From contig NZ_CP127385.1 of the NCBI RefSeq assembly GCF_030378205.1, forward strand, positions 1,838,001 to 1,902,000: a DNA stretch of 64,000 nucleotides. Reading direction: 5' to 3'. Both the position numbers and the translations under genes were made by a program. Positions 1 through 64,000 of the stretch are shown here, in pieces. Origin of the DNA: Bradyrhizobium sp. NP1 (lineage in GTDB: Bacteria; Pseudomonadota; Alphaproteobacteria; Rhizobiales; Xanthobacteraceae). The notes under the pieces were generated by a model, which was not told where the DNA came from, made no database searches, and saw nothing but the letters and a program-made list of their open reading frames with translations. Numbering within the stretch: the first letter of the stretch is position 1; each line of letters begins with the position of its first letter.

Positions 1-1385
1 GCGAGGCGGTCAACGGCCTGGTCGACAAGACCAGCCTGAGCGACATCGACAAGGCGCGCGCGCACCTGATCACGGAAATCCTGATCGACGCCGTTGCGCC
101 GACCAATGCGATGCTCACCAACCCGGCGGCGGTCCGCAAGTTCATCGACACCGGCGGACAAAGCCTGTGGCACGGGTTGAAGAACTACTTCGGCGATCTC
201 ACCGGCAATCGCGGCATGCCGTCGATGGTGGACACCAGCGCCTTCAAGGTCGGCGAGAATCTCGCGGTCACCCCGGGTGCGGTCGTGCTCCGCAACGAAT
301 TGCTCGAGCTGATCCAGTACACACCGATGACGGCGACCGTCAGGAAGCGGCCACTGCTCGTGACGCCGCCGCAGATCAACAAGTACTATGCGCTCGACCT
401 CTCTCCGGACAAGAGCATGGTCCGCTTCCTGCTCGAGAGCGGAATCCAGACCTTTGCCATTAGCTGGCGCAACCCGACGGCAGCCCATCGCGACTGGGGG
501 CTGGACACCTACGTCGCGGCGCTCGACGAGGCTGTCGACGCGGTGCGGGAGATCTCCGGCAGTGAGGATATCTCCATGATGGGATCCTGCTCCGGCGGTA
601 TTACCTCGACCGCCTATTTCGCGACGCTCGGCAGCGCGGCCGAAAAGAAAATCAGAAACCTGGTGCTGGCGGTTTGCCTGCTGGATCCCAACTCGGCCGA
701 AGAGAGCGCTTTCGGCTGCCTGATGACGCCGGAAACCATGTCCGCGGCCAAGGAGACCTCGCGGTTGCGGGGTATCGTCGACGGCCATGATCTGGCGCGG
801 ATGTTCGCCTGGATGCGGCCCAATGACCTGATCTGGAACTACTGGGTGAACAACTACCTGCTCGGCAACCAGCCGCCGGCTTTCGATATCCTTTACTGGA
901 ACGCCGATACGACCCGCCTTCCGGCGGCACTGCACGGCGACTATCTCGACCTGTATTTCACCAACCCGTTCGTCAATGCCGGCAAGCTGACGCTGAACGG
1001 GAAGACCGTCGACATGGGCAAGGTCAAGGCCGACAGCTACGTGATCGCCGGCGTCACCGACCACATCACGCCGTGGAAGGGCGTCTACAAGACAGCCCAG
1101 ATCATGGGTGAGGGCACCACCTTCGTGCTTTCGAACAGCGGACATCTGCAAAGCCTTCTCAATCCGCCCAGCAATCCGAAGGCGTCCTTCATGATCGGGT
1201 CGGTCAGCGCGGACGCCCCCGACGCGTTTCTGGCGTCGGCCGAGAAGCGGAAGGGAAGCTGGTGGCTTGATTGGCGCGACTGGCTGCATGCGCGCTCGGG
1301 CGACGAGATCGCAGCGCCTGCTTCACTCGGCAGCGCGCGGCACCCGACCCTTGTTGCGGCCCCGGGGACCTACGTCTTTGAGTGA
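1..1385 (+). CDS. phaC: Class II-like polyhydroxyalkanoate synthase, 5' end outside window
   Basis: Polymerises (R)-3-hydroxyacyl-CoA into polyester at the granule surface. The frame is open from base 3, so the start lies upstream of the window and the Met at 111 is internal. The alpha/beta-hydrolase core is visible: the lipase-like box GSCSGG with nucleophile Cys codon at 588-590, the Asp of GVTDHITPW near 1059 and the His of SNSGHLQS near 1143. The blocks FAWMRPNDLIWNYW and WNADTTRLP resemble Pseudomonas medium-chain (class II) synthases more than class I or III enzymes, and no PhaE or PhaR partner is seen. The stop overlaps the putative TTG start of the depolymerase gene, so the two are probably co-transcribed. 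The class assignment rests on remembered family motifs. Confidence 0.93.
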   Translation, partial: EAVNGLVDKTSLSDIDKARAHLITEILIDAVAPTNAMLTNPAAVRKFIDTGGQSLWHGLKNYFGDLTGNRGMPSMVDTSAFKVGENLAVTPGAVVLRNELLELIQYTPMTATVRKRPLLVTPPQINKYYALDLSPDKSMVRFLLESGIQTFAISWRNPTAAHRDWGLDTYVAALDEAVDAVREISGSEDISMMGSCSGGITSTAYFATLGSAAEKKIRNLVLAVCLLDPNSAEESAFGCLMTPETMSAAKETSRLRGIVDGHDLARMFAWMRPNDLIWNYWVNNYLLGNQPPAFDILYWNADTTRLPAALHGDYLDLYFTNPFVNAGKLTLNGKTVDMGKVKADSYVIAGVTDHITPWKGVYKTAQIMGEGTTFVLSNSGHLQSLLNPPSNPKASFMIGSVSADAPDAFLASAEKRKGSWWLDWRDWLHARSGDEIAAPASLGSARHPTLVAAPGTYVFE

Positions 1386-2328
1386 CAATCTCGCCAGCGG
1401 CGACAAGGCCGAACCGGTTGTGGTTGCGAAGCCGGGCGCGATCGAGGCGCGGCAGGTTATGATCGACGGTCAGTTGCTTGAGGTCGCCATCAGGCATGGC
1501 GGCGGCAGCGGGCCGCCGCTGTTGCTGTTCAACGGGATCGGCGCCAACTGGGAGCTGGCGAAGCCGTTCCTCGAAGCGCTCACGAGCACGACCGCCATTA
1601 TCTTTGACGTGCCCGGCGTCGGCGGTTCACCCAGGCCGCTGCTGCCCTATCGCCCGTCGACGGTGGCACGGCTTGCGGCAGGTCTCATGGCGGAGCTGGG
1701 CTACGCCGAGGTCGATGCCGCCGGGGTCTCCTGGGGCGGCGGAATCGCACAGCAATTCGCGCATCAGCACCCAAAACTGTGCCGGCGGCTGGTGCTCGCC
1801 GCGACGGCGCCCGGCGTCACCATGGTGCCGGCAAGCCTCTCGGTACTGTGGAAGATGGCGACGCCGCGCCGCTACACCGACAAGGACTATATGAACCGGG
1901 TTGCGGCGGACATCTATGGAGGAGCGTTTCGATTCGATCCGTCATTGATCGGCCGGCACGCGGCTTCGATGCATGGGGTGCGCAATCTGGGCTACCTGTA
2001 CCAGCTTCTCGCGATGGCCGGCTGGACCAGCCTGCCATGGCTATGGTCGTTGCCGCAGCCGACGCTGGTCCTGATGGGCAGTGACGATCCACTGGTCCCC
2101 CCGATCAATGGCCACATCCTGGCAGGCCTGATCCCGAACGCCGAACTCCACATGATCGATGACGGGCACCTGTTCATGGTGACGCGGCCGGCCGAAACGG
2201 CTGCCCTGATCGAGGCGTTTCTGGCCGACGAGAACCGACAGGTCCGGCCGTCGTCCCCGCGTTCGCCAACGGCGGACCGTCTCAAAGACCTCATTCCAAC
2301 GTCCGAAGGTGGACGCCACAAGCCCTAA
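1378..2328 (+). CDS. phaZ: Intracellular polyhydroxyalkanoate depolymerase
   Basis: Alpha/beta hydrolase that mobilises stored PHA in the cytoplasm. The motifs LLLFNGIGANWEL, GVGGSPRP, the nucleophile elbow GVSWGG, MGSDDPLVP (Asp) and DDGHLF (His) match the Pseudomonas PhaZ family, and the length of about 300 residues fits. The frame is open further upstream inside phaC, but that would be an implausible 119-base overlap. I prefer the TTG at 1378, which overlaps the phaC stop and has a GGGGA about nine bases upstream. GTG at 1420 or ATG at 1459 are alternatives. The phaC-phaZ-phasin order supports a storage polymer turnover operon. The exact start is uncertain; the function is well supported. 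Confidence 0.88.
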   Translation: MSDNLASGDKAEPVVVAKPGAIEARQVMIDGQLLEVAIRHGGGSGPPLLLFNGIGANWELAKPFLEALTSTTAIIFDVPGVGGSPRPLLPYRPSTVARLAAGLMAELGYAEVDAAGVSWGGGIAQQFAHQHPKLCRRLVLAATAPGVTMVPASLSVLWKMATPRRYTDKDYMNRVAADIYGGAFRFDPSLIGRHAASMHGVRNLGYLYQLLAMAGWTSLPWLWSLPQPTLVLMGSDDPLVPPINGHILAGLIPNAELHMIDDGHLFMVTRPAETAALIEAFLADENRQVRPSSPRSPTADRLKDLIPTSEGGRHKP

Positions 2329-2352
2329 GCACAGCAACAAGGGAGGAATATC

Positions 2353-2781
2353 ATGACGGATACGACCTCATACATCGAGCTGCTGAGGAAATTCGGGAGC
2401 GATCTCGGCTTGCCGAAGTTGAATGTGGACGAGCTGCTGCAGACCCAGAAGAAGAACATCGACGCCCTGGGCCAGAGCGCGAAGGTGGCCGCGCAGGGTG
2501 CGCAGTCCGTGGCGCAGAAGCAGCGCGAGGTGCTCGAAGCCGGGCTACGCGAGGCCGCGACGCTTGCGCGGGAATACAAGCCGCTCGGCAAGATTCACGA
2601 GAACATCGCACTGCAGACCGAATTCGCAAGGAAAGTGTTCGAGATCTCGGTGCAGGGAGCCCAGGAGAGTGCGTCGACCGCAAGGCAATCGACCACGGAA
2701 GCGGTGAAGATCATCCAGGATCGCGTCAAGGAGAGCTTCGAGGAGATCCGCGCCAGCGTCCGCCCGAACAAATCAGTCTGA
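2353..2781 (+). CDS. Phasin family granule-associated protein
   Basis: Small (142 aa) amphipathic, mostly helical protein without Cys or transmembrane segments, of the phasin_2 type that coats PHA granules. Alanine-, lysine- and glutamate-rich helices fill most of the length, with a conserved-looking middle block around EYKPLGKIHENIALQTEF. The start is fixed by GGGAGG seven bases upstream of the ATG. It sits 24 bases after phaZ in the same direction, which supports a role in granule surface organisation. Phasins vary in sequence, so the assignment depends on composition, size and context together. Confidence 0.85.
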   Translation: MTDTTSYIELLRKFGSDLGLPKLNVDELLQTQKKNIDALGQSAKVAAQGAQSVAQKQREVLEAGLREAATLAREYKPLGKIHENIALQTEFARKVFEISVQGAQESASTARQSTTEAVKIIQDRVKESFEEIRASVRPNKSV

Positions 2782-2887
2782 CATCGCCGCCGGGATGTGA
2801 CGACGCGACGAACCTCGGCAGGAGGAGATCGTCCTGCCGGGGCCACTAGATATCAGGCCAACCTCGCTACGCATGAGGGAGGAATCC

Positions 2888-4105
2888 ATGGCGAACCCAC
2901 AAGTGACGCGGGCTGGAAAGCCCGGCTATGCGCCGCCGCCGATCGACGGCGACTTCTACAGGGTTGCGGCAGTGCTCAGCGACGAGGAACGTGCACTGCT
3001 TCGTCGCGTTCGCGACTTCACCGAAGGCGTGGTCGCCCCCGTGATCGAGGAATATTGGGGGCGCGATGAATTCCCGTTCGCGATCATTCCGAAGATGGCC
3101 GAAATCGGCATCGGTGGCGTCGGCTACCAGGGCTATGGCGCAGCCGGTGGCAGTTGGCTGTTGAACGGCTTCGTTGCGATGGAACTGGCCCGGGTCGATG
3201 CGTCCGTCGCGACGTTCTGGGGTGTGCATACCGGGTTGTCGGCGGGATCGATCTATCTATGCGGCGACGAGGCGCAGAAGCAGCGCTGGCTGCCGCCGAT
3301 GATGCGCTTCGAGAAGATCGGCTCGTTCGGTCTGACCGAGCCGCTGGTGGGATCTGCGACATCCGGCGGGATGATGACAACCTGCCGGCGAGAAGGCGAC
3401 GCCTGGATCCTCAACGGCCAGAAGAAATGGATCGGCAACGCCACCTTCGCCGACGTCAACGTGATCTGGGCGCGCGAGGAGGGCTCGAACCAGGTCAAGG
3501 GCTTCGTGGTGGGAAAGGACAATCCGGGCTTCTCGGTCGAAAAGATCAAGACCAAGATGGCGCTCCGCGTCGTGCAGAACGGGCTAATCACGCTGAAGGA
3601 CTGCCGTGTCCCGGAGGCGGATCGCTTGCAGAACGCCAACACTTTCAAGGACACCGCCAAGGTTCTGCGGATGACCCGCACCGGCGTGGCATGGTTTGCC
3701 GTGGGCTGCCAGATGGGAGCATACGAGCATGCGCTCCGCTATGCGACGGAGCGGATACAGTTCGGCAGGCCGATTGGCGGATTCCAGCTCGTGCAGGACC
3801 TGCTGGTGCGCATGCTCGGAAACGTCACCTCGACGCAGGCGATGATGCTGCGGCTCGCGCAGCTGCAGGACGAAGGGGTGATGCTGGACGAGCATGCATC
3901 GCTCGCGAAAGCTTTCTGCACCGTCAAGTGCCGCGAGACGGTCGGCTATGCGCGCGAGCTACTCGGCGGCAACGGCATCCTGCTGGAGAACCACATCGGC
4001 CGTTTCGTGGCCGACGCGGAAGCGATCTATTCCTACGAAGGCACAAGGGAAATGAATACGCTGATCGTCGGCAAATCCATTACGGGATTGAGTGCCTTCG
4101 TCTGA
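2888..4105 (+). CDS. Acyl-CoA dehydrogenase family protein
   Basis: FAD-dependent acyl-CoA dehydrogenase of 405 aa, resembling the glutaryl-CoA dehydrogenase / plant ACX4 branch. An N-terminal helical domain is followed by FGLTEP, KKWIGNATFADV and the C-terminal catalytic-base block IYSYEGTREMNTLIVG. An upstream Met at 2873 is in frame, but the strong Shine-Dalgarno GAGGGAGGAA lies between it and the Met at 2888, so 2888 is the start. It follows the phasin by 106 bases on the same strand and could feed 3-hydroxyacyl-CoA precursors to PHA synthesis. That link is inference from position; the substrate is unknown. Confidence 0.85.
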   Translation: MANPQVTRAGKPGYAPPPIDGDFYRVAAVLSDEERALLRRVRDFTEGVVAPVIEEYWGRDEFPFAIIPKMAEIGIGGVGYQGYGAAGGSWLLNGFVAMELARVDASVATFWGVHTGLSAGSIYLCGDEAQKQRWLPPMMRFEKIGSFGLTEPLVGSATSGGMMTTCRREGDAWILNGQKKWIGNATFADVNVIWAREEGSNQVKGFVVGKDNPGFSVEKIKTKMALRVVQNGLITLKDCRVPEADRLQNANTFKDTAKVLRMTRTGVAWFAVGCQMGAYEHALRYATERIQFGRPIGGFQLVQDLLVRMLGNVTSTQAMMLRLAQLQDEGVMLDEHASLAKAFCTVKCRETVGYARELLGGNGILLENHIGRFVADAEAIYSYEGTREMNTLIVGKSITGLSAFV

Positions 4106-4172
4106 CGCCCAGCGTTGGCCCGATCCGAAAGAGCTATCGCCTTGGACGTCCACGCCCCAAGCGCGCAGAAGA

Positions 4173-4203
4173 GGCCTCGCCGCCGAAAACACGGGGCGAG
4201 GCC
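4173..4203. terminator. Stem-loop between convergent genes
   Basis: A perfect 9-bp inverted repeat (GGCCTCGCC at 4173-4181, GGCGAGGCC at 4195-4203) with a 13-base loop. It lies 68 bases beyond the acyl-CoA dehydrogenase stop and before the convergent gfa gene end. There is no clear T-run, so it may stop transcription weakly or only protect mRNA ends. The rest of 4106-4342 shows no gene. Confidence 0.45.
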
Positions 4204-4342
4204 AATCCAGTTCAGGGAGGAACGCAGTATCAGATCGGGCGCGGTGTCATCGACCGCCACGAACATTTGCGGCTTCAGGAAACCGATATACCGCACGGAA
4301 TCGGGATACCGCGCGTGGGCTCTCCATCGTCGCGCCGGGTGG

Positions 4343-4906
4343 TCAGGCCGCCTTGGCCTTCGCCACATGGGTGGAAATCGCATCCATTAGTGCCGGCGAC
4401 AGGCAATCATAGGGCTCAAGGCCGAGCTCCTTGAGGCGAGACCGGATTTCATCCATTTGTTCCGGTTTGACGCCGGACTCGATCACGGAAGACACGAAGG
4501 CCGCAAAACCTGGCGCCGCCCAGCCGCCTTCCTCGAAAAGTTCGGGGTGAATGAAATCGAGGCCGTAGAACGGGTGGCCCTTGTTCTCAATGCGGCCGTA
4601 CATATGCGTGCCGCAGGCCCTGCAGGCGTATCGCTGGATGGTCGCCGCGGTGTCGACGATCTGGAGCTTGTCGCCATTTTCAAGCACCGTCACATTCTGG
4701 CGCGGCACAACGGCAACGACGGAGAAGGTCGCGCCTTCGGGCTTCCAGCATTTTGTGCAGCCGCAGGCATGATTGTGCGCGACGTCGCCCTTGATGCCGA
4801 TTTTGACCGGCTTGTCCTTGCATTTGCAGACCAGCGTCCCTCCCGAAAAGCTCCCAGAGCCTTTCTTCACGCCGTTGTCGATTGCAGGGTGGATATGAAC
4901 GGTCAT
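4343..4906 (-). CDS. gfa: Glutathione-dependent formaldehyde-activating enzyme
   Basis: Gfa family protein (187 aa) reported to speed condensation of formaldehyde with glutathione to S-hydroxymethylglutathione. Zinc-binding cysteines are visible as VCKCKDK, the C-G-C-x2-C block in HACGCTKCW, and [10 protein letters not shown], as expected for the family. The start has an AAGGAGGG ribosome site. It is the last gene of a leftward operon after xoxF, cytochrome c and formaldehyde dehydrogenase, 31 bases from its neighbour. That places it directly downstream of methanol oxidation. The same gene set (xoxF, cytochrome, adhI, gfa) is known from Rhodobacter and Paracoccus relatives. Confidence 0.92.
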
Positions 4907-4937
4907 GGATCAACCCTCCTTATGTGACATCATGACA

Positions 4938-6047
4938 TCAGAACACGACAACCGAACGGATCGACTTGCCTTCGTGCATCAAGTCGAACCCCTTGTTGAT
5001 TTCTTCGAGCTTGAGGACATGGGTGATCATCGGATCGATCTGGATCTTTCCGCTCATGTACCAGTCGACAATCTTCGGCACGTCGGTGCGGCCACGCGCA
5101 CCGCCGAACGCGGTGCCCTTCCAGACGCGGCCGGTGACGAGCTGGAATGGACGGGTGGAAATCTCCTTTCCGGCTTCTGCGACGCCGATAATGACGGAGA
5201 CTCCCCAGCCGCGATGGCCGCATTCGAGCGCCTGGCGCATCACCGTCGTGTTGCCGGTGCAATCGAAGCTGAAATCGGCGCCGCCATCGGTGAGCGCGAC
5301 CAGATGCTGGACGAGATCGCCGGAAACCTTCTTCGGGTTGACGAAGTCGGTCATACCGAATTTGCGGCCCCATTCCTCCTTCGAATCGTTGACGTCGACG
5401 CCAATGATCTTGTCCGCGCCGACCATCTTGGCGCCCTGAATGACGTTGAGTCCGATGCCGCCGAGCCCGAAGACGACGACGTTCGCGCCCGGCGTGACCT
5501 TGGCGGTGTTGACGACGGCGCCGACGCCTGTCGTGACGCCACAGCCGATATAGCAGCTCTTGTCGAATGGGGCGTCCTCGCGGATTTTTGCCACCGCTAT
5601 CTCTGGCAGAACCGTGAAGTTCGAAAACGTGGAGCAGCCCATGTAGTGGTAGATCGTTTTTCCCCGATAGCTGAAGCGCGACGTGCCGTCCGGCATCACG
5701 CCCTTACCCTGGGTGGCGCGAATCGCCGTGCAAAGATTGGTTTTTTGGCTGAGGCAGCTTTTGCATTGGCGGCATTCGGGCGTGTAGAGCGGGATGACAT
5801 GGTCGCCGGGTTTCACGGAGCTTACTCCTGCTCCAACCTCGCGCACGATGCCCGCGCCCTCATGGCCGAGGATGGAAGGAAATATCCCCTCGCTGTCGAA
5901 GCCGTCGAGTGTATAGGCATCGGTGTGACAGATCCCGGTCGCCTTGATCTCGACCATGACCTCGCCGGCCTTCGGCCCTTCAAGGTCGAGCTCAACGATT
6001 TCCAGCGGCTTCTTTGCCTCGAAAGCGACGGCGGCGCGTGTCTTCAT
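4938..6047 (-). CDS. adhI: S-(hydroxymethyl)glutathione dehydrogenase (class III alcohol dehydrogenase)
   Basis: Zinc- and NAD-dependent enzyme (369 aa) converting S-hydroxymethylglutathione to S-formylglutathione in the cytoplasm. The catalytic zinc Cys is in [20 protein letters not shown] follows, and the structural zinc cysteines are in [15 protein letters not shown]. The Rossmann motif is [11 protein letters not shown]. The length is standard for class III ADH (frmA/flhA/adhI). It lies between the cytochrome and gfa genes with gaps of 40 and 31 bases. Its product is the substrate of FghA, encoded at 22.5-23.3 kb. The symbol follows the Rhodobacter naming. Confidence 0.95.
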
Positions 6048-6087
6048 GGTCGGACCCTGTCTCGCTTCTCACTCCGGTTCCGCTCTT

Positions 6088-6603
6088 TCAATGTCCCATG
6101 CAGGCGTTCTCGGTCTCGGCGTAGGCTGCGGATTTGTCTTCATGCTTGGGCGGACGCACGCGACCGACAGCATTGTCGGCACGCGCGCGCAGGTAGATGT
6201 AGATATCGTCCATGTAGCAGGCCACGTTCGGATTATCGCCAAAGGCCGGCATCACGTTCTCTTGCGCCGTGTTGACGTTCTTGCGGCCGCTCGCGACCAC
6301 TCCCAGGAAATCGGCGTAGCTCATCGTCTTGAGCGAGTCCTTTAGCGCGGGAGCGTAGCTCGATCCCATTCCATCCGGCCCGTGGCAGACGTGACAGTCC
6401 GAATGATAGCGCCGGTATCCGGAATAGGTGTACCAGTCGACCGTGCCGTCAGCCGCAACCTTGAAAGTCGGAATCCCGTCCTTGTCGAAATATTTGCCGT
6501 TTTCGGATTTGACCGCGGTCGGATCGCCCGAGCCGTCCGCAAGGGCGTTCCTTTCGGCTACGATAACGATCGTCGCTGCAGCCAGCAGCAGGATACTGCG
6601 CAC
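6088..6603 (-). CDS. Periplasmic c-type cytochrome, methanol metabolism-related (XoxG/CycI-like)
   Basis: 171-aa precursor with a short hydrophobic leader and one haem-attachment site CHVCH near residue 68. A possible axial Met lies in VMPAFGDN, and two more Cys lie near the C-terminus (VACYMD, NACMGH). The four-Cys pattern matches the small cytochrome family that travels with methanol dehydrogenases. It follows xoxF by 77 bases and precedes adhI, the same order as xoxF-cycI-adhI in Rhodobacter. It is therefore the likely electron acceptor of XoxF. The leader is slightly unusual (IVIVAERNALA), so the cleavage site is uncertain. Confidence 0.88.
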   Translation of the reverse strand: MRSILLLAAATIVIVAERNALADGSGDPTAVKSENGKYFDKDGIPTFKVAADGTVDWYTYSGYRRYHSDCHVCHGPDGMGSSYAPALKDSLKTMSYADFLGVVASGRKNVNTAQENVMPAFGDNPNVACYMDDIYIYLRARADNAVGRVRPPKHEDKSAAYAETENACMGH

Positions 6604-6680
6604 GAGCTTGCCCCGGGACTTTCGAGAACAGGTAGACCGGCGCAGAGGATAATCCTCTGCGCCGAGGTGTGGTCAGCAGC

Positions 6681-8486
6681 TCATTGCGGCAGGGCGAACA
6701 CGGTGAGTGTTCCACCGAGCGCGGTGTAGTTGCTCAGCGCAGCATAGCCGCCGACCGCGCCGAGACCTTCTGTCGGCTCGGTCAAGCCGGCCGCGAGGCC
6801 GATGCCTGCCCAGCCACCCACGCCGGACAACACGGCGATGTACTGCTTGCCGCTGTGCTCATAGGTCGTGACGTTGCCGATGATGCCGGACGGCGTCTTG
6901 AACTTGTAGAGTTCCTTGCCTGTCTTGGCATCGACCGCCTTCAGGTAGCCTTCGAGCGTGCCGTAGAACACCACGCCGCCGGCGGTCGCGAGCGCGCCCG
7001 ACCAGACCGAGAACTGCTCCTTGACCGACCAGACGATCTTGCCGGTCTTGCCGTCCCAGGCAATGAAGTTGCCCATGTTGCTTTCGCCGGGAGGCGGATA
7101 CATCGACAGCGTCGCGCCCACATAGGGCTGACCCGCGGTGTAGCTCACCTTGAACGGCTCATAGTCCATGCAGACGTGGTTGGTCGGAACGTAGAACAGC
7201 TGCGTTTCCGGCGAGTAGGCCGCGGGCTGCTCGTCCTTGGTGCCGAGCGCCGCCGGGCAGATTCCCTTGACGTTATGGTCCTCGCCTTGCTTGTCGGTCG
7301 AATATTGATCGACAACCTTCGGCCGGGCATAGGTCGGCGAGCTCTTGTTCATGTCGACGCCGGTGGTCCAGTTCACCTTCGGATCGTATTTCTGGGCAAC
7401 CAGCAATTCGCCGGTGACGCGATCAAGCGTGTAGCCCAGCCCGTTGCGGTCGAAGTGGGTTAGGAGCTTGCGCGATGTGCCGTTGACCTGCTGATCGGTG
7501 AGGATCATCTCGTTGACGCCGTCATAGTCCCACTCGTCATGGGGCGTCATCTGGTAGACCCACTTCGCCACGCCGGTATCGGGGTTGCGCGCGAAGATGG
7601 TCATCGACCACTTGTTGTCGCCCGGACGCTGCTTCGGGTTCCAGGTCGAGGGATTGCCGGAGCCATAGTACATGAGGTCGAGCTGCGGATCGTAGGCGAT
7701 CCAGCCCCAGGTGCAGCCTCCGCCGATCTTCCACTGGTCACCTTCCCAGGTCTTCAGGCTGGAGTCCTTGCCGACCGGCTTGCCGAGTTCGGTGGTCTTC
7801 TGCGGATCGAACAGCATCTGGTCGTCCGGCCCTTCGGAATAGGCCTTCCAGACCTGCTTGCCGTCCTTGATGTCGTAGGCGGTCATGCTGCATTGCACGC
7901 CGAATTCGCCGCCGGAGGTGCCGACCAGCACTTTGTCCTTGATCACGGCAGGTGCCGAGGTGCCGGTCTGTCCTTTCGATGGATCGCCGTTTGTTGCGCT
8001 CCAGACAAGGTCGCCGGTCTTGGCGTTGAGCGCGACCAGCTTGTCGTCCGCCTGGTGCAGGAAGATCTTCCCGTCGGCATAGGCAAGACCGCGGTTCACC
8101 GTGTCACAGCACATCACGGGAATGACATTTGGATCCTGCTTCGGTTCGTACCTCCAGACGATCTTGTTGTCCTGTGAAAGGTCAAGAGCATAGACCTTGT
8201 TGGGGAAAGGCGTGTGGACGTACATCATGTTGCCGATTACGAGCGGGCCGCCTTCGTGGCCGCGCAACACGCCCGTCGAGAACGTCCAGGCGACCTGCAA
8301 TTTTCCGACATTGGACGCGTTGATCTGGTTGAGCTTGGAGTAGCGCGTATTGGCGTAGTCGCCGGTCGGCATCACCCAGTCCTTGGGGTTTTGCGACATC
8401 TTGATCAGTTCGTCGCTGGCTGACGCGCTCCCTGCGGCAAATGCCGCCACAGACCCCAGACAGCTTGCTAACAGCACCTTGCGCAT
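6681..8486 (-). CDS. xoxF: Lanthanide-dependent, PQQ-containing methanol dehydrogenase XoxF
   Basis: Periplasmic quinoprotein (601 aa) oxidising methanol to formaldehyde. It has a signal peptide (about residues 1-24) and eight-bladed propeller repeats. The vicinal disulphide pair is C126-C127. The metal site is visible: Glu in GGEFGV (about 194), Asn in GSGNPS (about 278) and the block DEWDYDG with Asp 320 and Asp 322. The second Asp of D-Y-D is the lanthanide signature, Ala in calcium-type MxaF. An in-frame ATG at 8546 exists, but the GGAGG just before 8486 and the signal peptide place the start at 8486. It heads the operon with cytochrome, adhI and gfa. No mxaF or mxaI is present in the window. 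Confidence 0.97.
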
Positions 8487-8825
8487 CGTGCATCCTCCCA
8501 CACCTGAAATTTCGGGTTCCCGACAGAACGGCCCGCTTTTCTTCATGGTTTCCGTACGCCTTTCGCAAAGGTGAGACTTGCCTGATAGCGAAACGCATTT
8601 GCACAGCAGGGAAACCCGACCAAACTTTTTTCGGCTTCATCCGGCCCGCTGCGAGGCGCCCGGTGTGGCGTCCCTTGGGATCGGCTGCCTGGATGTTTGT
8701 CTTGACGCGATAGGAGCTTGGTCGGAGGATCATATGCGGCGACTGAGCTCCCGATTTCCGCCTCAAATTGAATGTCGCCTAGTGTGCGTTGCTGCGAGCC
8801 CACGGCTGATCATCGGTGGCGAGAA
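8487..8825. promoter_or_regulatory. Divergent xoxF / araC control region
   Basis: 339 bases between the xoxF start (leftwards) and the AraC regulator start (rightwards). The region must carry both promoters. It includes the AT-richer tract around 8575-8640 upstream of xoxF. I could not identify a convincing -35/-10 pair or a clear repeat by eye. It is listed because any lanthanide or methanol control of xoxF, and AraC autoregulation, should act here. Confidence 0.6.
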
Positions 8826-9791
8826 ATGTCGGACACGGTCCACTCACTCAGCACTTCAGGATTGGGCTCGAAGGAGCAAATCCGGTATTGGTCAGATGCG
8901 CTGACGGACCTCTGTGGCCGGTTCGACGTCGATCCGCTGGAGGCGTCAGCCCTGGAGGGCCGGATCAGCTACACGACCGTGTCGCGGCTGAAGCTCTGCC
9001 AGATCGAAGCAAGCCAGCATCGGATCGCTCACACCTCTTCGAAAAGCCAGGGCAGCGAGCACCCGTTCGTCAAAATCCTGTTTCAGATCCAGGGGGTTTC
9101 TTATTTCGAGCAGAATGGCTGCCAGATACAGGTGACCCCCGGCGATTGCCTCGCCTATGACGTTTCCTGTCCCCACACCATTATCAGCCCGTCGCTGACG
9201 CGCCATGAAGTCGTCATCGTGCCGAAGGAATTGCTGCGCGAACGCGGTTTCCATTTTGCAAAGATGTCGGCGTGCAAGCTGTCGGCGCGCAACGGCACCG
9301 GCCGAATCGCGCACGACGTCGCGCATGCAGCTTTTGACGAGGCTGCCAGGCTCTCGCCGAACAGTGCGGCCGGCGTCGCCGATTCGCTGATCGATCTTCT
9401 GTTGTTGCCGCTTCGTGAGGCCGATACGGCCTTCGACCGGTCCGGTCCGGAGGCGATGTATGTGAGGGCGCAGGCTTTCATCCGCGAGCATCTGCGCGAC
9501 CCGGCTCTCTGCATTGACCAGATTTCCGCGGAGCTTGGCTGCACCAAGCGCTATCTGCATATGCTGTTCAGCGAAAGGGGAATGACCGTCGGCGATTCAA
9601 TCTGGCGGGCGAGATTGCAACATTGCCGGCAGGAGCTGGAAGCGCATGCCGGAAAGACGGTCACGGACGTCGCATTCTCGTGGGGCTTTTCCAGCTCGTC
9701 GCATTTCAGCCGCGTCTTTCGCAAGTGCTATGGCGTCGTGCCGTCGGCCATTCACAAAGGGCCGCATGGCGGCGCGTCGGATGTTACCTGA
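8826..9791 (+). CDS. AraC family transcriptional regulator divergent from xoxF
   Basis: 321-aa regulator. The N-terminal half is an AraC_binding_2-like sensor domain (for example PFVKILFQIQGVSYFEQ, then GDCLAYDVSCPH). The C-terminal half has two helix-turn-helix units (ISAELGCTKRYLHMLFSERG and VTDVAFSWGFSSSSHFSRVF). A Met at 8772 is also in frame. I prefer 8826, which follows GGTGGCGAG and gives the usual family N-terminus. It is transcribed away from xoxF across a 339-base spacer, so it is a good candidate for xoxF control. Known xoxF regulators in other organisms are mostly two-component systems. The effector is unknown. Confidence 0.85.
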   Translation: MSDTVHSLSTSGLGSKEQIRYWSDALTDLCGRFDVDPLEASALEGRISYTTVSRLKLCQIEASQHRIAHTSSKSQGSEHPFVKILFQIQGVSYFEQNGCQIQVTPGDCLAYDVSCPHTIISPSLTRHEVVIVPKELLRERGFHFAKMSACKLSARNGTGRIAHDVAHAAFDEAARLSPNSAAGVADSLIDLLLLPLREADTAFDRSGPEAMYVRAQAFIREHLRDPALCIDQISAELGCTKRYLHMLFSERGMTVGDSIWRARLQHCRQELEAHAGKTVTDVAFSWGFSSSSHFSRVFRKCYGVVPSAIHKGPHGGASDVT

Positions 9792-10059
9792 CGGCTTGCC
9801 CATCAACTCGGGAAGCATTCGGGCAAGCGGTGGGCCGCGGTTTGGTCCCGCGTTTGTCGATGGGAACCTTGCAGTTGTCGATTCGCTGCTCGTCCGTCCA
9901 TTTCGGGCCGAGCCGTTCTTTCCCGGTCAGCGTCGGCCCGGTTGCAGGCAGGGCGGCGTTTATCGCGCCCGGGTCAAGCTCTCCGTCCTCGGCGAGTGCG
10001 CAGGACGCAAAGCCGGTGAACAACAACGAGATAAGCAGGCCTCGATGTAACGATCCCAC
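9784..10059 (-). CDS. Small secreted protein of unknown function
   Basis: 91-aa precursor starting at GTG with a strong AGGAGG five bases upstream. It has a clear signal peptide (LLISLLFTGFASCALA) and a mature part of about 68 residues with two Cys and the block LGPKWTDEQRIDNCKVP. I recognise no domain. It overlaps the araC gene end by eight bases in convergent orientation and is divergent from the lanmodulin-like gene, inside the lanthanide island. A periplasmic role linked to metal or quinoprotein function is possible but only inferred from place. Confidence 0.7.
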   Translation of the reverse strand: MGSLHRGLLISLLFTGFASCALAEDGELDPGAINAALPATGPTLTGKERLGPKWTDEQRIDNCKVPIDKRGTKPRPTACPNASRVDGQAVR

Positions 10060-10205
10060 GGACGCCTCCTGGAACGTTGCTGCCCCACCTTGCCAGCGAT
10101 ATGGAGGATCATCTTAGCAAGATCGAAATTCGTCCAACCACCCGAAACCTGCGGCGGCCTCCGGGGACCCTCACTGACTTTTCAGCTCTGACAAACGGGA
10201 GATTT

Positions 10206-10610
10206 ATGATGATTTCGCGTCGAAATGTCCTTCTGGTGTCCGCGGCGCTGTTGGCGGAATCGAGTTCGTCTGCCCTGGCGGCGTCCCGTGGCGATCCGAT
10301 CAAGATGTTCGACACCGATGCCGACGGCACGCTCGACCTTGCCGAGGTGAAGAAAGCGGCGTCGGCATTGTTCGCAAAGCTCGATCGTGATCACGACGGC
10401 ACGCTCGACAGGCGCGAATTGTCTGGCCGGCTGAGCGCCCGCGAGCTCGCGGCCGCCGATCCCGATCACGATGGAACGCTGACGCTGGACGAATATCTGG
10501 CCGTCGTGGAGCAGCGCTTCAACGCGGCGAACCGGGATAATGACGGAACGCTGGACGCAAAAGAGCTGAGCACGCCGGCCGGGCGAGCGCTGTTGCGATT
10601 GTTGAGATAG
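10206..10610 (+). CDS. lanM: Lanmodulin-like periplasmic EF-hand protein
   Basis: 134-aa precursor with four 12-residue EF loops at residues 36-47, 60-71, 85-96 and 109-120. The loop spacings of 12, 13 and 12 residues, the linkers (FAKLD, YLAVVEQRFNAAN) and the C-terminus (TPAGRALLRLLR) follow Methylorubrum lanmodulin, a picomolar lanthanide binder. Differences: the second-position Pro typical of lanmodulin is present only in loop 3 (DPDHDGT); loops 1, 2 and 4 carry Thr, Arg and Arg. Loop 3 has Thr at position 9. The leader contains SRRNVLL, a twin-arginine-like motif, unlike the plain Sec leader of Methylorubrum. ATG 10206 follows GGGAG; the frame is open further upstream. It lies between araC-xoxF and pqqA, as expected for lanthanide handling. 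Confidence 0.85.
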   Translation: MMISRRNVLLVSAALLAESSSSALAASRGDPIKMFDTDADGTLDLAEVKKAASALFAKLDRDHDGTLDRRELSGRLSARELAAADPDHDGTLTLDEYLAVVEQRFNAANRDNDGTLDAKELSTPAGRALLRLLR

Positions 10611-10718
10611 CCGCGCCAATGCTTCTGCAAGGACTTGCATCGGGCGTGCCGCGGTCCTACGGTTGGGGTCGCGGCGGGCGTTGCGTCAAAACACTGCAAA
10701 AGCGCTTGGGAGGTCCAA

Positions 10719-10799
10719 ATGACCTGGAAGACCCCGAAGATCGTCGAAGTGCAGGTGGGCATGGAAATCAACATGTACGCCTGCGCGGTGCGCAAATAG
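10719..10799 (+). CDS. pqqA: Pyrroloquinoline quinone precursor peptide PqqA
   Basis: 26-residue peptide MTWKTPKIVEV...MYACAVRK, too short for routine ORF calling. The Glu and Tyr that are cross-linked to make PQQ are present as E-I-N-M-Y (residues 16 and 20, the invariant E-x3-Y spacing). A GGGAGG ribosome site lies six bases upstream. No pqqB, C, D or E gene follows, so it is a stand-alone precursor gene placed among PQQ-enzyme genes. Other pqq genes must be elsewhere. A weak promoter candidate (TTGCAT at 10635, spacer 17, TACGGT) lies upstream. Confidence 0.9.
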   Translation: MTWKTPKIVEVQVGMEINMYACAVRK

Positions 10800-10975
10800 C
10801 GCCAAACGATCTGCCCGGCTCAGGCAGCAATCGGCGCCGAGCCGCGGCGGACGTTTCGCTTCGGCTGCCGGCTTCTCCGAGAACGCAAAGCCCACGTGTT
10901 GCGAACGCGGCCGTGATAGGCTGTTGCCAGCGCTATTGACGCTTTCGATTCGGGCCAGCAGCTGTCAGAACGCGG

Positions 10976-11842
10976 ATGGCTATTCCTGCAAGATCATTTG
11001 GCGCCGCAATGCGGTGCTTTTTCGTGCTGTTGCCGGCCTTCGCTCATGCTGAGGGCATCGACACCGAGCATGTATTTGCCTTCATGATTGGCAGCGATGT
11101 GGGCACTGTCGGCGAGCGCGAATTCCAGAGCACGACGACGGGAAGTTTCTCGAAGGATGGCGGCAGGTACGCGGCCTTCGATCAGGAGTTTGAAGTCGAG
11201 TTCTTGCCGGCCAGAAATTTCCGTGTCGAAATCGGCGCCGCGCTGGCGGCGCACGCGATTGACGGCGTCGCAGGTTTCGAGAACCGCAACGAGGCGGGCG
11301 TGCAGGGGGCAGCTCTGGATCTCCGCTACAAGTTTCTCGATCGGGACGCCGCCCCCTTCGGCTTGACGCTGGCGCTGGAGAGCCACGCGAGCCGCATCGA
11401 TGAGATCTCCGCTGCGCCGGTCCGAAATTATGGGGCCGAATTGATCCTGGCACTGGAGCGGGACGTGATCCCGAACGTCGCGGTGGCGACCCTCAATCTG
11501 AGCTATCAGCCGGAATGGAACCATTTTGTGGGCGCGCAGGCGGGGGAACAGGAGGCCACGCTCGGCGCCGCTTTCGGAATCATGGCGCAACTTCAACCCG
11601 GCGTCCTTTTCGGTGGCGAGATGCGCTACTTCCGGAGGTATGAAGGGATCGGTCTTGAACGACTGGCTGGACAAGCTCTCCTTGTCGGTCCGACCGCCTA
11701 TTTTCAGCTGTCGGAGCGCGCACGACTAACTGTGAACTGGAGCGTTCAGGCTTGGGGGCGCCCGGCAGGATCGAGCCCGTCGCTGGATCTTGTCAATTTC
11801 GAGCGTCATCAGGCGCGGCTGGTTTTCGGCGCAAACTTCTGA
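10976..11842 (+). CDS. Putative outer-membrane beta-barrel protein in lanthanide island
   Basis: 288-aa protein with a signal-like leader (FFVLLPAFAHAEG). Alternating hydrophobic/polar strands run through the mature part and the C-terminus is the aromatic Phe typical of outer-membrane barrels (LVFGANF). I recognise no named family. Another possible start is Met at 11009, immediately before the hydrophobic leader. It lies downstream of pqqA on the same strand, after a 176-base gap. It could be a porin-like channel or transporter serving the methanol or lanthanide system; this is inference from position only. Confidence 0.65.
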   Translation: MAIPARSFGAAMRCFFVLLPAFAHAEGIDTEHVFAFMIGSDVGTVGEREFQSTTTGSFSKDGGRYAAFDQEFEVEFLPARNFRVEIGAALAAHAIDGVAGFENRNEAGVQGAALDLRYKFLDRDAAPFGLTLALESHASRIDEISAAPVRNYGAELILALERDVIPNVAVATLNLSYQPEWNHFVGAQAGEQEATLGAAFGIMAQLQPGVLFGGEMRYFRRYEGIGLERLAGQALLVGPTAYFQLSERARLTVNWSVQAWGRPAGSSPSLDLVNFERHQARLVFGANF

Positions 11843-11943
11843 AATTGGACGACTTGCGGCTTTCACGCCGCAGTGAAACCTTGCTGTGCCGGTTTCCGTA
11901 GCTGATCGTGTTGTCGGTTCGACGAACTACGCCGGGGAGTACC

Positions 11944-12180
11944 ATGGATACGATAAACCTGATTATCACGGTTTGCGCCGTGCTGTCGCCGAACAGCTGC
12001 GAGGAAAGGCATTTGACCTTTGCCTCGAGCTTTTCGTTGCGGCAGTGTGTCATGGCCGCACCGCCCTACGTTGCGCAATGGGTGGGAGAGCATCCGAACT
12101 GGACCGCCGTCAAATGGCGCTGCGAGTATCCGCACAGCCGAGACAAGGTCGACAACGGCGGGAGCACGCCGGCCGGTTAG
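11944..12180 (+). CDS. Small cysteine-containing protein, paralogue of the 28.4-28.6 kb gene
   Basis: 78-aa protein starting at an ATG preceded by GGGGAG. It has a short hydrophobic N-terminus (INLIITVCAVL), Cys near residues 11, 18, 33 and 58, and a terminal block W-x(6)-NWTAVKWRCEY. The spacing S-C-E ... C ... W ... K-x-C matches the 71-aa protein at 28394-28609, so the two are probably paralogues. No domain name is recognised. It may be a small exported or membrane-anchored protein. A longer reading from 11908 is open but lacks a ribosome site. Confidence 0.6.
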   Translation: MDTINLIITVCAVLSPNSCEERHLTFASSFSLRQCVMAAPPYVAQWVGEHPNWTAVKWRCEYPHSRDKVDNGGSTPAG

Positions 12181-12199
12181 TGATTCCGTGCCGCTGCTT

Positions 12200-12544
12200 C
12201 TACTTCTTGCAGTCCTCCAAATCCTTGTCGGCTATCGAAAACACTGCATCGGCTTTGATTTCGAGGTTGCGCACGATGCACTGCCTGGCGTCGCGATAGC
12301 TGACCTTGGCATCGTAGCGTCCCGGCTCCACGCCGGTGATGCGCAAGCGCTCGTCATGATCCACTTCCTTGTCCTTGTCGTTTGATGTCTGGTCCGGCCC
12401 CCATTCGTTCTTGCCGACCGGGGATAGCTGAAAGCCGGAAATGGTCGCAGTCGTCAGGTTCCAGAGTCGAATACCCTTTCCTTGCGCATGCAGCGCGCCG
12501 GTGCACGCCATCAGCAGCGTGATCGAAGCCAAAACCCTTCGCAT
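12200..12544 (-). CDS. Small secreted protein of unknown function
   Basis: 114-aa precursor with signal peptide (VLASITLLMACTGALHAQG). The mature domain looks beta-rich, with GIRLWNLTTATISGFQLSP, VEPGRYDAKVSYRDARQC and a final Cys (LEDCKK). Two Cys in the mature part could form a disulphide in the periplasm. It is followed upstream on the same strand by the pentapeptide repeat gene (30-base gap), so the two are probably co-transcribed within the quinoprotein-associated set. I cannot name the family. Confidence 0.7.
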   Translation of the reverse strand: MRRVLASITLLMACTGALHAQGKGIRLWNLTTATISGFQLSPVGKNEWGPDQTSNDKDKEVDHDERLRITGVEPGRYDAKVSYRDARQCIVRNLEIKADAVFSIADKDLEDCKK

Positions 12545-12574
12545 GAGGCCATTCCCCTCGATGTCTTCGAACCG

Positions 12575-13366
12575 CTATTGCTTTATCAAGCGGTCACGGC
12601 TCTTTGCCTTGTCAAAATTTCTGGCCCGGTCGAGGCCGATCGGCGCGATCAGTTTCGCCGATACGAGGTCGGCGCCATCGAAGTCGGTGTCGATAACCGT
12701 GACGCCGGTCAGGTCGGCTCCGCCGAGCTGGGCATTCTTCAGCGAAGCGCCGGTCAGGTCTGCTCCCTTCAGTGAAGCAAATTCGAGATCCACCCGAAAC
12801 AGGTCGGCGCCGCGTGCGTTTACACGCTCCAGATTGGCCGATTTCAGCACTGCGCGCATCAGGCCCATCGACTGGTTACGCATGTCGGCTCCCAAATGTG
12901 CGTTCGCGATCGAGGCTCCGACGAGGCTCGCGCCTGTTAGATCGGCGGCGATGCGTGCTCCGGATAGATCAGCGCCGTCGAGGCGGGCGCGCAGCATCTG
13001 CGCAGCGAAGAAACTGGCGCCCTTCAGGCTGGCGCGCGTCAAGTCCGCCTCCAGCAACCAAGCCTGGTCAAGCACCGCGCGGTCGAGCCGCGCACCGACG
13101 AGCTTGGTCTTGTTGAGGCGCGCCGCGCGAAAAATCACGCCGGAAAGGTCGAGGCCGGAGAGATCGAGGCCGGACAGTCTCTTTCCGGTGAAATCGGCAG
13201 GCGCGGCCGCGGTCGCCGAGGCAAGCGCGGCCTCGACGTCGGCGCGTGTCATTTCGGCCATCACCATGTCGGGCGACGACAGGTCAACGCCGCGCATCAT
13301 GTCCTGTGCCGTTGCCGCTGGCAGGACGATGAAAGCGGCGCAGATCGCAGCCAGTTCACGCAACAT
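12575..13366 (-). CDS. Secreted pentapeptide repeat protein
   Basis: 263-aa precursor with signal peptide (AAICAAFIVLPAATAQ). Many A(D/N)LXX pentapeptide repeats run from about residue 60 to 240 (for example LSGLDLSGLDLSG, LKGADLTGASLKNAQLGGAD), forming a right-handed quadrilateral helix. A GGGAGG site precedes the ATG. Pentapeptide proteins are also found in the PQQ ethanol-oxidation region of Pseudomonas putida, so an association with quinoproteins is plausible, but no activity can be assigned. It is divergent from the 118-aa secreted protein across 116 bases. Confidence 0.85.
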   Translation of the reverse strand: MLRELAAICAAFIVLPAATAQDMMRGVDLSSPDMVMAEMTRADVEAALASATAAAPADFTGKRLSGLDLSGLDLSGVIFRAARLNKTKLVGARLDRAVLDQAWLLEADLTRASLKGASFFAAQMLRARLDGADLSGARIAADLTGASLVGASIANAHLGADMRNQSMGLMRAVLKSANLERVNARGADLFRVDLEFASLKGADLTGASLKNAQLGGADLTGVTVIDTDFDGADLVSAKLIAPIGLDRARNFDKAKSRDRLIKQ

Positions 13367-13482
13367 GGTTACCTCCCGCGTGTTGTGCCTGCGCGAGCGA
13401 AACCTTCATGACCTGCGCCTCAATCGTCTTGTTTTCGGCGCGGGGATGGTATCATAGCTTCAATCGTTGACGGAGGAAGGTC

Positions 13483-13839
13483 ATGATCCTTGCCAGATCC
13501 CTTCGATGGGGTGCAGTACTGATCGTTCTTGCGACGACCGCAGCGGCCGCCATGGCGCAGGATGCCAACGACTATCCGACGTCGGCACGCGCTGAATATG
13601 TGTTTGGCTGTCTTGAGGCCAACGGCGAGACGCGTCAGGCGATCGAGCAATGCTCCTGCTCGATCGACATCATCGCTTCACTGATCCCCTACGACCGCTA
13701 TGTCACGGCCGAAACCGTCCTGAGCATGTCCCAGGTCAGGGGAAATCTGGGTGCGCAGTTCCGTTCATCCGAGCAGGCGGCCAGCGCGCTCAACGACCTC
13801 CGGCGCGCTCAGGCCGAAGCAGAAGTCCGCTGCTTCTAG
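13483..13839 (+). CDS. Small secreted four-cysteine protein
   Basis: 118-aa precursor. The signal peptide (VLIVLATTAAAAMAQD) is preceded by a strong GGAGGAAGG ribosome site. The mature part has Cys in VFGCLE, EQCSCS and a C-terminal VRCF. This resembles small helical periplasmic proteins found beside PQQ dehydrogenases, but I cannot name the family. It converges with the SoxYZ-like gene, 28 bases apart. The cysteine pattern suggests disulphides or metal/redox chemistry; that is inference. Confidence 0.72.
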   Translation: MILARSLRWGAVLIVLATTAAAAMAQDANDYPTSARAEYVFGCLEANGETRQAIEQCSCSIDIIASLIPYDRYVTAETVLSMSQVRGNLGAQFRSSEQAASALNDLRRAQAEAEVRCF

Positions 13840-13867
13840 CGCGTGATCCGCCCCGGCTCGTGCGCCC

Positions 13868-14695
13868 TCAGGACCCGGGATCGTCGATCTTCCACTCGTT
13901 CTGAAAGACGTGACCCGCGGTGTCCCGGGCTTCCGCGCGGAAACGCTTGGCGCCATTGGTGACATAGGTGAAGCGGACGTTGGGGTCCTCGGAAATGGAA
14001 ATGCCGCCTTCCATGGCAAGCACTGGGCTGTCGTCCTGCCATAGCTGCAGCCTGTTCACGAAGAAGGCCGGAATATAGAGCTGCGTGAGCTGATCCATCT
14101 GCAGGCCCGAATTGTTGGGATGGCCGATCATGATCTGGGCCTCGCGCCGTCCGCTGGAAGGATCCTGACCTGACGCGGCGAACTGCCGGTAACGCATCCG
14201 TCCGAGCCGGCTTTTGGCCTCTTCGACATTCTTGGCGGCAGGTGCGGAACAACCGCCGGACGCCTTCACAAAGGTCTTGGTCACGTAGAGCTTGCCGTCG
14301 CTCAACTCGGCCACGGCGTGAACATTGGTGTAGCTGTTGACACGAACGCGCGTGGAGATTTCCGAGACCGACGCATCGGGTCCCAGCTCGAACTTCGCCG
14401 CCATCGGCGCTGGATTCTGGTCGATCACAAGCGTGATCGACCGGATGCGGCGGCTATCGTCGGGCGCTATCGTCGTGCGCAGCGTCACGGGAACGATGGC
14501 GGCATCTTCGGCGCGGTAGGGCATCTCGATGGCGATGACATTGCTGCCATCGCGCATGTCCCGGCCGCCGAAGATATCCTGCACCAGACCCGGCCAAGGA
14601 TCGTAGGCCTCGGCGCCGACTGCCGGCATCGGACAGCCGTCAACCATCGCTGCGAAGAGAGCTGCGGCGAACACAAGGAAATTCCGCTCCAGCAT
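13868..14695 (-). CDS. Quinoprotein dehydrogenase-associated SoxYZ-like carrier
   Basis: 275-aa precursor with signal peptide (LVFAAALFAAMVDG...VGAEA). The first domain resembles SoxY and ends near ASGGCSAPAA, where the Cys corresponds to the sulphur-carrier Cys of SoxY. The second is SoxZ-like (EAQIMIGHPNNSGLQMD). Such fused carriers accompany PQQ alcohol dehydrogenases; the cargo is not known. The frame is open upstream to 14761, but ATG 14695 directly precedes the leader. It follows the metallohydrolase gene by 56 bases on the same strand, and these two probably form an operon. Confidence 0.85.
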   Translation of the reverse strand: MLERNFLVFAAALFAAMVDGCPMPAVGAEAYDPWPGLVQDIFGGRDMRDGSNVIAIEMPYRAEDAAIVPVTLRTTIAPDDSRRIRSITLVIDQNPAPMAAKFELGPDASVSEISTRVRVNSYTNVHAVAELSDGKLYVTKTFVKASGGCSAPAAKNVEEAKSRLGRMRYRQFAASGQDPSSGRREAQIMIGHPNNSGLQMDQLTQLYIPAFFVNRLQLWQDDSPVLAMEGGISISEDPNVRFTYVTNGAKRFRAEARDTAGHVFQNEWKIDDPGS

Positions 14696-14751
14696 GGTCC
14701 AATCCCGCAAAGATGACCGCGCGCGCTTGTCAATATAATGGATCGCGACGA

Positions 14752-15672
14752 CTATTCCCATTCAATTTCAGAAAATGCCGTGGTCGCGTTGCGTGCATTG
14801 TAGTCATCGAACAATTGCCATCGCGACCGCTCGGAGGCAGCAGCCCGCTCTGCCGCAGATCGGATCGGTTCACCGCGGGCCAGTGATGCGCGGATATCAG
14901 CGTCCAGCGTTTCAAGGTAGCGGCGTTCGTCGGCAAGCGCGGCTGGCCATTGGCTCACCGGTCCGTGACCAGGAACCACTTGCCGGGCGGGCAGGGCGGC
15001 GAGCGCTTTGACGGAGGCCAGAAAGCCGCGAATACTGCCATCGACGACCGGAACATGCGCAAGAAAGACGAGGTCGCCCGCAAAGAGCGTTGCCGTCTGC
15101 TCGTCCAGAACGGTGAGATCATTGTCGGAGTGCGCGGTCGGCCACGCGTGCAGCACGAGGGAGCGCGAACCAAGATCCAGCCTGAGTGTGTCCGCAACAA
15201 GCAGCGTTGGCGGCACCAGCCGGACCTCGTCGATCAGCGCCTCGCCCATGATGGAGCGAAAGGCATCGAGGTAGAAGGGCCCGCGCGTCGAGAGCGCCTG
15301 GGGAAGATTGTGGTGCCCGACAAACGTCGTCCCGCTGCCGATGAACGCCGCGTTTCCGAAGATGTGATCCGGATGGCCATGGGTGTTGATGACGTAGCGG
15401 ATCGGCTTGTCGGTCCGGGCAAGGATGGCCGCACGCAGTCGGCGTCCCTCGCGGACGCTGCCTCCCGTATCGATCACCGCGACCGCATCATCGCCGATCA
15501 CGAAGCCGACATTGGCAATGGCGCCGTCATTGTCGCGCGTCATCAGCGCGGTCGATCCCTCGTGCACATAGACGCCGGGCGCAACCTCGCGCACCTCTAA
15601 CGCCTGCTGCTGCGCCCGTACCGGTCCGCAGAGCAGCAACAGGCAGGCAAGAATCCAGGTGCAGCGGATCAC
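14752..15672 (-). CDS. Quinoprotein relay system zinc metallohydrolase (MBL fold)
   Basis: 306-aa secreted metallo-beta-lactamase fold protein. The signal peptide is [18 protein letters not shown]. The zinc motif H-x-H-x-D-H is in [10 protein letters not shown], later ligands in AHSDNDL and FAGDLVF, and the last His in VVPGHGPVS. The GTG at 15672 has GGAGG about seven bases upstream, so the longer open frame to 15786 is not used. The family pairs with SoxYZ-like carriers beside quinoprotein dehydrogenases, as here. The substrate is unknown; a thiol ester on the carrier is a reasonable guess. Confidence 0.87.
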
Positions 15673-15873
15673 GCTGCGGCCTCCATTGCGCTGAGCATGA
15701 CCGCCTGTTTCTGTTCCATCGATCCGACCTGTTGCATCGCAACGTGCGGCGGACGTGTCGTGAAGATTATCCGTTGAAGGCCACAATCAGGCAGCATAGC
15801 ATCCCGCCGCGCCTCGCGCCGCTATCCAGACGCGTCGTCTCGTCATTGCCAATGTGCTCGAAAGTTGGCGCCC

Positions 15874-16821
15874 ATGCAAAAGCCGAAGCAGCCTCCTCGG
15901 ACAAAAGCCAGGACAAGCACGACGACAGGCATCGCGGAGAGGAAAGTAGCTTTGCGGCGTCGTCCGCAAGCGTCGGCTCTTGCGACTATTGTCTTGCTTG
16001 GCAGTTGCGCACTCGCGCGCGCGCAAGTAAGCGACACCGGTGACCTGTCGATCGAGCTTGTCGACCCCAAGGTCTTGCGGGTGTGCGCCGACCCGCGCAA
16101 TCTGCCGTTCTCCAACGAGAAGGGCGAGGGATTCGAGAATAAGCTCGCCGAGCTGTTTGCCGACAAGCTGCAGAAGAAGCTCGATTATGTCTACTTTCCC
16201 CAGGCGACCGGTTTTGTCCGGATGACGCTCGGTGCCCATCGTTGCGACGTCATCATGGGATTTCCGCAAGGCGATGATCTCGTGCAGGCGACCAATCCCT
16301 ATTACCGAACGGCTTACGCGCTGGTCACACGACAAGGCGGCGGATTGGAAGAGGTCTCCACGCTGGAGGACGAGCGGCTCAGGGGCAGGCATATCGGAGT
16401 CGTCGCGGGTACGCCGCCTGCCACAAACATGGCCGCCAACGGGCTGATGGCGTATGCCAAGCCCTACCCGCTGATGATTGATACGCGTGTCGACTCGTCG
16501 GTCGAAGCCATGGTCAATGACCTCGCGGCCGGCAAGATCGATGCCGGTGTCCTGTGGGGGCCGATGGCGGGCTTCTACGCGAAGAAGGCCAACCCGGCGC
16601 TGCATGTCACGCCGCTGGTCAAGGAAACGGCCGGACCGCGGCTCGTCTACCGTATCGGCATGGGCGTGCGACCCGCCGACCAGAACTGGAAGCGCCTGCT
16701 CAATCGGCTGATCCAGGAGAACCAGCCGGCGATCAACAAGATCCTGCTTGATTACGGCGTTCCCTTGCTCGACGAAGACGATCATCCGATCGATGCGGCG
16801 GCAGCGACGAAGTCGCCATGA
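15874..16821 (+). CDS. xoxJ: XoxJ/MxaJ-like periplasmic substrate-binding protein
   Basis: 315-aa protein of the extracellular solute-binding type that accompanies methanol dehydrogenases and is thought to help XoxF activation. Visible: LRVCADPRNLPFSNEKGEGFEN, split here as LRVCADPRNLPF then SNEKGEGFEN, followed by GAHRCDVIMGFP and KIDAGVLWGPMAGFYAK. The leader has an unusually long basic n-region (about 35 residues) before ATIVLLGSCALARA, so the true start is uncertain; TTG 15865 is three codons upstream. The next gene overlaps its stop by four bases (ATGA), indicating coupling. Confidence 0.87.
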   Translation: MQKPKQPPRTKARTSTTTGIAERKVALRRRPQASALATIVLLGSCALARAQVSDTGDLSIELVDPKVLRVCADPRNLPFSNEKGEGFENKLAELFADKLQKKLDYVYFPQATGFVRMTLGAHRCDVIMGFPQGDDLVQATNPYYRTAYALVTRQGGGLEEVSTLEDERLRGRHIGVVAGTPPATNMAANGLMAYAKPYPLMIDTRVDSSVEAMVNDLAAGKIDAGVLWGPMAGFYAKKANPALHVTPLVKETAGPRLVYRIGMGVRPADQNWKRLLNRLIQENQPAINKILLDYGVPLLDEDDHPIDAAAATKSP

Positions 16822-17381
16822 GCGGAAGGCGCGAAGGCCTGGTCCTCGCGGCATTCATGTTCGCGACGACGGCCTTTGCGCAGCAACAGGTCGGTGAGCC
16901 CGAAGGCTATCGCACGGACGATTACCAGGCACCTGTGCCGTCGCGCCTTGCCGGCGCGCGGGTGCTCTCGACCGCCGAGGCTGAGGCGATGTGGCGAGCA
17001 CATGACGGCGTTTTCGTTGATGTGCTGCCGCGCCCGCCGAAGCCGAAGGGCCTTCCTCCCGGTACGGTATGGCGCGACAAGCCACGGCTCAACATCCCCG
17101 GAAGCATCTGGTTGCCCGACACCGGCTATGGCGTCTTGTCGCCTGCGACCGAGGACTATCTGCGCCGCGGTCTTGCGCGCGCGTCCCGGGGCGATCCCTC
17201 CGTGCCGCTCGTCATCTACTGTCTGGCGGATTGCTGGATGTCGTGGAACGCGGCGAAGCGCGCGTTGAGCTACGGCTATCGAAACGTGGCCTGGTTTCCC
17301 GAGGGGACGGATGGCTGGGAGCGCGCCTCCCTCCCGTTCACCGAGGCGCAGCCGGAGCCGCGGCCGGGCGAGGAAAGATAG
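16818..17381 (+). CDS. PQQ-dependent catabolism-associated CXXCW-motif protein (rhodanese-like)
   Basis: 187-aa secreted protein with signal peptide (GLVLAAFMFATTAFAQ) and a rhodanese-like fold. The active-site-like segment is IYCLADCWMSWNAAKRAL, after NIPGSIWLPDTGYG. The Cys-Cys-Trp segment defines a family found only near PQQ dehydrogenases. It is translationally coupled to xoxJ and ends four bases before the convergent lut-type operon end. The role is unknown; sulphur or redox maintenance of the quinoprotein system is a guess. Confidence 0.87.
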   Translation: MSGRREGLVLAAFMFATTAFAQQQVGEPEGYRTDDYQAPVPSRLAGARVLSTAEAEAMWRAHDGVFVDVLPRPPKPKGLPPGTVWRDKPRLNIPGSIWLPDTGYGVLSPATEDYLRRGLARASRGDPSVPLVIYCLADCWMSWNAAKRALSYGYRNVAWFPEGTDGWERASLPFTEAQPEPRPGEER

Positions 17382-17385
17382 CCTG

Positions 17386-18000
17386 CTACTCCATTTCCTG
17401 CTGGATCACGCGGCCGAGCGCGAACAGCCGCTGATCGATCGTGGTCGGAACGTCGCAGACAAATTTCACGACCCGGCGCCGATCCTCGAAAATCCGGGTC
17501 TCCCAAATCAGCTGATTGCTCAGCTCGTCGATCTTGGGCTGGTCCGGCGGGGAAGCATCCTGCAGGGCTTGCAGCGCCAGCGTGTCAGACCGGATCTTCT
17601 CCGCAGCTGTTCGCTGCTTGCGCATGACGCGCTCGAGGCCATTCATGACCGAAGAGCGCTGCGCATTGAGCGTATCGAACAGACCGGCGAACAACTGCTT
17701 GCCGGCTGCAAGCTTGTCGGTCGAACTGGTGATGAACTCGCTGGCGTCCTTTTGCGCTTCCTCAAGCGGGGTACGGCGCGCGGCGAGCCGCGCCACGAGC
17801 GCGGCAAGCTTGGCGTCGTCCTTCCACTTGTCCTGGACATCGTCAAGCGAAGGCCCGGCCCACACCGCCGGCAGGGATATTTCCGGAACCTTGGCTTGCG
17901 CACATGGCCAGTCCGGAAAGCGCGGATCGGCTGCAAGGCTGAATTCGCCGGAGGCCGCGACCGCGATCAGCGCGCCGATCATCGTGATCCGCCAACTCAT
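17386..18000 (-). CDS. Periplasmic protein coupled to the lut-type ABC transporter
   Basis: 204-aa precursor. The signal peptide (ITMIGALIAVAASGEFSLA) is followed by a largely helical domain with likely coiled-coil stretches (LVARLAARRTPLEEAQKDA; VMRKQRTAAEKIRSDTLAL). Two Cys are present (WPCAQ, KFVCDVP). The ATG overlaps the permease stop (ATGA) and GGAGG precedes it. The much longer open frame to 18969 reads through the permease and is not real. It is the last gene of the transporter operon, the place of a lutG-like exported protein in Methylorubrum, though I cannot confirm homology. Confidence 0.8.
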   Translation of the reverse strand: MSWRITMIGALIAVAASGEFSLAADPRFPDWPCAQAKVPEISLPAVWAGPSLDDVQDKWKDDAKLAALVARLAARRTPLEEAQKDASEFITSSTDKLAAGKQLFAGLFDTLNAQRSSVMNGLERVMRKQRTAAEKIRSDTLALQALQDASPPDQPKIDELSNQLIWETRIFEDRRRVVKFVCDVPTTIDQRLFALGRVIQQEME

Positions 18001-18845
18001 GTCTCGCCTCCGGCGGGGCCGCGACGGCTGAAGCCGCGTGATGGATCGTAGGCGTAGATGGCTCCGACCATGAAGGCAACCGTGCAGCCCGCCACCACGG
18101 CGAACGAAACCCAGTTCATCTTCATGTAAAAGGCGAAGCGGATCAGTTCCACCGCGTGGGTGAACGGATTGATCTGACAGACGTAGTAGAGAAACGGACT
18201 TCCTTCCTGAACCCGCCAGAGCGGATAGAGCGCGGAGGAAGCAAAAAACATCGGGAAGATGACGAAGTTCATCACGCCGGCAAAGTTCTCGAGCTGGCGA
18301 ATGCCGGAGGAAATCAGCATGCCGAGGGCTCCGAGCATCAAGCCCGACAGCACCAGCGCCGGCAGCACCGTCAGATAGCCGAGCGGCGGCGGCTCGATGT
18401 CCCAGAACCAGGCGATCAGCAGGAAGGCATAGACCTGGAGCAGCGAAACCGCGGTTCCGGCGAGGAGCTTGCAAAGCAGCAGGTACCATCGCGGCAGCGG
18501 GCTCACCAGCAAGGTGCGCATGTTCCCCATCTCGCGGTCGTAGACCATCGACAGCGATGACTGCATGCCGTTGAAGAGCTGGATCATCGCCATCAAGCCG
18601 GGCGCGATATAGACCTCGTAAAGGACGTAGGTCTCGTAGGGCGGGATGATGGAGATACCAAGCACCTGACGGAAACCGGCGGCGAAAATGAACAGCCAGA
18701 CCAGCGGCCTCACCAGCGCCGAGATGAAGCGCTCGCGCTGATGCAGGAAGCGCAGCCCCTCGCGCCAGACGATGCCGATCAGGCAGGTCGCGTACTCCGC
18801 AAGCGAAAAGCCGCTCCGTTCGTTCTCGATCGTCGTCGCGCTCAT
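17997..18845 (-). CDS. lutF: ABC-2 type permease, PQQ-dehydrogenase-associated (lut type)
   Basis: 282-aa inner-membrane protein with about six hydrophobic segments (for example LVWLFIFAAGFRQVLG, LPALVLSGLMLGALGMLIS, VVAGCTVAFMVGAIYAY). It shows the ABC-2 features GMQSSLSMVYDREMGNMR and LLVSPLPRWYLLLCKLL. It overlaps the ATPase gene by four bases upstream and the periplasmic gene by four bases downstream. It corresponds to the membrane part of the lanthanide-linked Lut system of Methylorubrum and PedC of Pseudomonas putida, both required for lanthanide-dependent growth. Import into the cytoplasm is the published model; here it is inferred. Confidence 0.85.
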   Translation of the reverse strand: MSATTIENERSGFSLAEYATCLIGIVWREGLRFLHQRERFISALVRPLVWLFIFAAGFRQVLGISIIPPYETYVLYEVYIAPGLMAMIQLFNGMQSSLSMVYDREMGNMRTLLVSPLPRWYLLLCKLLAGTAVSLLQVYAFLLIAWFWDIEPPPLGYLTVLPALVLSGLMLGALGMLISSGIRQLENFAGVMNFVIFPMFFASSALYPLWRVQEGSPFLYYVCQINPFTHAVELIRFAFYMKMNWVSFAVVAGCTVAFMVGAIYAYDPSRGFSRRGPAGGET

Positions 18846-19660
18846 GACCGGAGGTTTCCCGGTTTTGCGGCTGCGTCGGTGAGGCGCCTGAAGGCGGATT
18901 GAATGTCATCGCCCCCGGCCTCGGCGATGACGCGCGCGGCCGGGCCGGATGCCAGGATGCGGCCTTCATGCAGGATCACGAGCTCGTCGCTTGCCGTGAC
19001 CTCATCCAGTAAATGCGTGGCCCAGAGCACGCCGATGTTCTGTTCGGCCACGAGCTGCCGCACATGGGTCAGGATATCGGCGCGAGCCCTCACATCGAGC
19101 CCGACGGTCGCCTCATCGAGCAGAAGCAGGCGCGGCCGGTGCAGCAGAGCGCGTGCGATTTCGAGCCGCCGCATCTGTCCGCCCGAGAGATCGCGAACCT
19201 TGCTGCTGGCGCGGTCGGCAAGACCGATATGTGGCAGCAGGCGATGGCTACGCTCGATGGCATCGCGCCTGCCGATGCCATGCAAGGCGGCGTGGTAGAG
19301 CAGGTTCTGCCTGACCGAGAGATCCAGGTCGAGTGTCCGCGGCTGGAACACGACGCCCATCAGCCGCAGCGCCTCGCCGGGTTCGCGGCCGATGTCATGG
19401 CCGAAGATGCTGACGTGTCCCGACTGAATCCCGAACAGACGCGTCACCAGCGAGAACAGGGTGCTCTTGCCGGCACCGTTCAGGCCGAGCAGCGCGGTGA
19501 AGCCGGCAGGCGCGACCGTGAAGCTGATGTTGTCAAGAGCGCGTCTTGCACCATAGGAATGGCTGAGACCCGCGATCGATAGAGCCGGCGCGGTGTGAAG
19601 GCCGGGCTTCGGGTCGGTGGCCGGCTCTCGGCCGGCAGCGGGCGCTTCGGTTATCGTCAT
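18842..19660 (-). CDS. lutE: ABC transporter ATP-binding protein, PQQ-dehydrogenase-associated (lut type)
   Basis: 272-aa ATPase with Walker A GLNGAGKST, Q-loop VFQPRTLD, signature LSGGQMRR, Walker B LLLLDEAT and switch His ATHLLDE. The start is the ATG at 19660 overlapping the beta-propeller stop. The longer open frame to 20050 lies over that gene and is discarded. It couples to the ABC-2 permease and resembles the LutE/PedB subunit of lanthanide-linked transporters. It is cytoplasmic, powering the transporter. Confidence 0.9.
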   Translation of the reverse strand: MTITEAPAAGREPATDPKPGLHTAPALSIAGLSHSYGARRALDNISFTVAPAGFTALLGLNGAGKSTLFSLVTRLFGIQSGHVSIFGHDIGREPGEALRLMGVVFQPRTLDLDLSVRQNLLYHAALHGIGRRDAIERSHRLLPHIGLADRASSKVRDLSGGQMRRLEIARALLHRPRLLLLDEATVGLDVRARADILTHVRQLVAEQNIGVLWATHLLDEVTASDELVILHEGRILASGPAARVIAEAGGDDIQSAFRRLTDAAAKPGNLRS

Positions 19661-20628
19661 GGCTGCGCAATCGTGATGCCCCAGGGCAGCTCGCCGACCT
19701 GGATCGTCTTGATGACTTTCAGCGCGGCGACGTCGATCACGGAGACGTCGTTTGAGACGCCGTTCGTGACCAGCAGATATTTTTCGTCCGGCGTGAAGGC
19801 GGTATGCCAGACCCGTTGGCCGACGAGAAGATATTTGGTGACCGCGTGGCTCGTGCCGTCGACGACGGCGATCCGATTGGCCGGGCCAAGTGCAACGAAC
19901 CCGGTCTTGCCGTCCCGGGTGATGCTGATGCCGACCGGCTGGATCGCTTCCCGCCGCAGGCCGGGAATGCTGAATTCGATCTTGCCGGTCACCACGTGCT
20001 TGGCGGGATCGATGATCGATACGGTGCCGCCGATTTCGGACGAGACCCATAATTCGGATCCATCACGCTTGAATTCGGCGTAGCGCGGGCGCGAGTCGAC
20101 CAGCACGTTGGCAACGATGCGGCGCGACGCGACATCGATGAAATGCGCCATGTTGGTCGTTTCGGAGGTGTTGATCAGGATCTTGCCGTCCGGGCTGACG
20201 GCCATGCCCTCGGGCTCCACTCCGACCTGGATGTCGCCGACGCGGGTGCGCTTTTCGAGATCGACGACGGTGACGGTGTTGTCGTTCTCGTTGGCGACGT
20301 ACAGGGTCTTGCCGGCGAGATCCTGGGTGAACAGTTCGGGATCGGGCCCGGAGGGCAGCGTGTCGACGACTTGCCGGGTTGCAACGTCGATCACCTGGAT
20401 CGTGTCGTCGTCGCCGACTGCGACCAGCACGAACTTGCCGTCCCGCGTGAATTCGATGCCGCGCGGCCGCTGTCCGACCTTGATGGTATGGATGAGCGAC
20501 CACGTATTGGTATCGATGACCGACACCGTATTGCCCTTCTCGTTCGAGACATAGGCGATGAAGGCCTGCGCGGGCGCAACCGCTGCCAGCCAGCCGGCTA
20601 TCACGCAAAGCAGGGCATGGCGCCGCAT
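19657..20628 (-). CDS. PQQ-dependent catabolism-associated YVTN beta-propeller protein
   Basis: 323-aa secreted protein with signal peptide (LLCVIAGWLAAVAPAQA). It has six to seven YVTN-type propeller repeats (YVSNEKGNTVSVIDTNTW, YVANENDNTVTVVDLEKR, WVSSEIGGTVSIIDPAKH). These proteins sit in the ABC operon next to PQQ dehydrogenases (PedA2 in P. putida; an exported Lut protein in Methylorubrum). It lies 17 bases downstream of the substrate-binding gene and is coupled to the ATPase gene by ATGA. A role in presenting metal or cofactor to the transporter is possible but unproven. Confidence 0.88.
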   Translation of the reverse strand: MRRHALLCVIAGWLAAVAPAQAFIAYVSNEKGNTVSVIDTNTWSLIHTIKVGQRPRGIEFTRDGKFVLVAVGDDDTIQVIDVATRQVVDTLPSGPDPELFTQDLAGKTLYVANENDNTVTVVDLEKRTRVGDIQVGVEPEGMAVSPDGKILINTSETTNMAHFIDVASRRIVANVLVDSRPRYAEFKRDGSELWVSSEIGGTVSIIDPAKHVVTGKIEFSIPGLRREAIQPVGISITRDGKTGFVALGPANRIAVVDGTSHAVTKYLLVGQRVWHTAFTPDEKYLLVTNGVSNDVSVIDVAALKVIKTIQVGELPWGITIAQP

Positions 20629-20645
20629 GCACGAATTCTCCGTCG

Positions 20646-21827
20646 TCAGTGAAGCTTACACCTGGTCTCGGGCCGGTCGACACCGAGGGTATCGAGTTCC
20701 GAGACCTGATGCAGAAAACCTTCCTGAGGTGAGACCGAGACGACCATGCGGCCGTCGGCGAGCAGGATGGGCTGGCGAAGCTGCAGGTTCCAGTCCCGCA
20801 GCGTCAGAGGCTGCCCCTTGAAAGCCGCAACGGAAAAGTCGGGGCCCTTGATGAACTCCAGCAGCCGCTTGGGGTCACCGGAGTTGGTCCGTGCGGCGGC
20901 CTCTCCGACCATGCGTGCCGCGGTCCACGCCTGCATGTCGAGCGCAGTCATCCGCCTTGACGTCATTTTCTGGAAGCGGTTCTGCAACTGGATCGCCCCC
21001 CATTGGTCATGCGCGGCATCCCAGCTCGTGGGCTTGAGGCCGGCCGAACCGGCCACCGGTCGCGGATCCCAGGTGCGGTAGGGCAGGTAGGCGGCGAAGA
21101 CCTCGCTTTCATCGGCCGCGACGAGGACGTCATAGGCAGGTGCTTGCTGCGTGAACACAGGCATCTGGCGCTGGATCAGGGTCACACCGCTGTCGCTGCG
21201 GCGCGCGCCGCCGCTATCCTCAAACGTCTTCTCCTGCACGATCTTCGCGCCGAAGCGCGTAGCCGCGCGCCGCAGCGCATCGGCGTAGAGCCGGTCGCGG
21301 TCATGCGATCCGACCACCAGCACCCAGCGCTTCCATTGCTTCCAAACCAGATATTGGGCAAGCGCGTCGGCGAGCATCGAGCGGGTCGGCGCCACATGGA
21401 TGATGTTGGCACGGCAATCCTCTTCGCGCAGGCGGTCGTCGATCGCGCCGGCATTCAGCAGCAGCGTTCCGCGGTCCCGCAGCGCGTCGGCGGCCTGCAG
21501 CAACTGATCCGCCGGCAGATCGGCAATGACGAAGCCGCTGTGATCGGCAAGGGTCGTCGCGGCCTTTGCGGCCTCATCGCCCTCCTTGAGGCGCACCACT
21601 TCCAGGGTGAAGTGCTGGTTCAGGAACTTGCCCGTGGTGTTGTTGTCCGCGATGGCGAGGCGGGCGCCGGCGATGCCATCGTCGCCGGGCGGCTGCTCGA
21701 CCAGGGACAATGTCGACCTCACGCCGGCCTGGCCCAGATATCCGATGCTGATTTCGATGGGGTCAGCGGCAAGCCCCGGCGTGGCCGCGATGCAAAGGCC
21801 GAGTGCACCGACCAACCACCGGATCAT
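20646..21827 (-). CDS. lutA: ABC transporter periplasmic binding protein, PQQ-dehydrogenase-associated (lut type)
   Basis: 393-aa precursor with signal peptide (LVGALGLCIAATPGLAA) and the two-lobed branched-chain amino-acid receptor fold (IEISIGYLGQAGVRSTLS, WVLVVGSHDRDRLYADALR, AYDVLVAADESEVFAAYLP). It is the first gene of a five-gene leftward operon. The family is restricted to PQQ alcohol dehydrogenase systems and corresponds to LutA of Methylorubrum and PedA1 of P. putida. The likely ligand is lanthanide, free or chelated; the sequence alone does not show it. Confidence 0.88.
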   Translation of the reverse strand: MIRWLVGALGLCIAATPGLAADPIEISIGYLGQAGVRSTLSLVEQPPGDDGIAGARLAIADNNTTGKFLNQHFTLEVVRLKEGDEAAKAATTLADHSGFVIADLPADQLLQAADALRDRGTLLLNAGAIDDRLREEDCRANIIHVAPTRSMLADALAQYLVWKQWKRWVLVVGSHDRDRLYADALRRAATRFGAKIVQEKTFEDSGGARRSDSGVTLIQRQMPVFTQQAPAYDVLVAADESEVFAAYLPYRTWDPRPVAGSAGLKPTSWDAAHDQWGAIQLQNRFQKMTSRRMTALDMQAWTAARMVGEAAARTNSGDPKRLLEFIKGPDFSVAAFKGQPLTLRDWNLQLRQPILLADGRMVVSVSPQEGFLHQVSELDTLGVDRPETRCKLH

Positions 21828-21889
21828 GGGCGCTCCCTGACATTCTTACCGCCTGACTGGCGGCGCGGTTTCTTTCAGGCAAGACTGAA

Positions 21890-21924
21890 TTGTCGTAGCG
21901 TGCAACCCGCAATTTGTCGTAGCG
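21890..21924. repeat. Two 11-bp direct repeats in the lutA / DUF3280 divergent promoter
   Basis: TTGTCGTAGCG occurs exactly at 21890-21900 and again at 21914-21924, a 24-base period. It lies in the 128-base spacer between the leftward lut-type operon and the rightward DUF3280-like gene. Identical spaced repeats in a divergent promoter suggest a regulator-binding site; the NarL-type response regulator encoded 2 kb away is one candidate. Either repeat could also sit near the promoter of the rightward gene. Confidence 0.6.
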
Positions 21925-21955
21925 GGACGGCAAGGCGGTCTTGCAGGTCACGATC

Positions 21956-22471
21956 ATGAGAGCATTCGCTGTTATCATCTTCTTGACATTGGCGGCGCCG
22001 GAAGCGGTGTGCGCCGATCTGCCGAAGCTTGCAGTGTTTGATTTCGAGTTGCTCGATACCAGCCTGCGGGGCGAGATCAGCGGGCCGCAAAAGGATGAGC
22101 AAGAGCGGCTGAAGCGGGCCGGCGATCAGGTGCGCCGACAACTCGCAGACTCCGGCAAGTTCGAGATAGTCGATATCTCGCCCGTCAATGTTGCTGCACA
22201 TGGCAGCAATCTGCAGGCCTGCGGCGGCTGCGACGTGCGCTACGCGCGACAGCTTGGCGCCGACCTCGTCATCACCGGCGTCGTGCAGAAGGTTTCCGAA
22301 CTCATCCTCAGCATGAACATCTATTTGCGCGACGTCCAGACCGGGCGCCTCGTGACTGCCATGAGCGCTGATTTCCGCGGCAATACCGACGAATCCTGGT
22401 CGCGAGCGGCCAGCTATCTGGTGCGCAATCGGCTGCTGGCGCCGAACTACGGCAAACCACAACCGCAATAG
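21956..22471 (+). CDS. Secreted DUF3280/DUF2380-like protein
   Basis: 171-aa precursor with signal peptide (FAVIIFLTLAAPEAVCA). The domain begins KLAVFDFELLDTSLRGE and contains QACGGCDVRYARQLGADLVITGVV. This is the pattern of periplasmic DUF2380/DUF3280 proteins, resembling TolB-N or curli-assembly type folds. A TTG at 21941 could extend it by five residues; ATG 21956 is preferred. It is transcribed divergently from lutA and converges on fghA with 10 bases between. Its function is unknown; the island context suggests quinoprotein or metal work. Confidence 0.75.
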   Translation: MRAFAVIIFLTLAAPEAVCADLPKLAVFDFELLDTSLRGEISGPQKDEQERLKRAGDQVRRQLADSGKFEIVDISPVNVAAHGSNLQACGGCDVRYARQLGADLVITGVVQKVSELILSMNIYLRDVQTGRLVTAMSADFRGNTDESWSRAASYLVRNRLLAPNYGKPQPQ

Positions 22472-22481
22472 GCCTGCGTGC

Positions 22482-23324
22482 TCACGTCAGGCGCGCGGCG
22501 TGCCAGCGCAGATGATCGTCCATGAAGGTGGAGATGAAATAGTAGCTGTGGTCGTAGCCGGGCTGTCGGCGCAGCAGCAGAGGGATGCCGCCCTTTTCGC
22601 ATGCCGCTGCCAGCAATTCCGGACGCAGCTGCTCGGCGAGAAACTGGTCGGCGTCGCCGTAGTCGACGAGGAAGCCGGGATATCTCGCGCCATCCTCGAT
22701 CAGCGCGACGGTGTCATACTTTCGCCAGGCCCGCTGATCCTGGCCGAGATAGCCGCCCAGCGCCTTGATGCCCCAGGGCACCCGTGATGGTGCCACGATC
22801 GGCGCGAACGCGCTCGCGGCGCGGTAGCGGTCGGGATGACGCAGCGCCGCGGTCAAGGCGCCGTGTCCGCCCATGGAATGGCCGAGAATGGATTGGCGGC
22901 CGGGGTCGACAGGAAAGTGCTCGGCAACCACTTTGGGCAGCTCTTCCGTGACATAGCTCCACATGCGGTAGTTGCGCGCAAAGGGCGGCTCCGTCGCATC
23001 GAGATAAAATCCCGCGCCCAGCCCGAAATCATAGGCGCCCGCGGGATCGCCGGGCACGTCGGCGCCGCGTGGGCTGGTGTCGGGTGCAACGAAGACCAAC
23101 CCGAGTTCCGCGCAGGTGCGGCGGAATTCGCCCTTTTCCGTGACGTTCGCGTGGGTGCAGGTCAGGCCCGAGAGATACCAGACCACCGGCAGCTTCGCGC
23201 CCCCGGCTTGCGGCGGCACGTAGACCGAGAACGTCATGTCCGTCCTGGTCTGCTCGCTGCTGTGGCGGTAGACGCCTTGCGTTCCGCCGTGAGATCGATT
23301 GGTTGAAACGGTCTGAATTGCCAT
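22482..23324 (-). CDS. fghA: S-formylglutathione hydrolase
   Basis: 280-aa esterase-D family enzyme hydrolysing S-formylglutathione to formate and glutathione, the step after AdhI. The nucleophile elbow is ILGHSMGGHGAL; LPVVWYLSGLTCTHANVTEKG, read as LPVVWYLSGLTC then THANVTEKG, is family-typical. The Asp is in VDYGDADQF and the His in PGYDHSYYF. GGAGA precedes the ATG. It lies apart from the adhI-gfa operon, next to the two-component genes, much as in Paracoccus, where FlhRS governs formaldehyde oxidation genes. Confidence 0.94.
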   Translation of the reverse strand: MAIQTVSTNRSHGGTQGVYRHSSEQTRTDMTFSVYVPPQAGGAKLPVVWYLSGLTCTHANVTEKGEFRRTCAELGLVFVAPDTSPRGADVPGDPAGAYDFGLGAGFYLDATEPPFARNYRMWSYVTEELPKVVAEHFPVDPGRQSILGHSMGGHGALTAALRHPDRYRAASAFAPIVAPSRVPWGIKALGGYLGQDQRAWRKYDTVALIEDGARYPGFLVDYGDADQFLAEQLRPELLAAACEKGGIPLLLRRQPGYDHSYYFISTFMDDHLRWHAARLT

Positions 23325-23420
23325 GATGATGAGATCTCCGTACGCCCGGCAACGAAATCGCCGATCGCGACCCCCGCTCGCATTCTGCCTTTTGAGTCCC
23401 CGGGAATCGCGGTGCGAGCG

Positions 23421-24047
23421 TCAGGCAACGCCATTCTCGATCGCGAGGCGGACGAGCTCGGTCGATGTGCGCACGCCAAGCTTCTGGCGCATGATCGAGG
23501 ACGTGTTGGCGACGGTCTTGTACGAGGAGTGCACCAGCCAGGCGATCTCGGACAGGCTCTTGCCCGCGCTGATCAGGCGCAAGATCTCCATTTCGCGCGA
23601 AGTCAGCTTCGACAGCGGGCTTCGCGCAAACGCCGGTCCGGCAAAAGCGATGCTGCGCGCGACCGCGGGCTTGAGGAAGGTGTTGCCTTTTCCGACCTCG
23701 CGGATCGCCTCGAGCAGATCGTACGGATCGCCGGATTTTGAGACGTAGCCTTTTGCGCCGACCTCGATCGCGCGCGCGGCAAAAATCGGATCATCGTTCA
23801 TGCTGAACATGATGATGCGCGCCGACGCCTCGCGCGCGAGGATTCGCCGCGCCAGCTCGTAGCCAGACACGGTCGGCAGGTTGATATCGATCACGCAGAC
23901 ATCCGGGCGTTCGACGATGAAGAGGCGTTCGCCGCTCTCGGCGTCGGACGCTTCCAACAGCGCTATGTCGGGATCGTCGGCGAACAAGGTCCGACAGCCC
24001 GATGCGACAATGGGGTGATCATCGACGATCAAAACGCGCATTGGCAT
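23421..24047 (-). CDS. NarL/LuxR-type response regulator (FlhR/RfdR-like context)
   Basis: 208-aa two-domain regulator. The receiver starts MRVLIVDDHPIVASG with phospho-acceptor Asp in VCVIDINLP and Lys in GYVSKSGD. The C-terminal LuxR helix-turn-helix is LTSREMEILRLISAGKSLSE followed by the recognition segment. The frame is open to 24143, but the receiver begins at 24041 or 24047; the latter follows CGGGA. It is divergent from a sensor kinase and next to fghA. FlhR (Paracoccus), RfdR (Rhodobacter) and PedR2 (P. putida) are the same class and control adhI, xoxF or PQQ dehydrogenases, so this pair may control the island. Confidence 0.88.
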   Translation of the reverse strand: MPMRVLIVDDHPIVASGCRTLFADDPDIALLEASDAESGERLFIVERPDVCVIDINLPTVSGYELARRILAREASARIIMFSMNDDPIFAARAIEVGAKGYVSKSGDPYDLLEAIREVGKGNTFLKPAVARSIAFAGPAFARSPLSKLTSREMEILRLISAGKSLSEIAWLVHSSYKTVANTSSIMRQKLGVRTSTELVRLAIENGVA

Positions 24048-24229
24048 GGATCCCGCAGTCGCGTCCTTCGGCATCGCCGCAATGCGCGAAGCCAAGCGAA
24101 CGCGGCTTGTCGGCAGCGCGTCCTCTCGGAACATGCGTCGCACGCGACGTTACTGTAGACTTCATTAGATAACCGGCTGTTTTGCCTGTCAACGCTGTCT
24201 TGTCAAGGAACCGGATGAAGGGGGCTGGG

Positions 24230-25594
24230 ATGAATCCGATGTGGCGAAGCCTTTCCCTGCGTGCCCGGATCAACCTGCTGCTGGGGCTGTTCCTTGCGCT
24301 TGGCCTCGCCGTCAACATTGCACGGCTTGTCGTCGAGGCCGGACCGCGTGTTCGCGCCGAAGATCAAAGCGTCGTACGGTTGGTCCGCGAATTCGTCGAA
24401 ATGATCAGTGCCGACCTCGGCGCGACGCCTGACCCCGATGCCAAGCTGAAGCAGATTGCCGATCATCTCAATCGGCTTCGTCACGTCAGCGTCACGCGAA
24501 AGAGCGAGGCTGGCGGGCCATCGGACGCCGATCGCGCTGCCGACAATGAAGATCCCCGTCCGCCGCCCGGCTGGTTCGTCAAGCTGATCCATCCGGAGCA
24601 GACTTCCATCGAGGTGCCGGTCGCGGTCCACGGCAAGCCGGAATCGCTTGTCATTACGTCCCACCCCAATGACGAGATCGCGGAAATCTGGGATGGCATC
24701 CTCACTCAGCTCGAGGTCGGCCTCGCAATCGCTGTCGTGCTGCTCCTTGTCACCATGCGCGTCGTCGGTCGCGCGCTGGCACCGCTTGGGGCATTGTCTC
24801 GCGCGATGACGAAGATCGAGGAGGGGGCCTATGACACCCGCGTTGCACCCGGTGGCGCGCCTGAACTCGCGGCGATCTGTGCCAAGCTGAACCACCTCGC
24901 GGCCACGCTGGGAAACGCCGTCGAAGACAAGCGGCGCCTCGCGGAGCGGGCGGTCTCGTTGCAGGATCGGGAACGCAAGGCTATTGCCCGCGAGCTGCAT
25001 GATGAATTCGGGCCGTGTCTCTTCACGCTGCGTGCTCATGCGGGTGCGCTGGCGCGGCTTTCGGCGACCGGCGAGCCGGAAGTGTGTTCGCTGCAAAAGC
25101 ATGGCGATGCGATTCTCAAGCAGGTCAATGCGCTGCAGCAGCTCAACCGCATGGTGCTTGAGCGGCTGCGTCCGGTCGGGCTGGCCGAGCTCGGGCTTCG
25201 CGGCGCCCTTGAGGCGCTGTTGCGTCTATGGCGGGAATCCCATCCCGACGTCGCGATCAAGACTCACATTTCGCAGGTGCTCGGCGCGACCGGCGAGACC
25301 GCCGACTTGACGATATACCGGGTCATCCAGGAATCGCTCACCAACGTTTTTCGCCATGCCGGCGCCACGACCGTTGACGTCACCATCGAACCGACGAATT
25401 CACAGCAGGTTGGGCGCAGCTGTGCCTTGGTGCGGGTGCGCGACAATGGTCGCGGCCTGCAATTCGACCACAAGCTTGGCTTTGGCCTGATTGGCATGCG
25501 GGAGCGGATTTTGGCGCTGGGCGGAACACTCTCGATCGCGTCCGGCGAGGGCGGTGTCATGGTGGAAGCGCTCATTCCCACGGGGACACAGTAG
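24230..25594 (+). CDS. Membrane sensor histidine kinase (HisKA_3 type)
   Basis: 454-aa kinase. TM1 (INLLLGLFLALGLAVNI) is followed by a periplasmic sensor of about 130 residues, TM2 (VGLAIAVVLLLVTMRVV), HAMP, the phospho-acceptor helix RKAIARELHDEFGPCLF and an HATPase with VRDNGRG and GFGLIGMRER. Starts at 24215 or 24230 both have ribosome-site-like sequences; 24230 has GGGGGCTGGG. It is paired head-to-head with the response regulator (182-base spacer). The periplasmic sensor could detect lanthanide, methanol or formaldehyde, by analogy with PedS2 and FlhS; this is inference. Confidence 0.88.
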   Translation: MNPMWRSLSLRARINLLLGLFLALGLAVNIARLVVEAGPRVRAEDQSVVRLVREFVEMISADLGATPDPDAKLKQIADHLNRLRHVSVTRKSEAGGPSDADRAADNEDPRPPPGWFVKLIHPEQTSIEVPVAVHGKPESLVITSHPNDEIAEIWDGILTQLEVGLAIAVVLLLVTMRVVGRALAPLGALSRAMTKIEEGAYDTRVAPGGAPELAAICAKLNHLAATLGNAVEDKRRLAERAVSLQDRERKAIARELHDEFGPCLFTLRAHAGALARLSATGEPEVCSLQKHGDAILKQVNALQQLNRMVLERLRPVGLAELGLRGALEALLRLWRESHPDVAIKTHISQVLGATGETADLTIYRVIQESLTNVFRHAGATTVDVTIEPTNSQQVGRSCALVRVRDNGRGLQFDHKLGFGLIGMRERILALGGTLSIASGEGGVMVEALIPTGTQ

Positions 25595-25720
25595 AAATCC
25601 ATGATTTCAATGTGGTTTTGGTTCAGAAGGTCTCTTGACGGACTCGCAGCAGCAATGAAGAGAGCTTCTCAACCACCACGCCGGCAGTGCGTTGGTGCGG
25701 AACCCGTCCGTTGCATCGAT

Positions 25721-25750
25721 CGGGAAATTTTCCCGGGTTTCTCGGGAAAA
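25721..25750 (+). promoter_or_regulatory. 15-bp palindrome plus overlapping stem-loop in the TonB receptor leader
   Basis: CGGGAAATTTTCCCG at 25721-25735 is a perfect inverted repeat about a central T. Its right half with the preceding T (25728-25735, TTTTCCCG) can also pair with CGGGAAAA at 25743-25750, giving an 8-bp stem with a 7-base loop. Three interchangeable arms therefore exist upstream of the TonB-dependent receptor. It could be an operator with an extra half-site or an RNA switch with two exclusive folds. Neither is proven. Confidence 0.5.
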
Positions 25751-25777
25751 ACTCGCGCCCGGCACTTGCCTTTTTGC

Positions 25778-25803
25778 ACGCGCGCCAGCGCGTTGGCGCG
25801 CGT
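25778..25803 (+). promoter_or_regulatory. Strong stem-loop just upstream of the TonB receptor start
   Basis: A perfect 10-bp inverted repeat (ACGCGCGCCA at 25778-25787, TGGCGCGCGT at 25794-25803) with a 6-base loop, ending 30 bases before the proposed ATG. If transcribed it would form a very stable hairpin near the ribosome site. It is preceded by the run CTTTTTG. It may affect translation or transcription of the receptor. Confidence 0.5.
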
Positions 25804-25833
25804 ATCGTCCAGCGGCTGAATTCCAGATGGCCG

Positions 25834-28260
25834 ATGGAATGGGAAGTGAGTACGCGTGCCCTGTCGATGGTGTCGATATCGGTGGCGCTCTCCCTCGCGG
25901 GGGAGGGCTACGCGCAGGATGAGCCAGGCAATGTTCACAGGTTGCCGCCCTTGCGGGTGACGATTCCAGGGCCGCGCGCCAAGCCTGCGCCACCAAAAAC
26001 GGCCCCTGCCATCGCGCGTTCGCTGCCAAGGGTCCGCGTCTATCCGCTGACGCCGATCGCGGGCGCAAACATCGAGGTCGACAAGGTCCCCGCCGCCATT
26101 AACGTGGTCGAATCTGGCCAGATCGAGCGCACCGGTTCGCTCAATATTGCTGAAGCGCTGCAGCAGGCCGTGCCGGGTGTCACGCTGAGCGAAGTTTCGG
26201 GCAATCCATTTCAGCCGAACGTTGAATTCCGCGGGTTCGTGGCCTCGCCCGTCGCCGGCACGCCGCAGGGACTGGCCGTCTACCAGAACGGCGTACGCAT
26301 CAACGAGGCGTTCGGCGATACCGTCAATTGGGATCTGATCCCGACCACTGCAATCAAGTCGGCGACGGTGGTGACCAACAATCCAGCCTTCGGCCTCAAC
26401 GCGCTCGGCGGCGCGGTCAGCATTCAGATGAAGGACGGCTTCGGCTATCACGGCGCGGAAATCGACACGATGGGCGGCGCGTTCGGCCGTGTCCAAAGCT
26501 CGGTGCAGTGGGGTAAGCAGGTCGACAACTTCGCGACCTACGCCGCGCTTGAGGGCGTGCACGACGACGGCTTTCGCAATTTCTCCGCATCGGATATCAA
26601 GCGGTTCTACGGTGATGTCGGCTACCGGAGCGACAGCACCGAGTTCCATCTCAACATGGGCGTGGCGGATAACCGGTTTGGCGCCACCGCCACCGCGCCG
26701 GTCGAGCTGCTGCAGCAATATTGGGGCGCAACCTACACCTCGCCGCAGGTCACCGACAACCGCGTGGGCTATGTCAATTTCACGGGCAAGGTCGAGGCCA
26801 CGCCGAGCTGGACACTCGAGAGCGGCCTCCATGTTCGCGTCTTCGAACAGAAGGTGCTGGACGGGAATCCGACCGGAGCGCAGCCGTGCGCCGCCAATGC
26901 CGCACTGCTGTGTTTTGGCGACGACACGACACCGGCGAATGGCCTGAATGGCGCCCAGCTCGCCAATCCGTTCGCCAGCGGTGCGGTGCTGGGTGAACTC
27001 GATCGAACCGTGACGCGCTCGACCACCACGGGCGTATCGCTGCAGGCGACCAACAGCGACCAGCTGTTCGGTCACAACAATCGCTTCGTCGTCGGCACCA
27101 GCTTCGATAGCAGCGTGTCGCGATTTTCCGCCAGCGCCGAGCTCGGCACCATCGGTCCCGGCTTTGTCGTGAGCGGCAGTGGCATCTTTCTCGGACAGTC
27201 GGGCAGCCCGGTCTCGATCGGCCCGGTCGCGCTGCGGACCACCAATCAATACAGCGGGCTCTATGCGCTCGACACGTTCGATGTGACCAACGCGTTTTCG
27301 ATCACTGCGGGCGGCCGGTTCAACGATGCCCGCATCGCGCTGGAGGACCAGATCGGCACCGCGCTCAACGGACGCGAAACTTTCGATCGTTTCAACCCGC
27401 TCATCGGGGGCACGTACAAGATCACTCCGGGGTTGACCGCCTATGCCGGCTACTCCGAAGCCAATCGCACGCCGACCCCGCTGGAATTGGGATGCGCGGA
27501 CCCGGCCCGTCCCTGCATCATCGCGGCCTTTCTCGTCTCCGATCCGCCCCTGAATCAGGTGGTATCGCGCACCGTCGAAGCCGGGCTGCGGGGCACGCAG
27601 GAAACGAGCCTCGGCACATTGAGCTGGAAGGCCGGCATGTTCCGCGCGAAGAACACCGACGACATCCTGGCCATCCCCAGCCCGCGGCTCCAGGGCTTCG
27701 GCTACTTCCAGAATGTCGGCTCGACGCGCCGGCAAGGCATCGAGGCTGAAATCAACCTGAAATCATCCAGACTGCAGTTCTACGCAAGCTATGCCTTCGT
27801 CGATGCGCGCTTTCTCGACACCCTGCAGGTCGGCTCCAACAGTCCGTTTGCCGACAGCAACGGCAACGTCCAGATCCTGCCGGGCAATCAGATCCCGGCC
27901 GTGCCGCGGCAGCGGATCAAGGCGGGGTTCGATTACTCGATTACGGAGGCCGTCAAGGTTGGCGGCGATGCCCTGTTCGTGGGCAGTCAGTATTTCGTCG
28001 GCGATGAGTCGAACCAGGCGGCGAAGCTGCCGCCCTATGCCGTTTTCAACCTCCATGCGTCCTATCAGATCGACAAGACGTTCCGTCTTTATGGCCGCCT
28101 CGATAACGTCCTTGATAACCGCTACGCGACTTACGGCACGTTTTTCGACACCGCGGCCATACCCAACCTGGCTAACGGCGGTGCGCCCTTTATCGATCCG
28201 CGTTCGCTCAGTCCAGCACGGCCGCGGGCCTTCTATGTCGGCCTGAAAGCAACATTCTGA
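25834..28260 (+). CDS. lutH: TonB-dependent outer-membrane receptor, candidate lanthanophore/lanthanide importer
   Basis: 808-aa precursor with signal peptide (LSMVSISVALSLAGEGYAQ). The plug domain (VPAAINVVESGQIERTGSLN; ALQQAVPGVTLSEVSGNPFQ; VEFRGFVASPVAGTPQGLAVY, split from GVRINEAFGD) precedes a 22-strand-type barrel ending in an aromatic residue (GLKATF). The ATG at 25834 has only a weak ribosome site; GTG 25846 is an alternative. The frame is open upstream. It follows the two-component pair in the island, as expected for the LutH-like receptor that brings lanthanide chelates across the outer membrane. Substrate is inferred from context; iron siderophores are the alternative. Confidence 0.85.
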   Translation: MEWEVSTRALSMVSISVALSLAGEGYAQDEPGNVHRLPPLRVTIPGPRAKPAPPKTAPAIARSLPRVRVYPLTPIAGANIEVDKVPAAINVVESGQIERTGSLNIAEALQQAVPGVTLSEVSGNPFQPNVEFRGFVASPVAGTPQGLAVYQNGVRINEAFGDTVNWDLIPTTAIKSATVVTNNPAFGLNALGGAVSIQMKDGFGYHGAEIDTMGGAFGRVQSSVQWGKQVDNFATYAALEGVHDDGFRNFSASDIKRFYGDVGYRSDSTEFHLNMGVADNRFGATATAPVELLQQYWGATYTSPQVTDNRVGYVNFTGKVEATPSWTLESGLHVRVFEQKVLDGNPTGAQPCAANAALLCFGDDTTPANGLNGAQLANPFASGAVLGELDRTVTRSTTTGVSLQATNSDQLFGHNNRFVVGTSFDSSVSRFSASAELGTIGPGFVVSGSGIFLGQSGSPVSIGPVALRTTNQYSGLYALDTFDVTNAFSITAGGRFNDARIALEDQIGTALNGRETFDRFNPLIGGTYKITPGLTAYAGYSEANRTPTPLELGCADPARPCIIAAFLVSDPPLNQVVSRTVEAGLRGTQETSLGTLSWKAGMFRAKNTDDILAIPSPRLQGFGYFQNVGSTRRQGIEAEINLKSSRLQFYASYAFVDARFLDTLQVGSNSPFADSNGNVQILPGNQIPAVPRQRIKAGFDYSITEAVKVGGDALFVGSQYFVGDESNQAAKLPPYAVFNLHASYQIDKTFRLYGRLDNVLDNRYATYGTFFDTAAIPNLANGGAPFIDPRSLSPARPRAFYVGLKATF

Positions 28261-28393
28261 AGCAGCGTGCGCGCCGCGCCGCCCTAATGGCATGCACGGC
28301 TTCCGGCCGCCGGATCACCAGAAAGGTGATCGTCGTCGGCGCAAAGGCAGGCGCGCTCAGATGCCCGGAAAATGCATCCTTGACGTCCGCGAC

Positions 28394-28609
28394 TTAAGCC
28401 TGGCTCCTGGGAATATATTTACCCAGGACGCATTTGTAACTCTGTAACGTCCACTCGTGATACGGGCCTTTGGCAAGCCAGTCGGCAATGCCGATCTGCG
28501 CATTTACCGAACAAGCGCTCATCGTGATGCCCGACTGCTCGCTTGTGGTAACGACTTTCTCCAGGCACAATTGACCGTTGCAAAGAATGGCGACGAGGGT
28601 GACGAGCAT
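28394..28609 (-). CDS. Small cysteine-containing protein, paralogue of the 11.9-12.2 kb gene
   Basis: 71-aa protein with a short hydrophobic N-terminus (MLVTLVAILC) and Cys in CNGQLCLEK, SACSVN and YKCVLG, plus W-L-A-K-G-P and WTLQSYKC. AAAGGTC precedes the ATG; the upstream in-frame extension to 28711 has no ribosome site. The Cys/Trp pattern parallels the 78-aa protein at 11944-12180. It is convergent with the receptor gene across 133 bases that hold no other gene. Function unknown. Confidence 0.6.
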   Translation of the reverse strand: MLVTLVAILCNGQLCLEKVVTTSEQSGITMSACSVNAQIGIADWLAKGPYHEWTLQSYKCVLGKYIPRSQA

Positions 28610-28833
28610 GTTGACCTTTCGTTGATGAGCATGCCTTTCGTTAGGTCCATGCAGGGTTCGTGCCATCGTTGGTGCGTTCTGGGTTACTCCCGTAGACAGA
28701 GTGAAGCGCAAATTTCTCGCTGCTAATCAAAGGTCTAGGTTCGCGCACAGCAAAGCGCTATCAATCCCCAAGATTGCGTGCTCCGCCAGCCAGGCGGCAA
28801 TTTTTGCAGTGCTCGAGTCCGGGGACGCTTCCG

Positions 28834-29019
28834 ATGACGGAGTGGTACCTAGTCTGGGTCGAAGGTCTGCGCGGACCAGAGCCGCAGAAGTGGTCTTCGG
28901 ATGCGCTCTGGGGCCAGCTTGGCCGTCAGGACGTTATTGTCCGCTTCCAGTTGACGGATCGGGAAGCGAAACTGCCGCTCGACCAGCTGGCAAGGCTGCA
29001 CCCGATCCCAACCGGGTGA
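28834..29019 (+). CDS. Small hypothetical protein
   Basis: 61-aa acidic/basic protein beginning TEWYLVWVEGLRGPEPQKW, with DVIVRFQLTDREAKLPLDQL, no signal peptide and no Cys. The composition looks like a real folded small protein, and the ATG follows GGGGAC. The longer in-frame reading from 28774 is unlikely. The flanking 28610-28833 shows nothing else clear. I do not recognise a family; confidence is limited by size. Confidence 0.5.
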   Translation: MTEWYLVWVEGLRGPEPQKWSSDALWGQLGRQDVIVRFQLTDREAKLPLDQLARLHPIPTG

Positions 29020-29109
29020 TTCTTCGAAACCCTGCGCGCTCAACCCGTTCCGTGGGTGGCTGCGCGTAACGGTCGAAAGCTGCGGCGGAGACGTTGTGCC
29101 CCGCAGCTA

Positions 29110-29185
29110 GAGCATGATCCGGAAAAGCGTGTAGCGGTTTTCCCTCGCGACAAACGCGGAACGCGTTTGCGCGGAGATCATGCTC
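29110..29185. repeat. REP-like palindromic repeat typical of rhizobial genomes
   Basis: Inverted ends GAGCATGATC (29110-29119) and GATCATGCTC (29176-29185) enclose CGGAAAAGCGTGTAGCGGTTTTCC and a central GC-rich hairpin (AACGCGGAACGCGTTTGCG region). This matches the intergenic palindromic elements I know from Bradyrhizobium and relatives. It lies downstream of the CoA-ligase gene end, in the non-coding 29020-29234 gap. Confidence 0.75.
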
Positions 29186-29195
29186 AATCAAGAAC

Positions 29196-29238
29196 CTAAA
29201 GCGCGATGACGATTCAGCCTGATCTCAACGCGCTTTAG
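29196..29238. repeat. Second palindromic element overlapping the CoA-ligase stop
   Basis: A perfect 10-bp inverted repeat, CTAAAGCGCG (29196-29205) and CGCGCTTTAG (29229-29238), with a 23-base loop. It overlaps the TAA stop of the leftward CoA-ligase gene, so transcripts of that gene would end in this stem-loop, a possible terminator. The sequence type is also common as a dispersed rhizobial repeat. Confidence 0.65.
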
Positions 29239-30944
29239 TGCCCTTCCTTCAACTTGAACCGTTGCACCTTCCCGGTCGCCGTCTTCGGCAAGCTGTCGTG
29301 AAAGCGGATCGATCGTGGGTATTTGAAGGGCGCGATCGTCGATTTGACGTGATCCTGAAGACGCCTCACGCATTCGGCGTCGGCGGCAACCCCGGGTCTC
29401 AGCACGACGTGAGCTTCGACAATCTGACCGCGCTCCACATCAGGGACCCCGATCACACAACATTCGGCGACATCCGCATGCAAAAGAAGGGCGGCCTCGA
29501 CCTCCGGACCGGCGATGTTGTAGCCGGCCGAGAGAATAATGTCGTCCGTGCGCGAGGCAAAATGAAATCGCCCTTCGGCGTCGCGCACGAAAGCGTCGCC
29601 GGTGAGATTCCAGCCGTCTCGCACATACTGAGTCTGACGCGAGCCGTTCAGGTATCGGCAGCCCGTGGGTCCACGAACGGCCAGACGGCCAGGCGTTCCG
29701 TCCGGCGCCTCATTCATGTTGTCGTCGACGACCTTGGCTCCATAGCCCGTCACCGGCCGCCCGGTGGCGCCGGCGGCCGCGTCTCCCAGGCGATTGGAGA
29801 TGAAGATGTGCAGCATTTCCGTCGCGCCGATCCCGTCAAGGATCGGCTTGCCGACCTTGCGCGTCCATTCGTCAAAGATGGGGGCGGGCAGGGTTTCTCC
29901 AGCGGAGACGGCGATGCGCAGCGAGGACAAATCGGCGCCGTCATTTGCTGCCGCCAGCATCACGCGATAGGCGGTGGGCGCGGTGAAGCAAATCGTCGCC
30001 TTGTGAGTCTGGATCAACTCTATCAGGTTGGGGGGCGAGGCGTTTTCAAGCAGCGCCGCCGCCGCTCCGAATCTCAGGGGAAATATCGCCAATCCGCCGA
30101 GCCCGAAGGTGAAGGCAAGCGGCGGCGATCCGACGACGACATCGTCAGGTCCGACGTTCAGCACCTCGCGCGCATAGCCGTCCGCAATGATCAGGAGATC
30201 GCGGTGGAAATGCATGGTCGCCTTGGCTTCTCCGGTGGTGCCCGATGTAAATCCGAGCAGGGCGACATCGTCGCGGCCCGTTTTGACGGCATTGAACCGG
30301 ACGGGCTTGCCGAGTGCGACGCGGTCAAGTTCGGCATCATGGCTCGACGTGCCATCGAAGCAGACGACCTTTTTGAGAAAGCGGCTCTCCTTTGCGCAAG
30401 CCACCAGCTCATCGGCGATGCGGCTGTCGCAAAGGGCGAGGGCGATCTCCGCCGTGTCGACGACTTTCGCCAGCTCGACCGCGCGAAGCATCGGCATTGT
30501 ATTGACGACCACCGCGCCGGCCTTGGTGGCGCCGAGCCAGGCCGCGACGAAAGCCGGGTTGTTGCCGGAGCGGATCAGGACGCGGGCGCCGGGAACGACG
30601 CCGTAATCCTCGACGAGCGCGCGGGCGATCCGGTTGGACCAGTCGCTCAATTCCTTGTAGGTGCGTTGACGGCCGTTACCGATGAGCGCGATGCGGTCGC
30701 CCATGCCGTGTTCGACGATCCGATCGGTCAGTTCGACCGCGACGTTGAGATAGTCCGGATACTGAAATTCCGGCCGGTCGAGCAGAAGGTCCGGCCATTG
30801 TTCGGTCGGCGGCAAGCGGTCGCGCGTGAACGTATCGACGTGGCCGGTTGGACCGAGGGCCGCAAGGCCACCCGCATGACGGCGCGAGACGGGGCCGAGG
30901 CCGTGACGTTCGGACGAATGCGGCTCCGATTCCTGCCTGGTCAT
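29235..30944 (-). CDS. Aryl-CoA ligase (2-aminobenzoate/benzoate-CoA ligase type)
   Basis: 569-aa adenylate-forming enzyme activating an aromatic acid with ATP and CoA. The AMP-binding motif is LLGFTSGTTGEAKATMHFHRD, read as GFTSGTTGEAKATMHF. GIGATEMLHIF, LTGDAF and the catalytic Lys in LPKTATGKVQRF are present. GGGAGG precedes ATG 30944; the upstream Met at 30992 is discarded. Across the MarR gene lies the fused aryl-CoA monooxygenase/reductase, so the substrate is probably anthranilate (2-aminobenzoate) or salicylate. It resembles AbmG of Azoarcus evansii in context. Confidence 0.88.
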   Translation of the reverse strand: MTRQESEPHSSERHGLGPVSRRHAGGLAALGPTGHVDTFTRDRLPPTEQWPDLLLDRPEFQYPDYLNVAVELTDRIVEHGMGDRIALIGNGRQRTYKELSDWSNRIARALVEDYGVVPGARVLIRSGNNPAFVAAWLGATKAGAVVVNTMPMLRAVELAKVVDTAEIALALCDSRIADELVACAKESRFLKKVVCFDGTSSHDAELDRVALGKPVRFNAVKTGRDDVALLGFTSGTTGEAKATMHFHRDLLIIADGYAREVLNVGPDDVVVGSPPLAFTFGLGGLAIFPLRFGAAAALLENASPPNLIELIQTHKATICFTAPTAYRVMLAAANDGADLSSLRIAVSAGETLPAPIFDEWTRKVGKPILDGIGATEMLHIFISNRLGDAAAGATGRPVTGYGAKVVDDNMNEAPDGTPGRLAVRGPTGCRYLNGSRQTQYVRDGWNLTGDAFVRDAEGRFHFASRTDDIILSAGYNIAGPEVEAALLLHADVAECCVIGVPDVERGQIVEAHVVLRPGVAADAECVRRLQDHVKSTIAPFKYPRSIRFHDSLPKTATGKVQRFKLKEGH

Positions 30945-31066
30945 CTGTTGTTCCTCCCTTGATCCGATAATGGGCGGACAGCCGTCCGCCATGGTCAGCC
31001 GAATTGAGAGACGTGATCCCGCGGTCCGCCCCTATCCCGGACGTTGGATAATTATTTCGTCTTTAG

Positions 31067-31099
31067 ATATTTTATATATGAAATATATAGGCCGGTCAA
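31067..31099 (-). promoter_or_regulatory. CoA-ligase promoter with overlapping MarR-type operator
   Basis: On the minus strand TTGACC (31099-31094), a 17-base spacer and TATAAA (31076-31071) form a near-consensus promoter. The palindrome ATATTTTATATATGAAATA at 31067-31085 covers the -10 box. The same 19 bases with one change occur at 31844-31862 before the monooxygenase gene, so this is probably the operator of the MarR protein encoded between them. Confidence 0.7.
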
Positions 31100-31218
31100 G
31101 CCGCCATCGATGGGGGCGGTTGGGGTGGCGGGAACGATCGAAAGCGCGCGGGTCGGCCGGGCTTGCGGCGGGCGGGACCGGGCGGCGGCTCGTTTGAGCG
31201 ACCGCCGAAACTTGCGGC

Positions 31219-31740
31219 TCAGTCTTCCGGCCCGGCGTCCGAGGCGGCCGTCGTCACCTTGATGACCGAACGCTTGAGTGAAGCCAGTTCCTGCATCAGG
31301 CGGTCAATCGTCGCGATATCCAGTTCGCCGAACATGGAGATCAGCCAGGCTTCGTGCGCAGCCGCGATCTGCGCGAAGGCGGTCGTTCCCGCCTTGGTAA
31401 GGCGCACGACCAGTGCGCGGCGATCTTCCAGGACAGCCTCGCGGGACACGAATCCCTCCGCGGTCAGTCGATCGACGAGTGCTGTGACATTGGCGTTGCT
31501 TACCATCATGCGCTTCGAGAGCTCGCCGAGGCGCAACCCCGCCGGCTCCCGGTACAGCTGAGCCATGAGGTCGAAGCGCGGCAGCGTAAATTCGAACTCG
31601 GCGCGCAGCCTTTGGCGGATTTCGGCGCTGATCAGATTGGTGCACGACAGAAGGCGCAGCCACAGACGCAAATGTCGCTTGCGCCCGTCCGGTTCGTCGC
31701 GAACCATCGCCTCAACATCGGTCGCATCCGCAACGCTCAT
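31219..31740 (-). CDS. MarR family regulator of the aryl-CoA regulon
   Basis: 173-aa winged-helix regulator. The helix block RLGELSKRMMVSNANVTALV is the recognition region and DRRALVVRLTKAG is the wing. GAGGCGG lies six bases before ATG 31740; upstream Mets at 31752 and 31767 lack ribosome sites. It lies between the CoA-ligase gene and the monooxygenase operon, and matching palindromes overlap both their promoters. BadR-type MarR proteins respond to aryl-CoA thioesters, so an aryl-CoA inducer is likely. Repression is inferred from operator placement over the -10 boxes. Confidence 0.88.
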   Translation of the reverse strand: MSVADATDVEAMVRDEPDGRKRHLRLWLRLLSCTNLISAEIRQRLRAEFEFTLPRFDLMAQLYREPAGLRLGELSKRMMVSNANVTALVDRLTAEGFVSREAVLEDRRALVVRLTKAGTTAFAQIAAAHEAWLISMFGELDIATIDRLMQELASLKRSVIKVTTAASDAGPED

Positions 31741-31821
31741 GATCCGCCTCATTTTGGAGTCCAACATTTTATAGCTGAAAATGCCGTGTTGGCGGCAGCT
31801 TCATTTCCTTAAAAATGGGGC

Positions 31822-31862
31822 TTGACAATAAGTTTATATATAAATATTTTATGTATGAAATA
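31822..31862 (+). promoter_or_regulatory. Monooxygenase operon promoter with overlapping MarR-type operator
   Basis: TTGACA (31822-31827), a 17-base spacer and TATTTT (31845-31850) form a good plus-strand promoter. The palindrome ATATTTTATGTATGAAATA (31844-31862) overlaps the -10 and differs by one base from the copy at 31067-31085. The ATG of the monooxygenase follows at 31896. Confidence 0.7.
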
Positions 31863-31895
31863 ACTAAGCCGCCGTGAAGCAGGGAGGTTGTGACA

Positions 31896-34214
31896 ATGCG
31901 CGTCGTTTGTATCGGTGGCGGCCCCGCAGGCCTGTACTTCGCCTTGTTGATGAAGAAGCTGCATCCCGATCATTCGATCACCGTTGTGGAACGCAACAAG
32001 CCCTACGACACGTTCGGCTGGGGCGTCGTCTTCTCCGACGCGATGATGGAGGCGATGACGCAATGGGATCCCGAAACCGCCAATGAGGTGCGCGATTCGT
32101 TCAACCATTGGGACGATATCGAGCTGTGGTTCAAGAACGAAAAAATCCGCACGGTCGGCCACGGCTTTGTCGGCATCGGCCGGAAGAAGCTGCTGAATAT
32201 CTTGCAGGCGCGCTGCGAGGCGCTGGGTGTCGAACTGATTTTCAATCGTGAAGTGGAGTCTGACCTCGAATTTCCCGACGCCGACCTCATCATTGCGTCC
32301 GACGGGATATCGTCGAGAATTCGCAACCGGTACGTCAAGGAGTTTCAGCCGGACATCGTCGTAAGGCCCAACCGCTACATCTGGCTTGGCACCAACAAGC
32401 TGTTCGACGCCTTCACGTTTGACTTTCGCAAGACCGAGCACGGCTGGTTCCAGGCGCATATCTACAGGTTCGACGACAAGACCTCGACCTTCATCGTCGA
32501 GACCACCGAGGAGGCCTTCCAGAAGCACAAGCTCGGCGAGCTCGACCAGGAGGGCTCGATCGCCTTCTGCGAGAAGATATTTGCCGATGTCCTCGGTGGC
32601 GCGAAGCTGATGACCAATTCTCGCCATCTGCGCGGCTCCGCCTGGCTGAATTTCAGCCGCCTGATCTGCGGCCACTGGAGTCACTTCAATGGCGCGTCCC
32701 ACGTCGTCCTGATGGGGGATGCGGCCCATACGGCGCACTTCGCCATCGGGTCAGGCACCAAGCTCGCCCTCGACGACGCGATCGAAATGACGCGGCAGTT
32801 CGAGCGGCTCGGCCACGGCAAGGAAAATCTGCCCAAGGTGCTCGAGGAATACGAGAAGGTCCGTCGCGTCGACGTCGCCCGCATTCAGAACGCTGCCCGC
32901 AATGCCATGGAATGGTTCGAGGTGGTGGGCGAGCGCTATGCCGATCAGCTCGAGCCCGCGCAGTTCATGTATTCGATGCTCACGCGCTCCCAGCGCATCA
33001 GCCACGAGAACCTGCGCCTTCGCGACAAGGCGTGGCTGGAGGGCTACGAGCGCTGGTTCGCGCAGAAGTCGGGCCTGAACGTCCAGCCCGACACGCGCGG
33101 GGCGCCGCCAATGTTCACCCCCTTTTCCGTGCGCGGCGTGACCCTGCCGAACCGGATCGTCGTCTCTCCGATGGCAATGTATTCTGCGGTCGATGGTGTG
33201 CCCGGCGACTTCCATCTCGTTCACCTCGGCGCCCGGGCCATGGGCGGTGCCGGACTCGTATTCGGCGAAATGACCTGCGTCTCGCCGGACGCCCGCATCA
33301 CGCATGGCTGCCTTGGGCTGTGGAGCGAGGCGCAGACTGCCGGCTGGAAGAAGGTCGTCGATTTCATACACGCCAATACGGCGGCAAAGGCCGGCATCCA
33401 ATTGGGGCACGCCGGCCGCAAGGGAGCCACCAAGCTTGCCTGGGAGGGCATCGACCAGCCGCTTGAGAGCAACGACTGGCCGCTGATCTCGGCCTCCGCC
33501 ATTCCCTACCTGCCGCACAGCCAGGTTCCGAAGGAAATGGATCGCGCCGACATGGATCGCGTCAAGGCGGACTTTGTTTCCGCGACCCTGCGTGCGGCGA
33601 GCGTGGGAGCTGACTGGATCGAATTCCACTGCGCGCATGGCTACCTGATGTCCTGCTTCCTGTCGCCGCTGACGAATGTGCGAACCGACGAATATGGCGG
33701 CGACCACGCCGCCCGCGCGCGCTATCCGCTCGAGGTTTTCCGTGGAATGCGCGCGGTCTGGCCAGCGGACAAGCCGATGTCGGTGCGCCTGTCCTGTCAC
33801 GATTGGGTCGAAGGCGGCAACACCCCGGAGGACGCCGCGATCTTCGCGGCCATGTTCAAGGAGGCCGGTGCAGACGTGATCGACTGTTCGTCGGGCCAGG
33901 TGTCGAAGGCGGAGCAACCTGTCTATGGTCGCCTGTTCCAGACGCCGTTCTCCGACAAGATCCGCAACGAGGTCGGCATCGCGACCATCGCCGTGGGCGC
34001 GATTTCGGACGCCGACCAGGCCAATTCCGTGATCGCTGCCGGGCGTGCCGACCTTTGTGCCTTGGCACGACCGCATCTGGCCGACTCGGCCTGGGCGCTG
34101 CACGAGGCCGCCAAGATCGGCCTGACCGATGTTGCCTGGCCGAAGCAATATCAGTCCGCAAAGCTGCAGTATGAGACCAATCTGGCGCGCTTCGCGCAGC
34201 CGGTTGCCAAGTAG
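31896..34214 (+). CDS. Bifunctional aryl-CoA monooxygenase/reductase (2-aminobenzoyl-CoA or salicylyl-CoA 5-hydroxylase type)
   Basis: 772-aa fusion. Residues 1 to about 380 are an FAD monooxygenase with [15 protein letters not shown], the DG motif [13 protein letters not shown] and the GD motif [18 protein letters not shown]. From about 400 to the end is an old-yellow-enzyme domain ([50 protein letters not shown]). This fusion is known as 2-aminobenzoyl-CoA monooxygenase/reductase in Azoarcus evansii and as salicylyl-CoA 5-hydroxylase in annotation. The ATG at 31896 has AGGGAGG eight bases upstream; GTG 31890 is too close. It heads an operon of seven genes. The accompanying Rid-family gene slightly favours the amino substrate. 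Confidence 0.93.
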
Positions 34215-34222
34215 GAGTGCAC

Positions 34223-35014
34223 ATGAGCGGCTCAGCCAATCTTATGGGGCGGCACGCCCTCGTCACCGGCGCTGGCAGCGGCATTGGCGCCGCGATCGCG
34301 GCCGGTCTGGCAGGCGCTGGCGCGCGCGTCACACTTGCGGGCCGGCGGCGTGCGCCGCTGCACGCGCTCGCAGCCAATTTGCCGACGGGCAATGCGCTTG
34401 CCGTAGACGGTTTCGACGTGACCAGCCCGCAAGCGATCGAGCGCGGCCTGGCAGAAGCCCGCGCGGCGTTCGGGCCCGTCGACGTTCTCGTGAACAATGC
34501 GGGCGAGGCGCCGAGCGCGCCGTTCGACAAGACGGATCTCGACCTCTGGTCGCGTGTCATCAATGTCGATTTGACCGGCGTGTTCCTGGTGACGCAGGCC
34601 GTCCTGCCCGATCTCAAAGCACGGGGCGCCGGCGCGCGGATCGTCAATATAGCCTCGACGGCGGGCCTCAAGGGCTACGCCTATGTCTCCGCCTACTGCG
34701 CGGCCAAGCACGGCGTCATCGGGCTCACGCGGGCATTGGCGCTGGAGCTGGCGCGAACCGGGATAACGGTCAATGCGATCTGCCCCGGCTTTACCGATAC
34801 GCCGCTCGTGCAAGCCGCGATCGCCAATATCGTGGCCAAGACCGGTCGCACGGCCGACCAGGCGCGCGCGGATCTTGCGCGCAACAACCCGCAGGGCCGG
34901 CTGATCGATCCAAAGGAAATCGCGGATGCGGTGCTGTGGCTCGCATCGGAAGGCGCCGGCTCCATCACCGGACAGGCGCTGCCGATCGCAGGTGGAGAGG
35001 TAATGGCGGGATGA
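34223..35014 (+). CDS. Short-chain dehydrogenase/reductase
   Basis: 263-aa classical SDR with cofactor motif [12 protein letters not shown], catalytic Ser in NIASTAG and Y-C-A-A-K. Likely a 3-hydroxyacyl-CoA dehydrogenase for the alicyclic intermediate made by the monooxygenase/reductase. GTAGGAG precedes ATG 34223; GTG 34217 overlaps that site and is unlikely. It is eight bases after the monooxygenase and its stop overlaps the next ATG (ATGA), showing a tight operon. Confidence 0.87.
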
Positions 35015-35862
35015 GCGAACAAATGTCGGCAATGCGCGGCGCCCTGCGCCCTTTCAAGGATTACAAGGCGCGTCACTTCCTGTGGGAGACGAGCGATGAC
35101 GGCCGCGTCGCCACCATCCGCCTCAATCGTCCCGACAAGAAGAACCCCCTGACCTTCGACAGCTACGCCGAACTGCGCGACTTGTTTCGCGATCTGGCCT
35201 ATGCATCGGATGTGCGTGCGGTCGTGCTGGCCGGGGAGGGCGGAAATTTCTGCTCCGGCGGTGACGTCTTCGAGATCATCGAACCGCTGACGCGCATGTC
35301 GATGCCCGACCTCCTCGCATTCACGCGGATGACCGGCGATCTCGTCAAGGCCATGCGCAAATGCCCCCAGCAGATCATTGCCGCGGTCGACGGCATTTGC
35401 GCCGGCGCCGGCGCCATTCTCGCGATGGCGTCAGACCTGCGCTATGCGACGCCTGAGGCCAAGACCGCGTTTCTGTTCACCCGCGTCGGCCTTGCCGGGG
35501 CGGATATGGGGGCCTGCGGAATCCTGCCGCGCATCATAGGCCAGGGCCGTGCTGCCGAACTCTTGTATTCCGGCCGCGCGATGACGGCGCAGGAGGGCCA
35601 GGCCTGGGGATTTTACAACGCCTTGCATTCCGCGGACGTCATCGAAGGCAAGGCTGCCGACGTCGCCCGTTCACTCGCGGATGGGCCCTGGTTCGCGCAT
35701 GGCGTGACCAAGACCATGATGAACCAGGAATGGGCCATGGGCATCGACGAGATGATCGAGTCCGAGGCGCAGGCCCAGGCCATCTGCATGGCGACCGGCG
35801 ATTTCCGCCGCGCGTTCGAGGCGTTTGCGGCCAGGCGCAAGCCCATTTTCGAGGGGAACTGA
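35011..35862 (+). CDS. Enoyl-CoA hydratase/isomerase family protein
   Basis: 283-aa crotonase-fold enzyme with oxyanion-hole segments [11 protein letters not shown] and [13 protein letters not shown] and the later [19 protein letters not shown]. It acts on CoA thioesters, probably hydrating or ring-opening the cyclohexene intermediate of the pathway. Its ATG overlaps the SDR stop. A much longer in-frame reading from 34129 crosses the SDR gene and is discarded. A ribosome site for the next gene lies in its last codons. Confidence 0.88.
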
Positions 35863-35864
35863 AC

Positions 35865-37049
35865 ATGACAGGCGCCTCCACGCTTCGCGGTCCGACGCGC
35901 GAGCATCTCGACTGGCCGTTCTTCGGCAAAGGGCATCGCGCTTACGTGGAACGGCTCGACGCATTCGCGGCCTCGGGAGCGATGGCTGCGATCGATCATT
36001 CCGATGTCGACGATGCGTGCCGCAAGATTGCGGCGGCGCTCGGCGAGGCCGGATTGCTCGATGCCTGCGTCGCAGCGCCCGACGGAGACGCCTCGACAAT
36101 TGATTCTCGCAAGGCCTGCCTCGCCCGCGAAACACTCGCGTGGCACGACGGTCTCGCCGATTTCGCATTCGCGATGCAGGGGCTCGGCTCCGGGGCCATC
36201 GGCCTTGCAGGTTCGCCAGGAATCCGTCGAACCGTTTTACCGAAGGTGCGCGCGGGACAGTGGCTCGCGGCTTTCGCCTTGTCGGAGAGGGACGCGGGCT
36301 CCGACGTCGCGGCGATGACGTGCGCCGCGCGCCGCGAGGGCGACGTTTTCGTGCTCGACGGCGAAAAGACCTGGATATCGAATGGCGGAATCGCCGACGT
36401 CTACTGTGTCTTTGCCCGAACGGGCGAAGCACCGGGCGCGCGGGGCTTGTCGGCCTTTGTCGTTTATCCCGACGATCCCGGCTTCTCGATCGCTGAGCGC
36501 ATCGACGTGATCGCACCGCATCCGCTGGCGACGCTGCGATTCGAGAATTGCCGCCTCCCGGCCGATCGTCTGCTCGGCGCGCCGGGTGAGGGCTTCAAGC
36601 TCGCGATGCGCACGCTTGACATATTCCGCGCCTCCGTCGCCGCTGCATCTCTCGGCTTCGCGCGGCGCGCGCTGGACGAAGCGACTGCACATGCTCGCCA
36701 GCGCAAGATGTTCGGCGCGACGCTCGGGGATTTGCAACTGACGCAGGCTGCGATCGGCGATATGGCGACCGGCGTCGACGCCGCGGCGTTGCTGACCTAT
36801 CGCGCGGCGTGGCGCCGCGACGTGCAGGGCCTGCCGACCACGAAGCAAGCCGCCATGGCGAAGATGGCGGCCACCGAGACGGCCCAACAAGTGATCGACC
36901 GTGCCGTCCAGATGTTCGGCGGGCGAGGCGTCAAATCCGGCGAGATGGTCGAAAGGCTGTACCGGGAGATTCGCGCGTTGCGCATCTACGAAGGCGCAAC
37001 CGAAGTCCAGAAATTGATTGTCGCCCGGGAAACGTTCAAGGCCGTTTGA
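35865..37049 (+). CDS. Acyl-CoA dehydrogenase family protein
   Basis: 394-aa flavoprotein with [42 protein letters not shown] and the C-terminal catalytic base in [21 protein letters not shown] lies seven bases before ATG 35865, and the previous stop is two bases away. The first 80 residues diverge from typical short-chain enzymes. In the operon it would oxidise a CoA-bound intermediate after ring dearomatisation. It is distinct from the neighbouring glutaryl-CoA dehydrogenase. Confidence 0.87.
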
Positions 37050-37061
37050 AGGATAAATCAC

Positions 37062-38261
37062 ATGACCGACAGGACTCACTCCGCGTCGCAAGGTTTCGAT
37101 TGGGCCGATCCCTTCCGGATCGAGGATCAACTGTCCGAGGAGGAGCGGCTGATCCAGGAGACGGCACGCGCCTATTGCCAGGAAAAGCTGGCGCCTCGCG
37201 TGCTGCAGGCGTTTCGCCAGGAGCAGACCGACCCTGCAATCTTCCGTGAGATGGGAGAGCTCGGCTTGCTCGGACCGACAATCTCTCCGGAGTATGGCGG
37301 CGCGGGACTCAACTATGTCGCCTATGGCCTCATCGCGCGCGAGGTCGAACGCGTCGATTCCGGTTATCGCTCGATGATGAGCGTGCAGTCCTCGCTTGTG
37401 ATGGTTCCGATCGAGACTTTCGGCAGCGACGCGCAGAAGCGCAAATATCTGCCCAGGCTCGCGAGCGGAGAATGGATCGGCTGTTTCGGCCTGACCGAGC
37501 CGAACCACGGATCCGACCCGGGCTCGATGATCACGCGCGCGCGCAAGGTCGATGGCGGCTACAGCCTCACCGGCGCCAAGACCTGGATCAGCAATGCCCC
37601 GATCGCCGACGTCTTCCTGGTCTGGGCCAAGACCGAGGATGGCGTGATCCGCGGCTTCATTCTGGAAAAGGGGTGGAAGGGCCTCTCGGCCCCGGCCATC
37701 CATGGCAAGGTCGGCCTGCGCGCCTCGATTACGGGCGAGATCGTTCTCGACAACGTCTTCGTCCCCGATGAAAACCTGATGCCGGGCGTGAAGGGATTGA
37801 AGGGGCCGTTCACCTGTCTCAATTCCGCGCGCTTCGGCATTGCCTGGGGCGCGCTCGGCGCAGCGGAGGCCTGCTACGCAACCGCGCGCCAATATGTGCT
37901 CGATCGCAAGCAGTTCGGCCGTCCGCTCGCGGCCAACCAGCTCATTCAGAAGAAGCTCGCCGACATGGCAACCGACATCTCGCTCGGCCTTCAAGGTTGC
38001 CTGCGGCTCGGCCGCATGAAGGAGGACGGGCATCCGCCGGTCGAGTTGACCTCGATCGTCAAGCGGAATTCATGCGGCAAGGCGCTCGATATCGCACGAA
38101 CGGCGCGTGACATGCTGGGCGGCAACGGCATTTCCGACGAATTCGGCGTCGCGCGCCATCTCGTCAATCTGGAGGTCGTCAACACCTATGAGGGCACGCA
38201 CGATATCCATGCCCTCATCGTTGGTCGCGCGATCACCGGAATCGCGGCCTTCAGCAATTGA
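37062..38261 (+). CDS. gcdH: Glutaryl-CoA dehydrogenase
   Basis: 399-aa decarboxylating acyl-CoA dehydrogenase converting glutaryl-CoA to crotonyl-CoA. Family marks are [30 protein letters not shown], the substrate/flavin region [27 protein letters not shown] and the catalytic Glu in [22 protein letters not shown] precedes the ATG 12 bases after the previous gene. It suggests the aryl-CoA pathway drains through a glutaryl-CoA or similar dicarboxylyl-CoA intermediate. Confidence 0.92.
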
Positions 38262-38269
38262 GGTTGGAT

Positions 38270-38707
38270 ATGCCAGCACTCGAGACCTCACGACCACTGC
38301 GGTTCGGGGATTGCGATCCTTCGGGTATCGCCTATTTCCCGTCCTATCTCGACATGCTCGCCGGCGTGCTCGAAGAATTGTTCGCCGCCGCAGGCGCGCC
38401 CTTCACCCGCTTGATCAGCGAGCGCGGGATGGGGACGCCAACGGTGCGGCTGGAAGTCGAATTTGCGCGACCCGGTTTCCACGGAGACCGGCTCGACTGG
38501 TCCGTCGCGGTCATGCGCCTGGGCCGCAGCTCCGCCGAACTTCGCTACCAGGTGCGGGCGCGCGGCGAGGATCTGTGGTCGGCTCGCCAGACCGTCGTCC
38601 TCACTGCGCTATCATCGCACAAGGCCATTCCCTGGCCGGACGACATTCGCGCCGGGCTTTCGCAATTCATCACGGAGAACACCGATGCTAGCCATTCTGC
38701 AGCCTGA
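38270..38707 (+). CDS. 4-Hydroxybenzoyl-CoA thioesterase family protein
   Basis: 145-aa hotdog-fold thioesterase. The active-site block is FGDCDPSGIAYFPSYLDM with the catalytic-type Asp, and later strands VRLEVEFARPGFHGDRLDW, read as VRLEVEFARPGF then HGDRLDW. GAGGTTGG precedes ATG 38270. It probably releases CoA from aryl or dead-end thioesters to protect the CoA pool. The next gene overlaps its end by 23 bases. Confidence 0.87.
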   Translation: MPALETSRPLRFGDCDPSGIAYFPSYLDMLAGVLEELFAAAGAPFTRLISERGMGTPTVRLEVEFARPGFHGDRLDWSVAVMRLGRSSAELRYQVRARGEDLWSARQTVVLTALSSHKAIPWPDDIRAGLSQFITENTDASHSAA

Positions 38708-39080
38708 GGGCTGGGCCAAACCCAAGGGTTATGCGAATGGGGTCGCGGCGAGCGGACGCCATATCTTCGTCGCCGGCCAGATCGGCTGGAACGGCGATTG
38801 CGTCTTCGAGAGCGACGATCTTGCCGACCAGACACGGCAGGCGCTCGAGAACGTCGTCGCCGTTCTGGCGGAGGCCGGCGCCGGCCCGGAGCATGTCACG
38901 TCGATGACGTGGTATCTCGTCGACAAGTCGGACTACCTGCGCAGTTTGAGTGCGATCGGTCAGGCCTGGCGCGACACGATGGGACGCAATTTCCCGGCCA
39001 TGGCGGCCGTGCAGGTGGTGGCGTTGATGGAGGATCGCGCCAAGATCGAAATCCAGGCGCACGCCGTTCTGCCGGAGTGA
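38685..39080 (+). CDS. RidA/YjgF family protein without the canonical active-site Arg
   Basis: 131-aa Rid-fold protein with FVAGQIGWNGDCVFES, QTRQALENVVAVLAEAGAG and KIEIQAHAVLPE. In RidA imine deaminases an Arg lies a few residues before the K-I-E-I strand; here that segment reads VVALMEDRAKIEI, so the position appears to be Ala. It therefore looks like a Rid subfamily lacking the standard deaminase residue. A longer upstream frame exists, but ACGGAG precedes ATG 38685 inside the thioesterase end. In an aminoaryl-CoA pathway it might handle enamine/imine intermediates; this is inference. Confidence 0.85.
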   Translation: MLAILQPEGWAKPKGYANGVAASGRHIFVAGQIGWNGDCVFESDDLADQTRQALENVVAVLAEAGAGPEHVTSMTWYLVDKSDYLRSLSAIGQAWRDTMGRNFPAMAAVQVVALMEDRAKIEIQAHAVLPE

Positions 39081-39353
39081 GCCGGCACTGCGCCGCGCGT
39101 GGCCTCCACCCTCGGAGGCTGGCGCTCCATCGAGCTGAGCTACGGGTGGATCTCCGTTACTTGCGCGGGTTTCCTCGATGAAGTGACGAACGTGTGTCTC
39201 GAAAACCCTTGAATTCCCTTCGCGCCGGACACGCGGCAACCCATCGACAACCCGATGCGCGCAACCAGATTGTGGCGGGCTCCATTGACGCGGTGGGGCG
39301 GGGACACGACATATCCCGTAGCATCGATCCGGGGCACTACTCGGGAGCAAGAC

Positions 39354-40553
39354 ATGAACGCGCCGCCAAACATCGATCCCGTCACCGCGCATTCTGACGA
39401 CGACGTCGTGCACTGGCTGACAAACGACACGCGCGATGAGCGCTTCATTGACAATATTCTCACCGAGCTGTGTATCCGGCTCCAGCGGGCGGGTATTCCC
39501 GTCAAGCGGGCGTCGCTTCATTTCCTGATCCACCATCCGCAGTGGCTTGGCGCCCGGATCATGTGGGCCGACGGGATGCACGAGGCCGAGCTTGCGAGAG
39601 TTGACTACGATGTCAGGGAGCGATCCGAATACATCGACAGCCCCGTCAACGAAATCCATAACGGTGCCACCGAGGTGCGCGAGAATCTCGAACGCGATCC
39701 TTCGCTGGGCCGCCAGCACGCCATCTATGACGAGATGCGGGCGAAAGGCCTAACCGACTATGTGGCGTGGCCGATGCATCATACGCTCGGCAAGCGGCAT
39801 ATCGCGACCTTTGCAACCGATCGGCCCGGAGGTTTCGACGACGCTCATATCGCCAGCCTGTTGAAACTGATGCCGGCTCTGGCGCTGGTCAGCGAAATCC
39901 GTATCAAGAACCGGCTGGCGCGAACGCTGCTCGAAACCTATGTCGGGTCGCATGCCGGCGAGCTCATTCTGGCCGGCGCCACCAGGCGCGGAAGCGGGGC
40001 GACGGTACGCGCCGCCATCATGATCTGCGATCTGCGCGATTTCACCCGGATCTCCGACAACTGGCCGCGCGATGACGTCATTGATCTTCTGAACGGCTAT
40101 TTCGACGCGATGTCGGAGCCGATCGCGCGACATGGCGGGGAAATACTGAAATTCATCGGCGACGGTCTGCTCGCCATTTTTCCGCTCAGCCAGCCGTCGG
40201 CCTGCGCGAATCTGTTGCATGCCGTGGCCGAAGCCCGTCAGGCCATGGTCGCCCTGAACGAAAAGAACAGCGAAACCGGTCGTGCACCGCTGAATTATGG
40301 CATCGGCGTCCACGTCGGAGACGTCATGTACGGCAATATCGGGTCGCGCACCCGGCTCGACTTCACGGTCATCGGTCCTGCGGTCAACATGGCTTCGCGT
40401 CTCGAAACACTCACCAAACAATTGGGAAGAACGGTGCTGCTGTCCCGCGACTTCGCCGACCTCGTCGAAAGCGATTTCGATCTCGAACGCGTCGGCGAAT
40501 ATCCGGTGCGGGGCTTCAACGATCCGATCGAGCTGTTTGCGTATCACGGCTGA
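39354..40553 (+). CDS. Adenylate/guanylate cyclase domain protein
   Basis: 399-aa protein. The first 230 residues are a possible sensory region. The C-terminal half is a class III cyclase catalytic domain: AAIMICDLRDFTRIS with the first metal Asp, EILKFIGDGLLAIFP with the second, and GIGVHVGDVMYGNIGS, DFTVIGPAVNMASRLE. GGAGC precedes ATG 39354; the upstream extension to 39255 has no support. No transmembrane segment is seen, so it is probably soluble. Typical of rhizobial multi-copy cyclases; the signal is unknown. The gap 39081-39353 holds no clear gene. Confidence 0.88.
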   Translation: MNAPPNIDPVTAHSDDDVVHWLTNDTRDERFIDNILTELCIRLQRAGIPVKRASLHFLIHHPQWLGARIMWADGMHEAELARVDYDVRERSEYIDSPVNEIHNGATEVRENLERDPSLGRQHAIYDEMRAKGLTDYVAWPMHHTLGKRHIATFATDRPGGFDDAHIASLLKLMPALALVSEIRIKNRLARTLLETYVGSHAGELILAGATRRGSGATVRAAIMICDLRDFTRISDNWPRDDVIDLLNGYFDAMSEPIARHGGEILKFIGDGLLAIFPLSQPSACANLLHAVAEARQAMVALNEKNSETGRAPLNYGIGVHVGDVMYGNIGSRTRLDFTVIGPAVNMASRLETLTKQLGRTVLLSRDFADLVESDFDLERVGEYPVRGFNDPIELFAYHG

Positions 40554-40878
40554 GGTGCAGCGCTTTTACGTCTCGAAGCCATTCCATCCGGCAACACCGG
40601 GAGCGCCAGACACCTGTTTCCGGCCGGGCGTTTCATGTCGGCGACCGGATCGGTCCACCCGTTTTACTGAGATCGTTTGGCCGAGCGAGCTTTGGGCTTG
40701 GGCGTCGACGGCACGGCCGGCGCATTCATCGTCTGGAATTCCCGGCAGAACGAGGGCGTCACGATGGATATCGAGACGCCGGAGCATGGAGACGATCACC
40801 ACGGGCATTCAGGCCCTCGCATGGCGTCCATAAAGTCGCCTTCATCAGTGATCGCCCAATGCCGAAGAAAGGTGCAAC
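40554..40878. other. Non-coding stretch, nothing recognised
   Basis: 325 bases between the cyclase gene and the secreted protein gene. The open frames here look like composition-driven shadows. No repeat, RNA or terminator was recognised; the AAGGTG ribosome site of the next gene is at its right edge. Confidence 0.5.
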
Positions 40879-41274
40879 ATGTCGTCCCGTGCAACCGCCG
40901 GTCGCAGATCGGCAACGGCTTTGCTCGCCGCCATGGCAGCATTGCTGCCGCTATTGACGATCCCGTCATCCGCTCGCGCTGCCGCTCGGCCGTCGGACAC
41001 GGTAACGGCGCGACAGGGCTCCGCCGCCAATGTGATCTCCGGTGCAAGCGAAGCGATTCCAGGCGGTTATATTGTCGTATACGTCGCTGCCGGCCGATCC
41101 GCCCCCTATTCGAGCGGCCCGCTGCTGCATTCCAGCGTGGGGCCAGGGCTGAACATTTCTGGTCCGGATGGAATCTCCACGGTGACGGTCAAGGCCGTGC
41201 CTTGTGGAATAGCGGCGCACGGAACTGACGGGTCAACAACCTGTGTCGGAATACCCGATCGTCCCGGCAGATAA
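40879..41274 (+). CDS. Secreted protein with a GPDG...TTC C-terminal motif
   Basis: 131-aa precursor with signal peptide (ALLAAMAALLPLLTIPSSARA). The mature part ends in ISGPDGISTVTVKAVPCG, IAAHGTDGSTTCVGI. Two Cys about 20 residues apart may pair. The same C-terminal pattern occurs in the glycine-rich protein at 41637-42251, so they share a module. AAGGTG precedes the ATG. No named domain recognised. Confidence 0.72.
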   Translation: MSSRATAGRRSATALLAAMAALLPLLTIPSSARAAARPSDTVTARQGSAANVISGASEAIPGGYIVVYVAAGRSAPYSSGPLLHSSVGPGLNISGPDGISTVTVKAVPCGIAAHGTDGSTTCVGIPDRPGR

Positions 41275-41291
41275 CGATCGCATCAATCCGC

Positions 41292-41320
41292 GCCGGCGCA
41301 GGAAATTCTCCTGCACCGGC
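41292..41320 (+). terminator. Stem-loop after the secreted protein gene
   Basis: GCCGGCGCAGGA (41292-41303) and TCCTGCACCGGC (41309-41320) form a 12-bp stem with one mismatch and a 5-base loop, 17 bases beyond the stop at 41274. No T-run follows. The remaining bases to 41636 contain no gene I can support; a TTGACA at 41449-41454 lacks a good -10 partner. Confidence 0.5.
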
Positions 41321-41636
41321 AAAGAGAAAGCTGCATTGCGCGCAACGCGTCCGCCGTCACGAGAACAGGAGCAAAGTTGATCGATCGGCCATTGCGGATG
41401 ACGCCGGCCCAGGTCCGTTTCTTGCATCCACTCAAGCCACAACGTCGCTTGACAAAAATCAACGCGCCCCGGGGCCGGTGGGCCCCTACATAGTGGATGG
41501 GAGCAAGTCGCAGAACATTTCGGCCTCCTCAGTAAGCAGGGAACCTTTCTGCTGGACTCCGCGTTCGGCATTCACTCGCGTGTCAATCGGTGTCTGCGCA
41601 GTAATCCTCCCGCGTCAAATCGGAAAGGAATGCGTC

Positions 41637-42251
41637 ATGGTCATCCGCAATCCGAGGATCTTGACATTCGCGTTGCTGCTATCGGCCCTGCCGATGGGAC
41701 TTGCGCTCGCCGGAGGCCGTGGCGGCGGTGGCCTCGGGGCCGGGGTGGGGGCGGCGGGCACCGGCAGCGCTGGCGTAGGCGGTGGAGCACCGGCGGGATC
41801 CGTCGGCGGGGGCCCTCCCGCCGGGCAGGTAGGGGGCGGCAGCCCCGGGTCGAGCAATCCTCAGGGCAACGGATCGGCGGGCGCCGGCAATCCCAGGTTG
41901 AACGCCGTCGGGATCAGCGCGCCGGAAAACCGCAGCAACACGCCCGGAATTCCACAGGCCACGACCACCACAGGCGAGATCGGTAGTGCAGGTGTGGGAT
42001 TAGGGCAGGCCGGCGGCATCTCGCCGGAAGCCTTGAGCAAGGCAGATCAAGCGTCCGAACGTTCGACCGCGCCGGAAACTCTTCACGGCATCGCAGACGA
42101 GCAGGCCGGACTATCGACGGTCGGACTGGCGATAGCGGGACCTGATGGCGTGTCGACGGTGACGGTCGCGCCACGGCCCTGCAGCGTTGCGGCCCACGAA
42201 ACGGACGGTATCACAACCTGCATCGGAGTCGGCAAGGAGCGCCGCCGATGA
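41637..42251 (+). CDS. Glycine-rich secreted protein with the same C-terminal motif
   Basis: 204-aa precursor with signal peptide (LTFALLLSALPMGLALAGG). A low-complexity Gly/Ala/Ser/Pro-rich region of about 75 residues (GGRGGGGLGAG; GSVGGGPPAGQVGGGSP) and a polar spacer lead to a C-terminal module IAGPDGVSTVTVAPRPCSV, AAHETDGITTCIGV. The final module matches the protein at 40879-41274. GGAAAGGA precedes ATG 41637; the extension to 41478 is unsupported. Possibly a surface or envelope protein. Confidence 0.72.
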   Translation: MVIRNPRILTFALLLSALPMGLALAGGRGGGGLGAGVGAAGTGSAGVGGGAPAGSVGGGPPAGQVGGGSPGSSNPQGNGSAGAGNPRLNAVGISAPENRSNTPGIPQATTTTGEIGSAGVGLGQAGGISPEALSKADQASERSTAPETLHGIADEQAGLSTVGLAIAGPDGVSTVTVAPRPCSVAAHETDGITTCIGVGKERRR

Positions 42252-42311
42252 CCGGCCTCTCCCGTGAATTCCGATCTGAAGAAATCCTGGTCTGAAAAGA
42301 GAGCGTTCAGC

Positions 42312-42971
42312 GTGCATAGAAAACGTTGCTGTGTCGTTGCGTCGCTGACTTTGGTTGTCGCTGCCGGGCCGCTCGCGGGCATAGCGCTCGCGCGAGATCG
42401 TCCGTCCAACGATCTCCCCGTTCGAGCCGTGCTCGTCGAAGCTTCGCCGAGCCTCGCGCCGTTTCAGCACGTTCGTTTTTGCCTTCGCTATCCGGCCGAG
42501 TGCAAGTCGGATCCCAGCGAGGACGACAGTATCCATCTCACCAGGGAGAACCTGGAGCTGCTCGGCCGCGTCAATCATGCCGTCAATGCCGCCATCGTTC
42601 CCCTTGCCAAGCACTACGGCGCAAATCTCGGGGATCGCTGGACGATTGCGCCAAGCGCGGGAGACTGCAACGATTACGCCGTCACCAAGCGTCACGAGCT
42701 TATCCGTAGCGGGCTGCCGGCCAAAGCCCTGAGACTGGCCGTGGTCAGGACCGCATCGGAAGTCGGCCATCTTGTGCTGCTCGTCTCGACGACAAGAGGC
42801 GATCTGGTGTTGGACAATTTGACCGAAGCGGTACGGCCCTGGCAAACCACCGACTATCACTGGCTGAAGATCCAGTCGGCGCGCGATTCCAAGTTCTGGT
42901 ACGACCTCAAGGTGGCGACGGCATTGCCGTCACCGGCCAACCGCAGGCTGCGCGTGGCCCAGCGGCAATAA
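42312..42971 (+). CDS. Transglutaminase-like cysteine peptidase (BTLCP family)
   Basis: 219-aa secreted protein with leader CCVVASLTLVVAAGPLAGIALA. The Cys-His-Asp triad is visible in order: GDCNDYAVTKRHEL (Cys), EVGHLVLLV (His), DLVLDNL (Asp). Bacterial transglutaminase-like cysteine proteinases (LapG-like fold) process surface proteins. GTG 42312 follows AAGAGAG; GTG 42264 is an alternative start. Its position after two secreted genes on the same strand might mean a shared envelope role; this is inference. Confidence 0.85.
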   Translation: MHRKRCCVVASLTLVVAAGPLAGIALARDRPSNDLPVRAVLVEASPSLAPFQHVRFCLRYPAECKSDPSEDDSIHLTRENLELLGRVNHAVNAAIVPLAKHYGANLGDRWTIAPSAGDCNDYAVTKRHELIRSGLPAKALRLAVVRTASEVGHLVLLVSTTRGDLVLDNLTEAVRPWQTTDYHWLKIQSARDSKFWYDLKVATALPSPANRRLRVAQRQ

Positions 42972-43040
42972 CCACCTCGGAAACGTCAGCTCTGCCTCGA
43001 ACCGATCGCGAAGCTGACGATGCTGTGGCAAAAGCATGCG

Positions 43041-43928
43041 TCAGTAGGGGGCTTCGTTCCTGGTGGCATCGAGGATCGGAATCCCGCCGTTTTGCCGCAA
43101 GGCGGCCGCTGCCTTGCGATAGTCGCTGGGACTGACGCTGGTGTGCTGCTGGAAGAACCGGGAAAAGTGTCCGGGGGCCGAGAACCCGAGACGTCTTGCG
43201 ATCTCCGTCAGCGGATGCGTGGTGCTCGCGAGCGTTCGTGCCGCGACATCGATGCAAAGCGCGTCCATGTAGAGGCGCGGCGATACGCCGGTACAGGAAC
43301 GGAACAGCTCGAAGAAGCGGGAGCGCGACAGGCCCGCAATCTGCGCCAGGTCGGACATCTCGACTTCCTTCGAGATGTGATCGCGCATATGCGCGATCGC
43401 GCGGCGGATACGGTAGTCGAGCGTGGTCGTGGAGCGGGGAAGGTCGCTTCGCGCCTTGCCGGTCGCGTAGCTGGAAAGCGTCTGGTCGATCAGGTCATAG
43501 AGAATTTCCTCGAGGCGGACCTCGGAGCTGTCGCCCGAGATCATCGTCGCGGCAAGATGGTCGGCAAGCGAGCGGATCAGGGTGGAGATGGGGGCCGACG
43601 GCCTTGCGAAAGGCTTCAGCCGCCCGGAGGTCACGTCCGCCGAGCGCTCGGACAGCCAGACCGTCTCCACGTAGAGCGCCAGCACGCGGCTCGCCGGACC
43701 GCCGGCGCGCCGCGGGTTGCGATGCGGCATCCAGGGATTGACCAGCACGATCGTGTCGTCGCGAAACGGTGCGCGCTCGTCGCAGACATAGTAGTGGCCG
43801 TCGGCCCCGCCGCATTTGATCAGCACATGGCATTGCGAGTGCGCGTGTTCGACGACCGGCGTGTTGGTGTCAAACAGAACCGCGCGCCCGAAGCGGCCCT
43901 GGAACGCCCGGATTTCCTGTTTGAGCAT
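43041..43928 (-). CDS. AraC family transcriptional regulator
   Basis: 295-aa regulator. The N-terminal cupin-like sensor includes HAHSQCHVLIKCGG, VLVNPWMPHRNPR. The C-terminal helix-turn-helix pair is MSDLAQIAGLSRSRFFELF and LTEIARRLGFSAPGHFSRFF. GGGAGGG lies before ATG 43928, so the longer frame to 44120 is not used. It is divergent from a cupin gene and an MFS transporter gene, which it probably regulates. The effector is unknown. Confidence 0.87.
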   Translation of the reverse strand: MLKQEIRAFQGRFGRAVLFDTNTPVVEHAHSQCHVLIKCGGADGHYYVCDERAPFRDDTIVLVNPWMPHRNPRRAGGPASRVLALYVETVWLSERSADVTSGRLKPFARPSAPISTLIRSLADHLAATMISGDSSEVRLEEILYDLIDQTLSSYATGKARSDLPRSTTTLDYRIRRAIAHMRDHISKEVEMSDLAQIAGLSRSRFFELFRSCTGVSPRLYMDALCIDVAARTLASTTHPLTEIARRLGFSAPGHFSRFFQQHTSVSPSDYRKAAAALRQNGGIPILDATRNEAPY

Positions 43929-44110
43929 GCCTCGCCCTCCCGGCACGCCGACCATAGCCAGAAGCCGCCCGTCCGATCCAGCCGGAAAAATCGGACGGAT
44001 TGGTAAGTCGGCGGACGCGTGGGTAAAGCCAAACGGCGCAAGATCGGGACAAGTCTCGTTACGACAACAAGGAAGCGCCGCGCTCAAATCGACGCAAACG
44101 GAGGAGCATC

Positions 44111-44761
44111 GTGCCACCACGTCTTGGCCTGTTCGAGGATATCTACCGCGGCGCCGCGGTTGCCGATCTTCCCGCCGGCACGCGCATGCTCTTCATCGTG
44201 CACGGTTCGATGGCGATCGACGGGCGCACGTTGCAGAGCGGCGCGGCGTGGTTCGGCGAGAGCGACGTCACCTGCACCGCGGGTGCGGAAGGTGCCGCGG
44301 TCTGGCGCTGGGAGCTCTCGCACGGAGAGGCGGCGCAACCGGATGCCGTCGACGTCGTCACCCGAACCAAGCTGTCCGCAATTCTGGATACGATCCCGGC
44401 AGGCGACCTGCTGTTTCGCGGCGACAGCGTCGCGTTCCCGCCCGGCGGAACGGCGCTCACGCACCGGCATCAAGGTCCGGGAATTCGCTGCATGATCGAA
44501 GGCGCAATCCGCATCGACACGCACGGCCGCTCGACGTCGTACGGGCCCGGCGGCGCATGGTTCGAAACCGGTCCCGACAGCGTGTTCGCGCAGGCGGACA
44601 TGCATCGGCCGAGCCGGTTTATCCGCGCGATGATCCTGCCTCGCGCTCTGCTGGGGCAAAGCTCGATCCGCTACGTCTACGAGGAAGACAAGAGCAAGCC
44701 CAAATCCCAGAAGTATGAAGTGTTCATTGATCAGCCCATTGCCTTCACCGGAGCCGGATGA
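44111..44761 (+). CDS. Cupin domain protein
   Basis: 216-aa protein starting at GTG with GGAGGAG upstream. It looks bicupin-like: an N-terminal half with AGTRMLFIVHGSMAIDGRTL and a C-terminal half with FPPGGTALTHRHQGPGIRCM, IEGAIRIDTHG. His residues in THRHQGP could bind a metal. It lies between the divergent AraC gene and an MFS transporter, suggesting a small uptake-and-modification unit. I cannot name the substrate. Confidence 0.72.
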   Translation: MPPRLGLFEDIYRGAAVADLPAGTRMLFIVHGSMAIDGRTLQSGAAWFGESDVTCTAGAEGAAVWRWELSHGEAAQPDAVDVVTRTKLSAILDTIPAGDLLFRGDSVAFPPGGTALTHRHQGPGIRCMIEGAIRIDTHGRSTSYGPGGAWFETGPDSVFAQADMHRPSRFIRAMILPRALLGQSSIRYVYEEDKSKPKSQKYEVFIDQPIAFTGAG

Positions 44762-44880
44762 GGGGTCGGCGCAGCGAGGGCTGAAACCAGGCCGGAAAAT
44801 CCGGGCCAGCCGAGGTCCCGGCCGAAATGGATCCGGGGCGCGGCATCAAACAAGCAAGAGATCAATCGGGGGAGAGCAAC

Positions 44881-46158
44881 GTGGCTACATTTCTGGGGGA
44901 CCTGAAGCACAACGAGCGGCGAACGCTTTACGCATGCTTCGGCGGCTGGGCGCTGGACTCCTTTGACGTCAATCTCTACGCGCTCGTCATCCCGACGCTG
45001 CTCGCCACCCTGAATTTCACGTTGCCGCAAGCAGGCGTGCTGGCGACATCGGCGCTGCTGTTGTCCGCGGTCGGCGGCTGGTTCGCCGGAACGCTGGCCG
45101 ACAAATACGGACGGGTGAGGGTGCTGCAGATCACCATTCTGTGGTTTGCGTTCTTCACGTTCCTGGCGGGCTTCTGCAACACGTTCGGGCAGTTCTTTGT
45201 CGTGCGCGCGCTCCAGGGCCTCGGTTTCGGCGGCGAATGGGCCGCCGGCGCGGTGCTGATCGGCGAGGTCATTCAGTCGAAATATCGCGGCCGGGCGGTC
45301 GGCGTGGTGCAGAGCGGCTGGGCGGTCGGCTGGGGTGGTGCGACCCTGGTCTTTGCGATTGTGTTCTCGCTTCTGCCGCAGGAGATCGCCTGGCGCGTGC
45401 TGTTCTGGACCGGACTATTGCCGGCGCTGCTCGTCGTCTACATCCGCCGCTTCGTCGATGAGCCCGAAATCTTCGAGAAGTCGCGGGCCGCCGACAAGGA
45501 CGGCGCGCCTGCGAAGCTATTGCAGATCTTTTCGCGCGAGAACATCCGCCTCACCGTGCTGACCTCGCTGCTGACGACGGGCGCGCAAGGCGGCTACTAC
45601 ACCGTCAACACCTGGCTGCCGACCTTCCTGCGGACCGAGAAGAAGCTGACCGTGCTCGGCTCGTCCGGCTATCTGGCCTTCGTCATCATAGGCGCGTTCT
45701 GCGGCTTCATCGCCTGCGCCTGGCTTGCCGACACGATCGGCCGCAAGCGCACGTTCCTGCTGATGGCGTTGTGCGCGGGCCTCGTGGTCGTGGTCTACAT
45801 GCTGGCTCCGATCACGGACTCGGTGATGCTGTTGCTGGGCTTTCCGCTCGGCTTCTTTGCCAATGGGCTCTTCGCGCCGATGGGCGCCTACCTGACCGAG
45901 CTGTTTCCGACCAACATCAGGGCGACCAACCAGGGTTTCTCCTACAATGCCGGGCGCGCCATCGGTGCGCTGTTTCCCGCGACCATCGGCTATCTCGGCC
46001 AGGCCATGGGCCTCGGCATGGCGATCGGTATCTTCACGGTCACGGCCTATCTGTTCATTCTCGTTGCACTCGCGATGCTTCCGGAAACGCTGGGGCGGGA
46101 ACTGCGTGAGCCCGCCCTTGCGCAACCCGTCCGGCAGAACGCCGTCATTGCCGGATGA
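44881..46158 (+). CDS. MFS transporter
   Basis: 425-aa, 12-helix major facilitator. TM1 (FGGWALDSFDVNLYALVIPT) is followed by the A-motif GTLADKYGRVRV and a second copy at WLADTIGRKRTF; GLGFGGEWAAGAVLIGE is typical of the metabolite/aromatic acid:H+ symporter group. GTG 44881 follows GGGGGAGAG; the earlier Met at 44827 lacks a ribosome site. It is 119 bases after the cupin gene and overlaps the convergent LysR gene end by 14 bases. Substrate unknown. Confidence 0.87.
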   Translation: MATFLGDLKHNERRTLYACFGGWALDSFDVNLYALVIPTLLATLNFTLPQAGVLATSALLLSAVGGWFAGTLADKYGRVRVLQITILWFAFFTFLAGFCNTFGQFFVVRALQGLGFGGEWAAGAVLIGEVIQSKYRGRAVGVVQSGWAVGWGGATLVFAIVFSLLPQEIAWRVLFWTGLLPALLVVYIRRFVDEPEIFEKSRAADKDGAPAKLLQIFSRENIRLTVLTSLLTTGAQGGYYTVNTWLPTFLRTEKKLTVLGSSGYLAFVIIGAFCGFIACAWLADTIGRKRTFLLMALCAGLVVVVYMLAPITDSVMLLLGFPLGFFANGLFAPMGAYLTELFPTNIRATNQGFSYNAGRAIGALFPATIGYLGQAMGLGMAIGIFTVTAYLFILVALAMLPETLGRELREPALAQPVRQNAVIAG

Positions 46159-47023
46159 TCTTTTCGAACGCGCGCGCGGCCGGACTGTCGATCCGGTCCG
46201 GCACCTTCAATTGCCACAGCGTGCGCTCGATCGCGAGATCGCGGATCGCCACGGATTTCAGACGGCCGAGCTTGAGCTGATCGCCGACGGTCGCCGTCGA
46301 CACGATCGAAACCCCGAGGCCGGCGGCAACCGCCTGCTTGATCGCTTCGGTGCTGCCGATCTCCAGCGTCTTCGGTTCGATGCCGGCGTCGATTAGCGCC
46401 TGCGCGACCACCTCGCGCGATCCCGATCCGGGCTCGCGCACGATCAGGGTCTCCTCCTTCAGCGCGACACCGTCGATCGATCGGGCCGAAGCCCATCGGT
46501 GCTGGGCGCCGACAATGAGGCCCATCACGTCGGTGCGCCAGGCTTCGCAGCGCAACTCCTTGTCTTCGACCGGCCCTTCGACAAGCGCGATGTCGATCTC
46601 GTGCGCCAGCATCAGGTCGGCGACGCCGCGGGTGTTGGCGATGACGAGGTGCAGTTCGATGCCCGGAAACTGGCGATGAAACAGGCCGAGATAGTCGGCG
46701 ACCATGTAGGTCGCGATCGTGGTGCTCGCGCCGATCCGGAGCGAGCCGCTGTCGAGGCTGCGCAACGCCAGCAGCTCGTCCTCGGCGGCGCGCTCGGCGG
46801 CAAACAGGCTCTCGGCGTGCCGCACCAGCGCCTTGCCCTCGCGCGTCGGCACGACCCCTCGCGATGTCCGATCCAGCAGGCGGCAGCCGACCTGCAATTC
46901 GAAATCCCGCACGCCCTTCGAGACCGCCGGCTGGCTGATCCGCAAGGCTTCCGCGGCGCGCGAAAAGCTGCCGGTGCGCACCACGGTCGCGAACAGGCGC
47001 AAGAGGTGAAGGTTCAGCGCCAT
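46145..47023 (-). CDS. LysR family regulator (YeiE/CbbR-like)
   Basis: 292-aa LysR regulator: helix-turn-helix at the N-terminus (HLLRLFATVVRTGSFSRAAE) and a two-lobed sensor with IGASTTIATYMVADYL. It is divergent from a YeiH-type transporter gene with an 84-base spacer, the same arrangement as yeiE-yeiH in Escherichia coli, so it likely controls that gene. No operator was identified. It is convergent with the MFS gene, overlapping by 14 bases. Confidence 0.9.
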   Translation of the reverse strand: MALNLHLLRLFATVVRTGSFSRAAEALRISQPAVSKGVRDFELQVGCRLLDRTSRGVVPTREGKALVRHAESLFAAERAAEDELLALRSLDSGSLRIGASTTIATYMVADYLGLFHRQFPGIELHLVIANTRGVADLMLAHEIDIALVEGPVEDKELRCEAWRTDVMGLIVGAQHRWASARSIDGVALKEETLIVREPGSGSREVVAQALIDAGIEPKTLEIGSTEAIKQAVAAGLGVSIVSTATVGDQLKLGRLKSVAIRDLAIERTLWQLKVPDRIDSPAARAFEKIIRQ

Positions 47024-47107
47024 AACCGCACTCTATGGCGCCAGACCGAAAATGTAGTTCCCGGTCGGGCCGGGCCGGCCCATACATCCCCGGAGCAGGG
47101 GGGATTT

Positions 47108-48175
47108 GTGCGACGCGGTGCAGGATCATTCATCACGGCAAGGGCGGCGGCCTCCGCGGACCGGCTGCGCGTCGTATTGCCGGGTGTTGTTCTCTGCGGG
47201 CTGATTGCCATCATCTCTTTTTCGATTGAGCGCGTGGAGCAGCGCTTCACGGCTCATCCCTATATCGAGCCGCTGGTTTTTGCAATTTTGCTCGGCATCG
47301 CCCTTCGTTCTGTCTGGAATCCCGTGCGAGCGCAGGCAGGAATCGCATTCAGCGGAAAAGTCCTGCTGGAAGTCGCCGTCGTGCTGCTCGGCGTCTCGAT
47401 CAGCGCTGCCGCGATCGCGGCCTCGGGGCCGTTGCTGCTCGCCGCGATCGTCGGCACCGTGATCGCGAGCCTCGTGCTCAGCTTCGGTCTCAGCCGCATG
47501 CTCGGCCTGTCGAACCGCCTCTCGATCCTGATCGCGTGCGGCAACTCGATCTGCGGCAATTCGGCGATTGCGGCCGTCGCGCCGGTCGTCGGCGCCGATG
47601 CCGATGAAATCGCCTGTTCGATCTCGTTCACGGCGATCCTCGGCGTCGCGATCGTGCTCGGGCTGCCGCTGCTGATCCCGTTGCTGCATCTTTCCGACAA
47701 TCAATATGGAATTCTGGCGGGGCTGACCGTCTACGCCGTTCCCCAGGTGCTCGCGGCGACCGTTCCCGCCGGGATCGTGAGCGCGCAGATCGGAACGCTC
47801 GTGAAGATGACCCGCGTGCTGCTGCTCGGACCGATCGTGCTTGGCCTGTCGCTGTTCGGCACAAGGCTGCTGCGCGACGACGCGCCCGAGCAGGCAAGGG
47901 CTAACGGCTTTGGCCTGTTCGGCTTCGTGCCCTGGTTCATCCTGGGCTTTGTCGCTCTGGCCATGCTCCGGTCATTCCAACTGGTTCCCGATGGATGGAT
48001 CGCGCCGCTCACGAAGCTCAGCACGTTCCTCACCGTCATCTCGATGGCTGCGCTCGGGCTGGGCGTCGATCTCGGCGAGCTCAGGCATGTCGGAGGACGC
48101 GTGACCGCGGCGGTGGCGCTGTCGCTGATTCTGCTGCTCCTGATCAGCATCGGGCTGATCCACCTCTTTCAATGA
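47108..48175 (+). CDS. YeiH family putative sulfate exporter (UPF0324)
   Basis: 355-aa protein with about ten transmembrane segments. Family marks are VFAILLGIALRSVW, the loop RLSILIACGNSICGNSAIAA and YAVPQVLAATVPAG. GTG 47108 follows GGGGGGA; the much longer open frame back to 46499 covers the LysR gene and is discarded. YeiH-type proteins are thought to export sulfate, for example released by sulfonate breakdown, but direct proof is limited. Regulation probably by the divergent LysR protein. Confidence 0.88.
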   Translation: MRRGAGSFITARAAASADRLRVVLPGVVLCGLIAIISFSIERVEQRFTAHPYIEPLVFAILLGIALRSVWNPVRAQAGIAFSGKVLLEVAVVLLGVSISAAAIAASGPLLLAAIVGTVIASLVLSFGLSRMLGLSNRLSILIACGNSICGNSAIAAVAPVVGADADEIACSISFTAILGVAIVLGLPLLIPLLHLSDNQYGILAGLTVYAVPQVLAATVPAGIVSAQIGTLVKMTRVLLLGPIVLGLSLFGTRLLRDDAPEQARANGFGLFGFVPWFILGFVALAMLRSFQLVPDGWIAPLTKLSTFLTVISMAALGLGVDLGELRHVGGRVTAAVALSLILLLLISIGLIHLFQ

Positions 48176-48260
48176 TGCGCCCATGGTGATGGCCTTGCCT
48201 GCAGTCCTCGACAGCGCACCTGAAGTGGGAGCATTATTCCCGCACTCGATGGGGTATTCG

Positions 48261-48752
48261 ATGAGTCGCGGTGAAGCGAGTGGACCGGGTCGCAAGCGGC
48301 CCGACATCATGGTGCGCCGTCCCGGATTCCTGGTCCGGCGGCTGCACCAGATTTTCGTGTCGATCTATTTTCAGACCTGCGGACGCTTCGGCACGACGCC
48401 GGTGCAGTCCAGCATCATGCAGGTGCTCAACAGCCAGCCGGGCATCGACCAGGCGGCGCTGGCGGCGGAGATCGGGCTCGACCGCACCACCACCTCCAAC
48501 GTGCTGTCGCGGCTGGAGGCGCGTCGCATCGTGCGCCGCGAGGTTCATCCCGATGATCGGCGCACCAAGCAGGCCTTCCTGACCAGCCAGGGCAAGACGC
48601 TTCTGCTCGGCATGCAGGACGCGATCGAGGAGGCGCATGGCCAGCTCATGGGTCCGCTCAATCGGGACGAGCGGAAGCTGTTTCTTTCACTGCTGTTGCG
48701 ATTGGTGGAAGAAAACAACGACAAGGGGCGTTCCGCGTTGAGCTGGTTCTAG
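48261..48752 (+). CDS. MarR family regulator
   Basis: 163-aa winged-helix protein: IDQAALAAEIGLDRTTTSNV is the recognition region, then RREVHPDDRRTKQAFLTSQG the wing. The start is uncertain: in-frame Mets at 48183, 48249 and 48261; the last has a GATGGGG site. It lies 190 bases upstream of the ABC transporter operon on the same strand. That gap contains a striking paired palindrome, so this regulator probably controls the transporter and amidohydrolase. Confidence 0.85.
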   Translation: MSRGEASGPGRKRPDIMVRRPGFLVRRLHQIFVSIYFQTCGRFGTTPVQSSIMQVLNSQPGIDQAALAAEIGLDRTTTSNVLSRLEARRIVRREVHPDDRRTKQAFLTSQGKTLLLGMQDAIEEAHGQLMGPLNRDERKLFLSLLLRLVEENNDKGRSALSWF

Positions 48753-48874
48753 CGTGGTGGTCCGGAACACCACCAGCGTCTGATCGTTCCTTGTGCGCCG
48801 CGACGCATTTCCGGGCAGCGCAAATTTCCGAAAAGGCTTGAACGGGGTATTTTGAATGATAAGCTTTTGCCTGA

Positions 48875-48906
48875 TCAGTATGCTGACTTATTCGTCAGTA
48901 TACTGA
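48875..48906. promoter_or_regulatory. Paired 12-bp palindromes (candidate MarR operator)
   Basis: TCAGTATGCTGA (48875-48886) and TCAGTATACTGA (48895-48906), the second a perfect palindrome, lie 20 bases centre to centre, two helical turns. Together they also form a 14-bp arm inverted repeat with one mismatch around TTATTC. The site ends 36 bases before the substrate-binding gene ATG. TATACT within the second copy could serve as a -10 box, though no good -35 fits. Confidence 0.65.
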
Positions 48907-48942
48907 TGAATTGGATGACGCTGGTTGACGAGGAGGAGTGCG

Positions 48943-49986
48943 ATGGGACTGGTCGATAGCTGCGTGCGTGCCTGGACATCCTTCTGCAACGCTGCTGGTC
49001 GCAGAACGCCTGCGGTTCTGCTTTTGCTGGCGGGCGTCATGGTGCCGGGTCTCGCCCGCGCGGAGGTGAGTGAGGTCCGGCTTGCCCGGCAGTACGGCAT
49101 CTCGCATCTCGCGATGGCCATCATGGATGAGCTTCAGCTCGTGCAGAAGCACGCCGAGCAGGCCGGGCTGGGCAAGGTCACCGTGACCTGGAACCGGTTC
49201 AGCGACGGCCCCGGCATGAACGAGGCCTTGCTCTCCAACAATCTCGACGTCGCCAATGGCGGGCTCACCGCGCTGCTCGTGTTGTGGGACAAGAGCAGGG
49301 GCGCCTATGTCGGGCTGTCGGCGCTGAGCTCGATGCCGGCGGTGCTGATGACCCGCGATCCCGCGATCAAGAGCGTTGCCGACTTCAAGGACACCGACCG
49401 GATCGCGCTGGTGTCGCGGGTCTCGATGCAGGCCATCATCCTGCGCATGCTGGCGGCCGATGCGTTGGGCAAGGACCAGGCGACCAGGCTTGACCGGCTC
49501 ACGGTCGCGATGCCGCATGCCGACGCCTTTGCCGCGCTGCAGTCCGGCAAGACCGAGATCACCGCGCACTTCACGGCTGCGCCGTACTACCAGCAGGAGG
49601 AAGCCGCGGGGCTGCACCGGGTGCTCGGCTCATACGGCGTGCTCGGGGGGCCGGCGACCTACAGTGTCGCCTGGACCTCGAAGGCCTTCATCGACCGCAA
49701 TCCGAAGACCGCGCGCGCGATCCTCGATGCGATGGAGGAGGCGACCAGCATCATCAAGGGCGATCCCCGCCGCGCCGCCGAGCTGTACATCAAGGCGGAC
49801 AATTCCACGCTCAAGCCGGAGCTCGTCGAGGCCATGATCCGCGACCCCGAGAACGTCTTCACCACGACGCCGCAGAACGTCATGAAGTTCGCGAACTTCA
49901 TGGCGGACACGGGAACGCTGAAGTCGCGTGCCAGCGACTGGAAGGAGATCTTCACGCCGCTGATCGCGAACCGTCCGGGAAGCTGA
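48943..49986 (+). CDS. ABC transporter substrate-binding protein (TauA/SsuA/NMT1 type)
   Basis: 347-aa precursor with signal peptide (AVLLLLAGVMVPGLARA) and the NMT1/TauA-like fold: VRLARQYGISHLAMAIM, NNLDVANGGLTALLVLW and DPENVFTTTPQNVMKFANFM. GAGGAGGAG precedes ATG 48943. It is the first gene of an operon with ATPase and permease genes, overlapping the ATPase start by one base. The ligand is unknown; nitrogen-containing or sulfonate compounds are typical for the family. Confidence 0.88.
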   Translation: MGLVDSCVRAWTSFCNAAGRRTPAVLLLLAGVMVPGLARAEVSEVRLARQYGISHLAMAIMDELQLVQKHAEQAGLGKVTVTWNRFSDGPGMNEALLSNNLDVANGGLTALLVLWDKSRGAYVGLSALSSMPAVLMTRDPAIKSVADFKDTDRIALVSRVSMQAIILRMLAADALGKDQATRLDRLTVAMPHADAFAALQSGKTEITAHFTAAPYYQQEEAAGLHRVLGSYGVLGGPATYSVAWTSKAFIDRNPKTARAILDAMEEATSIIKGDPRRAAELYIKADNSTLKPELVEAMIRDPENVFTTTPQNVMKFANFMADTGTLKSRASDWKEIFTPLIANRPGS

Positions 49987-50813
49987 TGACCCAGGCCGCT
50001 TTGAAACTTCCTCCCACCTCGGACGCGCGCAGGCTGCTCGCGGTCGAAGGCGTGAGCTTGCAGTACCGCACCCAGCAGCACGTGGTGACGGCGACGCATC
50101 GCGTGTCGTTCTCGGTCGAGGAGGGCGAGCGCTATGTCATCCTCGGGCCCTCCGGCTGCGGCAAGTCGACGCTGCTCAAGGCCGTCGGCGGCTTCATGAC
50201 GCCGATCAGCGGCCGCATCGTGATGCGCGACCGCCTGATCCAGGCGCCAGGGCCCGACCGCATGATGGTGTTCCAGGAATTCGAGCAGCTGATGCCCTGG
50301 AAGACGGTGATGCAGAATGTCGTGTTCCCGATGAAGGTCACGGGCAAGTTCGGCCGCCGTGAAGCCCAAGAGCGCGCAAGCGCGATGCTGGAGCGGGTCA
50401 AGCTCGGCAAGTTCCGCGACGTCTATCCGCACATGCTGTCGGGCGGCATGAAGATGCGCGTGGCGCTGGCGCGCGCCATGGCGCTGGAGCCGGAAATCCT
50501 GCTGATGGACGAGCCGTTCGCGGCCCTCGATGCGCTGACGCGCCGCGAGATGCAGGCCGAGTTGCTGCAGCTCTGGGAACAGTCGCGCTTCACCATGCTG
50601 TTCGTGACCCATTCGATCGACGAGGCGATCATCGTCGGCTCGCGCATCCTCGTGCTGTCGCCGCATCCCGGCCAGGTCCGCGCGGAACTGGATGCGAGCG
50701 CGTTCGGCGCGGAGGATGTCGGCAGCGAGCCGTTCGGCGCGCTGTCGCGGCGGATCCATGAGCTGCTGTTCGGCCAGAGGGCCACACGCGCGGGCGGAGT
50801 ATTGCCGGGATGA
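49986..50813 (+). CDS. ABC transporter ATP-binding protein (TauB/SsuB type)
   Basis: 275-aa ATPase: Walker A LGPSGCGKST, Q-loop VFQEFEQLMPWKT, signature MLSGGMKMR, Walker B ILLMDEPF and switch VTHSIDEA. The signature has GGM in place of the usual GGQ, seen in some nitrate/taurine-type ATPases. The start overlaps the binding-protein stop by one base and its end overlaps the permease start by four. Confidence 0.92.
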   Translation: MTQAALKLPPTSDARRLLAVEGVSLQYRTQQHVVTATHRVSFSVEEGERYVILGPSGCGKSTLLKAVGGFMTPISGRIVMRDRLIQAPGPDRMMVFQEFEQLMPWKTVMQNVVFPMKVTGKFGRREAQERASAMLERVKLGKFRDVYPHMLSGGMKMRVALARAMALEPEILLMDEPFAALDALTRREMQAELLQLWEQSRFTMLFVTHSIDEAIIVGSRILVLSPHPGQVRAELDASAFGAEDVGSEPFGALSRRIHELLFGQRATRAGGVLPG

Positions 50814-51685
50814 CCGAACGAGCCCCCATTGCCACCAGGCCCGACATGGTGTTCGAGGTCCTCGATGCCTCGGAGATCGGCGAGATCGCCCAGCCGCTGA
50901 GCTGGCTGCAGCGCCTCGTCGCAAGCGACGGCTTTCGCCGCGCCGCGATCCTGCTCGCGCTCGCGCTGATCTGGGAATTGTATGCCCGCTGGGTGCAGAA
51001 CCCGCTGATCCTGCCGACGCTGAGCGATACCCTGGTCACCTTTGCGAAGGACACGATGAGCGGCGTGCTGCCGGACCGGATCGCCACCTCGCTGCGCTCG
51101 CTGCTGCTTGGCTATGGCGCGGGCCTCGCACTGGCCGCCGTCTTCACCACGCTCGCCGTCTCGACGCGGATCGGCTCGGATCTCCTGGCGACGCTGACCT
51201 CGATGTTCAATCCGGTGCCGGCGATCGCGCTGCTGCCGCTGGCGCTGGTCTGGTTCGGGCTCGGCACGCCGTCGCTGGTATTCGTGATCGTGCATTCGGT
51301 GCTGTGGGCGGTGGCCCTGAACACGCTGACCGGCTTCCGCAGCGTGCCGGAGGTGCAGCGCATGAGCGGCCGCAACTATGGCCTGCACGGCGTGCGCTAC
51401 GTCGTGCTGATCCTGATCCCGGCGGCGTTCCCCTCGATCCTTGCCGGCATGAAGATCGGCTGGGCGTTTGCCTGGCGCACGCTGATCGCGGCCGAGCTGG
51501 TGTTCGGCGTCTCCTCGCGCGCCGGCGGCCTCGGCTGGTACATTTTCGAGGCGCGCTCCGAGCTCGACACCAGCCGCGTCTTTGCCGGCCTTCTGGCCGT
51601 GATCCTGATCGGCCTGTTCGTCGAAGCCTTTGTCTTCCGCCTCATCGAGCGCCGCACCGTGCAGCGCTGGGGCATGCAGCGCTAG
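50810..51685 (+). CDS. ABC transporter permease (TauC/SsuC type)
   Basis: 291-aa inner-membrane protein with about six membrane segments. The segments AAILLALALIWELYARW, ATSLRSLLLGYGAGLALAAV and the EAA-like loop IPAAFPSILAGMKIGWAFAW are typical of the taurine/sulfonate-type permeases. ATGA overlap with the ATPase gene shows translational coupling. It is followed by the amidohydrolase after 46 bases. Confidence 0.9.
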   Translation: MTERAPIATRPDMVFEVLDASEIGEIAQPLSWLQRLVASDGFRRAAILLALALIWELYARWVQNPLILPTLSDTLVTFAKDTMSGVLPDRIATSLRSLLLGYGAGLALAAVFTTLAVSTRIGSDLLATLTSMFNPVPAIALLPLALVWFGLGTPSLVFVIVHSVLWAVALNTLTGFRSVPEVQRMSGRNYGLHGVRYVVLILIPAAFPSILAGMKIGWAFAWRTLIAAELVFGVSSRAGGLGWYIFEARSELDTSRVFAGLLAVILIGLFVEAFVFRLIERRTVQRWGMQR

Positions 51686-51731
51686 CCATCGTCTCTTTTT
51701 CCGCAAACCGCCGACCTGAAGGAAGCGTCCG

Positions 51732-53222
51732 ATGCGAACAATGATAAAAGCCCAGTGGATCGTCGCCAACGACGGCCAGCGCCATACCTTGCTGCGCGAC
51801 GGCGTCGTCGTCTACGAGGGACGCAACATCATTCACGTCGGCAAGACGTTTGACGGCCGGGTCGACAAGACCATCGACGCCGGCGCCAAGCTGGTCTGTC
51901 CCGGGTTCATCGACACCCACGTGCATTCCGGTCACCGCGCCTCGCACCGCCTGATCACCGACAGCGGCCGCCCGCTCTATTTCGGCCAGCCGTTCCTCGA
52001 GATCAGCGTGCCCAAGGAAGGCAAGACGGTATCCGGCGATCCGCGCTATCTGAAGCCGGGTGACGCCGAGCTCGACGCCGCGCTCGAGCTCAACGCGATA
52101 TTCACGGTTGCCGAACTCTTGCGCAACGGCGTCACGACCTTCGTCGAATTCGGCAGCCAGATCAGCGTGCAGATGGCGCTGAAGACGCAGATCGAGCGGT
52201 TCGGCACCCGCGCCTATCTCGGGCCGGGCTATGATTGCGGCCGCTGGGTCGGCGACGAGAAGGGACGGCTGAAGCGGATTCGTGACGACGAGGGTGGCTT
52301 GCGCGGCCTCAAGACCGCGGTCGAATTCATCGAGCGCCACAATGGCGAGCAGGACGACCGCATCCGCGGCATCCTGGTGCCGCGCGAGGTCGAGACCTCC
52401 AGCGTCGAATTGCTGCGGCAGACGCTGCGCCAGGCGGATCGCCTCAACGTGCCGATGGCGACCCATGCCGCCTACAGCGTGCTCGAATTCCACGACATCG
52501 TGCGCGAGCACATGATGACGCCGATCGAGCTGTTGAACGAGGTCGGCATGCTGCGCACCACCCTGAACATCGGTCACGGCAACCTGGTCGCCGACAACGC
52601 CAATCTCAACTATTCCGGCGCGCGCGATCTGGATTTGATGGGCAGCCACCACTGCTCGATCTCGCACTGCCCGATCAACATCGCCCGCCGGGCGCGCACG
52701 CTCGACAACTGGAAGCGCTATCGCGACGCCGGCGTCAACATCTCGATCGGCAGCGACACCTATCCGCGCGACATGATGATGAACATGCGCACCGCTTCCC
52801 TGATGGGCAAGATCATGGGCCACGACTACTACAAGGCGCCGGCCGGCGAGGTGTTCGAGGCGGCGACGCTCGGCGGCGCGCGTTCGCTCGGACGGAGCGA
52901 CCTCGGGCGGCTCGCGCCCGGAGCGCTCGCCGATATCGTGATCGTGGATTTCTCCGGCAAGAACTCGCTGCGTTACGGCCCGGTCCGCGACCCCATCAAG
53001 AGCCTGGTCGATTGCGGCGTCGGCGACGACGTCGACACCGTGATCGTCAACGGCAATGTCTGCATGGAAAACGGCGCAATTCCCGGGCTCGACATCGCGG
53101 CGCTGCGCGACCAGGCGCAGCGCTCAGGCGAGCATGTCTGGTCCACGGTGCAGGACTGGGATCCCCGCGGGCGGACCGCGGAAGAGGCCAGCCCCTGGTC
53201 GTTTCCGCTGCACCCTCAGTAA
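51732..53222 (+). CDS. Amidohydrolase family protein (AtzA/TrzA-like)
   Basis: 496-aa metal-dependent hydrolase. Metal ligands are visible in IDTHVHSGHRASH (HxH), THAAYSVLEFHD, NIGHGNLV and ISIGSDTYPRDMM (Asp). The N- and C-terminal beta-sandwich (TMIKAQWIVANDGQRHTLL; LADIVIVDFSGKNSLRYGP) is usual for deaminases and chlorohydrolases acting on heterocycles. It lies directly after the ABC transporter genes, so the imported compound is its probable substrate, perhaps an N-heterocycle. The neighbouring nic-type cluster fits this but does not prove it. Confidence 0.87.
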   Translation: MRTMIKAQWIVANDGQRHTLLRDGVVVYEGRNIIHVGKTFDGRVDKTIDAGAKLVCPGFIDTHVHSGHRASHRLITDSGRPLYFGQPFLEISVPKEGKTVSGDPRYLKPGDAELDAALELNAIFTVAELLRNGVTTFVEFGSQISVQMALKTQIERFGTRAYLGPGYDCGRWVGDEKGRLKRIRDDEGGLRGLKTAVEFIERHNGEQDDRIRGILVPREVETSSVELLRQTLRQADRLNVPMATHAAYSVLEFHDIVREHMMTPIELLNEVGMLRTTLNIGHGNLVADNANLNYSGARDLDLMGSHHCSISHCPINIARRARTLDNWKRYRDAGVNISIGSDTYPRDMMMNMRTASLMGKIMGHDYYKAPAGEVFEAATLGGARSLGRSDLGRLAPGALADIVIVDFSGKNSLRYGPVRDPIKSLVDCGVGDDVDTVIVNGNVCMENGAIPGLDIAALRDQAQRSGEHVWSTVQDWDPRGRTAEEASPWSFPLHPQ

Positions 53223-53286
53223 GGCGCGCCGTCGTTGCGCCGGCCGGATCGCGATGGTGGGCCCGGCCGGTCCATCATAACGAAAG

Positions 53287-53748
53287 TCAGATGATCTTCT
53301 TCAAGAGCTTGACCAGCGTGCGCCGCTCGCTCTCGGTCAGCGCCGCGAAATGCTCGCTCGATGACTTGCGCACGGCGACGATCGCCTTTTCGATCACCTG
53401 CTGCCCCTTCTTGGTCAGCATGATGGCGCGGCGGCGCTTGTCGGAGGGATCGAGCGCGATCGCGATCAAGCCGCGCGCCAGCAGGCGGTCCACCACGCCC
53501 TTCATGGTCGCCGAGTCGAAATAGATCAGCCGGCCGAGATAGTTCTGCGAGCAGGCGCCGACCTCGCGCAGCTTCGCCAGCGTCGAGAATTGCGGCGCCG
53601 TCAGCCCCTCGATCATGTGCTTGGCGAAGATGATGGTATGGCGGCGCCGCGCGATGCGCAGCAGGTAGCCGGGCTGGTCGTCAAGCACGTAGTCGTCGCT
53701 GGTCTGCTCCGCCGACGGCAGCGCACGTATCCTGTTTACCTTCAACAT
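53287..53748 (-). CDS. MarR family regulator, NicR-like
   Basis: 153-aa winged-helix protein. LLRIARRRHTIIFAKHMIEG and LREVGACSQNYLGRLIYFDS with DPSDKRRRAIMLTKKG resemble NicR, the MarR-type repressor of nicotinate genes in Pseudomonas putida. The frame is open to 53934; Met 53748 gives a normal MarR length, but its ribosome site is weak and Met 53808 is an alternative. It is divergent from the molybdenum hydroxylase operon, and a 20-bp palindrome lies in the spacer. Confidence 0.83.
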   Translation of the reverse strand: MLKVNRIRALPSAEQTSDDYVLDDQPGYLLRIARRRHTIIFAKHMIEGLTAPQFSTLAKLREVGACSQNYLGRLIYFDSATMKGVVDRLLARGLIAIALDPSDKRRRAIMLTKKGQQVIEKAIVAVRKSSSEHFAALTESERRTLVKLLKKII

Positions 53749-53915
53749 CGCCAAATCGTTCCAGCCCTTCTGCCCGGTGCCGCGGCATGCGCGGGCGCCG
53801 GGCGGCATCATCCTATATGGCGCCGATTCTCGCCAGCTTCCACCGCCGCCGCTCCATAGCCGCTTTTCCGCGACTGCGCCAGTGCGCGGATACCGCATCG
53901 TTCGGGGGCAAATAA

Positions 53916-53935
53916 ATCGCTTGCACACAAGCAAT
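53916..53935. promoter_or_regulatory. Candidate NicR-like operator in the nic-type divergent spacer
   Basis: ATCGCTTG (53916-53923), four bases, then CAAGCAAT (53928-53935) is an inverted repeat with 7 of 8 positions matching. It overlaps a possible plus-strand -35 (TTGCAC at 53921) with CATACT about 16 bases further on. It lies between the MarR gene and the hydroxylase operon, as expected for a shared operator. Confidence 0.55.
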
Positions 53936-53971
53936 CTGCTGTCATACTAACGATAACGACAGTTTGGCCGG

Positions 53972-56281
53972 GTGCCCGCGGAAAGGCCTGAGATCCGCGC
54001 GCCCGGTGCAGTTCGGGAAGAAACGAAAATCGCCGTGCATACGAGTAATCCGCGCGCCGACCTGGTCGAGAAAGTCACCGGACGGGCCACCTTCGTCACC
54101 GACATCGAGCTTCCGGGCATGCTGCACGCCTTCGCCGTGCGCTCGCCGATGGTGCATGCGCGCATCGTCTCGATCGATGCTGCCGCCGCGCGCGAGCAGG
54201 CCGGCGTCGTCGACGTCCTGACCGGCGCCGATGTCGCCTCGCTCGGGAACTGGGGACTGTTGCTGAAGGACCGCCCGGTGCTGGCAATCGACCGCGTGCG
54301 CTATGTCGGGGAGCCGGTGGCGCTGGTGATCGCGGAGAGCCACGAGATCGCCGAAGACGCAGCCGAGCTCGTGCAGGTCGACTATGACGGGTTGCCGCCG
54401 GTCTGCGACGCCGGCGCGGCGCTCGCTGCCGACGCGCCGCTCGTGCATGAGCGTCACGACATCATCGCCGACTATTACTTCAAGGGGCAGGCGAAGCCCG
54501 TCGAGAACAGCAACATCTTCCACCGCTTCGTGAGCGAGGTCGGCGACGTTGCCGCGGCGGAAGCGTCGGCCGCCCTCGTTCACGAGGACCGTTTCAGCTT
54601 CCCCTCGATCTTCCATTACGCGCTCGAGCCGCACACTGTGATTGCGGACTATGGGGCGGACCAGCTCACGGTCTGGGCCGGCGCGCAGACGCCGGCGGCG
54701 GTGCAGAAGACGCTGTCGCGCCTGTTCGGGTTGCCGCTGGCGCGCGTTCGCGTCATCGTGCCGTTCGTCGGTGGCGGCTTCGGCGGCAAGGCCTCGGTCA
54801 AGATCGAGCCGCTCGTGGCGGCGGCGTCGTGGAAGCTGCGCCGCCCGGTGCGGCTGGCGCAATCGCTGTCGGAATCGATGCTGACCTGCCGAAGGCTCAG
54901 CGCTGACATCTGCATCCGCACCGCGGTCAATACGGAAGGCCGGATTCTCGCCAAGAGCGCGAGGATCGTGCTCGACGGCGGCGCCTATGCCGACACCGGT
55001 CCTGCGATCGCGACCAAGGCCGCCAACCGCATCATCGGCCCCTATGTGATTCCGAACCTCAAGCTGGAGTCGATGGCGGTCTACACCAACAAGGTGCCCG
55101 GTGCGGCCTTCCGCTCGATCGGCGGGCCGCAGGCGGTCTGGGCGGCCGAATCCCACATGGACAATATCGCAGCCCGGATCGGGCTCAGCCCGACCGAATT
55201 CCGACTGCGCAACCTTGCCTCGCGCGGCGAGCGGATCCGCCCCGATTTGCGTCCGCTCGACATCGACATGGGTGAGCTGATGGGCGCTGTCGGCCAGGCC
55301 GTCGTCACCAACGTCGTCGACGGCGAACGGGTCGGCCGTGGGCTTGCGGTCGGTGCGTCCGATCCCGGCATCGTCCCGATGTCGAATGCGCTGGTCCGGT
55401 TGAAGATCGACGGTTCGATCCTGATTGCGGTCGCAAGTGTCGAGATCGGGCAGGGCGTGCAGGCCACCATGGCCAACATCGCCGCGAAGGCGCTCAACCA
55501 GCCGGTCGAGGCGGTCACCGTGCTCGCCACCGACACCGCGATCGCGCCGTTCGACTGGGGTACCGGCGCCAGCCGCTCGACGGTCATCGTCGGCCTCTCG
55601 GTTGAAGCCGCCGCGCGCGATGCGGCCGAGCAGATCATCGCGATGGCGGCCGACGTGCTCGGTGTCGAGGGCGGGAAGCTCGTGCTGGTTCCCGGCGGGC
55701 TGTCCGACGGCGCCACGACGATTCCGTTCGAGACCGTGTTCCACAAGACGTTCGGCGTCGATTCCGGCGAGGTCATCGGCCGCGGCGCCATCACGCCGCG
55801 CTCGAAGAATGGCGCGTTTGCCCAGGCGCCGTTGTTCTGGGAGACCGCGGCCGGCATTGCCGAAGTCGTGGTCGACGAGGACACCGGAGAGATCACGCTG
55901 CGGCAATATGGCACCGCGGCCGACGTCGGCCGCGTCATCAACCGCGTTGCCGCCGAGGGGCAGGACGAGGGCGCTACCATCCAGGGGCTCGGCCACGCGC
56001 TGTTCGAGGAGCTCGTGTTCGAAGACGGCCAGCCCGTCAATGCGACGCCGATCGACTACGCGATCCCGACCATCGAGGACATCCCGAGGACGCTGCACAC
56101 CATCCTGATCGAGCATGGCGACGGGCCTGGCCCGCAAGGTGCCCGCGGCATGGGCGAGGGCGCCATCCTGCCGATCGCGCCCGCGATCGCGAATGCGATC
56201 TTTGCCGCGCACGGGGTCCGCGTAACCGATTTGCCGCTGACACCGGAAAAGGTGTGGCGCGCCCTGAAGCAGAGGAGCTGA
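53972..56281 (+). CDS. Molybdenum hydroxylase large subunit (xanthine dehydrogenase family)
   Basis: 769-aa molybdopterin-cytosine-dinucleotide type subunit. Visible are FVGGGFGGKASVKIEP, AAFRSIGGPQAVWAAESHMD, EIGQGVQATMANIAAKAL and the catalytic Glu in GARGMGEGAILPIAPA. GTG 53972 is the proposed start; GTG 54035 is an alternative. With the FAD and 2Fe-2S genes downstream it makes a hydroxylase that adds OH next to ring nitrogen. Context of NicC/D/F/X-like genes suggests nicotinate to 6-hydroxynicotinate, although picolinate hydroxylation would also lead to 2,5-dihydroxypyridine. This differs from the two-component NicAB of P. putida. Confidence 0.87.
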   Translation: MPAERPEIRAPGAVREETKIAVHTSNPRADLVEKVTGRATFVTDIELPGMLHAFAVRSPMVHARIVSIDAAAAREQAGVVDVLTGADVASLGNWGLLLKDRPVLAIDRVRYVGEPVALVIAESHEIAEDAAELVQVDYDGLPPVCDAGAALAADAPLVHERHDIIADYYFKGQAKPVENSNIFHRFVSEVGDVAAAEASAALVHEDRFSFPSIFHYALEPHTVIADYGADQLTVWAGAQTPAAVQKTLSRLFGLPLARVRVIVPFVGGGFGGKASVKIEPLVAAASWKLRRPVRLAQSLSESMLTCRRLSADICIRTAVNTEGRILAKSARIVLDGGAYADTGPAIATKAANRIIGPYVIPNLKLESMAVYTNKVPGAAFRSIGGPQAVWAAESHMDNIAARIGLSPTEFRLRNLASRGERIRPDLRPLDIDMGELMGAVGQAVVTNVVDGERVGRGLAVGASDPGIVPMSNALVRLKIDGSILIAVASVEIGQGVQATMANIAAKALNQPVEAVTVLATDTAIAPFDWGTGASRSTVIVGLSVEAAARDAAEQIIAMAADVLGVEGGKLVLVPGGLSDGATTIPFETVFHKTFGVDSGEVIGRGAITPRSKNGAFAQAPLFWETAAGIAEVVVDEDTGEITLRQYGTAADVGRVINRVAAEGQDEGATIQGLGHALFEELVFEDGQPVNATPIDYAIPTIEDIPRTLHTILIEHGDGPGPQGARGMGEGAILPIAPAIANAIFAAHGVRVTDLPLTPEKVWRALKQRS

Positions 56282-56284
56282 GGC

Positions 56285-56734
56285 GTGCAGTTTGCGATGT
56301 CGATGGATTTGCCGGCGGCGCCGGAGCGGATGTGGGGCGTGCTTACGGACGTCAAGCGCATCTCCGAATGCATTCCCGGCTGCGAGAATGTCGAGGAGAT
56401 CGTGCGGCTCGCCACCTACAAGGCGACGGTGAAGCAGAAGATCGGCCCGTTCAAGCTCGAAGTGCCGGCCGACATCGTGGTCGACGAAGTGGTCGAGCCC
56501 TCGCGGGTCGGCATGCACGCGACCGGCCGCGACAAGTTCACCGGCACGCGGCTGTCGGTTGCGCTCGAGGTCACGCTGGTCCGCGAAGGGCACGGCGCGA
56601 AGCTCAATGTCAGCGCACAGCTCGACGTGCAGGGCCGGCTTGCGACGCTCGGCATGTCCGTGATCAAGCGGCGCGCCGAGCAGAACTTCCAGGAATTCGA
56701 GACCCGGCTCCGTGCCGTGCTGGAGACGGTCTGA
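56285..56734 (+). CDS. CoxG-like SRPBCC protein
   Basis: 149-aa START/SRPBCC-fold protein starting at GTG after GAGGAGCTGAGG. MSMDLPAAPERMWGVLTDVK and ISECIPGCENVEEI are typical of the carbon monoxide dehydrogenase subunit G family. CoxG-like proteins accompany molybdenum hydroxylases and may help assembly or membrane attachment. It lies three bases after the large subunit and its stop overlaps the FAD-subunit ATG. Confidence 0.88.
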   Translation: MQFAMSMDLPAAPERMWGVLTDVKRISECIPGCENVEEIVRLATYKATVKQKIGPFKLEVPADIVVDEVVEPSRVGMHATGRDKFTGTRLSVALEVTLVREGHGAKLNVSAQLDVQGRLATLGMSVIKRRAEQNFQEFETRLRAVLETV

Positions 56735-57609
56735 TGCGGCCGGCGGCATTCGACTATCTGCGTCCGACCGCCGTCGCCGAGGCGGTCCGCGGCATCAGCG
56801 GGTCCGACGGCGCCTTCTTCTATGCCGGCGGCACCGAGCTGCTGCTCGCCCTGAAGATGCGGGTGCTGCGCGCCGACCGCCTGATCGACCTCAAGCGCAT
56901 CCCGCAGCTCGACCGCATCGCTCTTTCCGAGCGCGGCGAGCTCACCATCGGCGCGCGCGCCACCCATCGCCAGATCGAGGAAAGCGCGCTGGTTCAGCAG
57001 GTGCTGCCGGCGCTGGGCCGGCTCTGCTCGCAGGTCGCCAATATCCGGGTGCGCAGCGTCGGCACGATCGGCGGCAATCTCTGCTTTGCCGAGCCGCATG
57101 CCGATCCCGGCACCTTCCTCGCCGCGCTCGGCGCGCGTCTTCATCTCGTCGGCGCGCAGGGCGAGCGGATGGTCGCTGCCGACGAGTTCGTGCTCGGCGA
57201 ATTCGAGACCGCGCGCCGCGACGACGAGTTGCTCTCCCACATCGTGATTCCCGCGCAGGCCGGACCTTCGGCCTACCGGCGCTTCCGTCATGGTGAGCGA
57301 CCCTCGGTCGGCGTCGGCGTGAGCTGGCGGCTCGCGAAAGGCGGCCGCACGATCGAAACCGCCCGCATCCGCTTCGGCGCGCTGGGACCCAGGCCCCAGG
57401 CGGTCGAGGCGCTGGAGCAGGCTCTGGGCGGCGTCGAGACCGCCAAGGCGTCCGGCCGGATCGCCGAGCTGCTGCCGCATGCGCTCGACGCTCTCGAAGT
57501 GATCTCGGACCGCCATGGCGGCGCCGACTACAAGCGGCATCTGGCGGCAACGCTCCTGCAGCGCTGCATCGCCGACGCCCACCAGGCCGCGCTCGGGGGG
57601 CGCCCATGA
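56734..57609 (+). CDS. Molybdenum hydroxylase FAD-binding subunit (CoxM-like)
   Basis: 291-aa FAD subunit: FDYLRPTAVAEAVRG, FYAGGTELLLALKMRVL (first flavin loop) and RVRSVGTIGGNLCFAEPHAD (second). It transfers electrons from the iron-sulfur clusters to the acceptor. ATG 56734 overlaps the CoxG-like stop; a longer frame from 56254 is a read-through and discarded. The stop overlaps the 2Fe-2S subunit ATG. Confidence 0.9.
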   Translation: MRPAAFDYLRPTAVAEAVRGISGSDGAFFYAGGTELLLALKMRVLRADRLIDLKRIPQLDRIALSERGELTIGARATHRQIEESALVQQVLPALGRLCSQVANIRVRSVGTIGGNLCFAEPHADPGTFLAALGARLHLVGAQGERMVAADEFVLGEFETARRDDELLSHIVIPAQAGPSAYRRFRHGERPSVGVGVSWRLAKGGRTIETARIRFGALGPRPQAVEALEQALGGVETAKASGRIAELLPHALDALEVISDRHGGADYKRHLAATLLQRCIADAHQAALGGRP

Positions 57610-58109
57610 CGACGGCGACGATGGCGATCAGCTTTACGCTGAACGAACGCGAGGTCGCGGCGGAATTTCCGCCGAACCGGCTTCTGATCGACCTGCTTCG
57701 CGATCACTTCAAGCTGAAGGGCACCAAGCGCTCCTGTGACATGGAGGTGTGCGGCGCCTGCACCGTGCTGTTGAACGGGCAGCCGGTGTCGAGCTGCACG
57801 ACGCTCGCGGCCGATGCCGATCAGGGCAGCATCGTCACGATCGAAGGTCTCAGCCCGGAGGCCGGCCTGTCCCGCATCCAGCAGGCCTTTGTCGATCACG
57901 GCGCGGCGCAGTGCGGCTTCTGCACGCCGGGCTTCATCGTCGCCGTGACGGACCTGCTCAGCCGCAATCCATCGCCGAGCGACGATGAAATCCGCCATCA
58001 CCTGCGCGGCAATCTCTGCCGCTGCACCGGTTACGTGAAAATCCTCGAGGCTGTGAAGAGCCTCGTCCCGCCGGGGCGCGAAGGCGTCAAGGCGCAAGTC
58101 AAGGCTTAG
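57606..58109 (+). CDS. Molybdenum hydroxylase 2Fe-2S subunit (CoxS-like)
   Basis: 167-aa protein with two clusters: a ferredoxin-type set in CDMEVCGACTVLLNG and SSCTTLA, and a helical set in CGFCTPGFIV and LRGNLCRCTGY. The eight Cys are complete. ATG 57606 overlaps the FAD-subunit gene by four bases; Met 57627 is a minor alternative. Last subunit of the hydroxylase, 32 bases before the monooxygenase gene. Confidence 0.92.
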   Translation: MTTATMAISFTLNEREVAAEFPPNRLLIDLLRDHFKLKGTKRSCDMEVCGACTVLLNGQPVSSCTTLAADADQGSIVTIEGLSPEAGLSRIQQAFVDHGAAQCGFCTPGFIVAVTDLLSRNPSPSDDEIRHHLRGNLCRCTGYVKILEAVKSLVPPGREGVKAQVKA

Positions 58110-58141
58110 TCAAGGCATAACAGCAGAACAGGTGAAGTCTC

Positions 58142-59386
58142 GTGAAACCGACCAGGCCAACCTCCTCGTCCCATCGCATCCTGATCGCCGGCGCCGGCAT
58201 CGGTGGGCTGGTGACCGCGCTCTCGCTCCTGCACCGGGGCATCGATTGCGACGTCTATGAGCAGGCTCCGGAGCTGCGCGAGGTCGGCGCCGGCTTGTGG
58301 ATCTCCGCCAACGGCGCGCGCGTGCTGTTCGACCTCGGCCTGAAGGACGAGCTCGAGCGCGCCGCGATCGCCGCCTCCGAGCGCGCGATCCGGCTCTGGA
58401 ACAGCGGCGAGAAATGGCCGCTCTACGAGGCGGGAGCCTCGGCCGCGTCGCACAAGCCCTATGTGCTGCTGCGCGCGCATCTGCTGCGCATGCTGCAGGA
58501 CGCGGTGCAGCGGCTGAAGCCCGGCGCGATCCACCTCAACGCGCGCTGCGCTGGTTTCACCGAGGCCGACGGCAAGGTCACGCTCAAGCTCGAAGACGGC
58601 TCCGAGGCGGTCGGCACCGCGCTGATCGGCGCGGACGGCATTCATTCCAGAATCCGCGAGCAGGCGTTCGGACAGGTCGAGAGCCGCTACACCAACGCGC
58701 TGGCGTGGCGCGGCCTGGTGCCGGTCGATCGCCTCGCGCCGCATCAGGCGAGGCACGCGGTCTACACCTGGGTCGGCCCGTCGGCCCATGTCACCGTCTA
58801 TCCCGTGCGCTGGCAGGACACCGCGCTGCTCACCTTCTCCGCGCAGGTCGAGCATAGCGAATGGCAGCTGGAGTCCTGGTCGGTGAAGGGCGACCCGGCG
58901 GACTGCCTGAGGGATTTCGCGGGCTGGCATCCCGACATCATCGAGATGATCACCCACGTCGACACCCTGCACAAATGGGGCATCTTCGTGCGCGAGCCGC
59001 TGCCGCGATGGAGCAAGGGACGCGTCACGCTGCTCGGTGATGCCTGCCACTCCATGGTTCCCTATCTCGGGCAGGGCGTGAACATGGCGATCGAGGATGC
59101 CTGCGTGCTCAGCCGCTACCTCGAAGCCAATGCCGATCCGGTGCGCGCCTTCGAATTGTATCAGAACGAGCGCAAGGAGCGCGCCGAGACCACCGCGCGC
59201 CGCGCCGCCGATATGCAGGGCATCTTCCACAATGCGGCGCTGGCCTCGCGCGAGACAGCGGGCGATTACATCCTGTCGCAATGGGGGCCGGCGCAGAATG
59301 CGGCGCGCTACAACTGGATCTACGATTACGACGCGACGTCGGTGAAGCTGCGATCGGGCGGCGGCCTGGTCGGCGCGGAGGCGTAG
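58142..59386 (+). CDS. FAD-dependent monooxygenase, NicC-like (6-hydroxynicotinate 3-monooxygenase type)
   Basis: 414-aa class A flavin hydroxylase: RILIAGAGIGGLVTALSLL (FAD), the DG motif ALIGADGIHSRIREQ and the GD motif LLGDACHSMVPYLGQGVNM. It begins at GTG. NicC decarboxylates and hydroxylates 6-hydroxynicotinate to 2,5-dihydroxypyridine; its C-terminal pattern (W-x-Y-x-Y-D ... V-K-L) is similar here. Placement just before nicF-, nicD- and nicX-like genes supports that role. Other aromatic hydroxylases of this class cannot be excluded from sequence alone. Confidence 0.82.
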   Translation: MKPTRPTSSSHRILIAGAGIGGLVTALSLLHRGIDCDVYEQAPELREVGAGLWISANGARVLFDLGLKDELERAAIAASERAIRLWNSGEKWPLYEAGASAASHKPYVLLRAHLLRMLQDAVQRLKPGAIHLNARCAGFTEADGKVTLKLEDGSEAVGTALIGADGIHSRIREQAFGQVESRYTNALAWRGLVPVDRLAPHQARHAVYTWVGPSAHVTVYPVRWQDTALLTFSAQVEHSEWQLESWSVKGDPADCLRDFAGWHPDIIEMITHVDTLHKWGIFVREPLPRWSKGRVTLLGDACHSMVPYLGQGVNMAIEDACVLSRYLEANADPVRAFELYQNERKERAETTARRAADMQGIFHNAALASRETAGDYILSQWGPAQNAARYNWIYDYDATSVKLRSGGGLVGAEA

Positions 59387-60085
59387 ATGTCCCCGCGCAG
59401 GCGTCCCTGGGACGGCATCATCCCCGAGAGCGAGTGCGAGACCTATCGCATCGCCGGCCTTGGGGCGCCGGGCGGCTTCGGCACGCGGCCCGCGCTGCTC
59501 GTGATCGATGTGCAGTACCGCTCGGTCGGCGACCGGCCGCAGCCGATCCGCGAGGCCATCAAGCAGTATTCGGTGAGCTGCGGCGAGGCCGGCTGGCACG
59601 CCGTCGTGCACATCCGCTCGCTGGTCGAGGTGTTCCGAGCGCGGGGCTGGCCGATCCTTTATCCGTTCGTCGCGCCCAAGACCGAGCACGACCGCGATTC
59701 CTTCGCGGCCAAGGTGCCCGGCGTGATGGCGATCCCGGCGAAAGGCTACGACTTCGTCGCGGAGATCGCGCCACGGGCTTCCGACATCCGCATTCCCAAG
59801 AAGCAGGCGAGCGCGTTCTTCGGCACGTCGCTGTCGAGCTACCTGATCGGGCTCAAGGTCGACACGCTCGTCATCACGGGCTGCACGACCAGCGGCTGCG
59901 TTCGCGCCAGCGCGGTCGATGGCTGCGCGCTCAACTTCAAGATCGTTGTTCCCGAGGACGCGGTGTTCGACCGCTCGCCGACCTCGCATGCGGTGAACCT
60001 GTTCGACATGGCGAGCAAGTATGCCGATGTGATGCCGACGGCCGACGTGCTCACCCGCCTCGACAGCCTCCCCGGCGGCGCCTGA
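59387..60085 (+). CDS. nicF: Isochorismatase-family amidohydrolase, NicF-like (maleamate amidohydrolase)
   Basis: 232-aa cysteine hydrolase. The triad is visible: Asp in LLVIDVQYRS, Lys in RIPKKQASAFFGT and Cys in TGCTTSGCVRASAVD. NicF hydrolyses maleamate to maleate and ammonia. The ATG follows the monooxygenase stop directly, and the next gene begins one base after its stop. Context with NicD- and NicX-like genes makes this assignment likely over other isochorismatase-family activities. Confidence 0.85.
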   Translation: MSPRRRPWDGIIPESECETYRIAGLGAPGGFGTRPALLVIDVQYRSVGDRPQPIREAIKQYSVSCGEAGWHAVVHIRSLVEVFRARGWPILYPFVAPKTEHDRDSFAAKVPGVMAIPAKGYDFVAEIAPRASDIRIPKKQASAFFGTSLSSYLIGLKVDTLVITGCTTSGCVRASAVDGCALNFKIVVPEDAVFDRSPTSHAVNLFDMASKYADVMPTADVLTRLDSLPGGA

Positions 60086-60086
60086 C

Positions 60087-60932
60087 ATGGCATCCGTCGC
60101 GCCCCATTCGCCCGGCCTGCTCTATGGCGCTCACGTCCGCGCCAACGGCATCCGCCAGCACTATCTGCGCTTCGGCGGCAGGGGACCGGCACTGCTGCTG
60201 GTGCCGGGGATCGCGAGCCCGGCGGCGATGTGGGCCTTCGTGGCGGCGCGGCTCTGCGAGCATTTCGACGTATATGTGCTCGACGTGCGCGGCCGCGGCC
60301 TTTCGGAAGCCGGTGAGCATCTCGATTACGGGCTCGACGCCTGCGCGCAGGACGTCGTCGCGTTCGCCGACCGTCTTCGCCTGTCGTCCTACACCATCCT
60401 CGGTCATTCGATGGGGGCGCGGATCGCGATCCGCGCGGCGCGCGCACGGCCAGCGGGGCTTGCGCGAATCGTGCTGGCCGATCCGCCGGTCTCGGGTCCG
60501 GGGCGGCGACCCTATCCGTCGCCGCTTCCGGCGCTGCTCGAATTGATCGCGGCGGCCAGGCGCGGCGAGGTCGAGGACCTGTTGCGAGCGACGCCGTCGG
60601 TCTGGCCCGAACCGCAGCTTCTCACCCGCGCCGAGTGGCTTTCGACCTGCGACGAGCGCGCAGTGACCGTGACGCATCGCGGCTTCCACGAGGACGACAT
60701 CCATGCCGACCTGCCCGGGGTTGCGGTGCCTGCGGCACTGATCGTCGCGGGCAAAGGCGGGGTGATCCGTCCCGAGGACGAGCAGGAAATCCGCGCGCTG
60801 CTGCCGTCGATTGCGATCCGCCGCGTCGAGAATGCGGGGCACCAGATGCAGATCGACGACCTCGAAGGGCTGCTTGCCGCGCTCGGCGACGTGCTGGGCG
60901 TGCGGTTCTCGCGGCCGTCAACGAACACATAA
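60087..60932 (+). CDS. nicD: Alpha/beta hydrolase, NicD-like (N-formylmaleamate deformylase)
   Basis: 281-aa hydrolase closely resembling NicD of P. putida: VRANGIRQHYLRFGGRG, VLDVRGRGLSEAG, nucleophile GHSMGARIAIRA, DPPVSGPGRRPYPS and the late His in VENAGHQMQ. It removes formate from N-formylmaleamate, the product of NicX. It sits one base after nicF and ten bases before nicX in one operon. Confidence 0.9.
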   Translation: MASVAPHSPGLLYGAHVRANGIRQHYLRFGGRGPALLLVPGIASPAAMWAFVAARLCEHFDVYVLDVRGRGLSEAGEHLDYGLDACAQDVVAFADRLRLSSYTILGHSMGARIAIRAARARPAGLARIVLADPPVSGPGRRPYPSPLPALLELIAAARRGEVEDLLRATPSVWPEPQLLTRAEWLSTCDERAVTVTHRGFHEDDIHADLPGVAVPAALIVAGKGGVIRPEDEQEIRALLPSIAIRRVENAGHQMQIDDLEGLLAALGDVLGVRFSRPSTNT

Positions 60933-60942
60933 GGAGGAGCCT

Positions 60943-61995
60943 ATGTCGGGCACATCTGTCGATGTCGAGATGCTTGATGTCTTCAAGGAAGAGCTGCGGC
61001 TGTGCAAGGTGACGAGCGGCGAGGTCGTCGCGGTGCTCAGCGGCGGCAACGACCACCCCGACTACGCGCAGACCTTCATGCTGGCGGCGCAGAGCTTTGG
61101 CGCCACCACCTTTCACGTCAACGTCCTCAAATACGGGCAGGTGAAGGTCGCCGGCGTGCAGGGGCGTCATGCGCTCACGGGAAATCGGCCGGCGATCGAG
61201 ATGCTGAAGCAGGCCGACATGGTGATCGACCTGCTCGGACTTTTGTTCTCCGCCGAGCAGGCCGAGATCCAGGCCGCCGGCGCCCGCATCCTGCGCGTGA
61301 TGGAGCCGTTCCATATCCTCAAGCAGATGTTTCCGACCGAGGATCTGCGGCGGCGGGTCGAGCTGTCGCGCGAGCTGCTGATCGCGGCGAAGGCGATGCG
61401 GATCACCTCGCCCGCAGGCACCGACATCCGCTACGGCCTCACGCAATATCCCGTCATCTCCGAATATGGCTACACCGACGAGCCCGGGCGCTGGGACCAC
61501 TGGCCGTCGGGCTTTGCCTTCACGCAAGGCACCGACGGCGACATCGAGGGCACGGTCGTGCTGTCGCCGGGCGATATCCTGTGCGCGTTCAAGCGCTATA
61601 TCCAGTCGCCGGTGAAGCTGACGGTCAGGCGCGGCATGATCACGGCGATCGAAGGCGAGGGCACCGACGCGCTGCTGATCAGGAATTACATCGACAGCTT
61701 CAACGATCCGCGCGGCTACGCGATCTCGCATATCGGCTGGGGCTCCAATGAGCGCGCGGCATGGCATCACTTCGCGTCGACCGGCAGGCTCGCCAGCGAG
61801 CACGTGATGAACGCGCTGTCGTTCTACGGCAACGTGCTGTTCTCGACCGGTCCGAACACCGAACTGGGCGGCAGCAACGACACGCCCTGCCATCTCGACA
61901 TCCCGATGCGCGGCTGCAGCCTGTGGCTCGACGACATGCACATCCTCGATCGGGGCAATTTCGTGCGGCAGGACCTGCGCGCGCCGGGGAGATGA
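60943..61995 (+). CDS. nicX: 2,5-Dihydroxypyridine 5,6-dioxygenase
   Basis: 350-aa iron-dependent ring-cleaving dioxygenase, the same length as P. putida NicX. Conserved blocks are GRHALTGNRPA, LLFSAEQAEIQ, MFPTEDLRRRVE, EYGYTDEPGRWDHWPSGF, ISHIGWGSNERAAW and STGPNTELGGSN, followed by TPCHLDIPMRGC. The His/Asp/Glu set for Fe(II) lies in the last blocks. AAGGAGGAG precedes ATG 60943. It opens 2,5-dihydroxypyridine to N-formylmaleamate and is the key marker of the pathway. Confidence 0.95.
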   Translation: MSGTSVDVEMLDVFKEELRLCKVTSGEVVAVLSGGNDHPDYAQTFMLAAQSFGATTFHVNVLKYGQVKVAGVQGRHALTGNRPAIEMLKQADMVIDLLGLLFSAEQAEIQAAGARILRVMEPFHILKQMFPTEDLRRRVELSRELLIAAKAMRITSPAGTDIRYGLTQYPVISEYGYTDEPGRWDHWPSGFAFTQGTDGDIEGTVVLSPGDILCAFKRYIQSPVKLTVRRGMITAIEGEGTDALLIRNYIDSFNDPRGYAISHIGWGSNERAAWHHFASTGRLASEHVMNALSFYGNVLFSTGPNTELGGSNDTPCHLDIPMRGCSLWLDDMHILDRGNFVRQDLRAPGR

Positions 61996-62053
61996 GCGCC
62001 GTCCGATCACGAAACGGCGCTTGAAACGTGGCTGGACAAAAGGGGGAAACACA

Positions 62054-63421
62054 ATGGCAACTGCCGCGACTGACGCGAACGTCACGGATTATACGACCAA
62101 GCAGCGGTACTCGATCCTGATATCCGCGATGCTCGGCTACATCCTCGATTTCTATGACGTTCTGATCTTTCCCTTCCTGCTGCCGGCGATCCAGAAATCG
62201 ATGTCGATCTCGCTGACGCAGGCCGGCACGCTGCAGGCGCTGACGCTGTTCGGCTCGGCGATCGGCGGCGCGCTGTTCGGCACCATCGGCGACCGTTTCG
62301 GCCGCAAGACCTCGCTGCAGTTCACGATCGCGCTGTTCTCGATTGCGGCCGTCCTGTCGGCCTTTGCCTGGGACTTCTGGTCGCTCGCGGTGCTGCGCTT
62401 CATCACCGGCATCGGGCTCGGCGGCGAATACGGTGCCGGCATGGTGCTGTTCAACGAGGCCTGGCCGAAGCGCAACCGTGGCCTCGGCACCTCGGTGCTG
62501 CAGGGCTGTGCGGTGATCGCGTCGTCGGCCGCGTCGATCGTCGGCATCTGGCTGATCGCGACGTTCAGCGTCGAATGGAGCTGGCGCATCGGCCTTTTGA
62601 CCGGCGGCACGCCGATCCTCCTGATCATCTTCATCCGCTTCTTCATGCCGGAATCGAAAATCTGGCAGCAATATAACGAGCTGCGCAAGTCCGGCGCCGT
62701 CAAGGCGGTGGAGCAGTCGCAGACCACGCCGCTGGTCGACATTTTCCGCCACGGGCTGGCGCGGCAGACCATCACCGCGCTGATCTGGATGATGAGCTAC
62801 ATGCTGTGCTACTACAGCATCCTCTCCTTCATCCCGTCGCTCTTGCTGCGCGACATGCAGACGCCGGGCGATGTGGTGCGCACCACCGCGATCCTGCTCT
62901 CGGTCTGCAGCGGCATCGCCTATATCAGCAACGGCTTCTTCAACGACCGCGCCGGACGGCGGATGGGCGCGATCGTGCCCGCGATGTTCTGGATCGGCTC
63001 GCTGATCGGCATGGCGATCTGGGGTCACACGCTGTATGCCGGCTCGAAGCTGGAATGGCCGATGTTCTGGCTCTACATCATGTTTGGCATCGGCAACGTG
63101 TCGCTCGCGGTCAACGGCGTGTGGATCTCCGAGCTCTATCCGGTGGGCCTGCGCGCCACCGCGGTGTCGACCTTCTACATGGCCGGACGCGGGCTCGGCA
63201 GCATCGCGCCGATCGCGGTGCCGATCGCCGCGAGCCACCTGGAAGGCGGGCTCTTGTCGGGCATGATCGCGGTCGCGCTGCCTTGCGCCTTCGTGTTCGT
63301 GCTGGCTTCGCTGCTGCTACCGGAGACGCTCGGCCGCGATCTCTCGCTGCAGCAATTCGGCAAGGACCAGCAGCCGGGATTCGAGCCGTCGCTGATGGAG
63401 AGCGCCAAGCAGCCGGGCTGA
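62054..63421 (+). CDS. MFS transporter of the nic-type operon
   Basis: 455-aa, 12-helix transporter: ISAMLGYILDFYDVLIFPFL, A-motif GTIGDRFGRKTSL, GIGLGGEYGAGMVLFNEAWP and LYPVGLRATAVSTFYMAGRG. It looks like a metabolite:H+ symporter. AAGGGGGAAAC precedes ATG 62054; the upstream Met at 62021 is discarded. It follows nicX by 58 bases, so uptake of nicotinate or another pyridine acid is likely but inferred. Confidence 0.88.
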   Translation: MATAATDANVTDYTTKQRYSILISAMLGYILDFYDVLIFPFLLPAIQKSMSISLTQAGTLQALTLFGSAIGGALFGTIGDRFGRKTSLQFTIALFSIAAVLSAFAWDFWSLAVLRFITGIGLGGEYGAGMVLFNEAWPKRNRGLGTSVLQGCAVIASSAASIVGIWLIATFSVEWSWRIGLLTGGTPILLIIFIRFFMPESKIWQQYNELRKSGAVKAVEQSQTTPLVDIFRHGLARQTITALIWMMSYMLCYYSILSFIPSLLLRDMQTPGDVVRTTAILLSVCSGIAYISNGFFNDRAGRRMGAIVPAMFWIGSLIGMAIWGHTLYAGSKLEWPMFWLYIMFGIGNVSLAVNGVWISELYPVGLRATAVSTFYMAGRGLGSIAPIAVPIAASHLEGGLLSGMIAVALPCAFVFVLASLLLPETLGRDLSLQQFGKDQQPGFEPSLMESAKQPG

Positions 63422-63491
63422 TGCGGGGAAAGATGCCAGCCATGACGGCGGCTGACCGCCCGTCATGGCTGCGCGGCTTCGGCGCTGCGAT

Positions 63492-64000
63492 TCAACCTGC
63501 CGCGGTGTGGCCGAAATCGCCATGGCGACCGGCGCCCGCGGCAAAGCGCGCCACGCCGGCGGCGCCTTCCGCGTTGAACGTTCCCGTGCAATTGTACCAT
63601 TCGCGTTCCAGCGCGGCGCCTTCGGGCAGGCCATATTGCAGATAGACCGAGCGGCGGTCGGCGCGCAGCGAGCTTTGAGGAAACTGCGCGATCTGCCGCG
63701 CCATCTGTTCGGCGGCGGCACGCGCCTGTCCGTTCGCGACGACCTTCTCGCAGAGCCCGATGCGCAGGCATTCCTCGGCCTCGACCTTGCGGCCGGTCAT
63801 GATCAGCTCGAGCGCGCGGCCTTCGCCGACGAGCCGCGGCAGCCGCACGGTGCCGCCATCGGTCAACGGTACGCCCCAGCGGCGGTTGTAGACGCCGATA
63901 TAGGCGCTCTCCGCCATCACGCGGCAGTCCGCCCACAGCGCAAGCTCGAGGCCGCCGGCGACCGCCGGGCCTTCGATCGCCGCGATCACGGGCTTGCCGA
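63492..64000 (-). CDS. Enoyl-CoA hydratase/isomerase family protein, N-terminus outside window
   Basis: The last 169 codons of a crotonase-fold gene running leftward; the frame continues past the window edge (G-K-P before the Met at 63989). Visible are AIEGPAVAGGLELALWADCR (oxyanion hole region) and GVYNRRWGVPLTDGGTVRLP, then a long C-terminal region ending HGDFGHTAAG. Acts on a CoA thioester of unknown identity. It is convergent with the MFS gene, 70 bases apart. Confidence 0.87.
   Translation of the reverse strand, partial: GKPVIAAIEGPAVAGGLELALWADCRVMAESAYIGVYNRRWGVPLTDGGTVRLPRLVGEGRALELIMTGRKVEAEECLRIGLCEKVVANGQARAAAEQMARQIAQFPQSSLRADRRSVYLQYGLPEGAALEREWYNCTGTFNAEGAAGVARFAAGAGRHGDFGHTAAG

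Follow-up and report, generated by a model that had tools for sequence, protein, structure and literature searches.

A Bradyrhizobium lanmodulin with position-2 proline in one of its four EF loops

The lanM locus of Bradyrhizobium sp. NP1 raises the question of whether a lanmodulin (LanM) with proline at position 2 (P2) of a single EF loop has changed its metal preference, or whether it is an ordinary member of its family. The window analysed here is a 64,000-nucleotide stretch of this genome, and the position of the gene, its four loops, its neighbours and its relatives in the genus were compared with published data on LanM.

Identity of the protein and its EF loops

The lanM frame (10206..10610, + strand) runs from an ATG at 10206 to a stop codon ending at 10610 and encodes a predicted lanmodulin precursor of 134 aa. 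The protein scored 175.3 bits against the NCBIfam equivalog 'lanmodulin LanM' (NF053806, cut-off 135 bits), and this model matched all 42 of the 42 members of our LanM alignment A1. A phmmer comparison with solved structures gave Mex-LanM of Methylorubrum extorquens AM1 (6mi5, E 1.3e-32; 8fns, E 1.6e-32), followed by the LanM of Ancylobacter (9pi2, E 3.3e-19) and Hans-LanM of Hansschlegelia quercus (8dq2, E 3.2e-17). The best match outside LanM was a calcium-binding protein at E 7.3e-5, with calmodulins from 1.1e-4.

Four EF loops of 12 residues each were read from the translation. Loop 1 (DTDADGTLDLAE, 10311..10346, +) has T2, loop 2 (DRDHDGTLDRRE, 10383..10418, +) has R2 with codon CGT, loop 3 (DPDHDGTLTLDE, 10458..10493, +) has P2 and T9, and loop 4 (NRDNDGTLDAKE, 10530..10565, +) has N1 and R2 with codon CGG. 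P2 is therefore present in EF3 only, and the position-2 series T, R, P, R is encoded by ACC, CGT, CCC and CGG, each of the three non-proline codons being one base off a proline codon. The first-pass annotation had reported Thr, Arg and Arg in place of Pro in loops 1, 2 and 4, as well as Thr at position 9 of loop 3, and both readings held. In the phmmer alignment, the letters at positions 1, 3, 5 and 12 of all four loops are identical to those of Mex-LanM, and the window LanM, as read from its sequence, keeps the metal-ligand residues of that protein.

According to the available text of PMC10232371, the hallmarks of LanM are four EF hands, a spacing of 12-13 residues and at least one P2, together with a length under 200 residues, while calcium EF-hand proteins have roughly 25 residues between loops. 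The window protein has four loops in 134 aa, spacers of 12, 13 and 12 residues, as had been claimed earlier, and one P2, in EF3. All four loops are also matched by EF-hand Pfam models, and 'calcium-binding protein' is among the database names of relatives, as would suit a calmodulin-like calcium EF-hand protein that merely resembles LanM. However, such a protein is hardly credible here. By E-value, LanM outranks the best calmodulin by about 28 orders of magnitude, and similarity, the short spacers and the curated cut-off together rule this candidate out; the xoxF/pqqA neighbourhood described below also speaks against it. The comparison with calcium EF-hand proteins for which the first-pass annotation had called thus came out on the side of LanM, and its description of the protein as lanmodulin-like is confirmed by the NCBIfam cut-off and the phmmer ranking. 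On these comparisons the window protein is a lanmodulin.

The window LanM aligns with Mex-LanM without gaps and shares its loop spacing, N1 in EF4, D9 in EF1, EF2 and EF4, and the C-terminal PAG...R. The two differ in that Mex-LanM has P2 in four loops and the window LanM in one, with T9 in EF3 in addition. By the phmmer alignments, Hans-LanM and Ancylobacter LanM have the same loop spacing and likewise one P2, but in EF2 instead of EF3. The Hans type is described as having N1 and E9 as ligands of EF1-3 and a dimer network that involves Arg100, whereas the window LanM has D1/D1/D1 and D9/D9/T9 in these loops and so lacks there the N1 and E9 by which the Hans-type cluster is defined. The LanM of Methylobacterium aquaticum 22A is reported to have T for P2 in EF1 and K in EF2 (PMC9260416, in part); its remaining two loops retain P2, whereas the window LanM lacks it in EF4 too.

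The N-terminus (MMISRRN...ALA, 10206..10280, +) was recognized by eye as a probable export signal peptide with a twin-arginine-like SRRNVLL, and cleavage probably follows A25. With the twin-arginine motif defined as S or T, RR, any residue and two hydrophobic residues, it was found in 115 of 121 close proteins (the query and the best 120 of 3,720). A count anchored at the start in 155 distinct rows of the genus gave the motif in 128, RR only in 3 and neither in 24; for the 68 rows labelled Bradyrhizobium, the corresponding numbers were 48, 1 and 19. The motif was absent from all four Methylobacterium LanM rows, and the Pfam TAT model matched 1 of the 42 members of alignment A1, at E 0.042. From the anchored counts and the Pfam result, the twin arginine of LanM appears frequent but dispensable. 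If LanM were Tat-dependent, an exporter of folded proteins would carry a protein that is thought to be disordered without metal.

The xoxF-lanM-pqqA neighbourhood

The first-pass annotation had placed the gene beside xoxF and pqqA, and this is correct. The gene for the PQQ-dependent methanol dehydrogenase (xoxF, 6681..8546, -) matches TIGR03075 at 781.1 bits (cut-off 480.05) and has the lanthanide-type D-Y-D; its motif WDYD supplies the second of the two Asp residues that bind lanthanide, and such Asp pairs of XoxF enzymes are tabulated in PMC11845868. The name XoxF is based on TIGR03075, the WDYD motif and the context. Adjoining it is a gene for a predicted c-type cytochrome related to methanol metabolism (6088..6603, -; TIGR03874, 265 bits, cut-off 161.75). 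Near xoxF are also adhI (4938-6047) and gfa (4343-4906), which we take to be genes of glutathione-dependent formaldehyde oxidation.

Two frames lie between xoxF and lanM. The first encodes a probable AraC-family regulator (8772..9791, +), for which the best NCBIfam model, FeaR, fell short of its cut-off (167.5 against 199 bits). The second is a 91-aa ORF with a signal-like N-terminus between araC and lanM (9784..10059, -); family searches gave no match for it, and a similar ORF was found in 17 of 80 related loci. On the other side of lanM, a 26-aa frame (MTWKTPKIVEVQVGMEINMYACAVRK, 10719..10799, +) is presumably pqqA, a name that depends on a sequence motif. It is followed by a 288-aa ORF (10976-11842, +), perhaps an outer-membrane protein as judged by eye, without a match in family searches; a similar frame was seen in 50 of the 80 loci, usually downstream of pqqA. 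Farther along, a PQQ-associated cluster (14752-21827) comprises a xoxJ-like gene for a periplasmic protein (15865..16821, +; TIGR03871, 309.7 bits, cut-off 212.15) and an ABC system with a PQQ-linked beta-propeller and a binding protein, with family matches to TIGR03871, TIGR03864, TIGR03866 and TIGR03863. This cluster also holds what we assume to be a metallo-hydrolase.

The locus comparison comprised the best 80 of 107 relatives with flanking sequence, some of these loci being cut by contig ends. A xoxF-like frame was found near lanM in 63 of the 80 and a PqqA-like peptide, by regular expression, in 65; in two loci (L072 and L073) the xoxF-like match had another orientation. Loci with neither a xoxF-like frame nor a PqqA-like peptide were largely from outside Bradyrhizobium. 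By this comparison the xoxF-lanM-pqqA order is recurrent, and it is common in Bradyrhizobium. The gene for Mex-LanM, on the other hand, is reported to belong to the lut cluster.

The genome of the window (7.7 Mb, one contig) has only two members of TIGR03075, the XoxF described here (DYD) and a second enzyme (DYT). No second LanM over the NF053806 cut-off was found in it. A further match to this model, a 133-aa ORF with two EF loops, reached 30.2 bits, below the cut-off, and was rejected as a LanM; a 317-aa EF-hand ORF lies at another locus. Across the genus, 200 of 265 genomes had a LanM over the cut-off; in a sample of 397 from the order, which also took in Bradyrhizobium, the number was 29.

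Position-2 proline among related lanmodulins

Two sets of relatives were used. The larger was assembled from 296 loci and 121 proteins, of which 407 rows exceeded 60 bits; after removal of 69 repeats and 2 incomplete rows (405 rows had complete loops), 336 distinct sequences were left, a set enriched in near relatives of the query because the first protein search returned the best 120 of 3,720. P2 was present in none of the loops in 2 of these sequences, in one loop in 49, in two in 93, in three in 155 and in four in 37. By loop it occurred 50 times in EF1, 216 in EF2, 320 in EF3 and 262 in EF4, whereas positions 3, 5, 7 and 12 were near-invariant.

The less biased set took one LanM per genus genome and covered 155 of the 201 genomes that had a match at E 1e-15; the other 46 matched the window protein at E 6e-52 or weaker. 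Here the P2 count was none in 2, one in 5, two in 18, three in 108 and four in 22, and the commonest patterns were TPPP (101) and PPPP (22). Position 2 of EF1 was T in 123 of the 155 and position 9 of EF3 was T in 152 genomes and S in the remaining 3, where Mex-LanM has D9. T2 in EF1 and T9 in EF3 are thus the norm of the clade, shared with other Bradyrhizobium LanMs along with the gene order, and T9 as a peculiarity of the window protein is ruled out. While most other Bradyrhizobium LanMs are TPPP, the window LanM is TRPR, and its true departures from that pattern are R2 in EF2 and R2 in EF4. In the 155 genomes TRPR was found once, in the window's own; among the closest proteins (the query plus the best 120 of 3,720), 15 of 121 had it.

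That only 7 of the 155 genus genomes, the window's among them, have one P2 or none might be taken as a mark of a decaying LanM whose function is being lost. We consider this very improbable. The frame is intact, the N-terminus is signal-like and the ligands are kept, and proline-poor relatives are many, including the 49 of 336 with one P2 and 15 of 89 further relatives added by a second search (best 120 of 3,250). The counted dN/dS of the mature part was 0.06-0.17 against eight relatives, at dS values of 0.8-1.5 that are near saturation; from these estimates the mature part of the window LanM is under strong purifying selection.

The tempo of change was counted on a FastTree of 325 rows with the P2 columns left out, as the minimum number of state changes (for positions other than P2, the majority letter against the rest), in which gain and loss are not separable. 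These counts are rough because the tree, built on 104 columns and with 19 of its 318 inner branches starred, is poorly resolved. P2 changed at least 7 times in EF1, 41 in EF2, 7 in EF3 and 27 in EF4, and positions 3, 5 and 12 of the loops 0 to 4 times on the same tree. The non-ligand positions serving as controls changed 27, 12, 17 and 30 times (position 11) and 10, 23, 13 and 14 times (position 10) in EF1 to EF4. By this count no other of the 48 loop positions changes as often as P2 of EF2, and P2 of EF3 is rather stable. P2 of EF4 resembles a free position (27 changes against 30 at position 11), so its tempo alone says little on function.

Two genus genomes, G170 and G172, encode LanMs that have no P2 and are otherwise complete: L039 (TRHS; same gene at L298:996-1394, +) and L152 (TRGS; same gene at L297:903-1304, -), respectively. 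The assemblies are fragmented, with about 980 and 920 contigs, and 92 and 91% complete. The gene for L152 has pqqA on one side and araC on the other, with xoxF (WDYD), the cytochrome gene, adhI and gfa adjoining. That of L039, close to the beginning of a contig, is preceded by araC and followed by pqqA and xoxJ, the xoxF side being off the stretch. Both proteins thus have the usual neighbourhood and retained ligands. With L039 as the database query (best 120 of 3,250 matches), 89 further proteins were gained, of which at least three lack P2: P0122 (L039 itself), P0141 (TRGS) and P0146 (TRTA). The available part of a methane-oxidiser survey (PMC12482762) mentions sequences that lack known motifs and may be diverged forms of LanM or calmodulin; it also records LanMs carried on plasmids, 15 of them from Bradyrhizobium.

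Expected metal binding and the meaning of the proline series

Since P2 is scarce in the window LanM, the first-pass annotation had suggested a different metal preference. Published data, as far as the sources were available, do not support this: at least one P2 is enough for the hallmark, and Hans-LanM, with P2 in one of four loops, has Kd,app values of 68 pM for La, 91 pM for Nd and 60 uM for Ca (PMC10232371). The same source reports EF4 of Mex-LanM as binding at micromolar level only, and Mex-LanM is said to require millimolar Ca (PMC11845868). In three known LanMs, P2 is present in 3/4, 2/4 and 1/4 of the loops, and substitution of Ala for Pro in Mex-LanM reportedly keeps lanthanide affinity and reduces selectivity over Ca (PMC12603986, which cites earlier work for the substitution and is also the source of the single P2 of Hans-LanM). 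For the LanM of M. aquaticum 22A, in which two loops lack P2, a stoichiometry of 3.65 La per molecule is reported, and its apparent size shifts with La and less with Ca (PMC9260416). Among the open-access papers searched, none was found to report metal binding by a LanM from Bradyrhizobium, the window protein included.

From Hans-LanM, the 22A protein and the reports on the Pro to Ala variant, the window LanM is expected to have a high affinity for lanthanides and to respond moderately more strongly to Ca. A switch of the preferred metal in the window LanM is not indicated by its sequence and is not favoured by these analogies, which make a smaller gap between lanthanides and Ca plausible; the likeliest state, given the La and Ca values of Hans-LanM, would be one in which lanthanides are still selected but Ca is rejected somewhat less strongly. 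Hans-LanM is an imperfect guide, since its ligand set differs (N1, E9). Moreover, the substituents here are T and R, unlike the A of the Mex-LanM variant or the K of other cases, and the effect of an Arg beside a ligand may not follow those examples. In Mex-LanM, D9 is described as hydrogen-bonding coordinated solvent, so T9 of EF3 may alter second-sphere contacts across the clade.

We hypothesize, with a probability of roughly 0.85, that the window LanM is a lanmodulin of the ordinary Mex type from a Bradyrhizobium-type bacterium. It would be exported to the periplasm and disordered without metal, folding upon about three lanthanide ions in EF1-3, with EF4 presumably weak as in Mex-LanM. Lanthanide binding would be at the picomolar to sub-nanomolar level, and the protein may buffer or shuttle lanthanide for XoxF. 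The missing P2 probably spares lanthanide affinity and chiefly raises the residual Ca response, which would lie at tens of micromolar, as in Hans-LanM, and not at millimolar. The physiological role of LanM is uncertain, because deletion of lanM in M. aquaticum caused no growth defect according to the available text of PMC9260416.

An unlikely alternative is that loss of P2 has relaxed selectivity so far that the protein is a dual buffer of Ca and lanthanides, or a Ca-responsive periplasmic protein. The reduced selectivity of the Mex-LanM variant (PMC12603986, in part) and the response of Hans-LanM to Ca at 60 uM (PMC10232371, in part) would agree with it, as would T9 in place of D9 in EF3. However, EF3 retains its P2 and ligands, the spacers remain at 12-13 residues instead of the roughly 25 of Ca EF-hand proteins, and the adjoining XoxF is of the lanthanide type. 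T9 and the T2 of EF1 are, moreover, common to most of the clade, and are therefore no sign of a switch in the window LanM.

As an ordinary lanmodulin, the window protein, with one P2 in four loops, would be one step in a natural series that runs from four P2 to none. More tentatively, and with somewhat less than even confidence, we suggest that P2 may not be needed for a working LanM, given its recurrent changes in EF2 and EF4, against hardly any at the ligand positions 3, 5 and 12. Proteins without P2 would fall outside LanM as now defined, since the third published hallmark demands at least one; if they bind lanthanides selectively, this hallmark falls, and selectivity must then stem from the acidic ligand set, the short spacers and coupled folding. 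One proposed reason for the rejection of calcium by LanM, a protein studied for rare-earth recovery, is P2. Natural LanMs with every P2 count between four and zero, much alike in other respects, offer ready material for testing this proposal and may include some that prefer other metals.
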